From: Phycisphaerales bacterium
Lineage (GTDB): Bacteria; Planctomycetota; Phycisphaerae; Phycisphaerales; SM1A02
Direction: 5' to 3'
Length of the DNA: 64,000 nucleotides
Assembly (NCBI GenBank): GCA_029245245.1
Contig: JAQWPT010000001.1
Span: 1-64,000, forward strand
How positions within the stretch are numbered: position 1 is the stretch's first letter; each line of letters opens with the position of its first letter. The notes below the pieces were generated by a model. That model was not told the DNA's origin. It saw only the letters and a program-made list of their open reading frames with translations, and did no database searches. Shown here piece by piece: positions 1 to 64,000 of the stretch. Both the position numbers and the translations under genes were made by a program.

Positions 1-1916
1 GTCGGCTCGGCGTCATCGACGAGGTTGGCCCCGACGATGCTGTAGGCGAGGCCGAGGAAGGATTCGCCACTGGTATCACAGGGGTTGCCCGAGCAACTGG
101 TGCCGTCACCGAGGTAGTTGCCGGAGCAGTCGGCCTGCGTGGAGACCGAGCAGGAGGTGCCGTTGCAGCAGCCGCCGGTTGGATCCGGTGCACAGGGGTC
201 GCCCGAGCAGTCGGAGCCGTCACCGAGGTAGGTGCCGGAGCAGTCGGCCTGTGTGGAAATCGAGCAGGAGGTGCCGTTGCAGCACCCGCCGACGGGATCG
301 CCACTGGGCTCCAGGGACAGCGAAACGCTGCCGGAACCCGTTGAGCTGCCATCCCAGCCGCCGATGCGGAAGATGTACAGGTTGCCACCACTGACGGTGG
401 CCGTCGCCAGTGACGAATAGCCATCACAACCGTCGCCGTCACCATTGCAGCCGATCTGCGTCTTGTTGCCGCAGTTTCCTTCGTAGATGACGATGTCGGA
501 GTCGAAGTCGATCAGGTCGCAGGTGGACACGGTGATGGTGCCGGAGGCCGTTGCGGTCCAGGCGAACCAGACGTCGTCGTTCATTTCACCGAGGTAGGTA
601 CCGGAGCACTGCGCTTCATCGTAGGTATCGCTGCTGGTGGTGCCTCCAATGGTGGTGAACGCCGTGTTTCCTTCGCTGATGAAGGTGGCATCGGCGCACT
701 CGTCGTTGTCGACGCTTCCACCACCGCCGCCGTCGCCGCACTCACCGTCGAGACAGCCGCTGATCGAATCACGGTAGGAGGTGATGCTGCCGATGGTGCT
801 GGCAGAGAAGCTGTTGGCACAGACGATGTACGGATTCATCGTGTTTCCAGTGCAGTCGCAGTGACCGGCTCCCCAGTTGTGCCCGAGTTCGTGGGCGGAG
901 AGGTCGGTGGTGCAGCCGAAGGAGCCGCAGCAGTCGGATTCCACGACGCTGTAGCCGTAGCTCGTGCAGATGGCACTGAGCCAGGCGATGCCGATGGTGC
1001 CGCCGCCACCGCCGTTGCCGGTGAACAGCTGGACGGCGTCGCGGTTGATGCCGCCCTGGCTGGACTCCCAATGGGATCGAACCTGGTCAAGGCGATTGTC
1101 GATGTTTCCGGAATAGGGATCACTGGAGCTCGTGCGCACGATGATCGTGTTGACCGTGTGGGTCAGCCCGACCTGTGATTCGTACTGGGTATTGATTGCG
1201 TTGATGACGGAGTTGATCCGGTTCTCAACCGCAGAGGTCGAACCGTAGTCCTGGTAGTACTCGTAGTCTGCATCGCAGGCGAGGACTGCGGCACAGACGC
1301 TGGATCCGCGACTGGAATCGCCATCGTTGATCTTGGCGAGTTCCCATTCGTCGAGTATCCCGTGTTCGAATTCCGTGGTGCCACAGAATCCCTTGGGAGA
1401 AATGATGGCTTGTTCGGGGTAGACGGCGTAGAGACTCTCGTCGGCGATCTTGAAGCGATCGGCGAGGGGCTCCGCCCACCAGATGGAACCGTCATCGAGT
1501 CGGATCGACAGGTACAGCAGGTCGTTCATGTAGGAGCCTGCGACACGGGATTGCTCCTGGCCGAGCACGGCACCCTGGTAGGTGTTGATTGGGCCCGGGG
1601 TCACATCCACGAGCACGCCGTTGCCTCGATCTTCAATGAGGCGGTAATCGGCGGTTCGGATGGAGGAGGGAGCAATTGAGATCTGGCGATTGATCCCATC
1701 AATGCTGATCTTGATGAGCAGGTCGCTGCCCACGCCGGCGCTGATATCGGCGGACTCGATGTTCGACCATCTCAGCTGGAGCTGGTTGTTGACCTCTTCC
1801 GACAGCGAAGCATGTGCCGCGTCGGCAGTGGCGGCCAAGGTTGATCCCCCAAACGTCATACAGATAGCAGCGGTCAATACTGACCACCCCAACCGGGGTC
1901 GTACGGTGCAAGTCAC
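1..1916 (-). CDS. Secreted M12-type zinc metalloprotease, 3' end beyond window
   Basis: The frame is open from a GTG at 1916 to the left edge, so at least 638 residues are present and the C-terminus is missing. GTG is chosen because a GAGGAG ribosome site (about 1922-1927) lies just upstream and the first 30 residues form a signal peptide. The zinc-binding helix HELGHNWGAGH is at residues 342-352, followed by an MNP turn, which is the reprolysin/adamalysin-like (M12) signature; the protein should hydrolyse peptides outside the cell. After the catalytic domain comes a Gly-rich linker, then a segment of about 120 residues starting DNDECADA that resembles adhesion or pre-peptidase C-terminal modules, then two Cys-rich tandem repeats. 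No gene precedes it on this strand within 360 bases. It is a plausible substrate of the T2SS encoded further along. The family call is strong; the substrate is unknown. Confidence 0.85.
   Translation of the reverse strand, partial: MTCTVRPRLGWSVLTAAICMTFGGSTLAATADAAHASLSEEVNNQLQLRWSNIESADISAGVGSDLLIKISIDGINRQISIAPSSIRTADYRLIEDRGNGVLVDVTPGPINTYQGAVLGQEQSRVAGSYMNDLLYLSIRLDDGSIWWAEPLADRFKIADESLYAVYPEQAIISPKGFCGTTEFEHGILDEWELAKINDGDSSRGSSVCAAVLACDADYEYYQDYGSTSAVENRINSVINAINTQYESQVGLTHTVNTIIVRTSSSDPYSGNIDNRLDQVRSHWESSQGGINRDAVQLFTGNGGGGGTIGIAWLSAICTSYGYSVVESDCCGSFGCTTDLSAHELGHNWGAGHCDCTGNTMNPYIVCANSFSASTIGSITSYRDSISGCLDGECGDGGGGGSVDNDECADATFISEGNTAFTTIGGTTSSDTYDEAQCSGTYLGEMNDDVWFAWTATASGTITVSTCDLIDFDSDIVIYEGNCGNKTQIGCNGDGDGCDGYSSLATATVSGGNLYIFRIGGWDGSSTGSGSVSLSLEPSGDPVGGCCNGTSCSISTQADCSGTYLGDGSDCSGDPCAPDPTGGCCNGTSCSVSTQADCSGNYLGDGTSCSGNPCDTSGESFLGLAYSIVGANLVDDAEP
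72..294 (-). repeat. Two tandem 37-residue Cys-rich coding repeats
   Basis: Within the metalloprotease gene two near-identical units of about 111 bases occur in a row. Each encodes a segment opening GGCCNGTSCS and closing with a CSG-PC motif, with six or seven cysteines in conserved spacing. The pattern suggests small disulphide-bonded modules at the C-terminal side of the enzyme. The copies differ by only a few substitutions, which suggests recent duplication or gene conversion. Confidence 0.75.
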
Positions 1917-1954
1917 GTTGTGCTCCTCTCTCTCGAGCGTGGTGTGGTATGTCA

Positions 1955-1977
1955 TCGATCGAGTCGGGCTCGATCGA
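1955..1977. repeat. 9-bp inverted repeat upstream of the metalloprotease
   Basis: TCGATCGAG and CTCGATCGA are separated by five bases. The element lies about 40 bases upstream of the GTG start of the metalloprotease, so it could be an mRNA leader hairpin or an operator. No regulator can be assigned from sequence alone. Confidence 0.45.
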
Positions 1978-2114
1978 CATGGGCAGCATGCATGGAGCGC
2001 CTTGCTGAGGCCTCCGGGAACACACAACATGTCGAGTTGGGCTGTGGTACGACCCGCCAGGACACGCGTGCAGGAAGCAGGTTGGACGTTCCAATCCTGC
2101 AGTCCCCCCCACAC

Positions 2115-2130
2115 GGTCCAGATCTGGACC
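2115..2130. promoter_or_regulatory. Perfect 16-bp palindrome in the divergent intergenic region
   Basis: GGTCCAGATCTGGACC is a perfect palindrome inside the 368-base region (1917-2284) between the divergent metalloprotease and DUF1573 genes. This is the form expected of a dimeric repressor site. I see no other gene-like content in this region: the open frames crossing it lack ribosome sites and recognisable products, and no convincing -35/-10 pair stands out. Confidence 0.35.
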
Positions 2131-2284
2131 ACGTTGAGGGTGTACCGAGGAGGACGTGCATGCAAGAGAAAAATCCGCTTTCAGGCCAACCTCTTCGCCA
2201 TGGTGCCTGGCAACGGTGCATCGTTGTGCTCAGGGGGGATCTGGCGGGCATGGATCCCCGTGCTCGAGCGTGTATGCTGGTGGA

Positions 2285-3406
2285 ATGGAGCAGTCACCCC
2301 GTTTCAATACCCGTTTGACCGTCCTGCACTGGCTTTGCTGCCTTGCAGTGGGTCTGCTGATCCTGTCGCAGGGGGCGGGAGCCCAGGAGCGTGCTGCGGC
2401 CAGTGACATCAACTTTGCTTCCACCGAGCATGACTTCGGCGCCATCATGGATGTCGAGACGTACCAGACGGCGTTTCCATTCGTGAACTCTGGGACCGGT
2501 TCACTGGTGATCAAGCAGGTGAAGGCGGGATGCGGCTGCACCACTCCGGCCCTTGACAAGAAGGTCTTTGCGCCCGGTGAAGCCTCCGAGATCAAGGTGA
2601 GCTTCAAGCCCAAGGGATCCGGTCGACAGACAAAGCGGATCACGGTCTACACGAACGATCCCGAGACCCCGGTGATCACCCTGGCGATCAAGGCGGACAT
2701 TACCCCGTTCGTCACCGCCACTCCGAAGATGGTCCGTTTCCAGAGTTCCACCATCGGCACCGGTGATCAGGCCGTCGTCCAGTTGGCGGCCCTTGATCCC
2801 CAGTTCAGCGTCAACCGGGTCTACATGAGTGGACTTGCTTCCAGGTATTTCAGCGCTCAGCTGCTGCCGAGACCCGAGGGGATCACCGATGGTCCCCGCA
2901 GCGTCCTCGTCAGTCTTTCGCCGGAGGCGCCCTGGGGCGCGCAGTACGCCACATTGAACGTTGAAGTCGAGGGAAAGCCAACGCCTGAAAGTGAACCGGT
3001 CACCCATGTCGCCAAGGTGACGACGAGCGCAAAGATTTCTGGAACTCTCCAGCCCAGCGCCACCATGTTCCAGGTGGGTATCGTCGAACCAGGTGAAACC
3101 TTCAGCAAGACCATCACCCTGCGAAATGTTGATCGCAAGGAGTATCAGGTGCTTTCTGCGACCATCGACAAGGGGACGGTGGGGGACATGGAGGTGGCTT
3201 TCGTGCCGTCTCCCTCGGGGCTGTCGAACTGGTTGCTCGTGCTCACGGGCACTCCTGGTCGTACCGAGCAGCCCATCCGTGGTGACGTCACCATCTATAC
3301 GGATGTACCCGGTGAGGAAGAGTTGGTGATTCGCATTGGTGGCATGGCCCGCACCGGCGGCGCCTCGGCCGTACGACCCTCCAGCCCTGGACAATCGAAG
3401 CCATGA
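2285..3406 (+). CDS. DUF1573 domain secreted protein
   Basis: The product is 373 residues. The ATG at 2285 is preferred over an in-frame start at 2156 because it begins a typical signal peptide (basic n-region, then a hydrophobic stretch ending in GAGAQ), whereas the upstream extension looks random. Residues 45-135 match DUF1573: a DFG start, then the AGCGCTTP motif, then an FKPKG beta strand and a TNDPETP segment, giving an immunoglobulin-like fold. The remainder appears to hold further beta-sandwich material. Proteins of this family are exported in planctomycetes and Bacteroidetes but have no proven biochemical role. The stop codon overlaps the start of the next gene (ATGA at 3403), so the two genes are probably translationally coupled. 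Confidence 0.85.
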   Translation: MEQSPRFNTRLTVLHWLCCLAVGLLILSQGAGAQERAAASDINFASTEHDFGAIMDVETYQTAFPFVNSGTGSLVIKQVKAGCGCTTPALDKKVFAPGEASEIKVSFKPKGSGRQTKRITVYTNDPETPVITLAIKADITPFVTATPKMVRFQSSTIGTGDQAVVQLAALDPQFSVNRVYMSGLASRYFSAQLLPRPEGITDGPRSVLVSLSPEAPWGAQYATLNVEVEGKPTPESEPVTHVAKVTTSAKISGTLQPSATMFQVGIVEPGETFSKTITLRNVDRKEYQVLSATIDKGTVGDMEVAFVPSPSGLSNWLLVLTGTPGRTEQPIRGDVTIYTDVPGEEELVIRIGGMARTGGASAVRPSSPGQSKP

Positions 3407-4968
3407 TCGACCTCTTCCTGCTCGCCGACGGTACGGTGGCCGGTTCCGCCTGGCCGCTGTTCGGTCGGTTGCACCCGCTGCTGATCCACTTCCCGATCGC
3501 GATGATTCTCACCGCGGCCGCCGTGGAGTTGGTGCTCGTGGTTCGCCGCGATGCCCGCCCCTCGCCGATCGCCGCCTTCTGCCTCTGGGTCGGCACGGTC
3601 TTCGCCTGCCTGGCAGCCTGGACCGGGTGGAGTTTCGGTGAAGAGTACGGCTCGGGAAACACCCTGGAACTTCATCGATGGTTTGGTGTCGCCGCCGCAG
3701 GCGTTCTGGTCGCGGTGGTGGTCTGCTGGTGCATTGAGCGATCAAGCAAATCCAACTGGTCCTTCCACGCGTACCGCTTCGGCCTCTGGGGCGGCGCGAT
3801 GCTCATCATCGTGACCAGTTTCTTCGGAGGAGAGATGGTCTGGGGCGAAGGGTATCTCTTCGACGATGATGATCGTGCGGTGATCACCACGGAACCCGTC
3901 GTGATGGAAGATGCCGGGCTCCAGGACCAGGTCGCCACGATCATCGAGGCTCGCTGCGCTTCCTGCCACGGGCCGGAGAAGCAGAAGGACAAACTCCAAC
4001 TCTTCCCGCTGGCCAAGGCGTTTCCTGCTGATCGCCAGGCCAGGTGGGTTGTCATTCCCGGCGATCCCGACGCCAGCAAGCTGATCCAACGCGTCATGCT
4101 GCCCGCCGATCACGATGACCGCATGCCTCCCAAGGGAGAGCCATTGACCTCGGAGCAGGTGGACCTGCTCAAGGAGTGGATTACGGACGGGGCGCCCCAT
4201 GACGCCGCCGCCGCATCTCCGCCGTCAACTCCGGAGATGACGGAGGCACCACCGGCATCGGTGGAGCCGGCGCCGACGATCGATCCCGCCACCCTCGACG
4301 CAGCCCTTGCCGCCATCGGTGCACGTGGAGGCATGATCGCTCCGCGGCACCAGGGATCGCCCTGGTACGAACTCAATGCATCTCTGGCTCGACCGGCCTG
4401 GACCAACGCCGACCTGGACCTGCTGACACCACTTGAGCCGGTGCTCTGGCGCCTGGACCTCGGTGGCAGCAGTGTGACCGACGCCGGAATGCCCTTGATT
4501 GGCCGATGTGTCCAGTTGCGCACGCTGAAGCTCGATCGCACCGGGGTCGGCGATGCGGGGCTCTCCGATCTGCGAAAGCTGGTGCACCTGGAGTCGTTGA
4601 ACCTGTTCGGGACCGACGTCTCCGATGCCGGCCTGCCTGCGATGGAAGCGTTGCCGGCGCTGCGGACGCTCTACCTCTGGGACACGAAGGTTCAGGCCGC
4701 CGCGGCACAGCAGGCTCATGCCCGCCGTCCGCAACTGGACATCGAACTTGGTGAGGACCTCGTGGTGCAGGAGCCAGCGGAGACCGACCCCGAGGCAGAT
4801 CCCACGCCCGCTGCGGCTGGGGCCGAGGAATCACCAACCCAGGAGGTGGCAGCCGAAGACCTGCCCGCCTGCTGCCGCGCTGCCGAGGCCCAGGGCCGCG
4901 AATGCGATCATCCCTGCTGTGTGAAGGCCCGGGCCCAGGGCGTTGTCTGTCCCGACTGTCCGAAATGA
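3403..4968 (+). CDS. Membrane protein with DUF2231, planctomycete cytochrome c and leucine-rich repeats
   Basis: The product is 521 residues with several modules. Residues 20-145 contain four hydrophobic helices starting LHPLLIHFPIA, the DUF2231 signature. A single heme c motif, CASCH at residues 185-189, sits in a planctomycete-type cytochrome domain (PSCyt1) with a candidate distal Met in RMPPKGEPL. A Pro/Ala-rich linker leads to leucine-rich repeats at about residues 345-440, of the LDLGGSSVTDAGM type. The C-terminal 30 residues are unusually Cys-rich. The combination suggests a membrane-anchored periplasmic electron-transfer protein with a protein-binding surface, but the partner is unknown. 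It is coupled to the DUF1573 gene through an ATGA overlap. Confidence 0.8.
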   Translation: MIDLFLLADGTVAGSAWPLFGRLHPLLIHFPIAMILTAAAVELVLVVRRDARPSPIAAFCLWVGTVFACLAAWTGWSFGEEYGSGNTLELHRWFGVAAAGVLVAVVVCWCIERSSKSNWSFHAYRFGLWGGAMLIIVTSFFGGEMVWGEGYLFDDDDRAVITTEPVVMEDAGLQDQVATIIEARCASCHGPEKQKDKLQLFPLAKAFPADRQARWVVIPGDPDASKLIQRVMLPADHDDRMPPKGEPLTSEQVDLLKEWITDGAPHDAAAASPPSTPEMTEAPPASVEPAPTIDPATLDAALAAIGARGGMIAPRHQGSPWYELNASLARPAWTNADLDLLTPLEPVLWRLDLGGSSVTDAGMPLIGRCVQLRTLKLDRTGVGDAGLSDLRKLVHLESLNLFGTDVSDAGLPAMEALPALRTLYLWDTKVQAAAAQQAHARRPQLDIELGEDLVVQEPAETDPEADPTPAAAGAEESPTQEVAAEDLPACCRAAEAQGRECDHPCCVKARAQGVVCPDCPK

Positions 4969-5004
4969 CCCTGAGTCAGTGACTGCAGATACCATTGCTT
5001 CTCA

Positions 5005-6261
5005 ATGAGTGCACTGCCTGATCACATGACTTCGACCGAGTCGACACGGCTGTGGACGCGAGGTTTTCTCGGTCTGATCGGTTCGCAGTTTGCCGGTGCA
5101 TTCAACGACAACCTGCTCAAGGGTGTACTGCTGGTGCTGGTGGCGACTGGAAACCAGTGGGACCAGGTACTGGGCACTGGGGGGACGGGCTGGATCAGCG
5201 TCATGCTCACCGGTCCGTTCATCCTGTTTCTCGGCATGGCCGGGCAGTTGGCTGATCGATATTCCAAGCGTGCGATGGTGCTGTTGGTTCGGCTGGCCGA
5301 ACTGCCAATCATCGTCATCATCGGCATCGGCCTGCTGACTGACTCGCCATGGTTGACCATTGGAGGCTACCTTGTGCTGGCGACGCAGAGTGCCTTCTTC
5401 AATCCGCCCAAGTACGGCATGATCCGGGAAGTCACCGGTACAGGGCAGTTGAGTCGTGCCAATGGTGTCATCAGTCTCGCGACGAACATTTCGATCATTG
5501 CCGGTACCTCCTTGAGTGGATACCTGTTTGAATATGGACATGGGTTCGTCGCGGTCGTGTTGCTTGCGGTCACCATCTTCGGCGTGATTTCAGCGTGGTG
5601 GATCACGCCGTTGCCTGCGATGAACCCCGCTGCACCCCTGCGGTGGAATCCATTCGCACAGGTGATCAGGGATCTGCGAGCAATGCGATCGACACCAGTG
5701 TGGATGGCCACATGGATCTGGTCGTTCTTTTTCATGGCCGCGATTCTGCTCATCTCCGCCATACCCGACATGCAGCATGAACTCGGCGTGACCATGTCGA
5801 AGACCACCTTGCTGCTGGGTGCAGCTGGACTCGGCATCGGCATCGGATGCGCTGTGGCTGGTTGGTGCTCGGGAACCACGATCCGAAGCGGCTTCGTACC
5901 ACCGGCTGCGATCGCATTGGCAGTCGTGTACGTACTCATGGGTGCCGTGTCACCCACGTGGTGGGGCATCTTCATCCTGTTGATGCTGCTTGGTGTTGCA
6001 TCCGGTTTCTTCCTGGTGCCGCTGCTGGCCATGACGCAGCGCCTGGCTCCCCCGGAGATGCGTGGCCGCTGGCTGGCTGCCGCCAACTGGCTCTGCTATG
6101 TCTTGATGAGCCTCGGTGGTCTGTTCTACGTGTTCCTGGCCCGCTGTGGCCTCGGCCCCCAGACGGTCATCCTGGTCTGCGGTGGGATCATGACCGTGAT
6201 CTTCCTGTTGCTTCTGCTTCGACCACGTGCACTGCAGTTCAACGAGGCGGACCACGCCTGA
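5005..6261 (+). CDS. MFS transporter, LplT-like
   Basis: The product is 418 residues with about 12 hydrophobic helices. The start region FAGAFNDNLLKG and the segment FFNPPKYGMIRE are characteristic of the lysophospholipid transporter LplT and its relatives, which flip lysophospholipids across the inner membrane for reacylation. The loop ADRYSKR fits the MFS motif between helices 2 and 3. In proteobacteria LplT is paired with or fused to the acyltransferase Aas; no such gene is adjacent here, so the substrate is less certain. An alternative ATG exists eight codons downstream. It is a single gene, preceded by a 36-base gap and followed by a strong palindrome. Confidence 0.75.
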   Translation: MSALPDHMTSTESTRLWTRGFLGLIGSQFAGAFNDNLLKGVLLVLVATGNQWDQVLGTGGTGWISVMLTGPFILFLGMAGQLADRYSKRAMVLLVRLAELPIIVIIGIGLLTDSPWLTIGGYLVLATQSAFFNPPKYGMIREVTGTGQLSRANGVISLATNISIIAGTSLSGYLFEYGHGFVAVVLLAVTIFGVISAWWITPLPAMNPAAPLRWNPFAQVIRDLRAMRSTPVWMATWIWSFFFMAAILLISAIPDMQHELGVTMSKTTLLLGAAGLGIGIGCAVAGWCSGTTIRSGFVPPAAIALAVVYVLMGAVSPTWWGIFILLMLLGVASGFFLVPLLAMTQRLAPPEMRGRWLAAANWLCYVLMSLGGLFYVFLARCGLGPQTVILVCGGIMTVIFLLLLLRPRALQFNEADHA

Positions 6262-6295
6262 AAAAACGCCTGACCCGGAACGTTCCGGGCCAGGC
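6261..6295 (-). terminator. Intrinsic terminator reading on the minus strand
   Basis: Positions 6268-6295 form a near-perfect stem of 11 pairs with one mismatch around an AACGTT loop. On the plus strand the stem is preceded by six A residues and has no T-run after it, so read on the minus strand it is GC stem then TTTTTT, the classic intrinsic terminator. It directly follows the stop of the plus-strand LplT-like gene, which it could serve only without a U-tail. Confidence 0.6.
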
Positions 6296-6515
6296 ATGCA
6301 GGAGAGAATGAAGATGCGTTGAACGGGAGGATGCGGCTCCCGGTTGGTTTCGTGCCGGCGGGTTGGTGCCCGCTCCACCATGTATCTGTGTGGGAGGGGG
6401 GGTTCTAGCAGTTGGAAGTCGAAGAAATCCATTTGTCGCGAGAAATTGGCCCTGGAGAGGGTAAATCGCGGTTTCCCTGCAGAATCATTCCGGTGGATCC
6501 CGCTACCATGCACCC

Positions 6516-6764
6516 ATGAAACACCTTATTTCCATCGTGACGTGTGCCCTGTGCCTGACTCTTGCTGGCTGCGACAAGTATGAGCAGGAGAAGTTGAAGA
6601 AGGCTGGGGACAACATTTCAGACGCGGCAGGTAATGTCGGAGACGCCAGCAAGCATGCTGCGGACCGTGCCCGGTCGGGCACGGCCGATGGGCTCAACGA
6701 CCTCTCCGATGACATTCGGCCTGATGAGGAGCAGCCTGCTCCCGAAGATCAGACGACCGATTGA
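6516..6764 (+). CDS. Small lipoprotein
   Basis: The product is 82 residues. A short signal peptide ends in the lipobox LAGC (cysteine at about residue 19), so the mature protein should be lipid-anchored. The mature part is polar and rich in Ala, Asp, Lys and Glu, with a predicted amphipathic helix and an acidic tail. It recalls entericidin-like and other small planctomycete lipoproteins but matches no family I can name. It stands alone between a 254-base gap and the metal-transport promoter. Confidence 0.65.
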   Translation: MKHLISIVTCALCLTLAGCDKYEQEKLKKAGDNISDAAGNVGDASKHAADRARSGTADGLNDLSDDIRPDEEQPAPEDQTTD

Positions 6765-6774
6765 GGCCATACTC

Positions 6775-6802
6775 TTGACAGGGGCAGGCCACCCCCTAGG
6801 AT
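6775..6802 (+). promoter_or_regulatory. Promoter of the metal ABC transporter operon
   Basis: A consensus -35 TTGACA at 6775-6780 is followed after 16 bases by TAGGAT at 6797-6802 as the -10. It lies 55 bases upstream of the substrate-binding protein start, and a palindromic operator begins inside its -10. This is one of the best sigma-70-type promoters in the window. Confidence 0.65.
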
Positions 6803-6816
6803 GAGACTCAATCTCA
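6802..6816. promoter_or_regulatory. Fur-type 7-1-7 operator
   Basis: TGAGACT-C-AATCTCA is a 7-1-7 inverted repeat with six of seven positions matched between halves. It has the architecture of Fur-family boxes (TGATAAT-n-ATTATCA) and overlaps the -10 and transcription start of the metal transporter operon, a position where a bound repressor would block RNA polymerase. Fur, Mur and Zur all bind such sites, so the metal cannot be decided from it. A DtxR-family regulator is also possible. Confidence 0.55.
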
Positions 6817-6856
6817 ATTAGCAATAGCGCTTCTTGTTGTTGGGGACCACCTTCAC

Positions 6857-7825
6857 ATGCCTCGCTCTTTCCTTCTCATCATCCTCACTGTTGCCTGCCT
6901 GGCTCCTTGGGCTCGGGCGGAAGCAGTTGCGAATCTCAAGATCGTCACCACCACCGGCATGATCAAGGACCTGGTCACGAACGTGGCGGGGGATCGGGCC
7001 GAGGTGAGCTGCATCATGAAGGAGGGCGTCGACCCCCACATGTATCAGCCCACGGCAGCCGATGTTCGCAGGGTCCTCGCTGCCGACCTGGTCTTCGCCA
7101 ACGGGTTGCACCTGGAAGGGCGGATGACCGAGGTCTTTGAGAAGTCACGGAACATCGGCAAGCAGGTTGTCGTCATCAGCGACGAGGTACCGGTGGATCG
7201 ACTGCTTGATTCAGCGGAATACCCGGGCCAGCACGATCCGCACATCTGGCACGACGTCAATGCCTGGGCCACCGGGATTCCCGTGGTAGTCGAGGCGCTG
7301 GTCATGATCGACCCGGCGGGAGAAGCCCATTACAAGGCCAACGCCCGGATCTATGCTGAACGGCTTGCCGCGCTGGATGGATACGTCACCTGGGTCATGG
7401 GATCCGTTCCCAAGGACCAGCGGGTGTTGATTACGGCCCACGACGCGTTCAGTTACTTCGGCAAGGCCTATGCGATCGAGGTGCGTGGGGTCCAGGGAAT
7501 CACCACGGAATCCGAGGCGGGCATCAATGACATCAACCAACTCGTCGATTTCATCGTCGAGAAGCGGATCTCAGCTGTGTTCATCGAATCCAGCGTGTCT
7601 GAACGCAATGTGCAGGCCCTGATCGAGGGAGCCAGCAGCCGCGGTCAGGAGGTCAAGGTTGGCGGTATCCTCTACTCGGACTCGATGGGTGCGGCAGGGA
7701 CCTGGGAAGGGACCTACGAGGGCATGATCGAGCACAACGTGAACGTGATCTCGTCCTCGCTGGGTGGTTCGGTACCCGAAGGCGGCTTCAGGGGAGCCCG
7801 GAACCTTGCCAACGAGGGAACCTGA
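6857..7825 (+). CDS. Metal ABC transporter substrate-binding protein (ZnuA/TroA family)
   Basis: The product is 322 residues. A signal peptide covers residues 1-22 (ends WARAEA). The cluster A-I solute-binding fold is recognised from DPHMYQPT (His61), DPHIWHD (His129), ITAHDAFSYF (His195) and YSDSMG (Asp275), which correspond to the three-His-one-Asp metal site of TroA. It should capture Mn, Zn or Fe in the periplasm and deliver it to the permeases encoded downstream. A His-rich loop of the ZnuA type is absent, so manganese or iron is somewhat more likely than zinc, but this is inference. It is the first gene of a five-gene operon controlled by the promoter and operator just upstream. Confidence 0.9.
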   Translation: MPRSFLLIILTVACLAPWARAEAVANLKIVTTTGMIKDLVTNVAGDRAEVSCIMKEGVDPHMYQPTAADVRRVLAADLVFANGLHLEGRMTEVFEKSRNIGKQVVVISDEVPVDRLLDSAEYPGQHDPHIWHDVNAWATGIPVVVEALVMIDPAGEAHYKANARIYAERLAALDGYVTWVMGSVPKDQRVLITAHDAFSYFGKAYAIEVRGVQGITTESEAGINDINQLVDFIVEKRISAVFIESSVSERNVQALIEGASSRGQEVKVGGILYSDSMGAAGTWEGTYEGMIEHNVNVISSSLGGSVPEGGFRGARNLANEGT

Positions 7826-8639
7826 ACAGAACGTCACCACGTCACCGGGCCTCGGCCCGGAGCATTCGCCACGATCCCCCCTGTCCATCCACGATCTCAC
7901 CGTCGCCTACGACCGCAAGCCGGTGCTCTGGGACGTTGATCTCGATGTCCCCGCAGGCGAGTTGGTGACCATCGTCGGTCCCAATGGGGCCGGCAAGAGC
8001 ACATTGCTCAAGGCGGCGCTGGGCCTGATCCCGGTGGCTTCGGGCACCGTGCGTGTCTTCGGCAAACCCATGAAGAGCCAGCGGTCGCTCGTCGCCTACG
8101 TGCCCCAGCGTGAATCGGTGGACTGGGACTTCCCGGTGACAGCCCTGGATGTCGTGACCATGGGCCGCTACGGAGCGCTGGGCTGGTGCCGACCCGTGCG
8201 GCGTCGGCAGAAGAACGAGGCGATGCAGGCGCTGGAGCGAGTGGGGTTGGCCGACATGGCCTCGCGCCAGATCAGCCAACTCTCCGGTGGACAGCAGCAG
8301 CGAGTCTTCCTTGCCAGGGCCCTGGCCCAGGATGCGCAGCTCTTTCTGATGGATGAACCCCTGGCCAGCGTCGATGCCGCGACGGAGCAGGCCATCGTGG
8401 ACGTGCTTCGTTCGCTGCGAAGCGAAGGCCGGACGGTGGTGGTCGTGCATCATGACCTGCAGACCGTGAACGACTACTTCGATTCCGTGATCCTCCTGAA
8501 CATGCGGGTCGTGGCCCATGGGCCGGTCGAGACCGCATTCACGCCCGAGGCCCTGCGCCAGACCTACGGTGGCCAGTTGACGATTCTGTCCGAGGCCAGC
8601 GAGCGGTTGGCTCGCAGCAGCGGGGTAGATCACCCGTGA
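7806..8639 (+). CDS. Metal ABC transporter ATP-binding protein
   Basis: The ABC ATPase has Walker A GPNGAGKST, signature LSGGQQQR, Walker B LFLMDEP and the switch histidine in VVVHHDL. The segment YVPQRESVDWDFP is typical of the MntB/ZnuC/SitB group. The start is uncertain: the frame extends back to a GTG at 7764, which overlaps the binding-protein gene by 62 bases, whereas the TTG at 7806 gives a 277-residue protein of usual length and is preferred. The coding part clearly present begins by about 7880 with SIHDLTVAYD. The stop overlaps the next start (GTGA). Confidence 0.85.
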   Translation: MPTREPEQNVTTSPGLGPEHSPRSPLSIHDLTVAYDRKPVLWDVDLDVPAGELVTIVGPNGAGKSTLLKAALGLIPVASGTVRVFGKPMKSQRSLVAYVPQRESVDWDFPVTALDVVTMGRYGALGWCRPVRRRQKNEAMQALERVGLADMASRQISQLSGGQQQRVFLARALAQDAQLFLMDEPLASVDAATEQAIVDVLRSLRSEGRTVVVVHHDLQTVNDYFDSVILLNMRVVAHGPVETAFTPEALRQTYGGQLTILSEASERLARSSGVDHP

Positions 8640-9997
8640 GCCACCTGCCACTGGTCCTGGCGTCCGACCAGGGAACGTGGTGGCCCGCGTTCGAACGTGC
8701 CTTGTTGCTGCGCGACGCCAATACACTCTGGGTCGTGCTTGGCGTGCTGTCGCTGGGACTGGCCTCGGGTACGGTGGGCGCCTTCCTCGTACTCAGGCGT
8801 CGGGCCCTGACCTCCGATGCAATCAGCCACGCCACCTTGCCGGGCATCGCGGTGGCCTTCATGGTCATGGTGGCGTTCGGACTGGCCGGCAAGTCACTGC
8901 TCGGACTGCTGCTGGGTGCCTATGTCGCCGGCCTGCTGGCCATGGTGGCCATCGTATTGATCCAGCGTACGACGCGGCTCAAGGACGACGCGGCCATCGG
9001 CATCGTGCTCAGCGTCTTCTTCGGCTTCGGCATCTGCCTGTTGTCACTCGTGCAGCAGATGCCTGATGGCAATGCTGCCGGGCTCGAGCGGTTCATCTTC
9101 GGCAAGGCTGCGACCATGCTGCCCGGTGACACCAGGCTCATCGGGTTCACGTCGCTGGGTGTCATCCTCCTGGTGATCGTCTTCTTCAAGGAACTGGCGG
9201 TCCTGTGCTTCGACGAGTCCTGGGCCGCGGCCCGGGGCTGGCCCGTCCTGGCCCTGGACTTTCTCCTGACCGGTCTCGTAGCGCTGGTCACGGTGCTGGC
9301 GATCCAGTCGGTCGGCCTGGTCCTGGCCATTGCCCTGCTGATCATTCCGCCATCGACGGCATTGTTGTGGTCGCACCGCCTGCCGGTGGTGGTGATCGCC
9401 TCGGCCCTCATCGGCGGCTTCAGCGCGTGGCTGGGTGCCATGTTGTCGGCGAGTGTGGCCCGCATGCCCACGGGACCGGTGATCGTGCTCGTCTGCGCAG
9501 CCCTGTTCTTCGTCAGTCTCTTCATCGGTCGCCGAGGTGTTGTTCCACGCTGGCTCTCGCGCCGCACGCTTTCACGCCGCGTCGATCGGCAGCACGTGCT
9601 TCGTGCCTGCTGGGAATGCATCGAGACCACGGGTCGCGAGGAGGTCGCGATCTCCGACCTGCACTCCATGCGGTCATGGACCACGGGTGAACTGGCCACA
9701 CTGGTGACGCGCTGCGTGCGACGCGGGTCGCTGGTGCGAGTCGACTCCGCGTCCCTGAAGTTGACCGAGGCCGGCCGTGAACGGGCCCACCGCGTGGTTC
9801 GCAACCACCGCCTCTGGGAGGCCTACCTGATTCATCATGCCGACATCGCACCGTCTCATGTCGATCGGGATGCCGATGCAATCGAGCACGTCCTCGATGA
9901 GGACCTCATCGTCCAACTCGAACATCTGCTGGGAGCGGCCGCGGGCGAGGTGCCCTCGAGTCCGCACGCGTTGGGTGGAAGCGGGGGGGCGGCATGA
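8636..9997 (+). CDS. Metal ABC permease fused to a DtxR/MntR-like domain (1)
   Basis: The product is 453 residues against about 290 for a normal ABC-3 permease. Residues 1-300 hold eight or nine hydrophobic helices with the family segment SDAISHATLPGIA. Residues about 310-440 look like a DtxR/MntR regulator: a winged-helix region, then LTEAGRERAHRVV, then NHRLWEAYL and DAIEHVLDEDL. The histidine of HRLWE and the D-x-x-E-H cluster correspond to MntR metal ligands His77, Glu99, Glu102 and His103, with Asp replacing Glu99. Residues matching MntR Asp8 and Glu11 appear to be His and Arg, so the N-terminal ligands are not kept. The domain may sense cytoplasmic metal and gate transport. The gene starts with GTG in a GTGA overlap. 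Confidence 0.85.
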   Translation: MSHLPLVLASDQGTWWPAFERALLLRDANTLWVVLGVLSLGLASGTVGAFLVLRRRALTSDAISHATLPGIAVAFMVMVAFGLAGKSLLGLLLGAYVAGLLAMVAIVLIQRTTRLKDDAAIGIVLSVFFGFGICLLSLVQQMPDGNAAGLERFIFGKAATMLPGDTRLIGFTSLGVILLVIVFFKELAVLCFDESWAAARGWPVLALDFLLTGLVALVTVLAIQSVGLVLAIALLIIPPSTALLWSHRLPVVVIASALIGGFSAWLGAMLSASVARMPTGPVIVLVCAALFFVSLFIGRRGVVPRWLSRRTLSRRVDRQHVLRACWECIETTGREEVAISDLHSMRSWTTGELATLVTRCVRRGSLVRVDSASLKLTEAGRERAHRVVRNHRLWEAYLIHHADIAPSHVDRDADAIEHVLDEDLIVQLEHLLGAAAGEVPSSPHALGGSGGAA

Positions 9998-11304
9998 CCT
10001 GGCAGATCTACGACACCTGGGTCGTGATCGTCGGCGCACTGTGCGCGATGGCCTGCGCCCTGCCCGGGGCCCAGTTGGTCCTGCGTCGCCGGAGCATGAT
10101 GGGTGATGCGATCAGCCACGCGGTCCTGCCCGGGGTGGCGATTGCGTTCCTGGTCACGGCCAGTTCCGACCCCTGGGTCATGATCGCCGGGGCAGTGGTC
10201 ATCGGCATTCTCACCACGGTGCTCGTGGACTTCGTGCAGCGGGCGGGCCGCACCGAGGTCGGGGCCTCGATGGGCATCGTCTTCACGGCGCTCTTTGCGC
10301 TGGGCCTCGTGCTCATCCGGCTCTTCGCCGACGACGTGCACATTGATCCCCACGTGGTCATCTATGGTTCCATCGAACTTTCCTATCTTGATCAGGTGGA
10401 CGTATTCGGATGGAGCATCCCGCGTGGGGCAGTGGTCAACGGAGCTGCCCTGCTGATCAACGTGATCCTCTTCCTGGTCTTCGCCAAGGAGTTGAAGCTC
10501 ACCGCCTTCGACGAATCGCTGGCGGCCTCGATGGGGTTCCGGCCCCGCCTCGTCCAGGGCGTGCTCATGGCCATGACCGCGGTCACGGCCGTGATGGCCT
10601 TCGAGACCGTCGGCAGCATCCTGGTGGTGGCGATGATCGTCGTCCCCGGTGCGTCGGCCTGGCTCATGGTCGATCGGTACGGACCCATGCTGGCATGGAC
10701 CATGGCATTCGCCGTGGGAGCCGCCGTACTGGGGCATCTCGCTGCGCTGATCGTGCCGGGATGGTTCGGATTCGACGGGGGCATGTCCACGTCGGGAGCC
10801 ATGGCGGTGATGTCCGGGGTGCTCTTCGTGGCGGCCTGGACGTTGTCGCCCCGGCACGGGTTGATCGCCCGAGCCTGGGCACGGAGGCAGTTGGCCCTGC
10901 GCATCGCCAAGGAGGACATCCTCGGGCTGCTGTATCGGTTCGAGGAGGGGACGCGGCAGGGAGACGAGCCACTTTCCGCGTCCGACATCCGCGAGGCGCT
11001 GTCGGTTTCACGCAGTGTCGCGGTCGGCGCCTTGCGCGGCGTCCGGGGGGCAGGCCAGGTCACCGTCGTGTCGGATCGACTGCAGTTGACAGACGATGGT
11101 CGGGTCGCGGCCCGCGCCCTGGTGCGTACGCATCGGCTCTGGGAACGATTCCTCTGGGAGCGACTCGGACTGCGTCCGGATCACCTCCATGGCACCGCGG
11201 ATCGGCTCGAGCATTTCACGTCACCGTCGATGATCGAGGAACTTGCCGAGCATGATGAGGGCGAGGACCCACATGGCCGACCGATTCCACCGGCAGGGGA
11301 GTGA
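9994..11304 (+). CDS. Metal ABC permease fused to a DtxR/MntR-like domain (2)
   Basis: The product is 436 residues. Residues 1-285 form the second ABC-3 permease, with DAISHAVLPGVAI. Residues about 300-436 are again DtxR/MntR-like: KEDILGLLY, a helix-turn-helix-like part SASDIREALSVS, LTDDGRVAARALV, THRLWERFL, ADRLEHF and the closing DPHGRPIP that ends many stand-alone DtxR proteins. The candidate ligands Asp (MntR position 8), His77, Asp for Glu99, Glu102 and His103 are present; Glu11 is Gly. The two permeases probably form a heterodimer, which would bring the two sensor domains together as a pseudo-dimer. The ATG overlaps the stop of the first permease. Confidence 0.85.
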   Translation: MTWQIYDTWVVIVGALCAMACALPGAQLVLRRRSMMGDAISHAVLPGVAIAFLVTASSDPWVMIAGAVVIGILTTVLVDFVQRAGRTEVGASMGIVFTALFALGLVLIRLFADDVHIDPHVVIYGSIELSYLDQVDVFGWSIPRGAVVNGAALLINVILFLVFAKELKLTAFDESLAASMGFRPRLVQGVLMAMTAVTAVMAFETVGSILVVAMIVVPGASAWLMVDRYGPMLAWTMAFAVGAAVLGHLAALIVPGWFGFDGGMSTSGAMAVMSGVLFVAAWTLSPRHGLIARAWARRQLALRIAKEDILGLLYRFEEGTRQGDEPLSASDIREALSVSRSVAVGALRGVRGAGQVTVVSDRLQLTDDGRVAARALVRTHRLWERFLWERLGLRPDHLHGTADRLEHFTSPSMIEELAEHDEGEDPHGRPIPPAGE

Positions 11305-11306
11305 CC

Positions 11307-11726
11307 ATGGCGACCACGCTGACCATTTCAACCACGGGCAAGGGGCTCTACGAGATCACGGACCAGGTGCACGAGGCGGTCGCGTCCATCGGCACCCGTG
11401 ACGGGGTCTGCGTGCTCTTCGTGCAGCACACCTCGGCCTCGCTGGTGATCCAGGAGAACGCGGACCCCTCGGCGCGGCGTGATCTTGAAGACTGGATGGC
11501 CCGCAGCGTGCCCGAGGACCAGCCTCAGTTCACACACACTGACGAGGGGCCCGATGACATGCCCTCGCACATCCGGTCCATGCTCACGGACGTGTCCCTG
11601 AGCATCCCGGTGGTTGATGGCCGGATGGTGCTGGGCACCTGGCAGGGCATCTTTCTCTTCGAGCACCGCACGGCGGCCCATGACCGCCGCATCGTGGTGC
11701 AGGTTGCGGGCACGCCTGGGAAGTAG
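11307..11726 (+). CDS. YjbQ/UPF0047 family protein
   Basis: The product is 139 residues and matches the small UPF0047 (YjbQ) family throughout, including LFVQHTSASLVIQENADP, the FTHTDEGPDDMPSH segment and LGTWQGIFLFEHR. Members have been reported to have weak thiamine-phosphate synthase activity, and the conserved His residues suggest a metal or phosphate site; the physiological role is not settled. The ATG at 11307 has a GGGGAG site five bases upstream; a GTG at 11301 overlapping the permease stop is the alternative. The gene closes the metal-transport operon, though a functional link to metal uptake is not obvious. It ends in a normal TAG. Confidence 0.85.
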   Translation: MATTLTISTTGKGLYEITDQVHEAVASIGTRDGVCVLFVQHTSASLVIQENADPSARRDLEDWMARSVPEDQPQFTHTDEGPDDMPSHIRSMLTDVSLSIPVVDGRMVLGTWQGIFLFEHRTAAHDRRIVVQVAGTPGK

Positions 11727-11893
11727 GCGGCCTCACGAGAGCCGAAACACGCGATGGTCGAAGAGCAGTTGAAGCAACAGCCACCATATTCCTGATGTTG
11801 TCGCAGCCTTCATTGCAGATGGCATAGATCCATGAGGGCGAGCCGTGTCTCGCCTGCATCACTGGCATGGATGAATCTGCAGAGGAGTGAGCC

Positions 11894-14170
11894 ATGAAGC
11901 CATCGGGACTTTTCGCATGTGTCGTGTCATGTCTGGTCTGTACCGGATTTGTATCCGCAGCGACCTGGTACGTGGATGTGAATGGAAGCGATGCCAATGA
12001 TGGCGGCTCTGCCGATGCGCCATTTGCAACGATCCAGTGGGCGATTGACCGTGCAGGCAATGGTGACAGCATCGAAGTCTGGCCTGGGACCCATCGAGGA
12101 ACCGGGGAGTCGGTGGCGCACATCGAGGACAAGTCGCTCACGCTCTACGCCCGGGACGGCATGAAGGTGACGTTCATCGATGGTGAGCATGTCCGCCGAG
12201 GACTCCTGTGCGAGCCACTGGTGGTCGTGGACGAGGTTGGCATCAGGATCGGGGGATACGATGAGGTCGGGGGACGCGATCAGGGATTCACCATTCAGAA
12301 TTGTCTTGGCGTGGAGTTTTACGAGGAACTGCCAGGAGGCAGTTGTTATGCCCGGGAATGTGGTGGAGGCCTGTTCGTGCATACGGATCAGGGCCAGACG
12401 GATGCGCTGGTCAAGGTCGAGTGGTCTCTGTTCCAGAACAACACGGCGGCCTGGGGTGGCGGGGCAGCTTTCTACGATTCAACTGCTGCGCTCACCAACT
12501 GTATCTTCAGAAGCAATACGGCTGCTGGCAGCTGTGACGGTTTCGGTGGGGGAGTCGGCATCGGGCAGGAAAGCAACGTGGAACTGCACTTCTGCGATTT
12601 CGTCGACAATCGCGCGACGTACGGCGGCGGTGGTTCTCAGCGTGACAGCGTTGATCATCCTTTCTACTGTTCCGCGTTCAATTCCGGAGAAGAGATGTGC
12701 CTGGCTGAATGCGACCTGGTTGATCAATGGAATGGCGATGAGCAATGCCAATGTGATGAAGGACAACCCGCCTGCTACTTCAGACACTACGGTGGTGCCT
12801 ATTTCAATGGATGTACCTTCGTGAACAACACCGCTGAGTCAGCGGGAGGCGGGTTGTGCTGTTCGGATATTAATGAAGTTCCATATGCTCGAACCTACCT
12901 CTCCGGCTGTGTCTTTACCGGCAACGAGGCAGGTGAGCAGGGTGGTGGTCTCATGGGGCCGGTCGGTCATCTGGTAATGACCGATTGCCACTTCGACTCC
13001 AACCAGGCCAATATCTGCCTCGGTCAGAGTACCTCCGGTGTGGGCGGAGGCGGCGTGATGCTCTGGGGAACGAATTACGCTCGCATGACCGACTGCAGTT
13101 TCGTCAACAACGGAACCTATGCCAGTGGTGGAGCGATCTATTCCGCGGGAACGCTCCGGCTCATGCGCACCCGCTTTGATGGCAACTGGGCTCAGGCGTC
13201 ATCAGACGGCGATGCACAGGGCGGTGCACTCTTTGCAATGCCTGATAGTGAGGGGAATTCCTGGTTGGCGCTTGATCAGTGTGATTTCATCGACAACGTG
13301 GCGGGTCGAGTCGGTGGAGCCATCACTACCCAGGGACCGGGTGATGAGGATGAATTTTTCCTGGTGTCCGACTGCCGGTTCGTCGGCAACCGCGCCTCCT
13401 ACGACAGTTGCCAATCCTGCCTGGAGTGCATGGATTGTGAAGACGATGGGGTTGATCCGTACTGTGGATCGATGGATGGGTACGACTGTGTGGCGTCCTG
13501 CACTCGTGGTGGTTTAGATGGTGCGGGGTGTGATCATGCCACGGATGCAGAGGGCGGGGCCATCTACCATGGTGGATTTGCGATGACGCTTGAGCGATGC
13601 TGTTTCCTTGGCAATGATGCGACGTCAGAGTTGTCAGCAATTGAGGATGAAAGGGTGGGATTCACTGATGGCAACGCCCGAGGTGGTGCCATTGCTCGGC
13701 CAGTGAACCCACGTCAACTGGAAATCCGGAACTGTGTGTTCGCAGAGAACTCAGTATCTGCATGGTGTGATCAGTTTGATACGGCTCCTGATTGTATGCC
13801 TGCCAATTACGATCCTGGTACTGGATATGGCTGCGGTGAGGCGCTTGGCGGTGCGATCCGTGACTTTCCAAGCAACCTGCAATCCAACCTGGTCATTGCC
13901 GGCACCCTGTTCTGCCAGAACACGGAACCAGACATCTCTGCCGACAACGGATATACCGATGGTGGAGGCAACGAGTTCGATGAAGAATGCCCGGTCCTCT
14001 CCTGCGATGGTGATTTCACCTGTGATGGCAGGGTGGATGTGGAAGACATCCTGGCCGTGCTGAATGGGTGGGACAATCCCTACGATGTCAATGCCGTGCT
14101 GAATGTCATTGGCAACTGGGGATGCACCGTCGATGGCAGTTCAGTCTGTGCGTGTGCCGACGGGGCGTGA
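11894..14170 (+). CDS. Secreted beta-helix protein with dockerin-like tail
   Basis: The product is 758 residues. A signal peptide ends at about residue 22 (FVSAA) and is followed by WYVDVNGSDANDG and a GDSIEVWPGTHRG motif, the usual opening of right-handed parallel beta-helix proteins. Repeated short turns such as FVNNTAESAGGGL and FTGNEAGEQGGGL continue to about residue 680. Cysteines are abundant, which fits extracellular disulphides. The tail, with CDGDFTCDGRVDVED and a second VNAVLNVIGNW, resembles the dockerin-like EF-hand segment common at the C-termini of Phycisphaerales secreted proteins. No catalytic residues are evident, so adhesin or polysaccharide-related roles both remain possible. 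An AGGAG site precedes the ATG, and a small hairpin (11837-11854) lies in the leader. Confidence 0.75.
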   Translation: MKPSGLFACVVSCLVCTGFVSAATWYVDVNGSDANDGGSADAPFATIQWAIDRAGNGDSIEVWPGTHRGTGESVAHIEDKSLTLYARDGMKVTFIDGEHVRRGLLCEPLVVVDEVGIRIGGYDEVGGRDQGFTIQNCLGVEFYEELPGGSCYARECGGGLFVHTDQGQTDALVKVEWSLFQNNTAAWGGGAAFYDSTAALTNCIFRSNTAAGSCDGFGGGVGIGQESNVELHFCDFVDNRATYGGGGSQRDSVDHPFYCSAFNSGEEMCLAECDLVDQWNGDEQCQCDEGQPACYFRHYGGAYFNGCTFVNNTAESAGGGLCCSDINEVPYARTYLSGCVFTGNEAGEQGGGLMGPVGHLVMTDCHFDSNQANICLGQSTSGVGGGGVMLWGTNYARMTDCSFVNNGTYASGGAIYSAGTLRLMRTRFDGNWAQASSDGDAQGGALFAMPDSEGNSWLALDQCDFIDNVAGRVGGAITTQGPGDEDEFFLVSDCRFVGNRASYDSCQSCLECMDCEDDGVDPYCGSMDGYDCVASCTRGGLDGAGCDHATDAEGGAIYHGGFAMTLERCCFLGNDATSELSAIEDERVGFTDGNARGGAIARPVNPRQLEIRNCVFAENSVSAWCDQFDTAPDCMPANYDPGTGYGCGEALGGAIRDFPSNLQSNLVIAGTLFCQNTEPDISADNGYTDGGGNEFDEECPVLSCDGDFTCDGRVDVEDILAVLNGWDNPYDVNAVLNVIGNWGCTVDGSSVCACADGA

Positions 14171-14182
14171 TGCAGTTCCGCT

Positions 14183-14737
14183 TCAGTGCTTCCACTTGAT
14201 GTTGCAGCCCAGGCTTGGGGTCTGCTCGCCGGATACCGGCTTCCCGGCCACCAGCGCGTCCATCGCCGCGCGCAGGTCGGCGCCGGTCACCGGAGCCTCG
14301 CTGCCGGGACGACTGTCATCAAGCTGCCCTCGATAGACCAGCAGGCCATCGGCGTCGTAGAGGAAGAAGTCCGGGGTGCAGGCGGCATCGAAGGACCGCG
14401 CCACGGCCTGGGTCTCGTCGTAGAGGTAGGGGAACACGTACCCCCGGTGCTCGGCCTCCTGGGCCATCTTGTCGGGGGCGTCGTCGGGGTAGTTGGCGAC
14501 GTCGTTGGAGGAGATCGCGACCGCCCCGAGGCCCGAGTCCGCGTAGTCGCGACCGATGGCCGCCAGTTCGTCGGCCACGTGGACCACGAACGGGCAGTGG
14601 TTGCAGAGGAACATGACCAGCAGGCCCCGTTCGCCCATCACCCCGTCGCGGTCGACGGTGCCGCCACGCGGATCCGGGAGGGTGAAATCGGGGCAGGTCG
14701 TTCCCAGCGGGGACATCGTCGAGGGGGTGCGGGCCAT
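14183..14737 (-). CDS. Thioredoxin-fold peroxiredoxin-like protein (PRX_like1)
   Basis: The product is 184 residues. The ATG at 14737 has an AAGGAGGA ribosome site nine bases upstream, so an extension of the frame to 14983 is rejected. The fold follows AhpC/TSA proteins: CPDFTLPDPRGG near the start, then the redox motif CNHCPFV, a VAISSND strand, DDAPDKM, and ACTPDFFLYDADG with a cis-proline. CNHCPFV is typical of the PRX_like1 subgroup, thiol oxidoreductases or peroxidases of unknown substrate. There is no signal peptide, so it should act in the cytoplasm. It is convergent with the beta-helix gene and divergent from sucC. Confidence 0.85.
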   Translation of the reverse strand: MARTPSTMSPLGTTCPDFTLPDPRGGTVDRDGVMGERGLLVMFLCNHCPFVVHVADELAAIGRDYADSGLGAVAISSNDVANYPDDAPDKMAQEAEHRGYVFPYLYDETQAVARSFDAACTPDFFLYDADGLLVYRGQLDDSRPGSEAPVTGADLRAAMDALVAGKPVSGEQTPSLGCNIKWKH

Positions 14738-14837
14738 GGTCGGTCCTCCTTGTTCTGCCTGCATTCTAGAACTCCCCGGGGGGCGGTGGTAGGATGCCCC
14801 GCCTTGGCCATCACACACGAACGGGAGTGCCGCAGCG

Positions 14838-16028
14838 ATGAAGATCCACGAATACCAGGCCCGTGAACTGCTCGCATCCGCGGGCATCCCCGTGCCCTCG
14901 GGCTGCATGTGCACCACGGTCGACACGGCCGTCGAGGCCGCTGAATCCATCATGGCCGATGGGGCCGGACTCGTGGTCGTCAAGGCCTAGGTCCACGCTG
15001 GTGGTCGAGGCAAGGCAGGCTTCGTCAAGGTCGTCGACTCGATCGATGCGGTGCGCGAAGCGGCCACCTTCATGCTGTCCAACCGGATGGTCTCGAATCA
15101 GACCGGGGCCGAGGGACTCGAGGTCAATCGACTGCTCGTGGCCGCGGCCGTGGACATCGAACGGGAACTCTACCTGGCCATCACCACCGATCGTGCCCGT
15201 GAGACGAACACGCTCATCGCCTCCGCCGAGGGCGGGGTGGAGATCGAGGCCGTGGCCGAGTCGAACCCCGATGCGATTCTCAAGCTCCCGATGGACCCGC
15301 TCGACGGCCTGGATCGCGCCAAGGCGGCCGAGCTCGCCGGGCAACTCGGCTTCGAAGGCGACCAGCTCGAGCAGGCCGTGGACATCATGGCCCGGCTCTC
15401 GGAACTCTTCGTGGAGAAGGACGCGTCGCTGGCGGAGATCAATCCGCTGATCGTCACGCCCGCAGGCGAGGTCATGGCCATCGATGCGAAGTTCAACTTC
15501 GACGACAACGCATTGTTCCGCCAGGAAGCGATCGCGGACCTCTTCGATCCGACCGAGGAGAACGCCGACGAACTGCATGCCAAGAAGTTCGGCCTGAGCT
15601 TCGTGGCCCTCGATGGCAACATCGGCTGCCTCGTCAACGGGGCGGGGCTCGCCATGAGCACCATGGACATCATCAAGCTCGAGGGCGGGGAACCGGCCAA
15701 CTTCCTTGACGTCGGCGGAGACGCGTCCCTTGAGGCGATCACCGAGGCCTTCCGAATCATCCTCTCCGAGGAGAAGGTCACCGGCGTGCTGGTGAACATC
15801 TTCGGCGGCATCATGCAGTGCGATCGGATCGCCCAGGCCATCGTCACCGCGGCCAAGGAAATCGGGTTCACCGTTCCGCTGGTGGTGCGGCTTGAGGGCA
15901 CGAACGTGGAAGCAGCCCGGGCCATCCTCGAAGAAGCCCGGTCTGGACTGCCGACCATGCAGACCGCCGGCGACCTGGCCGATGCAGCTCGCAAGGTCAC
16001 CACGGCTGCCGCCGTCGCCGTTTCCTGA
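14838..16028 (+). pseudogene. sucC: Succinyl-CoA synthetase beta subunit interrupted by an amber codon
   Basis: The frame from ATG 14838 to 16028 would encode 396 residues that match SucC end to end, beginning MKIHEYQARELLASAG and including [28 protein letters not shown] and [12 protein letters not shown]. Codon 51 (14988-14990) is TAG where the family has glutamine in the motif VKAQVHAGGRGKAG, so a single C-to-T change from CAG explains it. The stop falls immediately after the ATP-binding lysine and before the Gly-rich loop. A GTG at 15051 could restart translation but would give a protein lacking the nucleotide-binding loop. Sequencing error, a real null mutation or amber suppression all remain possible; TAG ends other genes in the window normally (11726, 55934). 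The partner sucD is not adjacent. Confidence 0.85.
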
Positions 16029-16040
16029 TCAAGGATCCCA

Positions 16041-16727
16041 ATGCTTGTCCTGCTCGACATCGATGGCACGCTCCTGACCAGCGAAGGCATTGGTGCCCGG
16101 GGCATCGTGCAGACAGGGGTGGAGCTTTTCGGGGAGGACTTCTCCCTCGATGGCATCGAACTGGGGGGCCGCCTGGATCCGCTGATCTTCAAGGAGGCGA
16201 TGGCCGCCCTTGGCCGCGATGATCATGCGGAGCACCATGGCGACTACCGGGGCCGCTACCTGGAGACACTCGGCGCACTGCTTGCCGCGGGTCACGATGT
16301 CCAGATCCTTCCCGGCGTGGTGGAACTGCTCGAGCGACTGGCGGCCCACGACGGTGTGACGATGGCGCTGGTGACGGGCAACTACATCGAGTCGGCCCAC
16401 ATGAAACTCGAGGCAGCGGGAATCGACCCGGAACTCTTCACCGGCGGCGCCTACGGCGACGAGGGTGAGATCCGGCATGACCTGCCGCCACTGGCGATCG
16501 AGCGGTTCCGGGCCGACAACGGTCGCGATCCCGTCGACATCGTCCTGCTGGGTGACACCGAGCACGATGTGACCAGCGGCCAGGCCGCGGGGTGCCGGGT
16601 CCTGGCCGTCTGCACCGGCAGTCATCCGGCGCAGCGATTGCATGACTCCGGGGCCGACCTGGTGCTGGAGGATCTCTCGGACGTGGAGTCCGTACTCAAG
16701 TGGATCCTCGACGGAGGCCGCGCATGA
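16041..16727 (+). CDS. HAD-family hydrolase, phosphoglycolate phosphatase-like
   Basis: The product is 228 residues. HAD motif I is LLDIDGTLL (nucleophile Asp6, general acid Asp8), motif II is LVTGN, and motif IV is [11 protein letters not shown] helical cap lies between residues 15 and 90. The pattern is that of GPH-type small-molecule phosphatases in the cytoplasm; the substrate cannot be read from sequence. The gene lies 12 bases after sucC, in the position where sucD usually sits, and its stop overlaps the start of the DUF418 gene (ATGA), so the two are probably cotranscribed. Confidence 0.85.
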
Positions 16728-17956
16728 CGACGACGACCGCCATGGCACCGCTGGGCGAGGACCGGCGCATCGGATCGATCGACGTGCTGCGAGGACTCGC
16801 CCTGCTGGGCATCCTCGTGCTCAACATCCAGGCATTCTCCATGCCGTTCGAGGCCTACGTGAACCCCACGGCCTGGGGCGATCTCACCGGTGCCAATTAC
16901 CTGGCCTGGTACATGGGTCAGTTGCTGGCAGACATGAAGTTCATGGCGATCTTCTCGATGCTCTTCGGGGCGGGCATCGTGCTCATGACCGAGCGACTGG
17001 AAGCAACCGGTCGCCCCGTGCTTGGCATCCACTATCGACGCATGGTGTGGCTTCTGGTGATCGGATTCGGTCACGCCTACCTGCTCTGGCACGGTGACAT
17101 CCTCGTCTCCTACGCCATCTGCGGGATGCTCGTGGTCTGGTGTCGCCGGTTGCCACCGGTGGTGCTGGCGTTGATGGGACTGGCCATGATTGCCGTGGTG
17201 TCGGTGCTCTACCTGGGCTTCGGCTTTCTGCTCAATGCGATGCCGCCGGACAAGGCCGCGTCCATGATGAACAGTGGCTCCACCCTGCAGGAGAGCATCC
17301 TGTGGCAGAAGGACGGGTATCGCGGTGGCTGGTCCCAGCAGATGGATGTCCGGATCCCCATGGCGCTGATCATGCAGACCAAGGGGTTCTTCTTCTTCGT
17401 CTTCTGGCGGGCTGCCGGCCTGATGCTCCTGGGCATGGCCCTGCACAAGTGGGGGGTCTTCGCCGCGAAGCGATCAACCGCCTTCTACCTGTGCCTGCTC
17501 GGGGCCGGGATCCTCGTGGGCCTGCCCGTGGTGGCCTGGGGACTCCATTCCCACGAGGCCGTCCAGTGGGATCCCATCACCACCAAGTTCCTGACCAGCC
17601 AGTACAACTACTGGGGCAGCATCATCGTGGCCCTTGGCTGGACCGCACTGATCATGCTGATCGTCAAATGGGACATCCTTCGATGGCTCCAGGCGGGCCT
17701 GGCGGCCGTGGGCCGGATGGCCCTGACCAACTACCTGCTCCAGTCGATCGTGTGCATCACGCTCTTCTACGGGCACGGCCTGGGCTGGTATGGGAGCGTG
17801 GAGCGAACCGGCCAGGCCATGGTGGTGCTGGTGCTGTCCATCGCCCAGTTGATCTGGTCTCCGCTCTGGCTGGCGGCCTTCCGGTTCGGACCCGCCGAGT
17901 GGGTCTGGCGAAGCCTGACCTATTGGCGGCTTCAGCCCATGCGTCGCAGCGCCTGA
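16724..17956 (+). CDS. DUF418 family membrane protein
   Basis: The product is 410 residues when started at the ATG at 16724, which overlaps the HAD stop; an in-frame start at 16700 is less likely. The N-terminal segment RIGSIDVLRGLALLGILVLN followed by FMAIFSMLFGAGIVLM, and a C-terminal MALTNYLLQS, identify DUF418, a family of eight- to ten-helix inner-membrane proteins related to acyltransferase-3 and YeiB-type proteins. The function is unknown. Confidence 0.85.
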   Translation: MTTTTAMAPLGEDRRIGSIDVLRGLALLGILVLNIQAFSMPFEAYVNPTAWGDLTGANYLAWYMGQLLADMKFMAIFSMLFGAGIVLMTERLEATGRPVLGIHYRRMVWLLVIGFGHAYLLWHGDILVSYAICGMLVVWCRRLPPVVLALMGLAMIAVVSVLYLGFGFLLNAMPPDKAASMMNSGSTLQESILWQKDGYRGGWSQQMDVRIPMALIMQTKGFFFFVFWRAAGLMLLGMALHKWGVFAAKRSTAFYLCLLGAGILVGLPVVAWGLHSHEAVQWDPITTKFLTSQYNYWGSIIVALGWTALIMLIVKWDILRWLQAGLAAVGRMALTNYLLQSIVCITLFYGHGLGWYGSVERTGQAMVVLVLSIAQLIWSPLWLAAFRFGPAEWVWRSLTYWRLQPMRRSA

Positions 17957-18004
17957 CTGGTAGAGTATGGGGGAAGCGAAGCCCAACGGACTGGGGAGAT
18001 GACC

Positions 18005-18748
18005 ATGTCCATGAATCTCGGCGCCCTCTGCACCGATTTCTACGTCAACCAGAAGATCGCAGTCACCATGGACCTGCCCACGGCCCGTGAGACAGTGCTG
18101 GATATGTGCGATCGCGTACGCAAACAGCATCCTGCGATGGAGCGATTCCGCCGCTACAACGGCGAACTCGCCCTGGAATCAAAGGAAGTGGACGGCCAGT
18201 ACAACTGGATGGCACTTCGCCAGACAACCATTCGCAGTGGCTGGGTCAATCCAGACTCCCTTGAGCAGGCCTATGAACTGCACAAGTTGATTCTCGAGAT
18301 CGCGCCCTTCTTCCTGTCGATCAATGCGATCGACGTGGAATCGATCGAACTCGTGTTCGGATTCGACCTGCACGCCCGAAGCAACCGAAACGAAATCGTC
18401 TTCGATGCCCTGCTGGGGGATTCCCCCTTGTCCGCCCTCGTCGAGACCGACCGGGAGACGCTCCTGGATGTCCAGCCCTTCCTGGGCATCGCCCTGGACA
18501 ACGACCCGGATCTGCAGGCGAGCCTCGAGATCAAGACCCGTACCACGCCGCAACTGCTCACCGAGCAGCGTTTCGACGAGGAACCCTTGAGCGTGTACCT
18601 GTCGGTTCGGCGACAAGGGCCGTTTGATTCGATCGAGGAGTTCCCGAGTGTCTTCGGGACCCTTGCGGGGCACATCGAACGACTCGCCGAGCAGCGGGTC
18701 ATCCCCGGGGTGGTGGTGCCGCTGCACGACCGGTTGATCACCGGTTGA
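18005..18748 (+). CDS. Conserved hypothetical protein
   Basis: The product is 247 residues with no signal peptide or membrane helix. Three in-frame ATGs occur at 17999, 18005 and 18011; the one at 18005 is six bases after a GGGGAG site and is preferred. The sequence is a soluble alpha/beta protein with ATVTMDLPTARE-like and VFGFDLHARSNRNE segments. I do not recognise a family. Coding is convincing from codon usage, length and ribosome site. It is convergent with the following Gfo/Idh-like gene at a distance of 14 bases. Confidence 0.65.
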   Translation: MSMNLGALCTDFYVNQKIAVTMDLPTARETVLDMCDRVRKQHPAMERFRRYNGELALESKEVDGQYNWMALRQTTIRSGWVNPDSLEQAYELHKLILEIAPFFLSINAIDVESIELVFGFDLHARSNRNEIVFDALLGDSPLSALVETDRETLLDVQPFLGIALDNDPDLQASLEIKTRTTPQLLTEQRFDEEPLSVYLSVRRQGPFDSIEEFPSVFGTLAGHIERLAEQRVIPGVVVPLHDRLITG

Positions 18749-18762
18749 TCACGGGTTGATGT

Positions 18763-19725
18763 TCAGCCCAGGATCGAGCCGACGATCTGGGCCGGCACTT
18801 CGGCCTGTCCGGTCAGACAACTGACCCGCGCTGATTCACACAATGCCAGCACGCGACCGATCGTCTCGGGTGCCTCGGCCTCCTCCACGCCTTCCAGTAC
18901 GCGTCGCAGGTGGTGAGCGGCCAACTGTCCGGCTCCGTGCACGATCAGGGATTCGCTGGTGGCGTCCGGATCGCTGCGTTGACCATCGGGCATGGTCCAT
19001 TCCACCCGGTGATCGTCGATGATCAGGCGACCGCCGCTGCCCAGTACGAGGACGCGACGGTCCCAATTTCCGCCACCGTCACTGCAGACGATCGACGCGG
19101 TGGCCTGGCCGGGGAATCGCAGCGCAACCGAGAAGTGACCGGTGATGCCCGCGACCACGTCCGGCTGCAGGGAGTGTGCTCCCGCGTGCGCGGCGAAGAC
19201 CTCGTCGGGGATCCCAAGCAGTGCCTGCACCATGTCCATGGCGTCGTAGAGCAGTGACCAGGGAGCAGTCTGCTGCTGGCCGGCGGTCATCGATACGTGC
19301 ACGCACTCGATGTGACCGAAATCCTCGAGCAACTGCATGGCCGAGATGCATCCCAGGCTCTGCCGCATGCGGGGGACGAATCGCGCGGGCATGCCGTGAT
19401 CGGCTTCACTGAGCAGGTCCAGGACCGGGTCGGTGGGCAGGGTGGAGGTTGCAACCGGTCGGCTGCAGGATCGAATGGTCTCACGCAGTGAGTGGTCGAT
19501 CACATCGCGGGCGGTGATCCAGGCGATGTCGAAATCACCCTCGGCCAGCGCGGCACGCAGGTCTGCAGCCTGCTTGACCGAGAATCGATCGGAGAGGTCA
19601 CGGCCGGCGTGGTCATCAGGACTGCCCACGGCATGCATGGTTATCAGACCGGTATCCAGGCTGCGTTCAATCAGCGATTCCTGGTGGCGATCTGCCCAGA
19701 TGAGGACTCGGGCGGGTTCGGACAT
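18763..19725 (-). CDS. Gfo/Idh/MocA-like oxidoreductase family protein
   Basis: The product is 320 residues when started at ATG 19725; the frame runs back to 19875 but that extension crosses the rnpB promoter and is rejected. The N-terminal 100 residues follow a Rossmann-like pattern (ARVLIWAD, then DIAWITARD) without a clear GxGxxG, and the C-terminal half has the Gfo/Idh/MocA beta-sheet features WDRRVLVLGSGGRLIID and a helix with LRRVLEG. These enzymes usually oxidise or reduce sugars with NAD(P). The weak nucleotide motif means it may be a non-catalytic relative. It is divergent from rnpB. Confidence 0.55.
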   Translation of the reverse strand: MSEPARVLIWADRHQESLIERSLDTGLITMHAVGSPDDHAGRDLSDRFSVKQAADLRAALAEGDFDIAWITARDVIDHSLRETIRSCSRPVATSTLPTDPVLDLLSEADHGMPARFVPRMRQSLGCISAMQLLEDFGHIECVHVSMTAGQQQTAPWSLLYDAMDMVQALLGIPDEVFAAHAGAHSLQPDVVAGITGHFSVALRFPGQATASIVCSDGGGNWDRRVLVLGSGGRLIIDDHRVEWTMPDGQRSDPDATSESLIVHGAGQLAAHHLRRVLEGVEEAEAPETIGRVLALCESARVSCLTGQAEVPAQIVGSILG

Positions 19726-19753
19726 GCTGCGAGTGTACCAACGGGATTCCGTC

Positions 19754-19782
19754 GTGACGTGGGGTGGGCTGCGTGGTAGAAT
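19754..19782 (+). promoter_or_regulatory. Promoter of the RNase P RNA gene
   Basis: GTGACG (19754-19759) and TAGAAT (19777-19782) are separated by exactly 17 bases. The expected start of transcription, about 19788, coincides with the 5' end of the P1 helix of the RNase P RNA. Confidence 0.7.
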
Positions 19783-19787
19783 TCGCG

Positions 19788-20164
<377 letters not shown>

Positions 20165-20177
20165 CGATCACCCAAGC

Positions 20178-20214
20178 GCCGGCCGGTCCGAGAGGATCGG
20201 CCGGCGGCCTTTTT
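20178..20214 (+). terminator. Intrinsic terminator after rnpB
   Basis: A 12-pair stem (20178-20189 with 20194-20205, one G-U pair) closes on a GAGA tetraloop and is followed by GGCC and five T residues. It ends RNase P RNA transcription nine bases before the convergent M28 peptidase stop. Confidence 0.9.
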
Positions 20215-20223
20215 CCCCGGACT

Positions 20224-22203
20224 TCAGGAGCCGCCGCTGGATTTCAGGGTTACGGGAATGTCCATCTCGTCCTGGCCGCGCTTGATCAGCAGCACCGGGG
20301 TGTCGCCGGGCTTGTGGGACATGATCTTCTGCATGAGGGCGGAGCCACCGGAAATCTCTTCACCATCCCATTTCAGGATGATGTCACCCTTCTTGAGTCC
20401 GGCCTCGGACGCGGAGGTGCCGCTGCTGATGCCGTCGATCAGGACTCCGGTGGGGAGGTCGCTGGAGTAACTGGGCATGATGCCCAATCGGACCTTGGCA
20501 CCCGTGCGTCGGGCCCGGCCACCCTCGGTTGATTCACGGAACGTCAGGGGCTTGGGAGTCACCACCAGTTCCTCGGCGATGTCACCGGCAAGGTCGATGA
20601 TGCGTGCCGTGCCTTCCGGATTGACCAGCCATGCGTGGTCACGGGGCGTGTGGTAGTCGTCGTGGTCACCGCTGTAGAAGAACAGCACGGGTACGTCACT
20701 GGAGTAGAAGCTGCTGTGGTCCGAAGGTCCGGTTCCACCCGGGGACGCGCGAACCACGAGTCCGGTCGGTCCGGTGAGTCGGGGAAGCAGTTCGTCGAAC
20801 TCCTCGGCAGTGCCGGTGCCCGAAACGGAAACGGTGTTTTCACGCAATCGGCCCATCATGTCCATGTTGATCATGCAGCTGATCGAATCAGGATCAATCG
20901 GGCCGTTGTCCAGGAACCACTTCGAACCATGCAGCCCGGCTTCCTCGGCATCGAAACCGATGAAGAGAATGGAGCGTTGATCACCGTCGTGCTTGAAGGC
21001 AGAGAGCCGATCGGCGAGTACGAGCACCGCTCCGACACCCGAGGCGTTGTCATCGGCGCCGTAGTGGATCTCGTCGGAGTTCGATCGCGATCCGACGTAG
21101 CCGTGTCCGAGGTGATCGTAGTGGCCACCGATCACGATCCATTCATCGGCGAGTTCACCTCGTCCCGGGAGCACGGCGGCCACGTTCTGGGCCGGCAACT
21201 CGGGACGGGAGATTTCGATATCCAGTTCGACCTTGGCGGTTTCACGTCCATCGATGGTGGTGATACGCCCGACATTGGCGAGGCCGGTCAGTCGTTCCAG
21301 GCCGCGTCCCCGCTTGTCCGAGTCCTTCAGCAGGGCATCCGCGGTGTCCTGATCCATGTGCACGGCCGGGATATCGAGTTGGGGTCGAAATCGCCGCGTG
21401 TACCGGAAGGATTCGAGCCCACGACGGCCGTGGGTCGCCCCGGGGGGATTCACCAGGATCACGCCGGCGGCTCCGCGATCGATCAGGGACTGGAGTTTGC
21501 GATCCACGCCGGAATATTCACTGAAGCTGTCGCCGTTGCCCCACTGGCTTTGGCCATCCTCGTCCAAAGGTTCGTATCGCAGGAGCATGGCCACGCGGCC
21601 AGTGAGGTCTGTGGTGTCCTTGAAACTGGAATACCCATCCGGTCCCTCTTCGATCCCGTAGCCGACGAACGTGATCGGGGCCGAAATGGTGCCGCTGCTG
21701 GAGTTGCCCAGGGGGGTGTAGTGCTCGGGGTCGATGTCGCGGGTGCCGAACTTCATGTCGGCGGAGATCAGCCGGCGCGTGGAGCGGCCGGGGTTGAATT
21801 CGAAGGGCTGGTACCAACTGCGACCCTCGAAATCGTGGTCCTCGCGGAGCCCCGGTCCCTGGCCCTCTTCCACCACGAACACGGGTTCGAGTCCTGCCTG
21901 GTCGAAGTACCAACTCATGTACTCGGCTGCGAGGCGACCGCCGCGCGAGCCCGGTTGCCGGCCTTCGAACCATGGGTTTGCCAGGGTCTGGACATGCTGG
22001 TACCACCGCACGGCAGTGGGATCGATGGAATCCATGTAGGCAGGAAGATCAATGAGTTCGCCGGAGCCGCCTTCCGGGGAGAAGGATCGAATGCCCTCAG
22101 CTTGCTCGATGCGGCCTTCGGAGTCCTGAGCCACGGCGGGCAGGCAGAGCAGCATGACGGCAAAGGCGGTCCAGGTGCTTCTGCAGGGGAGATGTGTGAA
22201 CAT
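20224..22203 (-). CDS. M28 family zinc peptidase with PA and PDZ domains
   Basis: The product is 659 residues from ATG 22203, which has a GGAGGA site and starts a signal peptide (ends AVAQ). Residues about 120-290 include a PA-like domain. The M28 dizinc core follows: GGHYDHLG, GADDNASG, DAEEAGLHGS, INMDMMGR and HTPRDH supply the two His, two Asp and Glu ligands plus the catalytic Glu. The last 100 residues form a PDZ domain with VLIDGISSGTSASEAGLKKG. It should be an exported aminopeptidase acting in the periplasm or outside the cell. It is divergent from the AsmA-like gene and convergent with rnpB. Confidence 0.9.
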   Translation of the reverse strand: MFTHLPCRSTWTAFAVMLLCLPAVAQDSEGRIEQAEGIRSFSPEGGSGELIDLPAYMDSIDPTAVRWYQHVQTLANPWFEGRQPGSRGGRLAAEYMSWYFDQAGLEPVFVVEEGQGPGLREDHDFEGRSWYQPFEFNPGRSTRRLISADMKFGTRDIDPEHYTPLGNSSSGTISAPITFVGYGIEEGPDGYSSFKDTTDLTGRVAMLLRYEPLDEDGQSQWGNGDSFSEYSGVDRKLQSLIDRGAAGVILVNPPGATHGRRGLESFRYTRRFRPQLDIPAVHMDQDTADALLKDSDKRGRGLERLTGLANVGRITTIDGRETAKVELDIEISRPELPAQNVAAVLPGRGELADEWIVIGGHYDHLGHGYVGSRSNSDEIHYGADDNASGVGAVLVLADRLSAFKHDGDQRSILFIGFDAEEAGLHGSKWFLDNGPIDPDSISCMINMDMMGRLRENTVSVSGTGTAEEFDELLPRLTGPTGLVVRASPGGTGPSDHSSFYSSDVPVLFFYSGDHDDYHTPRDHAWLVNPEGTARIIDLAGDIAEELVVTPKPLTFRESTEGGRARRTGAKVRLGIMPSYSSDLPTGVLIDGISSGTSASEAGLKKGDIILKWDGEEISGGSALMQKIMSHKPGDTPVLLIKRGQDEMDIPVTLKSSGGS

Positions 22204-22297
22204 GGTTGATCTTCCTCCAGTTGCGGGCTCAAGGTGAACAGGGCCTGCTACGCTCTTGCATCCAGTCCCGGCATGGTAGCCAGCCCAGGAGTCTCTT

Positions 22298-23893
22298 GTG
22301 AATAGTGCGGAGAAAGTGAATGGTGGCCGACGCAGGAGCCTCGCTGTGCCCGGTTCCCTGCTGATCGGTCTCCTGGTTTCGGTGGGGATGCTCGTTCGAT
22401 TCTGGGCCTGGGCTGAGATCTCCATTCGGATCTGGTTGTTCCACTTCATCATCCTCGCAAGTGGGGACCTGCTCGGACCGAGCCTGCATTTCACGAACCT
22501 CTACTACCGGTTCCCGTTGACCGTGATTCTCGAAGCTCCCGAACTGGAGGAAAGTGGAAAGACGTTTCTCTCGGCGCAGCGGATGCGTTTGACTCTCGAA
22601 AGGATCCCGGTGGCCGGTCGTGCCGTTGAGATCTCGGAGGTCCGCTTCTACCGCCCCGTACTTCGATTCCGCTGGCGGGACGATGGCGGATTGGTGGGGT
22701 TGAACACCGATTTCATCAAGTCGCTCGAAGGTGCGGAATACTCGGATACGATTTCCACGAATCCAAGCGACTTCCTGGACATCCGCGTCATCCAGATCGT
22801 CAAGGGTTCGCTGCAGTTTGAATCGCCCGGAGAAGAGACGATCCATCTCGATGACATCTCCCTGCAGTTTGATGCCACGCCCCGTGCGGGGTACCCGGGG
22901 CTCTACCGGCTCGACGCCAGTGTCGAGCGTGCCCCCGTACTCAGCCTTGACCTGGAAGGCTCCCTGAACATCGACACCGGCAACTGCATGATCGAGAACT
23001 TCAAGGGAATGATGAAGGTCGATCCCACCAGGGTTGAATCACTTCCCAAGGACATCCAGGGGATCGTCGATCACTATCGACTCATCGGCAGCCTGGGATT
23101 GCGGGCCAGCGGGATGGTGCCACTGGTGGATCTGGCCAGATCGGACCTCGACATCGAGTTGCAGTTGGAGAACAGCAGTTCGGTCGTCTACGGATACCTG
23201 ATCCCGATCCCAAAACTCGTTGCTGACCTGCATCTGAAGGATCGGAGCACCGTGCTCAACCACATGATCCTCCACATGCCACGTGGTGGACATGTCTCGA
23301 TGACCGGGAATCTCGACTTCGATCCTCCACGGAAGTTCGATGTGCAGTTCGACATCATTGATCTTCAGGTCGAGGGACTGCTCTCGCAGATGGGCGAAGG
23401 CCATCCCCGTTACAGCGGGTTGATCGGGGCCACCGGTGAAGTGTCATCGCAGGTGGAGGATGTGATGGATCACCTTGCCGGCCATGGCGTCATCAACTTG
23501 TCCCGTGGGGACATCCTCAACGTGCCGATCGTCAGCGGACTGCAGGACGCGGTGCTTGGGAAGGAAGATTGGCCTCTGGGCAATGACGAGGGGTCGATGG
23601 TGTTCACCATGGAGCACAATCGGGTCCTGTTCGACGATCTCGAACTGGAGGGGGATCACCTTGCGGTTCGAGGCGAGGGTGAACTCTACTTCGATTCCAA
23701 GGTGAACTTTCGATTCAATGCAGGGCCACTGGAGAAACTCCAGATGAACCTTGGTGGCGTAGGAGACGTGTTGGGGTTCCTGACCGACCGGATCGTCACC
23801 TACCAGGTTCATGGCACCTGGGATGACCCCCGGTTCTCCGGACGGATCCTGGGTCTGGGCACGGAGCACCGGACGCCGCAGGCGTCACCCTGA
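22298..23893 (+). CDS. AsmA-like/DUF3971 envelope protein
   Basis: The product is 531 residues from GTG 22298, with an AGGAG site eight bases upstream. A single N-terminal membrane helix (about residues 15-50) anchors a long periplasmic part with alternating beta strands, ending in an AsmA C-terminal-type region with MTGNLDFDPPRKFDVQF, GHGVINLSRGDILNVP and LAVRGEGELYFDSKVNF. AsmA-like proteins form beta-groove bridges thought to move phospholipids between membranes. The neighbouring pgsA and pgpA genes make phosphatidylglycerol, which agrees with a lipid role, though they are on the other strand. Its stop overlaps that of pgpA by nine bases. Confidence 0.7.
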   Translation: MNSAEKVNGGRRRSLAVPGSLLIGLLVSVGMLVRFWAWAEISIRIWLFHFIILASGDLLGPSLHFTNLYYRFPLTVILEAPELEESGKTFLSAQRMRLTLERIPVAGRAVEISEVRFYRPVLRFRWRDDGGLVGLNTDFIKSLEGAEYSDTISTNPSDFLDIRVIQIVKGSLQFESPGEETIHLDDISLQFDATPRAGYPGLYRLDASVERAPVLSLDLEGSLNIDTGNCMIENFKGMMKVDPTRVESLPKDIQGIVDHYRLIGSLGLRASGMVPLVDLARSDLDIELQLENSSSVVYGYLIPIPKLVADLHLKDRSTVLNHMILHMPRGGHVSMTGNLDFDPPRKFDVQFDIIDLQVEGLLSQMGEGHPRYSGLIGATGEVSSQVEDVMDHLAGHGVINLSRGDILNVPIVSGLQDAVLGKEDWPLGNDEGSMVFTMEHNRVLFDDLELEGDHLAVRGEGELYFDSKVNFRFNAGPLEKLQMNLGGVGDVLGFLTDRIVTYQVHGTWDDPRFSGRILGLGTEHRTPQASP

Positions 23894-24391
23894 ACCAATC
23901 GTTGATCCCACGCCCCAGACCATGAGCCAGAGCAGGGCTCCCGCCATGAGTGCTGCCAGCAGATCGTCCATGAGCACTCCCCAGCCGTTCTTCAACTGCT
24001 CGAGGATGTGGATCGGTGGCGGCTTGAGGATGTCGAAGAGCCGGAAGAGGATGAAGCCCAGGATGGCGATGGCAATGAACACCACTGGTCGATCATCCAG
24101 AATTCGGTCGCCCCAGGGCAGGCACAGGAACACGAGGCTCTGCCCGGCGACTTCATCACTGACCACCGCTTGCGGATCGGGCCGGCCCCAGTGCTCAGCA
24201 GCCCAGCGACCGAAACAGATCGTGACTGCCGAGGCGCCCAACAGCAGGATCAGCATCGACAGGCTTGTCAGCCAGTTGCTGGTGAAGAGCATCAGGAAGG
24301 CAAAGAGGACCGCGACGGGGAGCGAGCCCCACGTGCCGGGAGCACGGGGGAGTTTGCCAAGGCCGAAGGCTGTCAACAGGGGTTCTCGCAT
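23885..24391 (-). CDS. pgpA: Phosphatidylglycerophosphatase A
   Basis: The product is 168 residues. It dephosphorylates phosphatidylglycerol phosphate to phosphatidylglycerol in the inner membrane. The PgpA landmarks are all visible: GKLPRAPGTWGSL near the start, VVSDEVAGQ in the middle, FRLFDILKPPPI and GWGVLMDDLLAAL near the end, with four hydrophobic helices. The start is one base from the stop of pgsA, the gene for the preceding step, so the pair forms an operon for consecutive reactions. Confidence 0.93.
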   Translation of the reverse strand: MREPLLTAFGLGKLPRAPGTWGSLPVAVLFAFLMLFTSNWLTSLSMLILLLGASAVTICFGRWAAEHWGRPDPQAVVSDEVAGQSLVFLCLPWGDRILDDRPVVFIAIAILGFILFRLFDILKPPPIHILEQLKNGWGVLMDDLLAALMAGALLWLMVWGVGSTIGSG

Positions 24392-24392
24392 T

Positions 24393-25064
24393 TCAATCCG
24401 CCGAGTTGGGCTTCATCTCCACCATGATTGTTCGAATGCCGAAGAGATAGGGGATCCCGGACCAGATCGTCATGGCAATCGTGATCCACATCAGGCTGTT
24501 GCAGAGCCAGAAGTTCCAATCGTAGTCCACCGGTGGCCAGTTCACCACGAGGAAGAGGACGACGGGGATGGCGATCGATTGCAGGATCATCTTCAACTTG
24601 CCCGAACTCTTGGAACCGAAGGCCACGCCCTGGGATTCGGCGACACCGCGAATGCTGGTCACGAAGAGTTCCCGGGCCAGAATGACCACAACCATCCACG
24701 GGTATACGCCTGATGCCATTGTCAGGAGTCGATCTTCGTCAAACCACTCCTTGACCATGAACCGCCCCCCGGAGAGGTAGACGAATGCACCCAGCACCAG
24801 CACCTTGTCGCAGAAGGGATCCATGATCCGGCCGAACGTCGATACCACATCCCATTTTCGGGCCAGTGCGCCATCGAAGGCATCGGTGGCCGCGGCTATG
24901 ACAAAGAGGGCCACGGCGATGTTCCCCCAGAACACCCCGGTTTCCGGAAAGCGGTAGAAACTGAGTGCCAGGAAGAACCCACCGGCAAAGACCACCCTGA
25001 GAATGGTCAGGATGTTGGGGATCTGGTGGTAGAGCCCGGGGCGGGCTGGCGGGGTGGTGGGCAT
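24393..25064 (-). CDS. pgsA: CDP-diacylglycerol-glycerol-3-phosphate phosphatidyltransferase
   Basis: The product is 223 residues. It joins CDP-diacylglycerol and glycerol 3-phosphate to give phosphatidylglycerol phosphate. The CDP-alcohol phosphotransferase motif D-x2-DG-x2-AR-x8-G-x3-D-x3-D is complete, from TDAFDGALAR to RIMDPFCDK at about residues 61-90. About six membrane helices surround it. The start YHQIPNILTILRV is typical of PgsA. It is followed directly by pgpA. Divergent from nuoJ. Confidence 0.93.
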   Translation of the reverse strand: MPTTPPARPGLYHQIPNILTILRVVFAGGFFLALSFYRFPETGVFWGNIAVALFVIAAATDAFDGALARKWDVVSTFGRIMDPFCDKVLVLGAFVYLSGGRFMVKEWFDEDRLLTMASGVYPWMVVVILARELFVTSIRGVAESQGVAFGSKSSGKLKMILQSIAIPVVLFLVVNWPPVDYDWNFWLCNSLMWITIAMTIWSGIPYLFGIRTIMVEMKPNSAD

Positions 25065-25118
25065 GTGGGCATCCTACGACATGGTGGGCAGGGGCCCCAG
25101 TGGGCGATGGTGGCCGAT

Positions 25119-25135
25119 CCAGGGCCGGGCCCTGG
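25119..25135. repeat. Perfect GC palindrome between pgsA and nuoJ
   Basis: CCAGGGCC-G-GGCCCTGG is a perfect 8-1-8 inverted repeat in the 204-base region between the divergent pgsA and nuoJ genes. Its place, upstream of both genes, would suit a shared operator; it could also form a hairpin in a long pgsA or nuoJ leader. Confidence 0.35.
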
Positions 25136-25175
25136 CCCACCTTGGGCCGACTTCGTGAAATCCTGCACGGTTCGG

Positions 25176-25204
25176 TTGCGTCGGGTGGGTCCGAAAACTA
25201 TTCT
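25176..25204 (+). promoter_or_regulatory. Candidate promoter of nuoJKLMN
   Basis: TTGCGT (25176-25181) and TATTCT (25199-25204) are 17 bases apart and lie about 65 bases before the nuoJ ATG. Both hexamers are four-of-six matches to the sigma-70 consensus. Confidence 0.45.
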
Positions 25205-25268
25205 TGCCCCTCGGTCACGGACCTCAAGGGCCACATTCCAGCCCGAGGGGGGTCCTGCCGGTTATTGG

Positions 25269-26225
25269 ATGGACGGACTCTACCCTTATATCGCGTGTCT
25301 GGTGGGGGCCTCGGCCCTCTACCTCCTGCTCCGCCCGGGGCCACTTGTCGTCAAGTTGCTTGGCACCGTGGTCGGTTTCTCTGCGCTGGCCTGGTTGGTG
25401 GTGATCTGTTCGCAGGTTGTTCCGGGCGAGATCGATCCTGGCCACGAAATTCTCTTCCTGATCTTCGGTGCCATCACGCTCAGTTCGGCGGTCCGGATGA
25501 TCACGCATTCCCGGCCCGTCTACTCGGCGCTCTACTTCGTGATGGTCGTCTTGTCCTCCGCGGGGCTCTTTCTCCTGCTGGAAGCGGAGTTCATGGCATT
25601 CGCCTTGATCATCGTCTACGCCGGGGCGATCCTGATCACCTACATGTTCGTTCTCATGTTGGCCCAGCAGGCCTCGGAGTCCGATCACGTCGACGAAGTT
25701 CCTCTCTACGACCGCCTGGCTCGTGAACCGGCAGCGGCGGTGATCGTCGGTCTCATCCTCGCAGGGACTCTTGTCTCGGCAACGACGACCGGTCTCACGC
25801 ACCTTCCCGACCCGGTGGACGAGTCGGTCATGAACCGCGTCCATGGTGAGTTGCTTGAGCAGCTTCCTCGCCAGTTCAAGAACGCGGTTCTTGCCACGTC
25901 ACCCGATGCCACGTGGCCACCGACACCGGACTCCAGCGGCAACATGATCCGATGGGATGCCGAGGGACCATTCGTGCAGTTCGGCACCGAGGCTGTCCGG
26001 ATCGATCCGGACCAGATGCCAAGCAATACCCAGCACGTGGGGTGGTCACTCGTGGCGTCCTTTCCAGCCAGCCTTGAACTGGCCGGCGTGATTCTGCTCC
26101 TGGCGATGTTCGGAGCCGTGGTCCTTGCCCGCAGGCAGGTCGAGCACGGTGAGGACGAACTCCGACGGGACATCGGGCTCGACCCCATGCACCCGGATGA
26201 GGATGGGGAGGGGACCTCCGCATGA
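25269..26225 (+). CDS. nuoJ: NADH-quinone oxidoreductase subunit J
   Basis: The product is 318 residues, against about 170-210 in most bacteria. The ATG at 25269 begins directly in helix 1; a longer frame from 25026 crosses the promoter and is rejected. The diagnostic segment ALYFVMVVLSSAGLFLLLEA followed by FALIIVYAGAILITYMFVLM (helix 3 with its pi-bulge) identifies NuoJ of complex I. The extra length is a hydrophilic loop of about 90 residues between helices 4 and 5 (about residues 185-280), and a charged C-terminal tail. The stop overlaps nuoK (ATGA). Confidence 0.93.
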   Translation: MDGLYPYIACLVGASALYLLLRPGPLVVKLLGTVVGFSALAWLVVICSQVVPGEIDPGHEILFLIFGAITLSSAVRMITHSRPVYSALYFVMVVLSSAGLFLLLEAEFMAFALIIVYAGAILITYMFVLMLAQQASESDHVDEVPLYDRLAREPAAAVIVGLILAGTLVSATTTGLTHLPDPVDESVMNRVHGELLEQLPRQFKNAVLATSPDATWPPTPDSSGNMIRWDAEGPFVQFGTEAVRIDPDQMPSNTQHVGWSLVASFPASLELAGVILLLAMFGAVVLARRQVEHGEDELRRDIGLDPMHPDEDGEGTSA

Positions 26226-26554
26226 CCCTCCAACTCGCCACGACCTTCTCGCAACTGTCGCTCTCGCACTACCTGGTGCTCAGCGGCCTGCTCTTCGTGA
26301 TCGGACTGGTGGGGTTCCTGACCCGTCGGAATCTCATCGTGATGTTCCTCTGCACCGAGCTCATGTTCCAGGCGGCTGCGATCGCCTTCGTGGCATCCGG
26401 CCGGTACTGGTTCAACTTCACCGGGCAGGTCTTCGTGATCTTCATTCTCACGGTGGCGGCCGCCGAAGCTGCGCTCGCCCTGGCCCTCGTGGTATTGCTC
26501 TATCGACGTCGTTCGACATTGAATGCGGATGACTGGATGGAGCTCTGCGAATGA
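26222..26554 (+). CDS. nuoK: NADH-quinone oxidoreductase subunit K
   Basis: The product is 110 residues with three membrane helices. The segments LVGFLTRRNLIVMFLCTELM and FVIFILTVAAAEAALALAL hold the two buried glutamates (in TELM and AAEAAL) that carry protons in the MrpC-like subunit. ATGA overlaps link it to nuoJ and nuoL. Confidence 0.95.
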   Translation: MTLQLATTFSQLSLSHYLVLSGLLFVIGLVGFLTRRNLIVMFLCTELMFQAAAIAFVASGRYWFNFTGQVFVIFILTVAAAEAALALALVVLLYRRRSTLNADDWMELCE

Positions 26555-28719
26555 CCTCTGCCATCGCCATCCGGATTGTCGAGATGCTGCCGGCCGTGCC
26601 GGCGGTTCCCATGGCTGATGTCGTCGAGGCCACCAGCCACTGGTGGGCAGGCTTCATCCTCTGGTGCCCGCTGATCTCGCTGGCACTCTGCGGTCTCTGC
26701 GCAGCATTCCGAGTGAAGTCGAAACTGCCGGCGTGGATCACGGTCCTGTCCCTGGCCTGCTCCTTCGTCCTGACCATCATTCTCGGCAACCTCGAGGACG
26801 TGCCGGAACGCATCCAGCTCTTCGAGTGGATCTCCGTGGACTGGGTAGGCGGATCGTTCGTCGCCAATTTCGCGCTCTACATCGACTCACTGACCATCCT
26901 CTGGATGAGTTTTGTCACTGGCCTGGGCACCCTGATTGCGCTCTACGCAAGCGAGTACATGGAAACGGATGTCGGCAAGGGCTACGCTCGCTTCTTCTCC
27001 GGAGTGAGCGCCTTCCTCTTCGCCATGGGTTGCCTGGTGATGGGCGACAACCTGTTGATGCTCTATCTGGGCTGGGAAGGCGTGGGCTTCGCCTCGTACT
27101 GGCTCATCGGTTACTACTACCGACGGCCCGCTGCGGTCGCGGCTGCGAAGAAGGCCTTCATCGTCAATCGCATCGGCGACCTGGGCCTGGCCCTGGCGAT
27201 CTACCTGATCTGGTCGACCTTCGGGACCGTCCAGTACAACGAGTTGATCACTCACCTCGATGCAGGCACCTTCGCCGCGTCCTATGAGCACTGGTCCGTC
27301 GAGGCCATCCCGTACCTGTTGATGCTCGCCGCATTCGGCAAGTCTGCGCAGTTGCCGCTCTATGTCTGGTTGCCGGATGCGATGGAAGGGCCGACTCCGG
27401 TCTCCGCCCTGATCCACGCCGCCACCATGGTGACTGCGGGTATCTACCTGATCGCGAGGATGTACCCCTTCTTCCTGCTGGAGCCCACCTCGCTGCACGT
27501 GGTGGCCTGGGTCGGAGGGCTGACCGCGCTGCTGGCCGCCACCATCGGCATGGCGCAGTACGACATCAAGCGCATCTTCGCGTATTCAACGGTCTCGCAG
27601 TTGGGGTACATGTTCCTCGGACTGGGAGTCCTCACCACCTACGGCGCGTCCTACCACGTCTTCACCCACGCCTTCTTCAAGGCGGTCCTCTTCCTGGCTG
27701 CGGGAGCGGTCATGCATGGGTTCGCCGGTCAGCTTGATCTTCGAAAGCTGTCGGGGCTGCGGCGAATGAAAGGGTGGCGCATCGTCGCCTGGACGATGTT
27801 CATCGGATGCGTCTGCCTGGCTGGTTTTCCATTCACTTCCGGCTACTTCAGCAAGGATGCCATCCTTGCCGAGGCCTTCGTGACGCAGGGGCCGGGCTTC
27901 GAGGCCCTGGGCTGGATTGCGATCTTCACGGCGTTCCTGACCGCCTACTACACCTTCCGGGTGTGGTGCCGGGTCTGTGCCGGACCGGTTCATTTCGAAC
28001 CTGGTGACGAACTGCACGACGATGGCCACCATGACGAGGAGCACGAGTTCCATCCGCATGCCCCTCGCTTCGCGATCAACTTCGTGCTGGTTGTCATTGC
28101 CCTTGGCGCCCTGCTTGCGTCGGTTCCCTACTTCATGACCAACGAGGTCTCGGAGATCAAGGGTGGCTGGATCGCCGACATGGTCAATGATTCGACCGCT
28201 GCCGCGGGCATCCCCGGACACGAGGAGCATCCCGGGACCATCGCTCATGACGCTGGGCACGCCCACCACGGATCGATTCTCGGCATGGATCCCCATGTCG
28301 CGATGTACTGGATCTCCGGCGTGGTTGGTGGCATCGGCCTGTTCCTTGCCTTCTGGCTGCACCTCTGGCGTCGGCAGGATGCTGATCGACTCCGCTCGTG
28401 GCTGCTCGCGCGAGCCTGGATCCGCTGGCTTCCCGTGGCCATGGAGAACAAGTGGTACGTGGACGAGGTCTACCACGCCCTGGTTCGCGCTCCGTTGTGG
28501 CTGCTGGGACACATTGCCTACGGCTTCGATCGATACATCGTCGACGGCCTCCTCGTGGACGGTACGGCACGACTGCCTCGACTGATCGCTCGCTGGTTCC
28601 AGCCGCTGCAGAACGGATTGCTCCAGTCCTACGCCGTCACCATGGCCGGTGGGGCGGCTCTGATCACGCTGCTGATGGTCCTGATGATGCAGTTCTTCGA
28701 AGGGGGGTCGGTCCAATGA
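26551..28719 (+). CDS. nuoL: NADH-quinone oxidoreductase subunit L
   Basis: The product is 722 residues, an antiporter-like proton-pumping subunit with about 16 helices. Landmarks are LGWEGVGFASYWLIGYYY, AAKKAFIVNRIGDLGLALA, FGKSAQLPLYVWLPDAMEGP and the key lysine in QYDIKRIFAYSTVSQLGYM. A His/Asp/Glu-rich loop (DDGHHDEEHEFHPHAPR) occurs after helix 13, and a second (about residues 550-580) follows; loops of this kind are usual in NuoL. The C-terminal lateral helix region is present. It overlaps nuoK and nuoM by four bases each. Confidence 0.95.
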   Translation: MTSAIAIRIVEMLPAVPAVPMADVVEATSHWWAGFILWCPLISLALCGLCAAFRVKSKLPAWITVLSLACSFVLTIILGNLEDVPERIQLFEWISVDWVGGSFVANFALYIDSLTILWMSFVTGLGTLIALYASEYMETDVGKGYARFFSGVSAFLFAMGCLVMGDNLLMLYLGWEGVGFASYWLIGYYYRRPAAVAAAKKAFIVNRIGDLGLALAIYLIWSTFGTVQYNELITHLDAGTFAASYEHWSVEAIPYLLMLAAFGKSAQLPLYVWLPDAMEGPTPVSALIHAATMVTAGIYLIARMYPFFLLEPTSLHVVAWVGGLTALLAATIGMAQYDIKRIFAYSTVSQLGYMFLGLGVLTTYGASYHVFTHAFFKAVLFLAAGAVMHGFAGQLDLRKLSGLRRMKGWRIVAWTMFIGCVCLAGFPFTSGYFSKDAILAEAFVTQGPGFEALGWIAIFTAFLTAYYTFRVWCRVCAGPVHFEPGDELHDDGHHDEEHEFHPHAPRFAINFVLVVIALGALLASVPYFMTNEVSEIKGGWIADMVNDSTAAAGIPGHEEHPGTIAHDAGHAHHGSILGMDPHVAMYWISGVVGGIGLFLAFWLHLWRRQDADRLRSWLLARAWIRWLPVAMENKWYVDEVYHALVRAPLWLLGHIAYGFDRYIVDGLLVDGTARLPRLIARWFQPLQNGLLQSYAVTMAGGAALITLLMVLMMQFFEGGSVQ

Positions 28720-30305
28720 TGAGTTGGCTGCTGATCCTCCTGCCCCTTGCCGGCGTGCTGGCGATCATCGTCTCCCCGGCACGGATGGCCAAGATGCTGG
28801 CGCTGCTGACTTCACTGGTCGTCTTCGGCGTGAGCATCGCCGCGGCGGTCGGGTTTGATGGCTGGGGCAAGGGAACCTGGGGCCTGGAAGGGGCCTTCAA
28901 CTGGTTGTCCCGCTACGGCATCGAGATCCAGGTTGGAGCGGATTCGGTCTCCCTGATCCTCGTGCTGCTGACAACACTGCTGCTGCCACTGGCCGTTCTT
29001 GGTTCGTTCACCTCCGTCCGCGACCGCCTGCGAGAGTACTACGGCTGGTTGCTGGGACTCGAGGCGGCGATGATCGGCGTCTTCCTTGCCCGTGACCTCA
29101 TCTTCTTCTACGTCTGCTTCGAGTTCACCCTGGTGCCGATGTTCTTCCTCATTGCCATCTACGGCAGTACGAACCGGGCCCGGGCCAGCATGAAGTTCCT
29201 GATCTACACCTTCACCGGTTCACTGATCACCCTCGCGGCATTCCTGTGGCTGGCCTGGTCGGCATCGCAGGCCGCTGACGGGCAGTGGACCTTCTCCATC
29301 GCGGCCCTGACCCACCATGCCACCACCTCGCTGGCTGGATCCGAACAGGCCTGGCTTCTGCTGGCGCTGTTGATTGGATTCGGGGTGAAGGTGCCGATCT
29401 TCCCGGTTCATACCTGGCTTCCGTTGGCGCACACCGAGGCACCGACGGCCGGCTCCGTGATCCTTGCCGGTGTGCTGCTGAAACTTGGAACCTACGGCCT
29501 CTATCGATTCATGCTGCCCATGTGTCCAGAGGCGGTCGTAGCCTGGGCCCCGGTCATCGCGATTCTCGCGATCATCGGCATCCTCTACGCGGCCTTGATC
29601 TGCTGGGTCCAGACCGATGTGAAGAAACTGGTGGCTTACTCGTCGGTGAGCCACCTCGGGTTCTGCATCCTGGGCCTCTTCGCATTGAACCCGATGGGCC
29701 TGGAGGGCGCGATCCTCTACATGGTCAACCACGGTCTTTCCACCGGGGCGCTCTTCTTCCTGATCGGGATGATGTACGAGCGGTTCCATACCCGCGACAT
29801 GCGGGAGGTCGGTGGATTGGCCGGGCGCATGCCGGTCTGGGCCTTCTTCATGGTCTTCTTCGTGCTCGCCTCGGTGGGGCTCCCGGGACTCAATGGATTC
29901 GTCAGCGAGTTTCTCTGCCTCATCGCCACCTTCTCGGCGGGGGACATGGGCGCCTACCCCGGCGTGCTCGGGCCCTGGTACGCGGCGATCGCGGCCCTGG
30001 GCATGATCTTCGCGGCCATGTACCTGCTGATCATGGTCGGGAAGATGGTCTTCGGGCCTGAGCGACTCCCCGCGGGGTCCCATGACGACGGCACCCTGCC
30101 CAGAGACCTCGGTGCTCGCGAGATCACCGTACTCGTTCCCCTGGCCGTGCTCTGCATCGTGCTGGGCGTGCAACCCTGGCTGGTCATCGACGGAACATCC
30201 GCCGCGGTGGCCGACACGCTTGCCGTCTACCAGCCAATCTTCGAGCAGTTGACCCAGCAGACAGGTGCTTCCGTAACCAATGCACTGGTCGGAGGTACTC
30301 CATGA
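28716..30305 (+). CDS. nuoM: NADH-quinone oxidoreductase subunit M
   Basis: The product is 529 residues. The ATG at 28716 overlaps the nuoL stop; a longer frame from 28398 lies within nuoL and is rejected. The antiporter-like core is clear from FEFTLVPMFFLIAIYG, GFGVKVPIFPVHTWLPLAHT, DVKKLVAYSSVSHLGFC and NHGLSTGALFFLIGMMYER. It is the second pumping subunit of the complex I membrane arm. Confidence 0.95.
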   Translation: MMSWLLILLPLAGVLAIIVSPARMAKMLALLTSLVVFGVSIAAAVGFDGWGKGTWGLEGAFNWLSRYGIEIQVGADSVSLILVLLTTLLLPLAVLGSFTSVRDRLREYYGWLLGLEAAMIGVFLARDLIFFYVCFEFTLVPMFFLIAIYGSTNRARASMKFLIYTFTGSLITLAAFLWLAWSASQAADGQWTFSIAALTHHATTSLAGSEQAWLLLALLIGFGVKVPIFPVHTWLPLAHTEAPTAGSVILAGVLLKLGTYGLYRFMLPMCPEAVVAWAPVIAILAIIGILYAALICWVQTDVKKLVAYSSVSHLGFCILGLFALNPMGLEGAILYMVNHGLSTGALFFLIGMMYERFHTRDMREVGGLAGRMPVWAFFMVFFVLASVGLPGLNGFVSEFLCLIATFSAGDMGAYPGVLGPWYAAIAALGMIFAAMYLLIMVGKMVFGPERLPAGSHDDGTLPRDLGAREITVLVPLAVLCIVLGVQPWLVIDGTSAAVADTLAVYQPIFEQLTQQTGASVTNALVGGTP

Positions 30306-31858
30306 TCGAGAAACTCTGGTTCGTCATTCCGGAAGCCGTCCTTCTTGTCGGCGTGGTCGTCGTGGCCATTCTGGGTCTGGTGCGATCCGGGCAGATCCGC
30401 AACCGTGTTCCCTGGGTGGCGATGGCGTTTGTCATCGGTTGCGGTGTCGCCTACCCGTTCGTATTCACGGAGACCGCGGTCTCTGAATCGACATCGCTGC
30501 TGCCGGGGCTGGGCCGCCCCATGGGACTGGTCGCCTGCGTCGTCGGCGTGTGTCTCGTATTCATGACCATCGGCCGAATCGATCGCCGCTACGAGCAGGC
30601 CATTGCCGAGGGGCGAGACCGGTTTGATCCGCTGCGATCGAATCGCGGTGAGTACTACGTGTTCTTCCTGCTGTCACTGGCGGGACTGATGCTCACCTGC
30701 AGCGCCAATGACCTCATCTGGCTCTTTCTCGCCCTCGAACTGACCAGCCTTCCGACCTACGTGATGGTCGCGATGAGCCGCAGTTCACGCCGGGCCCAGG
30801 AAGCGGCCATGAAGTACTTCTTCCTTGGGGCGATGTCCGCTGCGATGTTCCTCTACGGCTTCTCACTGCTCTACGCTGCGACGGGGACGGTTGAACTCAC
30901 CGAAATGCGGGAGATCCTGACCGCCCAGGCCGCCGAGGGGGGCATCAGCATGCTCGCGGTGGTCGGCATGATGCTGGCTCTGCTCGGCATCGGCTTCAAG
31001 TTGGCGGCTGCACCCATGCATCTCTACGCGGCCGACGTCTACGAGGGTGCGGCTGTGCATGTCACGGCCGTGCTGGGGTTCATCCCCAAGGCCGCCGGTG
31101 CCGTGGCCTTCATGCTGCTGCTGTCGACGATGGGCTGGTTTGATGGTTCAACCCTGCCTCTGCCGATCCTGATCCTGTTGTGGGTCATGGCGGTGTTGAC
31201 CATGACGCTTGGAAACGTGGCCGCGCTGCTGCAACGATCCGTCAAGCGCATGCTCGCGTACTCCTCGATCTCGCACAGTGGGTATCTGCTCATCGGCATC
31301 ATCGCCGGACCGGGACTGGGCTTCAGTGCCGTGATCCTGTACCTCTTCGTCTACGGCCTCGCCAACACGGGCGCCTTCGCCGTGCTGGCATCCCTGGAAC
31401 GCGAGGGACGTGAGATCGAGTCGGTGGAGGACCTGGCCGGTCTTCGACAGAAGCACCCCGGCTCGGCCATCGCCCTGGCCATCTCCTCGGGCTCCCTGCT
31501 GGGCTTCCCGCCGCTGCTGGGATTCTGGGGCAAGTTGGCACTCTTCATCGCCGGCATCGCGTCCGGGCACATCGTGCTCGTGCTCATTGCCGGGGTCAAC
31601 AGCGCGATCAGTGCCTGGTATTACCTGCGACTGGTCGGACTGCCGCTGATGTCCGAGCCCAGTGAGCGAAGCGAGACGATCGATCGCGTTGCAGTTCCCT
31701 GGCCACGCTTTGCCGCCATCGGGATTGCCGCCGCCATGGTGGTCCTCCCGATCTTTCTGGCGGGCATTCAGGACGAAACCGATGTGCCGTTGCCGCCGGA
31801 CACGGCGGATGTGGTGGCCACGCACGAGTCCGGTGATCAGGATGCGTCCGGGCTCTGA
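30302..31858 (+). CDS. nuoN: NADH-quinone oxidoreductase subunit N
   Basis: The product is 518 residues, the third antiporter-like subunit. Landmarks are FLALELTSLPTYVMVAMSR, AAMKYFFLGAMSAAMFLYG, FKLAAAPMHLYAADVYEGA and SVKRMLAYSSISHSGYLLIG. It starts in an ATGA overlap with nuoM and ends the nuoJKLMN operon. The last 22 bases overlap the convergent hypothetical gene. Confidence 0.95.
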   Translation: MIEKLWFVIPEAVLLVGVVVVAILGLVRSGQIRNRVPWVAMAFVIGCGVAYPFVFTETAVSESTSLLPGLGRPMGLVACVVGVCLVFMTIGRIDRRYEQAIAEGRDRFDPLRSNRGEYYVFFLLSLAGLMLTCSANDLIWLFLALELTSLPTYVMVAMSRSSRRAQEAAMKYFFLGAMSAAMFLYGFSLLYAATGTVELTEMREILTAQAAEGGISMLAVVGMMLALLGIGFKLAAAPMHLYAADVYEGAAVHVTAVLGFIPKAAGAVAFMLLLSTMGWFDGSTLPLPILILLWVMAVLTMTLGNVAALLQRSVKRMLAYSSISHSGYLLIGIIAGPGLGFSAVILYLFVYGLANTGAFAVLASLEREGREIESVEDLAGLRQKHPGSAIALAISSGSLLGFPPLLGFWGKLALFIAGIASGHIVLVLIAGVNSAISAWYYLRLVGLPLMSEPSERSETIDRVAVPWPRFAAIGIAAAMVVLPIFLAGIQDETDVPLPPDTADVVATHESGDQDASGL

Positions 31859-32691
31859 GACGCCTTGCGGCGGCTGAGCATGCACTGCACGAAGGCCCCG
31901 GTGACGGCCAGGGCGACCCACGCCACGGCGGGCAGCAGGATCCAGGCCTCGATGAGGTCGTGCATGGGCGCGCCGGCCATGGAAAGCAGGCGTGAGATGC
32001 TGCCGAGTATCAGCAGTGATCCGAGCACGGCGGTCACGATCACCGCGGTGGTCCTGGGGGCGAACGTGGCGATGATCAATCCCAGGAGCATGCCGCCGAG
32101 GACGCTGCCGACGATGACCAGCTGGCGTGTCGCATCGAGTTCCTTCCATGCCCCGCGAAGGTGCTCGAGGCGGGTGGCAAGTTCCCGCCGAATCATCTCG
32201 GCCTGGCGTGCAGCAGCGGGCAGCAGTTCATGCATGTCCGTCGAGGGTGGTGCGGCCTCGTCCACGTCACCCTCGGTTGGATCGGTTGCATCGCTGCCGA
32301 TGATCAGCAGGCCGAGATCCTGCAGGGGGGCCGGAGTCGATCCCGCCTCGGGAATCGTTCCCTCCGCCACCGTCGCGGACATCGACAGCACGCTCCAGAG
32401 CGTGACGAGTGAAACCATCGAGAGGATCGCGGCCAGGAGTCCCGCCAGCAGGAGCCGGTAGATCAGGAGGCTCACGCAGGCGACCACCACCGCGAAGACC
32501 AGGAGCACGGCCCAGAGGGGAAAGGTCCCGCCGGTCTCGACCCAGGTCAGCCAGCCCATCAGGGCTCCGAGCACGAGCCCGCCAAGGGCGACGGCGGATC
32601 GGAGCACCACCACGCCCAGTCCCCACAGGACGATGCCCACCACCAGGGCGATGGTGAAACTGACAAGTTGTTCGACGAGGACGGGATCCAC
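31837..32691 (-). CDS. Hypothetical polytopic membrane protein
   Basis: The product is 284 residues from a GTG at 32691 that has a GGAG site six bases upstream; a TTG at 32703 is the alternative start. About four helices lie in residues 10-110, then a soluble stretch of about 90 residues with an acidic Pro-rich part and a helix RQAEMIRRELATRLEHLRGAW, then three more helices. I do not recognise a family. The protein shares no operon with its neighbours and ends within the nuoN tail by convergent overlap. Confidence 0.6.
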   Translation of the reverse strand: MDPVLVEQLVSFTIALVVGIVLWGLGVVVLRSAVALGGLVLGALMGWLTWVETGGTFPLWAVLLVFAVVVACVSLLIYRLLLAGLLAAILSMVSLVTLWSVLSMSATVAEGTIPEAGSTPAPLQDLGLLIIGSDATDPTEGDVDEAAPPSTDMHELLPAAARQAEMIRRELATRLEHLRGAWKELDATRQLVIVGSVLGGMLLGLIIATFAPRTTAVIVTAVLGSLLILGSISRLLSMAGAPMHDLIEAWILLPAVAWVALAVTGAFVQCMLSRRKASQSPDAS

Positions 32692-32790
32692 GAGCTGCTC
32701 CAATTCTCTTTATCGACTCGAAGCCAACCCGGGCTTGGGAACTGGTTTGCAGCCGTTGAAAGGCGAGGATCGGCATCCTGCTAGCATGCA

Positions 32791-35187
32791 ATGATGCAGA
32801 TGAAACTCCAGTACCAGTGGGTCGCCATGGCGGTCCTGTTCTTGGGAGGATCGGTCATGGCGAACGATGATGCCACCACGAAACCCACCCATACGAACCG
32901 CCTGTCCGAGGAAACCAGCCCCTACCTCCTCCAGCATGCCCACAATCCGGTCGACTGGTACCCATGGGGTGAAGAGGCCTTTGCAGCCGCCCAGGCTCAG
33001 GGCAAGCCGATTTTTCTCAGCGTGGGGTATTCCACCTGCTACTGGTGCCACGTGATGGAACGCGAGAGTTTTGAGAACGAGGCGATCGCGGAGTTGATGA
33101 ACGAGCATTTCATCTGCGTGAAGGTCGATCGCGAGGAGCGGCCCGATGTCGATGACATCTACATGGCTGCGGTTCAGGCGATGACCGGCCGTGGTGGCTG
33201 GCCCATGTCCGTGTTCCTCCTTCCCGACACGCTCGAACCCTTCTACGGGGGTACCTACTTCCCGCCGGTCGACAATCCCCAGCAGGGTCGCCCCGGCTTC
33301 CCGTCGTTGTTGACGGCGATGCACCAGTACTGGACGGAGCAGCAGCCGACTCTGCGAGAGCAGGGGGCCAAACTTGCCCAGGCGATTCGCCAGCAGATGG
33401 CCACCACGAAGGAACCGCAGGCCATCGGCCAGGAGCAGATCGATGCGGCCCTGTCCCAGATGATGGCCAACTACGACCGGACCAATGGTGGGTTCTCCAA
33501 GGGGGCTCCAAAGTTCCCGATGCCCGTGAACCTCGAGTTCCTGCAGGAAGCCGGCTGGTCATCCATGCCGGTCCGAGATGCGATGACCCATACCCTCGAT
33601 CGAATGGCCATGGGTGGCATGTACGACCAGGTTGGTGGTGGCTTCCATCGCTACAGCGTCGATGACAAGTGGCTCGTCCCGCACTTCGAGAAGATGCTTT
33701 ACGACAACGCGATGCTGGCATCGGTGTACGCCCTGGCCGCCAAGGAGACCGGCAATGGCTACTACGCAGCCATTGCCGCGGAGATCCTCGACTACGTGCT
33801 TCGGGAAATGACGACGGAGTCGGGCGCCTTCTACTCGGCCCAGGATGCAGAATCGAATGCCAAGGAGGGTGACAGTTACCTCTGGACGCCGAACCAGATC
33901 CGGACCACATTGACGGACGCCGGGCTTGAGGACGACGTCGAGTTCACCCTCGATGTCTACGGGTTGAACGATGGCACGAACTTCCGCGACCCGCACCACC
34001 CCGGTGATCCCCCGCGAAACGTACTCCGCATCGCCCAGCGTCCCAAGGAGATCGCAGCCCGGCTGGAACTGTCCGGTCGCGAGACCCATGATCGATTCAC
34101 CAGGGTCAACGAGGCCCTGCTGGCCGTACGCGATCAGCGTGACCAGCCTGGAACCGATGACAAGATCCTGTCCGGTTGGAACGGCCTGATGATCGGTGGC
34201 ATGGCCGATGGTGGTCGGCTGCTGGGGGACTCCCGGTACACGGATGCGTCCCGACGGGCCGCGGCCGAGGTGATGAGCACCATGTGGTCCAAGTCCGGAG
34301 GGCTGATGCGGACCAAGCGCGGCGGTGCGGCCCGCATTCCGGCGTTCCTCGAGGATTATGCATTCATGATCCGGGGCCTGCTGCGACTGGAAGCCGCCAC
34401 GGGTGACCCGATCTACCTCGACCAGGCCGCCCAACTGGCTGCCCAGGCCCGGGAACGGTTCTGGGATCCGGTCAATGGGGGGTGGTACGACACGCTTGAT
34501 GACCAGTCCGATCTGTTCGTTCGAGGCCGCTCCTTCTACGACGGAGCCGTTCCCAGCGCCAACGGAGTGATGATCAATGCGATGATCACCCTGCATGAGC
34601 GAACTGGTCGGGCCGAGTACCTCGATGACGCATCGAGGGCACTGGCGGTCGTCAGCCCGGACATCGTTCGGTCACCGCGAAGTGCAATCCACTCCGTTCA
34701 GGGCCTGCACCGCATGCTCCGGGACCATCCCGGGAAGCTTTCCGGCGGTGGATCGGGAGCCAGCAGCGTCAAGACGAAGAAATCCAGTTCAAAGCAGAAG
34801 GTGGCCATGGGCATCTCCAAGCGGCAGGTCCGGTTGGCACCGGGCGAATCCGAGACCGTGGTTGTCACTCTCGTGGTCGACTCCGGCTGGCACGTCAACT
34901 CGCCGGTACAGACCGATGAGTTCGTGGTCCCCCTGACCATCATGAGTCTCAGCAACGGAGTCCAGGTACAGGCGAACTACCCCCCTGGAGAGCCCTTCAC
35001 GGGTCCTGACGGGCCGGTCAACGTGTACTCCCACACGGTGGAGATCCCGCTTACGGTCACCCGGACCGGTGATCTGGGCCGCAGTGGCCAGATCTCGATC
35101 ACCTGGCAGGCCTGCAACAACCAGATCTGCCTGTCGCCAGTGACAGTCCCGCTGCCCCTGAAAGTGCTCGCGCCCAGTGGAGGCTGA
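32791..35187 (+). CDS. Exported DUF255/YyaL thioredoxin-like protein with DsbD-alpha-like C-terminal domain
   Basis: The product is 798 residues. A hydrophobic N-terminus (residues 5-24) looks like a signal peptide. Residues 35-190 match DUF255, with [19 protein letters not shown], the thioredoxin-type pair CYWC (Cys83, Cys86) and [14 protein letters not shown]. Residues about 200-640 form the alpha/alpha toroid typical of YyaL/SPATA20 proteins, with [20 protein letters not shown]. The last 130 residues, after a Ser/Lys linker, resemble the DsbD N-terminal domain ([24 protein letters not shown]) with Cys775 and Cys780. YyaL-like proteins usually lack both a signal peptide and this domain. The physiological reaction is unknown; the two cysteine pairs suggest thiol exchange in the periplasm. 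Confidence 0.8.
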
Positions 35188-35199
35188 TCTGGGCTCCGG

Positions 35200-35227
35200 T
35201 TGACAGGCTGCATTCAGCCACCACAAT
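35200..35227 (+). promoter_or_regulatory. Candidate promoter of the POT transporter
   Basis: A perfect TTGACA at 35200-35205 is followed after 16 bases by CACAAT at 35222-35227, four of six matches. It lies about 50 bases before the start of the POT gene and 12 bases after the DUF255 stop. Confidence 0.45.
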
Positions 35228-35275
35228 CGGGCCTTCCGAGCTGACCCAGAAACCCGCATGGTCCAGGAGACCACC

Positions 35276-37273
35276 ATGGCATCGAAGTACCGAACCGCTC
35301 CCAGTTCATCCACCAAGCTGCCTGGCGGCATTCCCTACATCATCGGGAACGAGGCCGCAGAGCGGTTCTCCTTCTACGGCATGAAGGGGATCCTCACCAT
35401 CTTCATGGCCCAGATGCTCGTCTTCATGCCCGGTGGTGTGCTGGAGGAGCAGATGGGCCCCAGCGAGGTGGTCAGTCGGTACCACCTGTTCGTCAGTGCC
35501 GTCTACATCACTCCTCTGTTCGGGGCGTTCATCGCGGATGCATTTCTCGGCAAGTACCTCACGATCATGCTGCTGTCGATCGTCTATTGCCTGGGGCATG
35601 GTGCACTGGCGTTGATGGGTACGGAGTGGCCCTTCCTGGATGAGCCGCTCAATCCCAGTTTCTTCCTCATGCTTGGGCTCATACTCATCTGTGTGGGCTC
35701 GGGAGGCATCAAGCCGTGCGTATCGGCTCACGTCGGCGACCAGTTCGGCGAGTCGAGTGCGAAGATATGGATGACCAAGATCTTCATGGTGTTCTACCTG
35801 TCGATCAACATCGGTGCGGCACTGTCGAATCTGGCGACCCCCTGGCTGCTGGAGCACCATGGCCCGCACTGGGCCTTCGGTGTGCCCGGCGTGCTCATGG
35901 CCATTGCGACCCTCATGTTCTGGATGGGACGCAACAAGTTCATCCACGTGCCACCAGGCGGCATGGACTTCATCCGTGAGGTGTTCAGTGCACGGGGGAT
36001 CAAGGCGCTGCTCAAACTCTCGATCATCTATGTCTTCGTGGCCGTCTTCTGGGCCCTGTTCGATCAGACCGGCTCGACCTGGATTCTGCAGGCCGAGGAC
36101 ATGAACCGGAACTGGCTTGGGATCGAGTGGCTGTCCTCCCAGCTTCAGTTCATCAATCCGGCGATGATCCTGATTCTGACGCCGCTCTTCGGGTGGGTGG
36201 TGTACCCGGCCATCGACAAGGTGTGGCCATTGACACCGATGCGCAAGATCAGCATCGGCTTCTTCATCATGGCGGGTGGATTTGCGATCATCGGTATTGC
36301 TCAGGACCTGATCGATGCCGGGGGCACGCCGTCGATCACCTGGCAGGTGGCCGCGTACGCGATCGTCACGACGGCCGAGGTGCTGGTCTCCATCACATGC
36401 CTCGAGTTCTCCTACACGCAGGCTCCACGCAAGATGAAGTCGATCGTCATGGGATTCTTCCTCGCGTCGGTGACGGTGGGGAACATCATCACGGGCATGG
36501 TCAGTACCGTCAGCATCATGCCGTCGGACATGGAGGTCGTCACCAAGGCGCACCAGCGGGTTGTGGCCTGGATGGGCAAACATGATGGCAAGGTGCCTGA
36601 CGAAGCGCAGGTCCAGAAACTGCTGGCCGGCCTGCACGTTCCGGAAGGGCTGCAGGAGCCGATCTACTCACTGACCGAATCCGGATTCTCAGTCGGCCTT
36701 CCGCTTGGTGAAGCGTCGGTGGAGGGGTATACCAGCGGCAATGTCTTCTATGACATCGAGGGGGCCAAGAGCCGAATGGAATGGCCTGCGATGGCCGAGC
36801 TCAATGGTGCTGCCGATCGGATCGAGTCCTTCTGGCGTGAGAATGATCGCCTGCCTTCAGGCGAGCAGGGGGCGGAGATTCTGAAGGGGTTGGATGATCC
36901 GTGGGATCATCCCCTCGTCTACCGGTTGATCAACCGCAACAACTTCTCCATCGGCAGTCCCGGTCCGAGTGATGATCTGCTTTCGCCATCGTCAGTCGTG
37001 CTCAATGGAACCGTGGAGTATCCATCGCTCCCGGAAGCTGACGATTCATGGCTGTCCCGTCGCAAGGCTGAACTTGGCATTGAAACCGCTGCGACCGGAT
37101 CTGGAGAAATCGTGCTGAGCCGCAACCATGAGGTTGGCGGACAGAATCGGTTCCAGGGTGCAGCCTTCTTCTGGTTCTTCACCTGGTTGATGCTCGGTAC
37201 GGCCGTCGTATTCGTCCCGGTCGCCTACCTCTACAAGCCGATGACCTACCTCATGAACGAGACGGACGACTGA
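35276..37273 (+). CDS. POT/PTR-family peptide transporter with large periplasmic insertion
   Basis: The product is 665 residues. ATG 35276 has an AGGAG site six bases upstream and is preferred to ATG 35258. POT signatures are clear: EAAERFSFYGMKGILTIFM holds the ExxER proton-coupling motif, then GGIKPCVSAHVGDQF and FYLSINIGAALSNL. The family imports di- and tripeptides with protons. Between helix 11 (about residue 415) and the last helix (about residue 630), a soluble segment of roughly 200 residues is inserted; its second half contains RLPSGEQGAEILKGLDDPWD and SIGSPGPSDD, which closely resembles the C-terminal domain of GspG pseudopilins, and its first half looks like a degenerate copy. It is an isolated gene. 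Confidence 0.85.
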   Translation: MASKYRTAPSSSTKLPGGIPYIIGNEAAERFSFYGMKGILTIFMAQMLVFMPGGVLEEQMGPSEVVSRYHLFVSAVYITPLFGAFIADAFLGKYLTIMLLSIVYCLGHGALALMGTEWPFLDEPLNPSFFLMLGLILICVGSGGIKPCVSAHVGDQFGESSAKIWMTKIFMVFYLSINIGAALSNLATPWLLEHHGPHWAFGVPGVLMAIATLMFWMGRNKFIHVPPGGMDFIREVFSARGIKALLKLSIIYVFVAVFWALFDQTGSTWILQAEDMNRNWLGIEWLSSQLQFINPAMILILTPLFGWVVYPAIDKVWPLTPMRKISIGFFIMAGGFAIIGIAQDLIDAGGTPSITWQVAAYAIVTTAEVLVSITCLEFSYTQAPRKMKSIVMGFFLASVTVGNIITGMVSTVSIMPSDMEVVTKAHQRVVAWMGKHDGKVPDEAQVQKLLAGLHVPEGLQEPIYSLTESGFSVGLPLGEASVEGYTSGNVFYDIEGAKSRMEWPAMAELNGAADRIESFWRENDRLPSGEQGAEILKGLDDPWDHPLVYRLINRNNFSIGSPGPSDDLLSPSSVVLNGTVEYPSLPEADDSWLSRRKAELGIETAATGSGEIVLSRNHEVGGQNRFQGAAFFWFFTWLMLGTAVVFVPVAYLYKPMTYLMNETDD

Positions 37274-37295
37274 TCCGGATCGGATCGCGGGCGGT

Positions 37296-38525
37296 TCAGG
37301 ATGCCGGTGGCTGGTCCGGCGTGTACGTCGGTGCCTGTGCCATGGGAATGAGCGCTCGCAGGGTGATGGCGTCTCCGCCATTGGGTGTCATCAGAATGAA
37401 TCGCCAGTTGGCATCATTCGTGGCCCGGGGGATCGCCACCTGGTCGTGCAGTCGGACCGAGCGATGCAGTCGACTGGGATCCACGTATCGAAGTTCGGTG
37501 GGGGTGGAAACCAGGTAGCGACCGCCGACGTCGCCGACGGCGGCAACCGCCTGATCGAGCAGGACGAAGGGAAGAGCATCTTCGCTTTCATCCGGGTTCC
37601 AGACGACGACCCGCCGTTCTCCGGGATGGTAGAAGATGAAGTTCTCGTACTCATTCGCCGACACGTCATGAATGACGGGATGCGCCGCGACTGCCTGTGA
37701 GGCCATCCTCGCTGTTCCCTTGGGCATGATGTTGATGTCCCGCAGGCTGCTGAGCATGGTCTCGGTTGACACGGTCTTCATCGTGGCGAGTTTCATCATT
37801 CCAGTTGATGAAACCCAGAATGCATAGAGCCGATCGTTCTGGTTGCTCCAGGAGGGGAAGTACCAGTTGCCCCCCTGGTTGTCGATGTCGAATTCGCGTC
37901 CGGATGCTCCCCTGATCACGAGCGTGAAGCCCGGTTCATTCACGGGACGACTGCACCAGGAAAGTTCGCCGTTGGGTCCGATGCAGCCGAAGGCGTTGAC
38001 GTCCCCGTTCTTGACCAGCCATTCGATCTCGCCCGATACCCAGTCGACCTTGCCGATGTCGCGAACGCCATCGGGCAGTGGGGCTTCGACAAGGAAGCCT
38101 TTCGCATCGGCGGATCGTCCCAGCAGCAGCGGCGGTGAGAGCCGGTAGGCCATTGTGCAGTCGCCAGTGGCCTGGTTGAGCCGCCAGACCTCGATGCCGG
38201 TTCCAAGTGGTGACGGTGCGCCGGGTTCGGCGAGCCGTGTCGGTGCTTCCGGTGACAGCCCAGTGGATGTCGCGACGTATCGGCTGTCGGGGCTGACGAT
38301 GGGGAGGAGAAACTGATCGTATGGGATGTCGCAGAGATTCTGCAGGTTGGCTCTGAAGCGAATCGCTTCCGTGCCTCCTCGCTGCATCTCCTGCTGGGCA
38401 ATCTCGTACAGGCGCTTTTGCGCCTCCGGTCGCATGGTGTTCGTCTTGGGTGGTATGAGTGACGAGACGCAGCCGGTCAGTGCCATGATTGCGACGAGGG
38501 ACAGGATGAGGCGGGTGTATGCCAT
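37296..38525 (-). CDS. Lipoprotein at the end of the T2SS cluster
   Basis: The product is 409 residues with a signal peptide ending in lipobox LTGC (Cys19). The mature protein is beta-rich, with recurring strands of the form YVATSTGL, GIEVWRLN and RRVVVWNPDE that suggest a WD40- or YncE-like propeller of about seven blades. It begins eight bases after the gspD stop, so it belongs to the T2SS operon. A lipoprotein there could act as a pilotin or a secretin accessory, but no pilotin family is recognised and the size is unusual for one. Confidence 0.7.
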   Translation of the reverse strand: MAYTRLILSLVAIMALTGCVSSLIPPKTNTMRPEAQKRLYEIAQQEMQRGGTEAIRFRANLQNLCDIPYDQFLLPIVSPDSRYVATSTGLSPEAPTRLAEPGAPSPLGTGIEVWRLNQATGDCTMAYRLSPPLLLGRSADAKGFLVEAPLPDGVRDIGKVDWVSGEIEWLVKNGDVNAFGCIGPNGELSWCSRPVNEPGFTLVIRGASGREFDIDNQGGNWYFPSWSNQNDRLYAFWVSSTGMMKLATMKTVSTETMLSSLRDINIMPKGTARMASQAVAAHPVIHDVSANEYENFIFYHPGERRVVVWNPDESEDALPFVLLDQAVAAVGDVGGRYLVSTPTELRYVDPSRLHRSVRLHDQVAIPRATNDANWRFILMTPNGGDAITLRALIPMAQAPTYTPDQPPAS

Positions 38526-38533
38526 GAGAGGTA

Positions 38534-41308
38534 TCAGTTGGCGTCGATATCGATCATGTCGATCTTGTCGCTGTCGATCTCGGTCTGCTTCGGGTCCTGA
38601 TCGGGAAGCACCACGTCGCCATCATCAACAGCCTTCGTGGCATTGTTGAGGTTCTGTCCGGCGATGCGCTCGTTGATCTTGAGGTCCAGCGTCTCCTGAT
38701 TGGCAAGCTGCTCGGCCAGCGGCCGGGAGACCTCTTCAAGTCGAATGAGGTCTTCGCGGTTGAAGTTGTCGTAGTTGTCGTCGGGATTCTGAACCACGGA
38801 AGGCGTGATGAAAGCGAGCAGTTCGTTGCGCTCCATCGTTTCATCGGTGTACTTGAAGAGTTCGCCGATGATGGGAATGTCACCCAGCAGCGGAATCTTC
38901 GACTTGAACTGTCGTTCGCTTTCCTTGAGCAGGCCGCCGATGACGACGGTCTGACCATCAAGCACGATGACGTGGCTGTTGACCTGCTTCCTTGAGAAGA
39001 CATCGGCAGTGGTTGTGTTGCTGCCAACCTGTGTTTTGCCAATGATGTCGGACAACTGCAGGCTGATCTCCAGGTCGACCGTGCCTTCCTGGGTGATGCG
39101 TGGGCGGACGTTCAGGAAGACGCCGACATCCCTGTATTCGAACTGGGTGTTCAGCGAGTTGCCGCCGGCAAGGTCGGTGGTGTTGCTGGTGGGAATGGGA
39201 ACTTCCTTGCCGGAGAAGAAGACGGCTTCCTCGTTGTCGGCGGTGAAGACCCGTGGTTCCTGGATGATTCGGGTGTTGGTCACCTGGGCCAATGCTTCGA
39301 TGATCACTCGCACGTCGAAGGTGTTGATGTTCAATGTCGACGTCGTCGTGCCGTTGAGCAGCTCGCCGAGAAAGTCTGTCACGGTTGCGGTCATCGAGTT
39401 GCCGAGTCCGTCGGCGAGGCCGCCGCCCCAGTACTGGCCGCCGACATCGTCGGATTGTGTTGCTCCCGCACCGTACTTGAATCCGAAGTTCAACTGGTCC
39501 GTGATATCAACCTCGACCACGGTGGCCGAGAGCAGGACCTGCCGGCGAGGCCGGTCGAAGCTTTCGATCAGATTGACCATGGGTTCAAGGAAGGATTGCG
39601 GAGCCAGCACGGCCAGTGCGTTCTGTCGGACGATCGGAACGATTCGGACCTTGCCGATGAGCGAGGATTCCGGTGACTGTTCGTCATCTTCGCTGCCTCG
39701 CTGCCAGGGGAAGTTCAGTTCCTGGCCAGTGGTCGTGGTGTTCTGTACGCCGGCGCCGGTGCTGGTACCGGAGGGAGATTCGAAACCTTCTCCGCTGAGC
39801 CCGGTATCGGGCCTGGGAATGGATACGTTGGTTCCGGGCTTTGACAGCAGCACGTTCAATTCCTCGGAGAGTTCGACAGCCCGCGCGTACTTGAGCTGGA
39901 TGATCCGGGGAACACCGACGTTGCTTGGTTGATCGAGTTCCTGAATGATCGAGGAGATGAAGTCGAAGGATTCAACGGTCTTGGCGAGTACGAGCAGCGC
40001 ATTCTTGTCCGGGTAGGCGTCGATCGAGTAGATGCCGGAGATGGCCTGGGTCGCGTTTGCTCGCTGGTTGTTCTGTCCTCCGCCTCTGGACGAGCCGCCG
40101 CTGCTGCCGCCTTCGCCAAGAACCTCCTCCAGCAATGACTTGATCTTCAGCGGATCGGTGTACTTGAGCACGAAGAGACGGGACGTACCGGCGGAGCGGG
40201 GAAGATCCCATTCGGTGCCGATGAGGGTTGCGATCTCTTCCATGATGCCCGGCTCGGTCTGCACGGTTACCGCGTTCTGCTGCACGCTGACAGTCAGGCG
40301 CAGTTCGATGCCCGTGTCGCTGCTGGACGCGCCGGTCCTGTTGCTGGACCCCTGGCTCCGAGTGTTCCGCTGGTTGGTACTGGTGCCGGTGCTTCGTCGG
40401 CTGGAACTCGTGGAGGTTCCGCCGGAGAAGAGGTCCTCGATGTTCGTGGCGATCTCATTGGCATCTGCCCACTTCAGCCGGAAGGTGTGCATTCGGCGGT
40501 TCAGCCACTTCTGGTCGAGCTCACGGATGATCTTGTCGTATTGCTGGCAGAGACCGATGTCGCCGAGCACGATGATCTGGTTTGAGAGTTCATCCACCCA
40601 GACCTCGGCATACTGCGGCTTCATCTCAGAGATCTTGTCCGCAATCTCGCCCGCGTCGCTGACGGTGACGGGAAAGATTTTCATCACGATGGTGCCGCGG
40701 TCCTTGCGGTCACGGATGTCCACCGCGGCATCAAGGACTGGGATGTCACTCATCTCGTCGGTGATCGTCGTGAGATCAAGTTTGGTGAGAATGATCAACT
40801 GTGGTCGTTCGATCACGGCGATGCCGTTCATGCGCAGGGCGCTGAAGAGCATGTCGAGGGCTTCACGTTTCTCGATGGGCTCATCGACGATGACCGTGAT
40901 CTTCCCGCCGGTGGAGCCGATGCCGATGCCGGAGCCATCCAGTTTCAGGGGCATCACGATCTTGCCGGTGATCTTGGCGAGCCAGGGGACGATTTCCTTG
41001 ATCTCGACGTTGTCGAAGGCGAAGTTGATCTTGCCTTCCGGGATCGGCCGCCGGTTGAGATGGGCCTGCTCGATGGGTTCGAGCACGCTGGAGGGTCGAT
41101 AGCCGTCGGCGTTGCGAGAGTTGATCGGCTCGGCCACCGGCAGTTCATTCGCCGGTTCCGGATTTGATTCGTTCGTCTCTTCGGGGAGCGCCTCCGGCGG
41201 AGCTTCGGGTGCAGGACGGCCGTCCTCCTGGGCCCACGAGGAGTCCGCAAGGCCGCAGGTCAGCAGGAGAGGAAGGAGAAATGCGATGTTGATCTTGTTG
41301 CGTGCCAC
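38534..41308 (-). CDS. gspD: T2SS secretin GspD
   Basis: The product is 924 residues from a GTG at 41308 that begins a good signal peptide (ends SSWAQ); the frame continues back to a TTG at 41347. A Pro/Glu-rich stretch is followed by N0-type (NVEIKEIVPWLAK) and several N1-type ring domains with Ser/Gly/Asn-rich loops (about residues 300-340 and 415-435). The secretin core has FGFKYGAG, VPIPTSN, DVGVFLNVRPRI and the signature VIGGLLKESER followed by KIPLLGDIPIIGELF. It forms the outer-membrane exit channel of the T2SS. The C-terminal tail of about 100 residues is charged. It lies 99 bases after the gspC-like gene. Confidence 0.93.
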   Translation of the reverse strand: MARNKINIAFLLPLLLTCGLADSSWAQEDGRPAPEAPPEALPEETNESNPEPANELPVAEPINSRNADGYRPSSVLEPIEQAHLNRRPIPEGKINFAFDNVEIKEIVPWLAKITGKIVMPLKLDGSGIGIGSTGGKITVIVDEPIEKREALDMLFSALRMNGIAVIERPQLIILTKLDLTTITDEMSDIPVLDAAVDIRDRKDRGTIVMKIFPVTVSDAGEIADKISEMKPQYAEVWVDELSNQIIVLGDIGLCQQYDKIIRELDQKWLNRRMHTFRLKWADANEIATNIEDLFSGGTSTSSSRRSTGTSTNQRNTRSQGSSNRTGASSSDTGIELRLTVSVQQNAVTVQTEPGIMEEIATLIGTEWDLPRSAGTSRLFVLKYTDPLKIKSLLEEVLGEGGSSGGSSRGGGQNNQRANATQAISGIYSIDAYPDKNALLVLAKTVESFDFISSIIQELDQPSNVGVPRIIQLKYARAVELSEELNVLLSKPGTNVSIPRPDTGLSGEGFESPSGTSTGAGVQNTTTTGQELNFPWQRGSEDDEQSPESSLIGKVRIVPIVRQNALAVLAPQSFLEPMVNLIESFDRPRRQVLLSATVVEVDITDQLNFGFKYGAGATQSDDVGGQYWGGGLADGLGNSMTATVTDFLGELLNGTTTSTLNINTFDVRVIIEALAQVTNTRIIQEPRVFTADNEEAVFFSGKEVPIPTSNTTDLAGGNSLNTQFEYRDVGVFLNVRPRITQEGTVDLEISLQLSDIIGKTQVGSNTTTADVFSRKQVNSHVIVLDGQTVVIGGLLKESERQFKSKIPLLGDIPIIGELFKYTDETMERNELLAFITPSVVQNPDDNYDNFNREDLIRLEEVSRPLAEQLANQETLDLKINERIAGQNLNNATKAVDDGDVVLPDQDPKQTEIDSDKIDMIDIDAN

Positions 41309-41407
41309 GTCAATCTTCTCGAGGGGTGCCAACGGTGAGTGGGGCAAGGCCCGGATGGGTCAACGAATGATCCGTGCCGACTATTCCATGTACAGGTGCC
41401 TGGTTCT

Positions 41408-42280
41408 TCATTTCGCTTCTCCGGGATCGCCTGCCACCGGGGCTGGTGCCAGTTCCGCCTCCGGGGTCACCGGGCTTTCTTGATCAACTTCGGTGCCCGC
41501 ATCATTGGCAGGCTCCAGTGGTGGGGCTTCAAGACCACGTTCCACTTCATCGGGTGCGATTGTGCCGGAATCGAGTGCGGGCGTCTCGCTCGCCTTGGTG
41601 TCGTCAAAGGGAGCGTCGACCCCTTCGATCTTCGGCGGGCATGGTTCACCCATGTGCTCGTGGTGTTCTTCGGAGATGTCCTCAAGCACGCCATCGGGCA
41701 TCTTGATGCTGGGGGGCATGTCGGCGAAGGGCGTGCTGTCCATGTCGATCAGCGCTACCTCGTAGGGCCCACCACCCTGGTAGTTGACCGTGATGCCACG
41801 CGGTGGATTGGTCGAAACCACATTGATGTCATCGTGGCTGTCGCCGATCTTCAGGCGGGTCAGCGGATCGCCGTCGCTGGCCTTCTCCTTGAACCATGCT
41901 TCGTCGCCGAGAATGGCCACGAGCTTGGGCCCGGTGTAATTCGGCGGGTACCTCGGGGGAGGTGGTGGCGGGGGCGGCTTGTCTTCTTCTTCCGTCTTTG
42001 GCGGAGGCGGTGGCGGAGGCGGGGGAGGCTTCCGCTTGATGTCCGGGGTGTAGAAGAACGATCTCCCATTGAACCGATCCACATCGGTTTCCATGTTCGA
42101 CTGGTGCCTGGCCAGCAACTTGTCCATCGAGTCGTTCGGTTCCGGAGATCCGAGCATGATGGTGGAACCGGAGCGGTAGAGGCCCGGCGTCATGACCACC
42201 AGGAAGATCACGATCAGGGCAAGGGCTGCAATGCTGAAGTTCAGCGGATTGAGCATGGAAGTGTTGCGGTTGGGTTTCAT
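41408..42280 (-). CDS. GspC/PilP-like inner-membrane protein with polyproline linker
   Basis: The product is 290 residues from ATG 42280, which overlaps the gspM-like stop; an ATG at 42295 is less likely. One membrane helix (about residues 15-37) is followed by a linker with two polyproline runs of ten and eight prolines, then a small beta domain with GPKLVAILGDEAWF, RLKIGD and GITVNYQGG that matches the homology region of GspC and PilP, which docks on the secretin. An acidic Pro/Glu tail of about 90 residues follows. The position between gspM and gspD supports this role. The polyproline probably acts as a rigid periplasmic spacer, as in TonB. Confidence 0.7.
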   Translation of the reverse strand: MKPNRNTSMLNPLNFSIAALALIVIFLVVMTPGLYRSGSTIMLGSPEPNDSMDKLLARHQSNMETDVDRFNGRSFFYTPDIKRKPPPPPPPPPPKTEEEDKPPPPPPPPRYPPNYTGPKLVAILGDEAWFKEKASDGDPLTRLKIGDSHDDINVVSTNPPRGITVNYQGGGPYEVALIDMDSTPFADMPPSIKMPDGVLEDISEEHHEHMGEPCPPKIEGVDAPFDDTKASETPALDSGTIAPDEVERGLEAPPLEPANDAGTEVDQESPVTPEAELAPAPVAGDPGEAK

Positions 42281-42855
42281 CGCGATCGCACCCATGCTTC
42301 AAGAGAAATCCGGGTTCGTACCTGCTTGTTGCCGGCCTTGTCGATGCGGATGTTGGTGACGGACTCGATGCCGGGGTGGGACTCCAACTCCGAGATGATC
42401 TGGATCGCATTTCCGGCCGACGAGGAGAAGTCGAGTTCGCCCTTGACTCGTTCGATCTTTTCTCCGGCCTGAGCAATGCCGGGGAGCACGCTGGCTTTGA
42501 TGGCATTGCTCTGCGCCTGGTAGAACGTGTCGTTCTTGACTCCATGTCGTGACAGGATGTCCTGCACGATCTCGATGAGAGCGAGCGAACCATCCGCCTT
42601 GCGGTCCGGAAGCACGATGCTGCCGTAGGTCAGGGCGGCATTCTGGGAGCGGGCATCAAGGGACACCGAGTTGCTGGTTCGTTCCAGGTTCGACTCCATG
42701 CGATCAGCGGTCTCGGCCCAGGCCGTGCTGGAGGGATCCAGGATCTGCGCCCAGATGAGGAAGGCGAGCAGGAATACGCACGCTCCGAGAACCCACTGCC
42801 AGACGGGTTCGAGTCCGCGGAATCGATCGATCTGTCGGGAGGCATCGAGTTTCAT
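42277..42855 (-). CDS. GspM/PilO-like T2SS protein
   Basis: The product is 192 residues. One membrane helix (about residues 18-38) is followed by a short helical stretch and a ferredoxin-like domain (GELDFSSSAGNAIQIISELE, then ITNIRID-like strands ending ISLEAWVR). This bitopic layout is that of GspM/PilO, the inner-membrane platform partner of GspL/PilN. Four-base overlaps join it to gspL and the gspC-like gene. Confidence 0.75.
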   Translation of the reverse strand: MKLDASRQIDRFRGLEPVWQWVLGACVFLLAFLIWAQILDPSSTAWAETADRMESNLERTSNSVSLDARSQNAALTYGSIVLPDRKADGSLALIEIVQDILSRHGVKNDTFYQAQSNAIKASVLPGIAQAGEKIERVKGELDFSSSAGNAIQIISELESHPGIESVTNIRIDKAGNKQVRTRISLEAWVRSR

Positions 42856-44786
42856 GAGCCATCCCCACGCTGGAGTTCACGCATGTGCTTCAGAATCAGG
42901 TTGAACTCGTTCTTCATGCGGGCCTTGGCTTCCGGGTCCCTTGAGCGTTTTCTGGCTTGCGCGATCTCCTGCAACTTGATCTTTGCTTCACCAAGGGTGA
43001 AGGCCTGGATCTGTTCCTCGCTCAGCGGTTCCGGGTCCGTCCCGGTTGGAACGGAGGAAAGGTCACCGGCCCGGTCGTCCGCGTCGCCCCGGGAGGAGAA
43101 GCCCTCGGCACTGGTGCGAGGGCTCCTGGAGGAGCTGCCTGTGCGAGTGGGAGCTGTCGCTGTTCGTTCGGTGGCGGCGGGTTCGCTCGCTGGCGAAGGC
43201 GGCGCCGACAGTCCGCGGTCGGCGGGCGAGGACGAACTGCCGCGGTCGAACGGTGTTGATGTCGAACTGGCCACGGCCGTGGTGCCGTCGAGCCAGTTTC
43301 CGTCGGCATCCTGGCCGCTCTTGCGTTCGGAGAGTGTCCACGTGGCGAAATCCTGCTGCAGTGCGTATCCGGGGCGATACTGGGGTCGCTTCACCGTTGC
43401 ACTGATGTCGAAGGATCGATTTCCGAAGGTCTCGGAATCCTCCCATCGCAGTGTGACATCGGAGAAGACGCCGGAGTCCTGAAGCATCGCCTTCATGCGT
43501 GTGGCCAGTGCGGCGGATTCTTCTTCGCTGCTGGGCATGGCCATGCCCTGGATGCGGACAGGTTCGCCGTAGCCGAGTCGGATGGAATCGACCTCGATTC
43601 CCTCGGGTGTGTTCGATGCGATGTCGGCGAGCAACTTGGACATGGGCCACGCTTCACTCATCAGTGCGCCGTACATGACCTGCTGATCCCGGTTGTCTTC
43701 GTAGGTCTTGACCTGTTCTCCCAGACCCGGGTGCAGTATCGAGAGCATGGCCACCCGTGTGCCATGGAAGGCCATGGGGCCGATGGCCAGCAGGCAGACG
43801 GCAAGAAGCACGAGAGCGACTGCGACCTCAACGGATGAGAGCCGCCTGGTTGCGAACTCGCCGAGGCTCGGGGTTTCCTCGGGCAGGCTGTGCTGGAACA
43901 TGGTCAGGGGGGCGAGGTCGTCGCTCATGGCCAGTGCCGCACCAGCTGCGATACCCCAGGTATCGAGCCACGCCTGGTCCATCTCGCAGCCACGCAGGCG
44001 TTCCTGCATCGATTCCAGGACGGACTTGGGCAGTTGGAGCGTGCGTGGTGTAGTGGCGTCGCCAAGTCCAGCGGAGGCTTCCATTGCGATGTTGCGTGAA
44101 GATTCCGGCGTGCTTCCGGCCTGCAGCGCCGTTTCCATGAGCAGTTGATCGATGCACTCCCGGCTCGTGGCGGAGTCGGGCAGGTGCGCCTTGGTCGCTC
44201 GGACATGAACGCGTTCCTGCTGGGCCATCACCATGGTGACGGTGCCGTCTTCGCGATCCACCCACAGGGTGGGTGCCTTGGGGTGCAGGTTGCCGACCAG
44301 TGAGCACATCGCTGCGACATCGGGGATGTAGAGCGGTGCAGGTTCCAGGTCGGGCCCGATGAAGTCGGAGGTCTCCGGCCATGCAAGGACCAGCCCGGTG
44401 CGGGTTGTCGCATGAGCAGGGGCCGGCAGCATGGCTGCGGCCGTTCGGAACATCGGGGCGGTGCCGAGCAACTTGGATTCCGCCTGCAGTTGCAGGGCTT
44501 CATCCAACTGGTCGGGTTCCGCATTGGGAAGGCTGCAGGTGCGGCAGATGATGGATGATCCTGGAACAACGACTCGAACCATGTTCGTGTTGCCGGCCTC
44601 GACCCAGTCCTTGAGGCCCTGTGTATCACCGGCATCGAACGTGGTAGCCGATGTGATGGTCACGCCGTCAATGGGATCGATACCGGCATGGAGACAGGCC
44701 CACTGCCTGCCTTGTCGGTGAAGGATTGAGATCCTGGTGCCCGGAATGTCTAGGTGTTCTGTCTGCGTCACGTTCGTACCGGTCAT
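42852..44786 (-). CDS. GspL-like protein (PilM plus PilN in one chain)
   Basis: The product is 644 residues. The first 335 form an actin-like PilM/GspL cytoplasmic domain (VRVVVPGSSIICRTCSLP, then ALQLQAESKLLG and a C-terminal WGIAAGAALA). A membrane helix (about residues 345-365) leads to a PilN-like ferredoxin domain (TPEGIEVDSIRLGYGEPVRI, then LRWEDSETFGNRSFDISATV). The final 170 residues, rich in Ser, Thr, Arg and Pro, appear disordered and end in a helix. It should link the GspE ATPase to the inner-membrane platform. It lies 141 bases after gspK, in the only large gap of the cluster. Confidence 0.8.
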   Translation of the reverse strand: MTGTNVTQTEHLDIPGTRISILHRQGRQWACLHAGIDPIDGVTITSATTFDAGDTQGLKDWVEAGNTNMVRVVVPGSSIICRTCSLPNAEPDQLDEALQLQAESKLLGTAPMFRTAAAMLPAPAHATTRTGLVLAWPETSDFIGPDLEPAPLYIPDVAAMCSLVGNLHPKAPTLWVDREDGTVTMVMAQQERVHVRATKAHLPDSATSRECIDQLLMETALQAGSTPESSRNIAMEASAGLGDATTPRTLQLPKSVLESMQERLRGCEMDQAWLDTWGIAAGAALAMSDDLAPLTMFQHSLPEETPSLGEFATRRLSSVEVAVALVLLAVCLLAIGPMAFHGTRVAMLSILHPGLGEQVKTYEDNRDQQVMYGALMSEAWPMSKLLADIASNTPEGIEVDSIRLGYGEPVRIQGMAMPSSEEESAALATRMKAMLQDSGVFSDVTLRWEDSETFGNRSFDISATVKRPQYRPGYALQQDFATWTLSERKSGQDADGNWLDGTTAVASSTSTPFDRGSSSSPADRGLSAPPSPASEPAATERTATAPTRTGSSSRSPRTSAEGFSSRGDADDRAGDLSSVPTGTDPEPLSEEQIQAFTLGEAKIKLQEIAQARKRSRDPEAKARMKNEFNLILKHMRELQRGDGS

Positions 44787-44927
44787 GCCCTCTGGGGGCT
44801 GTAAGAATAGCGAAATCCCCGTTTTTTGGGGCTGTCAGGAGTCATGTGGGGTTCCTGGAGTGCTTGGTGAATATGAAGAGGGCAAAAGTGGCCTTTCAAG
44901 CCCCGTAAAGGGGGTATTTTGCCTTCC
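44787..44927 (-). other. Gap with hairpins between gspK and gspL
   Basis: This 141-base gap separates the pseudopilin half of the cluster from the platform half. Read on the minus strand it holds CCCC/GGGG hairpins and a possible promoter (TTGAAA, 17 bases, TCATAT), so gspLMCD may have its own start of transcription. I see no gene or known riboswitch in it. Confidence 0.35.
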
Positions 44928-46283
44928 TCACTCTTCCCGGTACTCAAGGATCCTCACCGGTACTGTTGAACGATCAACGATGGCGATGATTTCACATTCC
45001 GCCCCAGAACCACCGGATACTCCCTGAGAACTGATGGTGTACACGTTGCTGCGGGCCGTGAAGCCCATGGCCAGTTCCTGTAGGAGATCATCGGTCATCT
45101 CGGGTATCTCTCTGAGATCCATGATGCCCGTAATGCCCTCGTTGCGGTTGTATCGCATGCTCAGGATGCTCTCTACGAGATCCTCCCGTCCCTCATACAT
45201 GTCCATCAAGAGGCGGCGGCTGGTGGTGTTGATGTTGAGCTTGCCAATATTGGGCTGGTGACTCGGTGAGGTCGAGGTCTCGTCGAAGATGGCCTGGATC
45301 TGCCAGTCTTGAAGCGGGGCGATCGGGTCCCCTGTCTCCTGGCTCTGCCCCTGGTTCTGCTCCTGGTTCTCCGTGGAGTCCTCGGATTCGGAGAGTGGGG
45401 TGGTGATCAGTGATTCGAGCATGAAGTCATCGGACTTGGCCATCGACATCAGGGTCTGGGCCTGCTGTTCACTGATCCCCAGCCGCTCGACCAGTTCCTC
45501 GATGGTAGTCAGCGGGTAGTAGATTCTCGGCAGACCACTGGCGGTTGCTCCGCCGTCGGTTGAGGTGGCGGTGAGGTATGCGGCCCACCCTCCGTCGAGG
45601 ATGCCGTCGGGCTCGTCATTGGGCATGGAACCCTCGCCGTCATTCTCATTCGCGTCGAGGCGGTTGTTGAGATTCCAGTCTTCGCCGCGAATGTCATCGG
45701 GGTCGAGTCCCGCGATCAGTTCCATTTCCGCCACATGCCATATCGGCGCGTTGCGTGGTTCGTAGCGCGCCTCCAGTGACAGGTAGTAGTCCTTTTCGAC
45801 GCCGAGTTCCCGCGGATCATCGTCCTCATCGATCCAGTCTTCGATCGCGGGTGAAACGCCCCAGGACATCGGGGAGAAGATCACTGCCAGGTAGCCGCGG
45901 CCATCGCCGTTGACATTGAGTTTTGAATGTTCGTCCATCGGCCCCGGCCATGGCTTTCCGTCGAGATCGTTGTGGCTGATGTTCCATTTGCCATGCTCGG
46001 TTTCGCCGAATGCGACATTCTCCATGTCCAGGGTCAGTGCCAGGGCGTTGCCCGATTCCGGTTCCACGGTGTGGTAGGCCATGACGGCGATGGTTGATTC
46101 GATGCCGGCCCGTGCCGTCCATCGTGCGCGGATGTCATCCAGCGTTTCCACACCCAGCATGCTTTGCCGGCCGGAGAAGACCAGGAGAGAGCTCACGATC
46201 AGTGCGCAGATGGAGATGGCCCAGATCACGACCACCACGGCCGAACCACGGCGGGGAACGGGATGTCGTGTTCGTCGTCTCAT
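44928..46283 (-). CDS. gspK: T2SS minor pseudopilin GspK
   Basis: The product is 451 residues. The N-terminal GSAVVVVIWAISICALIVSS is a GspK-type pseudopilin helix that lacks the usual Glu5. A large middle domain, including an acidic segment with NRLDANENDGEG, and the GspK SAM-like fold LGISEQQAQTLMSM follow; near the end NIGKLNINTTSRRLLMDM is the family hallmark. GspK caps the pseudopilus tip. The gene overlaps gspJ by four bases. Confidence 0.9.
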   Translation of the reverse strand: MRRRTRHPVPRRGSAVVVVIWAISICALIVSSLLVFSGRQSMLGVETLDDIRARWTARAGIESTIAVMAYHTVEPESGNALALTLDMENVAFGETEHGKWNISHNDLDGKPWPGPMDEHSKLNVNGDGRGYLAVIFSPMSWGVSPAIEDWIDEDDDPRELGVEKDYYLSLEARYEPRNAPIWHVAEMELIAGLDPDDIRGEDWNLNNRLDANENDGEGSMPNDEPDGILDGGWAAYLTATSTDGGATASGLPRIYYPLTTIEELVERLGISEQQAQTLMSMAKSDDFMLESLITTPLSESEDSTENQEQNQGQSQETGDPIAPLQDWQIQAIFDETSTSPSHQPNIGKLNINTTSRRLLMDMYEGREDLVESILSMRYNRNEGITGIMDLREIPEMTDDLLQELAMGFTARSNVYTISSQGVSGGSGAECEIIAIVDRSTVPVRILEYREE

Positions 46284-47161
46284 TCCCGCTCCAGATTCGT
46301 GGGGTCATCCGAGTTGCGAGTCGACTCTCTGGATCGTCCGCTGGAACTGCCGCCACCGCCGCTGCCGGTCATTTCAACTTCTGAGTCGGGCTGCTCTCCC
46401 GCCGAGAGCCCGTTTCCGAGTCCGTCCCCGGAGCCTTCCTCGCCGTTGAGCAGGGCCAGTTGTTCCTGGAGCCGGTATTCCATCACGTCGTCGGGAGGTG
46501 GAGTTCGTTCCAGGGGCACGATGGTGCGCAGGTGGGCCAGCGGCGAGTCGTACACCGGTTGGCCCGGCAGGTGGCCACTGGCGGTGACGGTGATGCGAAG
46601 GGCATGGGGGAGCCCGTCGTAGTCCGAATCCCAGTTCTCTTCCCACTGGTCGCCATCCCAGGCTTCGATTCGAAGTCCGACGACGCCTTCGGCGATGGGA
46701 GTGGTGATGCCGCCGGCGGTGGGGTACTGGTCGGGCATGGAGTCCCGTCGCTGCCAGAGTACGGGGCCCCAATCATCCTCATCGATGCGGTAGGCGGTCT
46801 CGTATTCCACACCCTCGCCGTTGTAGTCGATCTCGCGTGAGGCACGAAGGCGATGATTGAAGAGCAGGATCTCATCCCGATCGAGTTCGCCCTGTGGCGT
46901 GTCGGTGGTCTGATCCTCGAGCACCAGCCGTGTGAAGAACAGATCGTCACGTCGGAGAGTGGAAATCAGATCGCGTCGGAGGTTCTTCAGAGCCACGTTG
47001 GCTCGCAAGTGCGCGTCAAGACGCTCCTTGGAGATGTTCTTCGCCTGGACGATCTGCGTCATCGAGACGGCGAGCACGCTGAAGACCATGGCGGCGATGA
47101 CGCCGGCGATCAGCAGTTCGACGATCGTGAATCCACGCCGTGGTCGTGGGGGACGGGTCAT
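46280..47161 (-). CDS. gspJ: T2SS minor pseudopilin GspJ
   Basis: The product is 293 residues. The prepilin signal RRGFTIVELLIAGVIAAMV (cleavage after Gly, Glu5 present) is followed by a beta-rich domain with EGVVGLRIEAWDGDQW and GLPHALRITVTAS, typical of GspJ. The last 70 residues are a Gly/Ser/Glu-rich extension absent from most homologues. Start and stop overlap gspI and gspK. Confidence 0.88.
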   Translation of the reverse strand: MTRPPRPRRGFTIVELLIAGVIAAMVFSVLAVSMTQIVQAKNISKERLDAHLRANVALKNLRRDLISTLRRDDLFFTRLVLEDQTTDTPQGELDRDEILLFNHRLRASREIDYNGEGVEYETAYRIDEDDWGPVLWQRRDSMPDQYPTAGGITTPIAEGVVGLRIEAWDGDQWEENWDSDYDGLPHALRITVTASGHLPGQPVYDSPLAHLRTIVPLERTPPPDDVMEYRLQEQLALLNGEEGSGDGLGNGLSAGEQPDSEVEMTGSGGGGSSSGRSRESTRNSDDPTNLERE

Positions 47162-47664
47162 GAGTCTCCCCCTTCATCATCGTAGTACCGGCCTTCGCGA
47201 TCGAGCGGCTCGATCGGTTCCCGGGGAAGCTCCTCTTCTTCTTCTCCGTGTCGAGGTGCGATCTTGGTGTTGACCACGAGGCTCTTCGCTCGCGAGCCGT
47301 CGAGCCAGTTGATTGTGGCCGTCACGGTGTAGGGTTGGTAGTCCCCGAGGGGGTCCAACTCGAGCTCGTACGAGTAGTCCTGGAACGGAGGAGGGAAGTG
47401 CCCATCCCGGGCGTCTGCGCCAAGCCATCCGGAAGGTTCGGCGTTCGCGAAATTCCTGGGGCCTTCCACGACCACCATGCTGAGCAGTTCGTCGGCCAGC
47501 CATGCAGCGGTCATCCTGCGTTCGCCATCCATCTGCCGGGACATCGACTGGGTGCTCAGGGAGATGACCACGGTCATGCCCAGTGCGAGCACGATGGCGG
47601 CAAGGATCACTTCAAGGAGGACCACGCCATGTCGGCGGGGGAGATGGGAGGAGAATCGGTTCAT
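47158..47664 (-). CDS. gspI: T2SS minor pseudopilin GspI
   Basis: The product is 168 residues. The N-terminal helix HGVVLLEVILAAIVLALGM, with glutamate near position 5 after the cleavage site, is that of a GspI-type pseudopilin; MTAAWLADELLSMV matches the conserved GspI helix. It starts directly after the gspH stop. Confidence 0.85.
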   Translation of the reverse strand: MNRFSSHLPRRHGVVLLEVILAAIVLALGMTVVISLSTQSMSRQMDGERRMTAAWLADELLSMVVVEGPRNFANAEPSGWLGADARDGHFPPPFQDYSYELELDPLGDYQPYTVTATINWLDGSRAKSLVVNTKIAPRHGEEEEELPREPIEPLDREGRYYDDEGGDS

Positions 47665-48246
47665 TCACCAGTCCTCCTGCCAGCGACCGGTGGTGTCGAG
47701 ATCCTCGGGCTCGCGCACCGGGGCGGATTCGATGCCGTCCTCCTGCCGCTGGGGAGACAGGGCATGGGGGGACAGCGACAGCAGTACCACACGCTGTTCG
47801 TGCCGAAGTTCGATTTCGATCAGGGGGCGGTCTTCACCCGGCATCGCCGACAATGGCCACTCGACGAGATCGGCCTGGTCGCCGTCAACACGGACTTCAA
47901 GATCATCCATGCTCATGAAGTCCGGAAAGCGGACCCCATTGACCATCGGATCCATCTTCCAGAGCGGCTGGTTGGTTCCGCCTTCGACCGTTTCGCGTCG
48001 CATCAGCAGCAGAGCGCCTCGGTCCGGGTCGATCATGAGTCCGACCGGTTGCCGGCTGTGCTCGCTGCGGAGTGCGTACATCATCAACAGGTCACCGACC
48101 TGGTCCACTGCCGTGTCGAAACTGCGACCTTGTCGACTGGTCATCCGGTAGATGATCGACGACATCAGCATTGCCATGATGACACAGACGATGATCATCT
48201 CGACCATCGTGAATCCACGTCGCAGTGTGCGGCTCCCTCGCGTCAT
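47665..48246 (-). CDS. gspH: T2SS minor pseudopilin GspH
   Basis: The product is 193 residues from ATG 48246; a longer frame to 48312 runs into gspG and is rejected. The prepilin motif RRGFTMVEMIIVCVIMAML is intact with Glu5. A GspH/FimT-like beta domain follows (LMMYALRSEHSRQPVGLMID). The context between gspG and gspI supports the call. It has no obvious ribosome site and may be coupled to gspG, whose stop is 13 bases upstream. Confidence 0.85.
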   Translation of the reverse strand: MTRGSRTLRRGFTMVEMIIVCVIMAMLMSSIIYRMTSRQGRSFDTAVDQVGDLLMMYALRSEHSRQPVGLMIDPDRGALLLMRRETVEGGTNQPLWKMDPMVNGVRFPDFMSMDDLEVRVDGDQADLVEWPLSAMPGEDRPLIEIELRHEQRVVLLSLSPHALSPQRQEDGIESAPVREPEDLDTTGRWQEDW

Positions 48247-48259
48247 GCAGGAGGTCCAG

Positions 48260-48715
48260 TCAGTTGGTGACGTCGGCCGCGGGGCCCTCGCCACCGAGTT
48301 GGCCATCTTCACCGTAGGACGTGATGTCCCAGGTGAGGTTCACGTTTCCAGGGTTCACGAGCACGAAGGATCGGCCCCAGGGGTCCTTGACATCGTCGAC
48401 GTTGTTCACGTACGGGCCGTTGGGTCCGCCTCCATCCTCGGATCGAAGCGTGAGCACCTCGAAGTCGAAGTCCGAAGGTGGGGAGGAGACGCCGATGTCG
48501 AGCAGGTAGCTGTTGAGAGCCTGATTGAGCCGTGCAGCTCCGGTGCGGGCGATCTCGGATTTTGCCTGCCCCATCTTCTGGACGAGGGTGGTGGAGACCA
48601 CGGTCACCAGGAGTGCCATGATGGTGACGATCACGATGACTTCCACGAGGGTGAAGCCATGTCGGTGCCGGCGGGTGCCGTGGTTGTGACGGGTGATTTG
48701 ACGTGTGGATCTCAT
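48260..48715 (-). CDS. gspG: T2SS major pseudopilin GspG
   Basis: The product is 151 residues from ATG 48715; the longer frame to 49309 lies in gspF and is rejected. The prepilin site HGFTLVEVIVIVTIMALLV is complete with Glu5. The C-terminal domain has DPWGRSFVLVNPG and SYGEDGQLGG, the calcium-binding loop region of GspG. It polymerises into the pseudopilus that pushes substrates through the secretin. Confidence 0.93.
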   Translation of the reverse strand: MRSTRQITRHNHGTRRHRHGFTLVEVIVIVTIMALLVTVVSTTLVQKMGQAKSEIARTGAARLNQALNSYLLDIGVSSPPSDFDFEVLTLRSEDGGGPNGPYVNNVDDVKDPWGRSFVLVNPGNVNLTWDITSYGEDGQLGGEGPAADVTN

Positions 48716-48731
48716 GGGTTGTTGTGCCTTT

Positions 48732-48750
48732 CGTATGTATACGAACGTAT
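48732..48750. repeat. Alternating inverted repeats between gspF and gspG
   Basis: In the 47-base junction the series CGTAT-GT-ATACG-AA-CGTAT forms two overlapping inverted repeats. It is AT-richer than its surroundings and could be an RNA processing site, a small hairpin or an operator. No known motif matches. Confidence 0.3.
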
Positions 48751-48762
48751 TCCCGGCGTGGT

Positions 48763-50019
48763 TCATTGTGCAAATGCCTGCATTTCCATCAGAGGCAGCA
48801 GGATGGCGGCGAGGACGAAGCCTGCCACACAGGCCATGATGATGATCAGGATCGGGGGCAGAGCCTTCATGACGAGTTTGACGGAGGTGTTGACCTGCCT
48901 GTCGAAGGCCGTCGCGGCATGCATGAGCATGGACTCGAGTCGACCGGATCGCTCGCCGAGGTTTACCACCTGCACCAGCAGGGGGGGGAACAGTTTTGAT
49001 CGCTCCAGTGGTTCGGCCAGGGGCTTGCCTTCCGCCACCTGGCTCTGCACGCGGTCGATGGCGGCCATCATGGCCGTATTGCCGAGGGTGTCGCGAGTGA
49101 TGCGCAGTGAGTCGAGAATCGGCAACCCGGCGGAGCAGAGCGTGCCGAGCGTGTGGGTGAAGCGGGCGACGGCGACATCGCGGACGAGTTTTCCAACGAT
49201 GGGAAGTTTCAACTTGAAGCGGTCGAACTTCTGCCGGTTCTCCGGCTTGGCGATCCAGGTTCGCCAGAGCAGCCAGGCGGCTGCAATCACGATGATGATG
49301 ACGAACCACCAGTTCTGGAGAAACGTCGAGATGCCCAGGATCACGCGGGTGGGCATGGGCAGTGAGACATTTCCGGTGGCGATCAGCGGGCCCATGAGTC
49401 GTGGGATCAGGACCGTGACGAGAATGATGACGCTGATGAGAATCAGGCCAAGGACGAGCAGCGGGTAGAACGCTGCACTCATGAGTTCACGCCGCAGTTC
49501 CACGCTGCGTTCCAGGAGGTCAGCCAACTGGTGGAGTACCTCGTGGGTTCGGCCGGACGCCTCGGATGCCCGGAGCATGCCGATGACGAGATCGTCGAAG
49601 GGGCGACCGAATTCCTGGGCGGCCTTGTAGAGCGGCTCACCTGCTTCCACGCGATCGATGAGGTGGTCGAGAATGACCGGTGCGCCCTTGCCACTGGCCT
49701 GGCGCCGGATGGTCCGAAGCGCCTGCATCAGCGGGAGGCCCGCTTCCAGGGCCGTGGCCAGTTCGCGAATCAGGGTCGCCATCTCGGTCTTGCGGAGCGT
49801 GGGGCGTCCGAACCCGAGTCGGGATCCCTGTTGTGTCCTGGTGGTGGGCGACGCGTCCATTTTGCTGTCCGTGGTGGCGGACATGGTGGTCGTGATGCTG
49901 GTCGCGGTTTCGCCTCGCTGCATGAGCGTCCGGACGGCTTCGGCTCGACTTGTCGCCGAGATGACTCCGCTCTGGCGTGCTCCGCTGGTGCTCAGGCTTT
50001 GGTACTGGAACGTCGGCAT
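48763..50019 (-). CDS. gspF: T2SS inner-membrane platform protein GspF
   Basis: The product is 418 residues. After an N-terminal segment FQYQSLSTSGARQSGVISA, two GspF repeats are visible: LIRELATALEAGLPLMQAL and FTHTLGTLCSAGLPILDSL, each followed by helices. Three membrane helices occur at about residues 190-215, 240-260 and 390-410, the standard GspF layout. It lies between gspE and gspG with short gaps. Confidence 0.95.
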   Translation of the reverse strand: MPTFQYQSLSTSGARQSGVISATSRAEAVRTLMQRGETATSITTTMSATTDSKMDASPTTRTQQGSRLGFGRPTLRKTEMATLIRELATALEAGLPLMQALRTIRRQASGKGAPVILDHLIDRVEAGEPLYKAAQEFGRPFDDLVIGMLRASEASGRTHEVLHQLADLLERSVELRRELMSAAFYPLLVLGLILISVIILVTVLIPRLMGPLIATGNVSLPMPTRVILGISTFLQNWWFVIIIVIAAAWLLWRTWIAKPENRQKFDRFKLKLPIVGKLVRDVAVARFTHTLGTLCSAGLPILDSLRITRDTLGNTAMMAAIDRVQSQVAEGKPLAEPLERSKLFPPLLVQVVNLGERSGRLESMLMHAATAFDRQVNTSVKLVMKALPPILIIIMACVAGFVLAAILLPLMEMQAFAQ

Positions 50020-50024
50020 CGGAT

Positions 50025-51674
50025 TCAGCTCACCATTTCATCCGAATCCTGCGTGGCGCGAAGGACTTCGTCGATGGTTGTCTCACCCTCGGCGGCGCGA
50101 AGGATGCCGTCCATCCGCATCAGCATGAAGTCGTCGGCGACGGCCCGCCGGATCTCCGCCTGAGAGGCGCTGGTGGAAATGGCAGCCCGCAAAGTGGGGG
50201 TGATGCGAAGAAGTTCGAAGTAGCCGATCCGGCCGAGGTAGCCGGTGCTGTTGCATTTCTCGCATCCGGCACCACGCCAGGCCTTGCCGCCGAAGATGTC
50301 GCGCTCCTCCGGGCGGAGTCGCTGGGCGAGATCTTCGCTGAGGGGGATCTGTTCGCGACAGTGCTGGCAGATCCGTCGGCCAAGCCGCTGGGCCAGCAGG
50401 CCCTCAAGTACGGAGGCGACGAGGAACGGCTCCGCGTCCATGTCGAAGAGTCGGCCGATGCTGCTGATGGCATCGTTGGTATGGAGCGTCGAGAAGATCA
50501 GGTGGCCCGTGAGAGCGGAACGGATGGCGATGTCCGCGGTTTCGTTGTCCCGGATCTCGCCAACGAAGACGACGTCTGGATCCTGCCGCAGGATCGATCG
50601 CAGTCCACTTGCGAAGGAAAGTCCACGCTTGGGGTTGACTGGAATCTGGTTGATGCCGCTCAGTTCGTACTCGACGGGATCCTCGATGGTGATGATCTTC
50701 TTGTGGGGATCGTAGAGCCTTGTCAACGCCGCATAGAGCGTGGTGGTCTTGCCCGAGCCGGTTGGTCCAGTGACCAGCACCATGCCATGGGGCTTGGCGA
50801 TGAGCGAATCCATCGTGGCAATGAGTTCATCCCGCATGCCGAGGGTGGACAGGTTGAGCGACAGCGAGGACTTGTCGAGGATACGCATGACGACCGATTC
50901 GCCGTAGAGGGTCGGCACGGTAGAGACGCGGATGTCCACTTTGCGTCCCTCGAATCGAAGGGCGATCTTGCCGTCCTGGGGAATGTAGCGTTCCGCGATG
51001 TTCATCCCCGACATGATCTTGATGCGGCCGATCAACGCCGGCTGGAGATGCTTGGGGGGAGGCTTCTGCTCGTGGAGCATGCCGTCGATGCGATAACGCA
51101 CCTTCAACTCGTTCTCGAATGGTTCGATGTGTACGTCCGACGTGCGGCTCTGAATGGCTTCCAGCAGGAGCAGGTTCACCAGGTTGATGAGGGTTGGTTC
51201 CTCGGCCATCCGGTGGATGTCATCCGCCTCGATGGCCTCGAGGTTGTGCTCGAGATCGTCATCGGAATCATCGGCTGAGCCTGCGAGTGCATCGGCCATC
51301 TTCGAGGCGGTTGTCCCGTAGTGCTCGCGCATCAGTTCGGAGAAGTGCTTCTTCTCCATGCCTTCGCGGAGCACGGGGCGGGCGGTGAGCGTGGCAATCT
51401 CATCCGCTGCCTCGGTGTCCATGGGATCGAGCATGGCGAGCACGAGCTGCTGTCCGTCGAATCGAAGCGGAACAGTGCGAAGCCGGACCGCAACTTCGGG
51501 ATCGATCAGTTCAACAGCCTGGATGTCCGCCTTGACGGGCCGCTCGTGCCAGGCGATTCCAAGGAGTTGGCATCGCTCGCGCGTGAGTGATGGCGCGACG
51601 GCAGGACCGGCGTTTTCAGCGTCGTTGACACCATTGATCGCATGCTGCTCGGTGTGAGTGGGTTCGGTCACCAT
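50025..51674 (-). CDS. gspE: T2SS assembly ATPase GspE
   Basis: The product is 549 residues. An N-terminal GspE_N-like domain (residues 25-110) precedes the ATPase. Walker A GPTGSGKTTT lies at about residue 300, the Asp box at IRYRIDG-like VRYRIDGML, Walker B in DPDVVFVGEIRD and the His box in STLHTND. Two CxxC pairs (CQHC near 434 and CEKC near 470) form the zinc finger of GspE. It powers pseudopilus assembly on the cytoplasmic side. Confidence 0.95.
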   Translation of the reverse strand: MVTEPTHTEQHAINGVNDAENAGPAVAPSLTRERCQLLGIAWHERPVKADIQAVELIDPEVAVRLRTVPLRFDGQQLVLAMLDPMDTEAADEIATLTARPVLREGMEKKHFSELMREHYGTTASKMADALAGSADDSDDDLEHNLEAIEADDIHRMAEEPTLINLVNLLLLEAIQSRTSDVHIEPFENELKVRYRIDGMLHEQKPPPKHLQPALIGRIKIMSGMNIAERYIPQDGKIALRFEGRKVDIRVSTVPTLYGESVVMRILDKSSLSLNLSTLGMRDELIATMDSLIAKPHGMVLVTGPTGSGKTTTLYAALTRLYDPHKKIITIEDPVEYELSGINQIPVNPKRGLSFASGLRSILRQDPDVVFVGEIRDNETADIAIRSALTGHLIFSTLHTNDAISSIGRLFDMDAEPFLVASVLEGLLAQRLGRRICQHCREQIPLSEDLAQRLRPEERDIFGGKAWRGAGCEKCNSTGYLGRIGYFELLRITPTLRAAISTSASQAEIRRAVADDFMLMRMDGILRAAEGETTIDEVLRATQDSDEMVS

Positions 51675-51690
51675 GTGTGCATCATCCAGG

Positions 51691-53043
51691 TCAGTCCCGC
51701 TTGGGACCCTTGCGTTTGCCTTCGGGTTGTTTGTTGTTTCCTCGAGCCCCCTTGGGGTCCTTGCCGGGTCGCTTGCTGTTGGGAGTCATCCCCCGTTCGA
51801 CGGTGTTGGAATGGGAGGGGTTGCTCAGATGCTGCGACCCCGGAACAAGTTCATTGCCGGTTGGAGGGGCGAAACGACGGGCTCCTTCCAGTTCGTTGAA
51901 CTGGTCGGGAGAGAGCAGTTCCCGGAGCCGCTCGATGTACTCCCTGCCCATCTCCTTGCGAGCGGCGACGAGGTCCTTGGTGGGAGAGATGTACTTGATG
52001 GGAGCCTCGCCGTTGAGCTTGCGCATTTGGTTGCGGATCTTCTCGCGTTCGCGCTCCGGTTCGTTGCGCTGGATCGACTGGAGAATTCTGGCGTTGGCAT
52101 CTTGGACCTTGGCGAGGTACTCGTCGACGAGTTGCCGGACCGCTTCCTGGATCTCGACGGGGTAGTTGGTGTTGGCCGCTGCCGCTTCAAGCACCCGTTG
52201 AGCAGGCGTGCGTCGATAGGCGGTCGGGTAGGCACGCATCAGCGCGTCCTCGATGAACTTCGATGCATGCTCCTGGGGGAGAGCGGAGGCGATCCCCTGG
52301 ATTCCCCGGTCGTTGGTTTCCCGGACGGTGATCCGGGCATCGATGATCTCCTGCTTGCGCTGGAGGTCTTCCTGCGTGTCGGAGGCGTTGATCATTTCCA
52401 TGATCGTGGCATGCGGCCCGCGAAGCAGCACCGCCCGATCTTTCATGGCCTTCATGGCCTCGATGGACCAGGTGTCGACCGCGGGCTGGATCATGGTCAC
52501 CGTCGTCGGGTCCAGAGACATGTCTCGAAGGATGTGGTTCAGGTTCAGGTTTTCACCTGAGAGCAACCCCTGGTAGAAGGTCTGCTCGATGTACAGTTTG
52601 CGATTGAACGACATCCAACGGGATTCCTGCTCGGGAATCAGGATCACCCGGACATTCTCGATCAACTGGTCGCCCAGGAGTTCACGCTCGCCGATCCATC
52701 GTTGGATCGGGGCGAGGACCAGTGTCAGGATCTGCTCGGGATCGCCGCGGAGTGCCTCGAGGTCACCCTGAATCGCCTCGATCTCACTGTTCATGGACTC
52801 AAGGCCGACTTCGAACGCAATTTCGTAGTCTTCAAAGAGGGCTTCGGCGATCATCTGCTGTGTTTCATCGAGCTCAAGTCCCTCGATGAAGAGGATGAGA
52901 TCCCGGGTGAAGAATTCGGGCTTCATGGATTCGGTCAGGCCGCCAATCTGCGCGCGTGCACCGAGTGGCATGGCCAGAACGGCCAGAAGCCCAATGACCA
53001 TGGCGGCAAGTCGAGTCTTCAGTCGCGAGTCGTTCGTATGCAT
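51691..53043 (-). CDS. Secreted hypothetical protein, first gene of the T2SS cluster
   Basis: The product is 450 residues with a signal peptide (residues 1-31, ends GARAQ). The mature part is almost entirely alpha-helical and charged (for example LELDETQQMIAEALFEDYEI and REREKIRNQMRKL), with coiled-coil potential, and ends in a basic Lys/Arg/Pro/Gly tail of about 45 residues. I do not recognise a family; helical LTxxQ-type periplasmic chaperones (Spy/CpxP-like) are a loose comparison. It lies 16 bases before gspE on the same strand, so it is probably cotranscribed and may be a T2SS accessory or substrate. Confidence 0.65.
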   Translation of the reverse strand: MHTNDSRLKTRLAAMVIGLLAVLAMPLGARAQIGGLTESMKPEFFTRDLILFIEGLELDETQQMIAEALFEDYEIAFEVGLESMNSEIEAIQGDLEALRGDPEQILTLVLAPIQRWIGERELLGDQLIENVRVILIPEQESRWMSFNRKLYIEQTFYQGLLSGENLNLNHILRDMSLDPTTVTMIQPAVDTWSIEAMKAMKDRAVLLRGPHATIMEMINASDTQEDLQRKQEIIDARITVRETNDRGIQGIASALPQEHASKFIEDALMRAYPTAYRRTPAQRVLEAAAANTNYPVEIQEAVRQLVDEYLAKVQDANARILQSIQRNEPEREREKIRNQMRKLNGEAPIKYISPTKDLVAARKEMGREYIERLRELLSPDQFNELEGARRFAPPTGNELVPGSQHLSNPSHSNTVERGMTPNSKRPGKDPKGARGNNKQPEGKRKGPKRD

Positions 53044-53178
53044 GGGGGCACGCAGATACCTTAAAATGGCACAATGCCGGTCTCATAAGGTGTCCCGGGT
53101 CGATCCCGAGATCAAGGGCTGGATTGCTGGATCACTCCCCAGACAGGAGTCCAACGCACTGCCCCCTCAGAATATCGC

Positions 53179-53194
53179 ATTTCAGTCATGAAAT
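53179..53194. repeat. Inverted repeat upstream of the T2SS cluster
   Basis: ATTTCA-GTCA-TGAAAT, six-base arms with a four-base spacer, lies in the 203-base region between scoA and the T2SS cluster (53044-53246), both on the minus strand. It could be an operator for the cluster, but no regulator can be named. I see no convincing promoter hexamers or terminator in the rest of this region. Confidence 0.3.
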
Positions 53195-53246
53195 ACGTTC
53201 TTGGGCCGCTTCCGGGCCTGTTTCTTCTGGTTGGGGCCTGTGGGGC

Positions 53247-53945
53247 TCAGGAGCTCAGCACGGTTCGCTGCTCGATCCGCTTCTCGGATTCGGTCTGGAG
53301 AATCCGATTCACGAAGATTCCCGGAGTATGGACCTGATCCGGGTCGAGTTCACCGGTGGGGACCAGCTGCTCGACCTCGGCCACGGTCACTGTGCCGCAC
53401 ATGGCCACCATGGGGTTGAAGTTGCGTGCGGTCATGCGATAGATGAGGTTGCCGGCCTGGTCGCCGGTATGGGCCTTGACGAGGGCCAGGTCGGCCCGGA
53501 TGCCTCGCTCCAGGATGTACTGGTCGCCATCGAACTCCCGGTGTTCCTTGCCTTCGGCCACGATGGTTCCGACTCCGGTGCGGGTATAGAACCCGGGAAT
53601 ACCGGCGCCACCGGCCCGGAGCCGCTCCGCAAGGGTGCCTTGGGGAGTGAACTCGAGTTCCAGTTCGTCGGACATGAACTGGCGTTCGAACTCGGCGTTC
53701 TCGCCCACATAGGAACTGATCATCTTCCTGATCTGCCTGGTCTGCAGGAGCAGTCCAAGGCCCCAGTCATCCACTCCGGCATTGTTGGACACCACCGTGA
53801 GATCGCTGACTCCAGTGTCGCGGAGGGCGATGATCAGTTGTTCAGGAATGCCGCACAGACCGAATCCACCGACGGCGATCGTCATGCCGTCATGGACAAG
53901 GCCATCCAGCGCATTGGCGGTTGAACTCTGGACTTTGGTACCCAT
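53247..53945 (-). CDS. scoA: 3-oxoacid CoA-transferase subunit A
   Basis: The product is 232 residues from ATG 53945; an upstream in-frame start at 53981 gives an unlikely extension. The sequence follows SCOT subunit A closely: [53 protein letters not shown] and [12 protein letters not shown]. The enzyme moves CoA between succinyl-CoA and acetoacetate. The catalytic glutamate is on subunit B, and no scoB gene is adjacent: the gene is followed by the T2SS cluster and preceded by a divergent heme oxygenase gene. In most genomes scoA and scoB are side by side. Confidence 0.9.
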
Positions 53946-54020
53946 TTGAGGGATGATGACGAATCCTCGAAGGCGGTGCAAGCCGTGCCTCTTTCAGCCT
54001 CATTTCGCAGGACGCTCCCC

Positions 54021-54689
54021 ATGAACCAGTGCCCCGTGACGAAACAGCCGAAGATGCCCGAGACACTGATGGACCGGCTCAAATCCGAGACGGCAGCGGC
54101 CCACGATCGTACCGAAGCAATCCCCTTCAATGAGTGCATCATCGACGGAACGATGCCCCAGGGACGGTATGCCGGACAACTCGAGTGCTGGGGGAGGGTG
54201 CATGCCGCGCTCGAATCGTCGCTCGACTCCAGCCAGGACCCCTTCGTCAAGATGGTCTGGCCCGGCACCACCAAGCGAGCACCGCTGATCTCGGCCGATC
54301 TTGCGTGGCACGGTGAAGCTGATGCTCCGGAGGAGGCTCGAGCCGCCACCACCGACATGGTCCAGTGGGTCGAGACGGTCGCTTCCGAGGATCCGGTCAA
54401 GCTGCTGGGCATTCTCTACGTCCTGGAAGGCTCCACGCTCGGCGGCATGATCCTTCGCAAGCACCTGTCCGAACTCTACGGCATCGAAGGCGACGAAGGC
54501 CTTGCGTACTACTCGGCTCATGGGCGCAACGTCATGCCCAACTGGAAACTGTTCAAGGCCCGCATGAACGAAGGTGTGCCATGCCCCGACGCCCAGCGCC
54601 GGGTCGTCGAGGCAGCGAGCGAAACATTTGATCGACTCGGCCAGGTGCTGCTTGGTCTTTCGCAGGGCCTTGTCACCGCCGGTGGTTGA
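54021..54689 (+). CDS. Biliverdin-producing heme oxygenase family protein
   Basis: The product is 222 residues from ATG 54021 (an ATG at 54054 is possible). The helical heme oxygenase fold is indicated by LMDRLKSETAAAHDRTE, where His28 would be the proximal heme ligand, and by LGILYVLEGSTLGGMILRK, which matches the distal helix region of BphO/HemO proteins. It should open heme to biliverdin, CO and iron. A bacteriophytochrome gene, a common partner, is not present in the window. Iron scavenging is the alternative role. Confidence 0.8.
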   Translation: MNQCPVTKQPKMPETLMDRLKSETAAAHDRTEAIPFNECIIDGTMPQGRYAGQLECWGRVHAALESSLDSSQDPFVKMVWPGTTKRAPLISADLAWHGEADAPEEARAATTDMVQWVETVASEDPVKLLGILYVLEGSTLGGMILRKHLSELYGIEGDEGLAYYSAHGRNVMPNWKLFKARMNEGVPCPDAQRRVVEAASETFDRLGQVLLGLSQGLVTAGG

Positions 54690-54740
54690 CGCCGGCGACC
54701 GTTCCCGCCTCTGGATGGGACCAGCCATGAACCACGTTCC

Positions 54741-55934
54741 ATGAATCGGACAGCCATCTGCCTCGTGATGCTGCTGCTGGCGGCGTTGCCCGATGCGATG
54801 TTTGCGCCCGTGCTCAAGACGATCCTCGTGGATCGATACGGGGTCGGAGAGGAAGCCACATTCTGGTTCATGTCCGTGAACCTGCTGGGCATCATTCTCG
54901 TGCTGCCGGTGCTGCCCTGGCTTCGCCGCCGCATTGCGCCGGCAACCCTCATCGCCATTGCCGCGATCTGCAACGGGATCCTGTACGGGGTGATGGCACT
55001 TCCCATCGGGCTGGTGGGCACGTTGTGGGTGCGTGGGTTCGAAGGAGCGCCAGATCTCGTGGCCCTTGCCGCGGTGCTTTCACTGGTGTCCCGGGGGAAT
55101 GAATCGCCGCAGGACGACAATCGCAGTCTTCGTTTCGGCCTGGCCGGAACGACCATGATGCTGGGGTTGTTTCTCGGTCTGCTCATCGGCGGACTGGCAT
55201 CGGGCGGTGGAGCCAACGTGATCTTCAGCATTGCCGCCGGCGAGTGCCTCCTGCTGGCCATCGTGGCGTTGGCCATGTCCGGCTCTCTGCCGGCGACGGT
55301 GCGTGCTGCGCCGCGTCTGGATGACCCGGTTGCGGCCCGCCGGTACCCGGTGTGGCCTTCGATGCTCTTCATGTTCACGGACCGGGGACTTGGTGCCGCC
55401 TTGACCGTGGCTGGTGCCCTCTACATGCAGTCCATCCTGGACCTGTCTCCACGCCTGGTCAGCAGTTTGTTGGCCATGACCATCCTGCTGCTGGCGATCT
55501 GCAACGGGCCGCTCGGGTTTCTTGCCGACCGGTTCGGTGCCCTGCGGATCCGCGTCATTGCCGCTGCCGGGTACGGGCTTTGTTTCATGGGACTGGCGTT
55601 GTCCAACGTGATGCCGATGGGATGGCTCATCGCCATGATGTGCCTCATGGGCCTGGCCGGGGCCGGCCTCTTTCCCACGGCGCTGTCACTGGGCGCCCGA
55701 CACGGTGGTGGGGCCACGGACATGGGGCTGCTTCAGGCGGCCGGTCAGTGGGGTTTTTTCGCTGCCAGTGCGCTGGGGGGTCTGGTGCTGCACCTGAAGT
55801 CCGGTGAGGAGCCGCTGTCGCCCTCGTCCTGGACGATCCTGTTCGTCGCCTACGCGGCGGTCTACCTCGTCCTGAACGTGGTGGGAGTGCTGGGCATCTG
55901 CTGGCGAAGGCTCAGGCCGGCGACTCAGCGGTAG
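54741..55934 (+). CDS. MFS transporter
   Basis: The product is 397 residues with about 12 helices. The half-repeat loops FLADRFGALRIR and WLRRRIAPAT fit MFS motif A. The substrate cannot be predicted. The gene ends with a TAG that overlaps the convergent ABC permease stop by ten bases, and follows the heme oxygenase gene by 51 bases. Confidence 0.75.
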   Translation: MNRTAICLVMLLLAALPDAMFAPVLKTILVDRYGVGEEATFWFMSVNLLGIILVLPVLPWLRRRIAPATLIAIAAICNGILYGVMALPIGLVGTLWVRGFEGAPDLVALAAVLSLVSRGNESPQDDNRSLRFGLAGTTMMLGLFLGLLIGGLASGGGANVIFSIAAGECLLLAIVALAMSGSLPATVRAAPRLDDPVAARRYPVWPSMLFMFTDRGLGAALTVAGALYMQSILDLSPRLVSSLLAMTILLLAICNGPLGFLADRFGALRIRVIAAAGYGLCFMGLALSNVMPMGWLIAMMCLMGLAGAGLFPTALSLGARHGGGATDMGLLQAAGQWGFFAASALGGLVLHLKSGEEPLSPSSWTILFVAYAAVYLVLNVVGVLGICWRRLRPATQR

Positions 55935-57280
55935 CGGATCCACTTGATCAGTTGCAGCGGACTCGGCGCCTTGCCCTGCATGAGCACGCCGACGCGGAAG
56001 ATCCGGGCGCACATCCACATCATCACCACCACCGCCGCGAAACCTTCGACCAGGGCGACGGCGATCTGCCACAGCGGGACCGGATCCCCGGACGCCGTGA
56101 CCCGCAGGATCATCACGAAGGGAATCAATGGAGGGATGTAGCTGGTGACGACCGCCAGTGAGCCGTTGGGCGATTCCGAGATCGGTATCCAGAGGATCAT
56201 TGGGAGAATCAGCACGATCATCGCCGGGCCGATCAATGACTGGGCATCGTGCAGGTCGCTGACGGCACTGCCGACACTGGCCATGATCGAGGCGATCATG
56301 AAGTAGGCCATGATGAAGAACAGCAGGAGGTAGACGATCATCTCAAGTGGGATGAGGTCGGCTTGTGACAGCGCAATGAGGGCGATGATGCCGAGGCCCC
56401 CGTACATGAACAGGGTGATGAGGCTGACGAAGGCCTGCCCGATGATCTTGCCGGACATGATCTCCATCGGGCTGGCGGCACTGAGGAGCACCTCCATCAC
56501 CTTGTTGGATTTCTCCTCGATGGTCGTCGTCAGCAGGTAGTTGCCGCTGGTGAACGTGGCGATCCAGACGAGAATCATGAAGGCGATGGGAATCAGCCGC
56601 TTGGCCCACTCGTACTCGCGGACTTCTCCGCCACCCTCCTGCAGTCGCTTGGTGAGAACGCCGGGGCGCCGCATCATGGCTCGCATCGCGGAGTAGTCCA
56701 TGCCGGATTGCTTGACACGGACCTCCACCACGGCATCGGCCAGCAGGTCGTCGATGAAGTCCAGGTGGCGCGGAGAGAGACCGGGTCGGACGAACAGTTC
56801 GAACTGGTTCTGCTCGCGAGTGGGATCCTTGTGAAGCAGTTCATCGGTCAGTGCGGCCACCGCAATGAGGTCGTGGTCGCGGACACGCTGCTTGTTGGCA
56901 TCCAGGTCCGCCGCTGCTGCAGAGTCGACCTGGAGGTCGTACTCCAGTCTGCTCGATGCCATCGGGTTGCCGAGCAGGGGGTCGGTGGCCGCACTCTTGA
57001 TCGAGTCGGGCATGCCCGCCATCGCTTCCTCGAGTTGCCTGGTCGTACCGCTCTTTCGCTGTTCCTCGTGGGCGAGGTCCGATGCCTGCTGGGCAACCGC
57101 CTCGCTGCCGATGATCACGATCGTTCCCTTGAGTGGTTCGATCCGCGGTGCGAACAGCACCGGCAGCACGATCAGCAGCGGGAAGATGAAGATCGGGACG
57201 ATGATCGACCCGATGATGAAGGCCTTCGTCAAGGCGGTGTACTTGAACTCACGCCAGATGATGGGGGTGACGCGGTTCAT
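55925..57280 (-). CDS. ABC-2 type permease, NatB-like
   Basis: The product is 451 residues. A first helix (about residues 15-45) is followed by an extracytoplasmic domain of about 180 residues and five or six C-terminal helices, with NYLLTTTIEEKSNKVMEVLL, the ABC-2 signature of the NatB/YhaP group. These exporters have been linked to sodium or small-molecule efflux. It overlaps the ATPase gene by four bases. Confidence 0.85.
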   Translation of the reverse strand: MNRVTPIIWREFKYTALTKAFIIGSIIVPIFIFPLLIVLPVLFAPRIEPLKGTIVIIGSEAVAQQASDLAHEEQRKSGTTRQLEEAMAGMPDSIKSAATDPLLGNPMASSRLEYDLQVDSAAAADLDANKQRVRDHDLIAVAALTDELLHKDPTREQNQFELFVRPGLSPRHLDFIDDLLADAVVEVRVKQSGMDYSAMRAMMRRPGVLTKRLQEGGGEVREYEWAKRLIPIAFMILVWIATFTSGNYLLTTTIEEKSNKVMEVLLSAASPMEIMSGKIIGQAFVSLITLFMYGGLGIIALIALSQADLIPLEMIVYLLLFFIMAYFMIASIMASVGSAVSDLHDAQSLIGPAMIVLILPMILWIPISESPNGSLAVVTSYIPPLIPFVMILRVTASGDPVPLWQIAVALVEGFAAVVVMMWMCARIFRVGVLMQGKAPSPLQLIKWIRYR

Positions 57281-58224
57281 GGGGTCGCCCCCGGGAGCGT
57301 GGTGCCCAGTTCCGTTTCGTGAAGCCGGTCGCGGACCAGCATGACGAAGACGTCGTCCAGTGATGGACGACGGAGCTTGATGGACCGAACCGGGCCGGCC
57401 TCGACCACACGCTGCATGACCCGGTGGGGATCCACGTGGTCGTTCAGGTGCAGTTCCAAGCCGCCTTCCCGGGTCACGGTGCGTTCCGCCACACCATCGA
57501 TGTGCGTCGGCAGTCCGATGCCCGGCAGTGGTTCGACCTCGATCGTCCGGGGATCGAAGGTCTTCTGGATCCCTTCCATCGAATCATCCAGGATGAGTCG
57601 TCCGCGGTCGATGAGCATGATCCGTTCGCAGAGCTGCTCGGCCTGGTGCATGACATGGGTAGAGAAGATGATGGTGCGGCCCTGGGCATGGAGTTCCTGG
57701 ATGATCGTGTTCATCAGTTCCGCGTTGACGGGATCGAGTCCGGAGAATGGTTCATCGAAGATCATCAGGTCCGGTTCGTGGATGATCGAGGCGATGAACT
57801 GGATTTTCTGGTGCATGCCCTTGGAAAGTTCCTCGCACCGCTTGCGATCCACGGCCAGCAGTTCCATGCGATCCAGCCACGTCATCGCTGCCGTGCGTGA
57901 GTCGGATCGGGTCATCCCCTTGAGGCGGCCGATGTAGCGAAGGAACTCGCCGACGCGCATCTTTCGATAGAGGCCCCGTTCCTCCGGGAGGTAGCCGATG
58001 CGGTTCTTGGCCGCCAGGGCGCTGCCTCCGAGCACCGAGATCGAACCCTGGTCCGGGTAGATGATCGACATGATCATTCGGATGGTGGTGCTCTTGCCGG
58101 CTCCGTTGGGTCCGAGGAAGCCCAGCAGGCTGCCGCGTGGCACGTCGAAGCAGACGTCCTGCACGGCGTGGACCGATCCGAATCGCTTGTCGACATGGTC
58201 CAGGCGGATGGAGGAGTCGTTCAT
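57277..58224 (-). CDS. ABC exporter ATP-binding protein, NatA-like
   Basis: The product is 315 residues. Walker A GPNGAGKSTT, signature region LSKGMHQKIQF (a variant of LSGGQ), Walker B LMIFDEPFSGLDP and the switch histidine in IIFSTHVM are visible. The C-terminal 90 residues are the DUF4162-like extension common in NatA-type ATPases. Paired with the following permease through an ATGA overlap. Confidence 0.88.
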   Translation of the reverse strand: MNDSSIRLDHVDKRFGSVHAVQDVCFDVPRGSLLGFLGPNGAGKSTTIRMIMSIIYPDQGSISVLGGSALAAKNRIGYLPEERGLYRKMRVGEFLRYIGRLKGMTRSDSRTAAMTWLDRMELLAVDRKRCEELSKGMHQKIQFIASIIHEPDLMIFDEPFSGLDPVNAELMNTIIQELHAQGRTIIFSTHVMHQAEQLCERIMLIDRGRLILDDSMEGIQKTFDPRTIEVEPLPGIGLPTHIDGVAERTVTREGGLELHLNDHVDPHRVMQRVVEAGPVRSIKLRRPSLDDVFVMLVRDRLHETELGTTLPGATP

Positions 58225-58225
58225 G

Positions 58226-59116
58226 TCAGTCGGGGTCCGTGGCGGAATCGGATGCCTGCTGCTTCCGTTCGTCGACCAGCACCTGGATTGCGGGAGGCAG
58301 GTTGAATTGCTCTGGTTTCAGCGTGTCGATCTCGATCGAGTCATAGGTGATGTTGATCTGCTGCTGGCCCTGGAGAATCCGAACCTGGTGGAAGAGCTTG
58401 ATGCCCTGGACGGAAATCCAGTCATCGAAGATGAGGTCAAGGTAGATCGGTTCCGGGTTCGTGTCGGCATCATCGAGAGGTACCTGGACCTCAAGGCGAA
58501 ACCCGTTGATGAGTCGTGTCTCGATGTCGAAGTACACATTCAGGGAATCGCCAAGCGTCCTGGCATTGACCGCCCAGGAGTCTCTTCCATTGAACACAAC
58601 CTTGCCGGTGGTCTGCATCGTGTCGGCATTGGAAGCCAGGTGCAGGACACGTCCCAGCCAGTTGTTCGCCTTGATTCGCGTGTTCAACTCGGAGGGTGTC
58701 AGAAGCCGCGCACGATTTGGCGGCGTGTCGTTGGCGGTGGAAGTCCGTTCAAGTTCCCAGGCGGTGGTTCCATCGCACCCGAACTCCGTGATGGAGGTGA
58801 ACTTGTCAGACGTGACATTGATGCGCACCCAGGATCGCTTGCCCTTGGCGAACTTCATGTCGATGGATGCGAGTACCTGGTCCTCGATGCTGATGGAGCC
58901 CTTGACGGCCATGCTCTGGACAGACTCGATCAGGGTTTCTCCGCCCATGGCTCGGAAACACCGTGTCAGGAGTTTCGATCCGTCGGGAACGGCGGTCTTG
59001 GCCTGATTGGGCAGAGGGGGAGCGGCCGCGAGGATTGGGCTGCCCATGGCCAGCATGCCGATGAGGAGCCCGACAGAGCCGCGGAGATGGGTTTTGACTG
59101 TTGGAAGGGGTCTCAT
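58226..59116 (-). CDS. LolA-like secreted protein
   Basis: The product is 296 residues with a signal peptide (ends ILAAAP). The mature chain opens with LLTRCFRAMGGETLIESVQS and continues as an incomplete beta barrel (KGSISIEDQ, GRDSWAVNARTL, YFDIETRLINGFRLEV), which is the outer-membrane lipoprotein-sorting (LolA/LolB-like) fold often found in planctomycetes. Its stop is one base from the ABC ATPase start, so the three genes form an operon. A carrier role for lipids or lipoproteins is possible but unproven. Confidence 0.65.
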   Translation of the reverse strand: MRPLPTVKTHLRGSVGLLIGMLAMGSPILAAAPPLPNQAKTAVPDGSKLLTRCFRAMGGETLIESVQSMAVKGSISIEDQVLASIDMKFAKGKRSWVRINVTSDKFTSITEFGCDGTTAWELERTSTANDTPPNRARLLTPSELNTRIKANNWLGRVLHLASNADTMQTTGKVVFNGRDSWAVNARTLGDSLNVYFDIETRLINGFRLEVQVPLDDADTNPEPIYLDLIFDDWISVQGIKLFHQVRILQGQQQINITYDSIEIDTLKPEQFNLPPAIQVLVDERKQQASDSATDPD

Positions 59117-59242
59117 GGCTGGCGAATCCTAGCACAGGCCCCTCCAAGGGGGCTGCAAGCCCGGAAATCCTGCGTCATTAGGCATCCAAGATCATCCATC
59201 CCTTCATCCGGATACACGGCTGGACTTCTCTGAACACTGGGG

Positions 59243-59248
59243 TAGACT
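59243..59248 (+). promoter_or_regulatory. Candidate -10 element of metH
   Basis: TAGACT lies nine bases before the metH ATG, so a transcript starting at the usual distance would have almost no leader. No Shine-Dalgarno sequence precedes the ATG, and a -35 match (CTGGAC at 17 bases) is weak. No cobalamin or S-adenosyl-type riboswitch is recognisable in the 141-base gap. Confidence 0.35.
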
Positions 59249-59257
59249 CCTATTTAC

Positions 59258-62200
59258 ATGCCCGGGAAGCTTGAACAACTGATCAACCGCCGCCCATTGA
59301 TCATCGATGGGGCGATGGGATCGGCGCTCCAGCAGATGGATCTCACCGTCGAGGGTGACTACATCGGCAGGGAGAACTGCGTTGATCTCCTGGTCCGCTC
59401 GCGGCCGGAAGTCATCCAGTCGATCCACGAATCCTTTCTCGCCGTCGGCAGCGACGCGGTGGAAACCGACACGTTCGGGGCGAACCCGATCGTGCTGGCC
59501 GAGTTCGACGACGAAGTCTCCTCCTGGGCCCGAGCACTCAACCGGGAGGCGGCCGAGGTGGCGCGGGCCGCATGCGATGCACACGCGACGGCGGATGCTC
59601 CGCGGTTCGTGCTCGGCTCGATGGGGCCGGGTACGCGACTGATCACGCTGGGCCAGGTTCCATGGGAAGCGATGCTCGAGAGTTATGCCGAGCAGGCACG
59701 CGGACTGATCGATGGTGGGGTGGACGCGTTCCTCATAGAGACCTGCCAGGACCTGCTTCAGGTCAAGTGCGCGGTCAATGCCTGCCTCAAGGCCATGGAG
59801 GAAGCGGGCCGAACCCACGAAGACATTCCCATCATGGTGAGCGTGACGATCGAGACCACCGGCACCATGCTGCTGGGAACGGAGATTGCTGCCGCAGTCA
59901 ACGCACTTCGTTCCTACCCGATCTTCTCGCTCGGTCTCAACTGCGCGACTGGTCCGCGGGAGATGACGGCCAACATCGAGCACCTGTCGCGTGCGTGGCC
60001 CAGGCGGATCTCGTGCGTGCCCAATGCCGGGCTGCCCGTACTCGTGGAAGGTCGCACGGAGTTTCCACTGCAGCCGCTGCCGCTTTCCGAAACCATCGGA
60101 GAGTTCATCGATCGCTACGGAGTCGACATCATCGGCGGCTGTTGCGGGACCCGCCCCGAGCACATTGAACTGCTGGCTGGCCAGGCCCGCAGTCGCCAGC
60201 GGGCCCGCCGTGATCATTCCGGCTGGACACCGGGGTGCGCAAGCCTCTACGCACCCGTGGACTACCGCCAGGAAGCATCCTTCTTCATCGTGGGGGAGCG
60301 TCTCAACGCATCGGGTTCACGCCGATTCAAGCGACTTCTTGAATCCGACGACATCGATGAGATGGTATCGCTGGCCCGCCAGCAGGTTCGCGAGGGCGCC
60401 AACTGTCTTGACCTGAACGTCGACGCCACCGGGCGCGACAACGCCGCGGACATGGCCAGGATCGTCGAAAGCCTGGTCCGACAGGTCGACAAGCCGTTGA
60501 TGCTCGACTCGACCCAGATTGCAACCATCGAGTCGGGACTTCGGCACGCCGGTGGCAGATGCATCATCAACTCCGCGAACTTCGAGGATGGTGAGGAGAA
60601 GTTCGACCGGTTCTGCGAGTTGGCGAAGACCTTCGGGGCCGCGCTGGTCATTGGCACCATCGACGAAGACCCCGAAGCCGCCATGGCCCGGACAGCCGAC
60701 CGCAAGGAGTCCATCGCTCGTCGTGCCATCGAGCGTGCCGTGGACATTCACGGCCTCGCCGTCGAGGATCTGTTCATCGATCCGCTGGTCCTGCCCATCT
60801 CCACCGGAATGGACGATGATCGACGCAGCGCCCTGGAACTGATCGACGGGGTTCGTCGCATCGCCTCGGCCTGGCCGACGATCCAGATCACATGCGGCCT
60901 CTCCAACTGCTCCTTCGGCCTCAAGCCGGCGGCACGCCAGGTGCTCAACTCCGTGTTCCTCTGGGAACTCATGGATGCGGGCCTGACGTCGGCGATCGTG
61001 CATGCCTCCAAGATCCAGCCGATGAACCGTATCGATCCGGCTCGCAAGCAGGCGGCCCTGGACCTGATCTACGACCGCCGTGCGCTCTCGCACGGAGGCA
61101 CCGGCCTGCCGGCGAACATCGAGAACGAGGACCACGATCCGCTGCAGGCGTTCATCGATCTCTTCGACGATGACGAGGGCACGGCAACGGACCGGGTCGA
61201 GCGGAAGCTGTCGCTCGAGGAATGGCTGCAGACGCACATCGTCGATGGCGAGAAGCAGGGGCTGATCGAGCACCTCGAAGAAGCGATGCAGAAGTACGCT
61301 CCGGTCGAAATCATCAACAATCACCTGCTCTCGGGCATGAAGACCGTCGGCGAGCTCTTCGGCTCCGGCCAGATGCAACTTCCCTTCGTCCTGCAGTCTG
61401 CGGAAGTCATGAAGATGGCCGTGACGCACCTGGAGCCCCACATGGAGAAGGTGGAGGGATCCACCCGCGGCCGCGTGGTGCTGGCGACGGTCAAGGGCGA
61501 CGTGCACGACATCGGCAAGAATCTCGTGGACATCATTCTCAGCAACAACGGCTGGACGGTGCACAACATCGGCATCAAGCAGCCCATTGAGGACATCGTC
61601 CAGGCCTGGCGTGAGACGGGAGCCGACGCCATCGGCATGTCAGGCCTCCTGGTCAAGAGCGTGATGGTGATGGAGGACAACCTCGCCGTGCTCAACGAGA
61701 TGGGCATCGGAGTGCCGGTGCTGCTTGGTGGGGCGGCCCTGTCGCGGCACTACTGTGAGTCACACCTCCGCAACATCTACCAGGGGCCGCTGTACTACGG
61801 CAAGGACGCCTTTGATGGGCTGCGCATCTGCGATCTGCTGGCCGAGGGCAGGACCGAGGCCCTCGATGCCGAGATCGACCTGCGCCTGGCCAAGCGAGCG
61901 GCGGTGGAGACCCGCGTGAACGCCATGGCGGGCGATGGTGCCTCGGATGCCGGGGACGGACAGACCATGGTGGCCGAACGCAGCGACGTGGCACGGGACA
62001 TCCCGGTCCCGGGTGCACCGTTCTGGGGATCACGCCTCGTCGAGGACATTCCGTTGACCACCATCTACCCCTACGTGAACACCGTGGCCCTCTTTCGTGG
62101 GCAGTGGGGGTTCCGCAAGGGCGATCGATCCAAGGGCGATTACCAGCACTACCTCGACGAGCAGGTGCAGCCGATCTTCGATCGCCTCAAGCAGTCGCTG

Positions 62201-62800
62201 GCTGAGGACGGCATCCTGCAACCGAAACTCGTCTATGGCTGGTACCCGGTGGCCGGTGACGGGGACGACCTGGTCGTCTTCGACCCGGAGGACCATGCGT
62301 CCGAGATCGAGCGATTCACCTTTCCCCGCCAGTCGAAGCGACGTCGACTGTGCATCAGCGACTTCTTCCGCGACGCCGACAGCGGCGAGCGTGACGCGCT
62401 GGGCCTGTCCTGTGTGACCATGGGCAGCGAAGTCAGCGAGTTGGCAGCACGGCTCTTCGCCGACGACGCCTACCAGGAGTACCTCTACGTCCACGGCATG
62501 GGCGTGGAGTGCGCCGAGGCGCTGGCAGAACTCTGGCACAAGCGGATGCGCGAGGAACTGGGCATCGACGGCGACGACAGTCCCCATGTCCGCGACCTCT
62601 TCACACAGACCTACCGCGGTAGCCGCTATTCATTCGGCTACCCGGCCTGCCCGGACATGAGCCACCAGGAGATCCTGTTCAGGCTCCTGGAGCCCGATCG
62701 CATCGGGTGTACGTTGACGGAGAACTGGCAGATCGATCCCGAGCAGAGCACCTCGGCGATCATCGTGCACCATCCCGAGGCGAAGTACTTCAACGTCTGA
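59258..62800 (+). CDS. metH: Cobalamin-dependent methionine synthase
   Basis: The product is 1180 residues, close to the usual 1200. It transfers a methyl group from methyltetrahydrofolate to homocysteine. Domains in order: homocysteine-binding (DGAMGSALQQM, zinc cysteines in NCATG and GGCCGTRPEH), pterin-binding (GERLNASGSRRF, LDLNVDATGRDN, LPISTGMDDD), B12 cap and binding (KGDVHDIGKNLVDIILSNNG, where the His ligates cobalt), and activation (AELWHKRMREELG, RYSFGYPACPDMSHQ for S-adenosylmethionine). All key residues seem intact. The promoter lies very close and a terminator follows. Confidence 0.96.
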   Translation: MPGKLEQLINRRPLIIDGAMGSALQQMDLTVEGDYIGRENCVDLLVRSRPEVIQSIHESFLAVGSDAVETDTFGANPIVLAEFDDEVSSWARALNREAAEVARAACDAHATADAPRFVLGSMGPGTRLITLGQVPWEAMLESYAEQARGLIDGGVDAFLIETCQDLLQVKCAVNACLKAMEEAGRTHEDIPIMVSVTIETTGTMLLGTEIAAAVNALRSYPIFSLGLNCATGPREMTANIEHLSRAWPRRISCVPNAGLPVLVEGRTEFPLQPLPLSETIGEFIDRYGVDIIGGCCGTRPEHIELLAGQARSRQRARRDHSGWTPGCASLYAPVDYRQEASFFIVGERLNASGSRRFKRLLESDDIDEMVSLARQQVREGANCLDLNVDATGRDNAADMARIVESLVRQVDKPLMLDSTQIATIESGLRHAGGRCIINSANFEDGEEKFDRFCELAKTFGAALVIGTIDEDPEAAMARTADRKESIARRAIERAVDIHGLAVEDLFIDPLVLPISTGMDDDRRSALELIDGVRRIASAWPTIQITCGLSNCSFGLKPAARQVLNSVFLWELMDAGLTSAIVHASKIQPMNRIDPARKQAALDLIYDRRALSHGGTGLPANIENEDHDPLQAFIDLFDDDEGTATDRVERKLSLEEWLQTHIVDGEKQGLIEHLEEAMQKYAPVEIINNHLLSGMKTVGELFGSGQMQLPFVLQSAEVMKMAVTHLEPHMEKVEGSTRGRVVLATVKGDVHDIGKNLVDIILSNNGWTVHNIGIKQPIEDIVQAWRETGADAIGMSGLLVKSVMVMEDNLAVLNEMGIGVPVLLGGAALSRHYCESHLRNIYQGPLYYGKDAFDGLRICDLLAEGRTEALDAEIDLRLAKRAAVETRVNAMAGDGASDAGDGQTMVAERSDVARDIPVPGAPFWGSRLVEDIPLTTIYPYVNTVALFRGQWGFRKGDRSKGDYQHYLDEQVQPIFDRLKQSLAEDGILQPKLVYGWYPVAGDGDDLVVFDPEDHASEIERFTFPRQSKRRRLCISDFFRDADSGERDALGLSCVTMGSEVSELAARLFADDAYQEYLYVHGMGVECAEALAELWHKRMREELGIDGDDSPHVRDLFTQTYRGSRYSFGYPACPDMSHQEILFRLLEPDRIGCTLTENWQIDPEQSTSAIIVHHPEAKYFNV

Positions 62801-62816
62801 GGGTGCGTGCAACGCG

Positions 62817-62841
62817 TGCATCGCACTCGTGGGATGCTTTT
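62817..62841 (+). terminator. Intrinsic terminator after metH
   Basis: GCATC and GATGC pair around an inner CAC/GTG stem (62817-62836), followed by five T residues. It lies 16 bases after the metH stop. Confidence 0.65.
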
Positions 62842-62901
62842 TCAGTATGTTTGAAGCAGAGCAACATCTGTTTCCCCGGTCATATTTGTGGAGGGCATCA
62901 C

Positions 62902-63432
62902 ATGATGACGGTACTCGCAGCGGCTCAGGATCCCAATGTGTCCAACGCCGCATTTGAAGGCACACTCGAATCAGGCGCATTTGTAGTTGGCATGATTGTC
63001 GTGCTTGCCATCATGCTCGGCATCTTTTGTCTTCTCAACTGGCTCATCGTCGATGCAGCCAAGGCGGCTGCGCCGGAACAGCGAACAATGAAGCCGGGAC
63101 TGTTCTGGCTGATGTTGATACCGCTGTTCAATATCTTCTGGGCGTTCAAGGCCATGCCCGCCGTATCGGACTCACTCAAGGCAACCCTTGATGCCAAGGG
63201 GCAGGCGGGCGGAGATGCGGGACGTTTCGTCGGCCTCCTCTTTGCCTGGATCGCTGTAGTTCACGTGCTCGTAATCATCGTCACAGGACAACCGCCTTTC
63301 GGAGAAGGCAAGTCAGGCACGGATCCTGCCGTCCTGATCTCAGCACTCCTGACACTGGTCAATCTCGTCCTCATCATCGTCTATACGGTCATGGTTCGCA
63401 GGGCCAGGAAGATGATCATCTCTGCCGGATGA
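62902..63432 (+). CDS. Small membrane protein
   Basis: The product is 176 residues from ATG 62902, with a GGAGGG site seven bases upstream; the longer frame to 62707 lies in metH and is rejected. Four hydrophobic helices are likely (about residues 28-50, 67-82, 110-130 and 145-165). The segment GLFWLMLIPLFNIFWAFKAM recalls DUF4328-like proteins, which have no assigned function. It stands alone between two terminated or convergent genes. Confidence 0.7.
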   Translation: MMTVLAAAQDPNVSNAAFEGTLESGAFVVGMIVVLAIMLGIFCLLNWLIVDAAKAAAPEQRTMKPGLFWLMLIPLFNIFWAFKAMPAVSDSLKATLDAKGQAGGDAGRFVGLLFAWIAVVHVLVIIVTGQPPFGEGKSGTDPAVLISALLTLVNLVLIIVYTVMVRRARKMIISAG

Positions 63433-63445
63433 GCAAAGGGGCTGG

Positions 63446-64000
63446 TCATGGGGTGTCGTGCACATGCGTTCGCTTGCCGGCCCACTCACTGAGCAGTTCG
63501 ACCGCGACCTGGGTCCCGATGCCCGCGGCGATGGCGAACTGGCTGGAGCCGCCGGCGAGCAGGCCCGCGACATGCAGGTCCGTCTCGATGCGGTAGCAGC
63601 CGTCGTGGGGGAGGTGGATGCGGTCCGGCTTGCCTCCACGGGGATGCTGCTGGGGCATGTGGTCGAGGCCCTCGACGTCCCATCGCTTGTAGCCCGTTGC
63701 GATGACAAGACTCATGGCGATGACCTCTTCGCCGCTCTCGAGGGTGGCGATGAACCGACCGCCGGGCAGTCGCTCGGCTCGCTGGACGGTACCGCGGAGC
63801 ATGGTGGCACAGTCGTACTGCTGCAACTGGTCCTCCAGCCCGGACAGCAGGTCCGAGCCGAGGGTGCCTGGTGGGACACCTGGAGCATTGAAGAGCTTTG
63901 CCTTGTGCAGGTCCGAGGTGCCGTCGTCGACGATCACGATTCGACGGTCATTGAACCAGTTTTTTCCCCGGGCAGAGGCCAGCGTGATGGCGCAGGAGAG
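63446..64000 (-). CDS. FAD-dependent pyridine nucleotide oxidoreductase, 5' end beyond window
   Basis: The frame is open from the right edge to 63446, giving 184 residues without a start. The visible part resembles the C-terminal half of a thioredoxin reductase-type flavoprotein: IVIVDDGTSDL, a central ESGEEVIAMSLVIATGYKRW strand with the ATG motif, and a final FAD-binding segment DLHVAGLLAGGSSQFAIAAGIG. The redox cysteine region, if there is one, would lie outside the window, so the exact enzyme cannot be named. Confidence 0.7.
   Translation of the reverse strand, partial: LSCAITLASARGKNWFNDRRIVIVDDGTSDLHKAKLFNAPGVPPGTLGSDLLSGLEDQLQQYDCATMLRGTVQRAERLPGGRFIATLESGEEVIAMSLVIATGYKRWDVEGLDHMPQQHPRGGKPDRIHLPHDGCYRIETDLHVAGLLAGGSSQFAIAAGIGTQVAVELLSEWAGKRTHVHDTP

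Follow-up and report, generated by a model that had tools for sequence, protein, structure and literature searches.

The window, a stretch of 64,000 nucleotides from a planctomycete-like draft genome, carries a sucC gene whose reading frame contains a single amber codon. The features at the locus are as follows.

14838..16028, + strand: sucC, encoding the ADP-forming succinate--CoA ligase beta subunit, with one TAG (from the frame, the profile and the 1jkj_B alignment)
14988..14990, + strand: in-frame TAG at codon 51; CAG or CAA (Gln) in relatives (from the frame and the relatives' loci)
15000..15014, + strand: the Gly-rich loop (GGRGK), separated from the TAG by three codons (from the sequence)
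15051..15053, + strand: GTG, the first in-frame restart codon past the TAG (a product from there lacks the loop)
16041..16727, + strand: HAD-family hydrolase gene downstream of sucC, intact and 86% identical to that of a congener

We recovered the same frame that an earlier, sequence-only reading had described: it runs from the ATG at 14838 to the TGA at 16026-16028 and is open over its 396 codons except for the TAG at 14988-14990. Under the standard code, the full-length frame is therefore interrupted at codon 51, where the local protein stretch reads KA-[TAG]-VHAGGRGK. With the TAG read as Gln, the product scored 513.3 bits against NF001913 (cut-off 370) in a match spanning profile positions 1-386 of 388, and both of its domains, ATP-grasp_2 and Ligase_CoA, were matched. 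Alignment to the PDB chain 1jkj_B, an E. coli beta subunit, gave 389 bits nearly end-to-end and placed a Gln at the TAG site. The gene resembles SucC (NF001913 / TIGR01016) over its full length and in both domains, and differs in having one TAG for a conserved Gln codon. Agreement of this kind is more than chance and indicates that the sequences before and after the TAG encode parts of a single protein. The GGRGK Gly-rich loop has an ATP-binding role, and the GTG at 15051, the first available restart, lies downstream of it. The earlier claim that a restart there would lose the loop is thus borne out. As written, sucC would yield a 50-residue fragment and hence no beta subunit.

We examined codon 51 among relatives. 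Besides the window's own genome, 60 related genomes were searched for sucC and 59 gave a match. The site was Gln in all 59 of the loci that cover it (58 genomes), as 26 CAG and 3 CAA in a first set of 29 loci and 28 CAG and 2 CAA in a second set of 30. One genome (G011) was left out of the codon count, as its match stops short of codon 51. A named genome collection gave 581 confirmed sucC candidates, of which we kept the best 80. Planctomycete (Phycisphaerales-type) MAGs make up most of the top of this list, and on that ground we regard the present genome as planctomycete-like; Gln occupied the site in 80/80 of these best 80. Of these loci, 73 divided into 54 CAG and 19 CAA, and the remaining 7, found with a looser pattern, into 6 CAG and 1 CAA. 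The two sets of loci may overlap. These counts uphold the proposal that the TAG replaces a conserved Gln ahead of GGRGK. Both same-genus genomes, G001 and G002, have CAG, so that, as had also been proposed, the codon is one transition (C-to-T) away from theirs.

Every relative's sucC match that had been flagged for an apparent internal stop was inspected. The "stops inside" flags at L061, L062, L063, L066 and L077 were natural terminators, with a frame that is open from a point ahead of GGRGK through to the usual C-terminus. Those in G034, G050, G052, G042, G046 and G057 were also natural terminators, and the aligned part was free of stops. At L199 in G040, a weak match flagged for TAA was not recovered by tblastn. 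One genome of the same family, G031 (~90% complete), had no sucC match in the search, which may reflect an assembly gap or a true lack of the gene.

We asked how long sucC could have carried the stop. By a simple Nei-Gojobori calculation with the stop codon excluded, dN/dS against the nearest congener, G002, was 0.059. Parsimony counts in a three-way comparison gave 10 amino-acid changes unique to this genome plus the stop (11 in all), compared to 13 unique to G002 and 24 unique to G001. With dN/dS this low and no more private amino-acid changes here than in the congeners, these comparisons indicate that sucC either is still functional or ceased to be so only very recently. DNA identity around sucC between this genome and the congeners is about 75-77%, which places the separation of the lineages far back. 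With this identity and many further base differences, G001 and G002 are by sequence other species, and would be uninformative on alleles within this one. The sequence-only reading had looked to relatives with CAG in which this base would be the sole difference. The first part stood, since CAG is what G001 and G002 carry, and comparison with them showed nothing else in sucC that would break the frame; the second did not, as many other bases differ.

The twelve ORFs neighbouring sucC contained no internal stop and, where compared, aligned with the congeners in the same frames. At 11888, 9898 and 8453 the congener alignments did show stops in true frames, but these were rejected as interruptions, since they lie upstream of the start codons of those genes. 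We also considered how the C-to-T change could have arisen. The relatives' sequence is GCC CAG G, and the changed base is the inner C of CCAGG, a classic 5-methylcytosine mutation hot spot. Dcm-type deamination was dropped because no member of the C5-methyltransferase family PF00145 was found in this genome (10 of 14 control genomes were matched).

The genes for the SucC partner and for the enzyme that precedes it in the cycle are both present. An intact sucD lies on contig C31 (387.7 bits; cut-off 353.2), and sucA is intact on C27. Location of sucD and sucC on different contigs also occurs in G001, G002, G006 and G036. Retention of these genes fits a working SucC. The genome further contains a two-gene ligase paralogue, consisting of a 512-residue ATP-grasp protein, of which the first ~370 residues are SucC-like, followed by a SucD-like protein:

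L002 1495-3033 and 3033-3953 (this genome, G000, contig C30, ~354504-356920): two-gene ligase paralogue

Over the part that it shares with SucC, the first member has 32% identity; it scored 200.7 bits (cut-off 370), and both members fall below the sucC and sucD cut-offs. Matches to both were likewise obtained in G002, G006 and G036. In the congener G001 the paralogue was not found, the sucC search giving one match only. The search that had been suggested for a second sucC and for sucD was successful for sucD; for a second sucC it returned only this distant, sub-cut-off paralogue. We claim no replacement of SucC by the C30 pair.

We determined whether UAG might be read as sense in this genome. 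There were 45 tRNAs above the Rfam cut-off. A CUA anticodon, which the sequence-only reading had suggested looking for, was found in none of the 45 (ARAGORN anticodons), a set that is itself incomplete, lacking Gly-GCC and Arg-TCT, both of which are present in G006. The tRNA-Gln genes were CTG and TTG only. We saw no sign that release factor 1 is lost or changed: an RF1-like gene on C10 has an unbroken frame and carries PAT, although its TIGR00019 score (370.8 bits) is below the cut-off of 423.25. A second release-factor match has SPF and is RF2-like; PAT marks RF1-like and SPF RF2-like proteins. PylS (TIGR02367) had no match in this genome, while 13 of 14 control genomes were matched, one of them above the cut-off.

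TAG also serves as an ordinary terminator. It ends 28 of 247 long ORFs (3/34 in the window and 25/213 in 20 sampled stretches), a count that uses the training set of the coding scan, in which some ORFs may be shadow frames. This agrees with the earlier argument that normal TAG termination of other genes speaks against general reassignment. The coding-potential scan covered the window and the 20 stretches, ~462 kb of 2.69 Mb, with moderate sensitivity (550 of 890 random positions inside long ORFs passed). It yielded 32 stops with coding-like flanks (28 TGA, 3 TAG and 1 TAA). Among the three TAG codons, only that of sucC resembled an interrupted gene, and the suggested survey for further in-frame TAG codons thus found no second convincing case in ~462 kb. 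The TAG at L171 1934 (- strand) is followed 3 and 6 codons on by start codons and, by eye, by a new gene-like N-terminus, and that at L185 16066 (- strand) is flanked, also by eye, by just 41 open codons on one side and 5 on the other. An initial scan under different criteria had returned 29 candidates, of which two were TAG: sucC and the L171 case. Together, these data do not support amber suppression or reassignment.

In G006, which belongs to another genus of the same family, we observed one in-frame TAG in the two-gene ligase paralogue, in a frame that is otherwise open:

L192, contig C43, inside match 2956-4083, reverse strand: TAG of the G006 paralogue; GAG (Glu) in this genome's copy

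This TAG is a G-to-T difference at a Glu site and does not repeat the sucC change. None of the 45 tRNAs in G006 has a CUA anticodon. The G006 codon fits another sporadic break in a draft. In strict terms a shared cause of the two ambers, both in CoA-ligase-type genes, is conceivable.

A model that accommodates these data is that the window holds an ordinary sucC in which one isolated C-to-T in the consensus puts an amber in place of a conserved Gln codon, with no recoding machinery involved. We consider this very probable, the T being either a draft-consensus error or a nonsense allele too young for further decay. That the T is erroneous or newly arisen is our inference. An error of consensus or assembly, in which case living cells would have the Gln codon and a normal enzyme, has a slightly better than even chance. 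It is favored by the change being one transition, in a draft of 38 contigs with contamination estimated at 2.61%, by constraint on the rest of sucC, by the intact sucD and sucA, by the Gln in relatives and by the stray TAG in the G006 draft too. Consensus substitution errors are, however, uncommon at good coverage, and a check of the twelve ORFs around sucC turned up no further broken gene. We give somewhat less than an even chance to a true nonsense allele of very recent origin in the sampled population, strain-level or segregating, that knocks out SucC. The C30 pair might partly buffer such a loss, but at 32% identity and 200.7 bits (cut-off 370) that paralogue is distant and it was not found in G001; sucC itself has no sign of decay.

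If the frame, which is unbroken and under constraint both before and after the TAG, were instead translated through it, amber suppression or readthrough would put an amino acid at codon 51. The incomplete tRNA set and the lone TAG in the otherwise open G006 ligase gene lend themselves to this idea. We nevertheless regard it as very unlikely: CUA is missing from the 45 tRNAs both here and in G006, the genome has a PAT-bearing RF1-like gene and PylS was not found in it, TAG is a regular terminator with no second convincing internal case in ~462 kb, the G006 TAG is at a Glu rather than a Gln codon, and CAG or CAA in relatives means that this is not a conserved readthrough site. Less probable still is the fuller version in which the TAG is real and fixed in the species, UAG is read by a near-cognate tRNA or by a suppressor tRNA in an assembly gap, and G006 is a second case. 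Loss of SucC long ago in the lineage, leaving an old pseudogene, would explain the stop itself; with dN/dS at 0.059 and the branch not enriched in amino-acid changes, we give it almost no weight. Thus, of the three options that the sequence-only reading had offered, sequence error stands, as does loss of the enzyme if the nonsense allele is recent; long-standing loss runs against purifying selection, and suppression is unsupported.

Single-base nonsense differences occur in draft or metagenome-assembled genomes. The sucC TAG is likewise isolated, one transition from the relatives' codon, in a gene whose rest is constrained, and has no known point of difference from them. A different precedent is genetic code 15, TAG-to-Gln, which a report on crAss-like phages (PMC9523058) describes for some of these phages. 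The likeness is the TAG at a Gln position; however, code 15 is a phage reassignment, while here a single codon is affected in a bacterial core gene, in a genome that has an RF1-like gene and also uses TAG as a normal stop. According to passages of Shulgina and Eddy (PMC8629427), the bacterial code changes known then all reassign UGA, and apparent stop-codon readings in eight yeast species were put down to erroneous alignment. Should the sucC TAG prove real and be translated as sense, it would amount to natural amber readthrough of a bacterial core gene in a genome that also terminates with TAG. On present evidence, it calls for caution against reading biology into one base of a draft genome.

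Elsewhere in the window, positions 38537-46283 (- strand) contain type II secretion-like genes, including a secretin (GspD-like) and a GspK-like protein. A membrane protein at 3403-4968 (+ strand) matched DUF2231 and planctomycete cytochrome C (PSCyt1), with weak leucine-rich repeat matches. At 59258-62800 (+ strand) lies a cobalamin-dependent methionine synthase with its methyltransferase, pterin-binding, B12-binding and activation domains matched.
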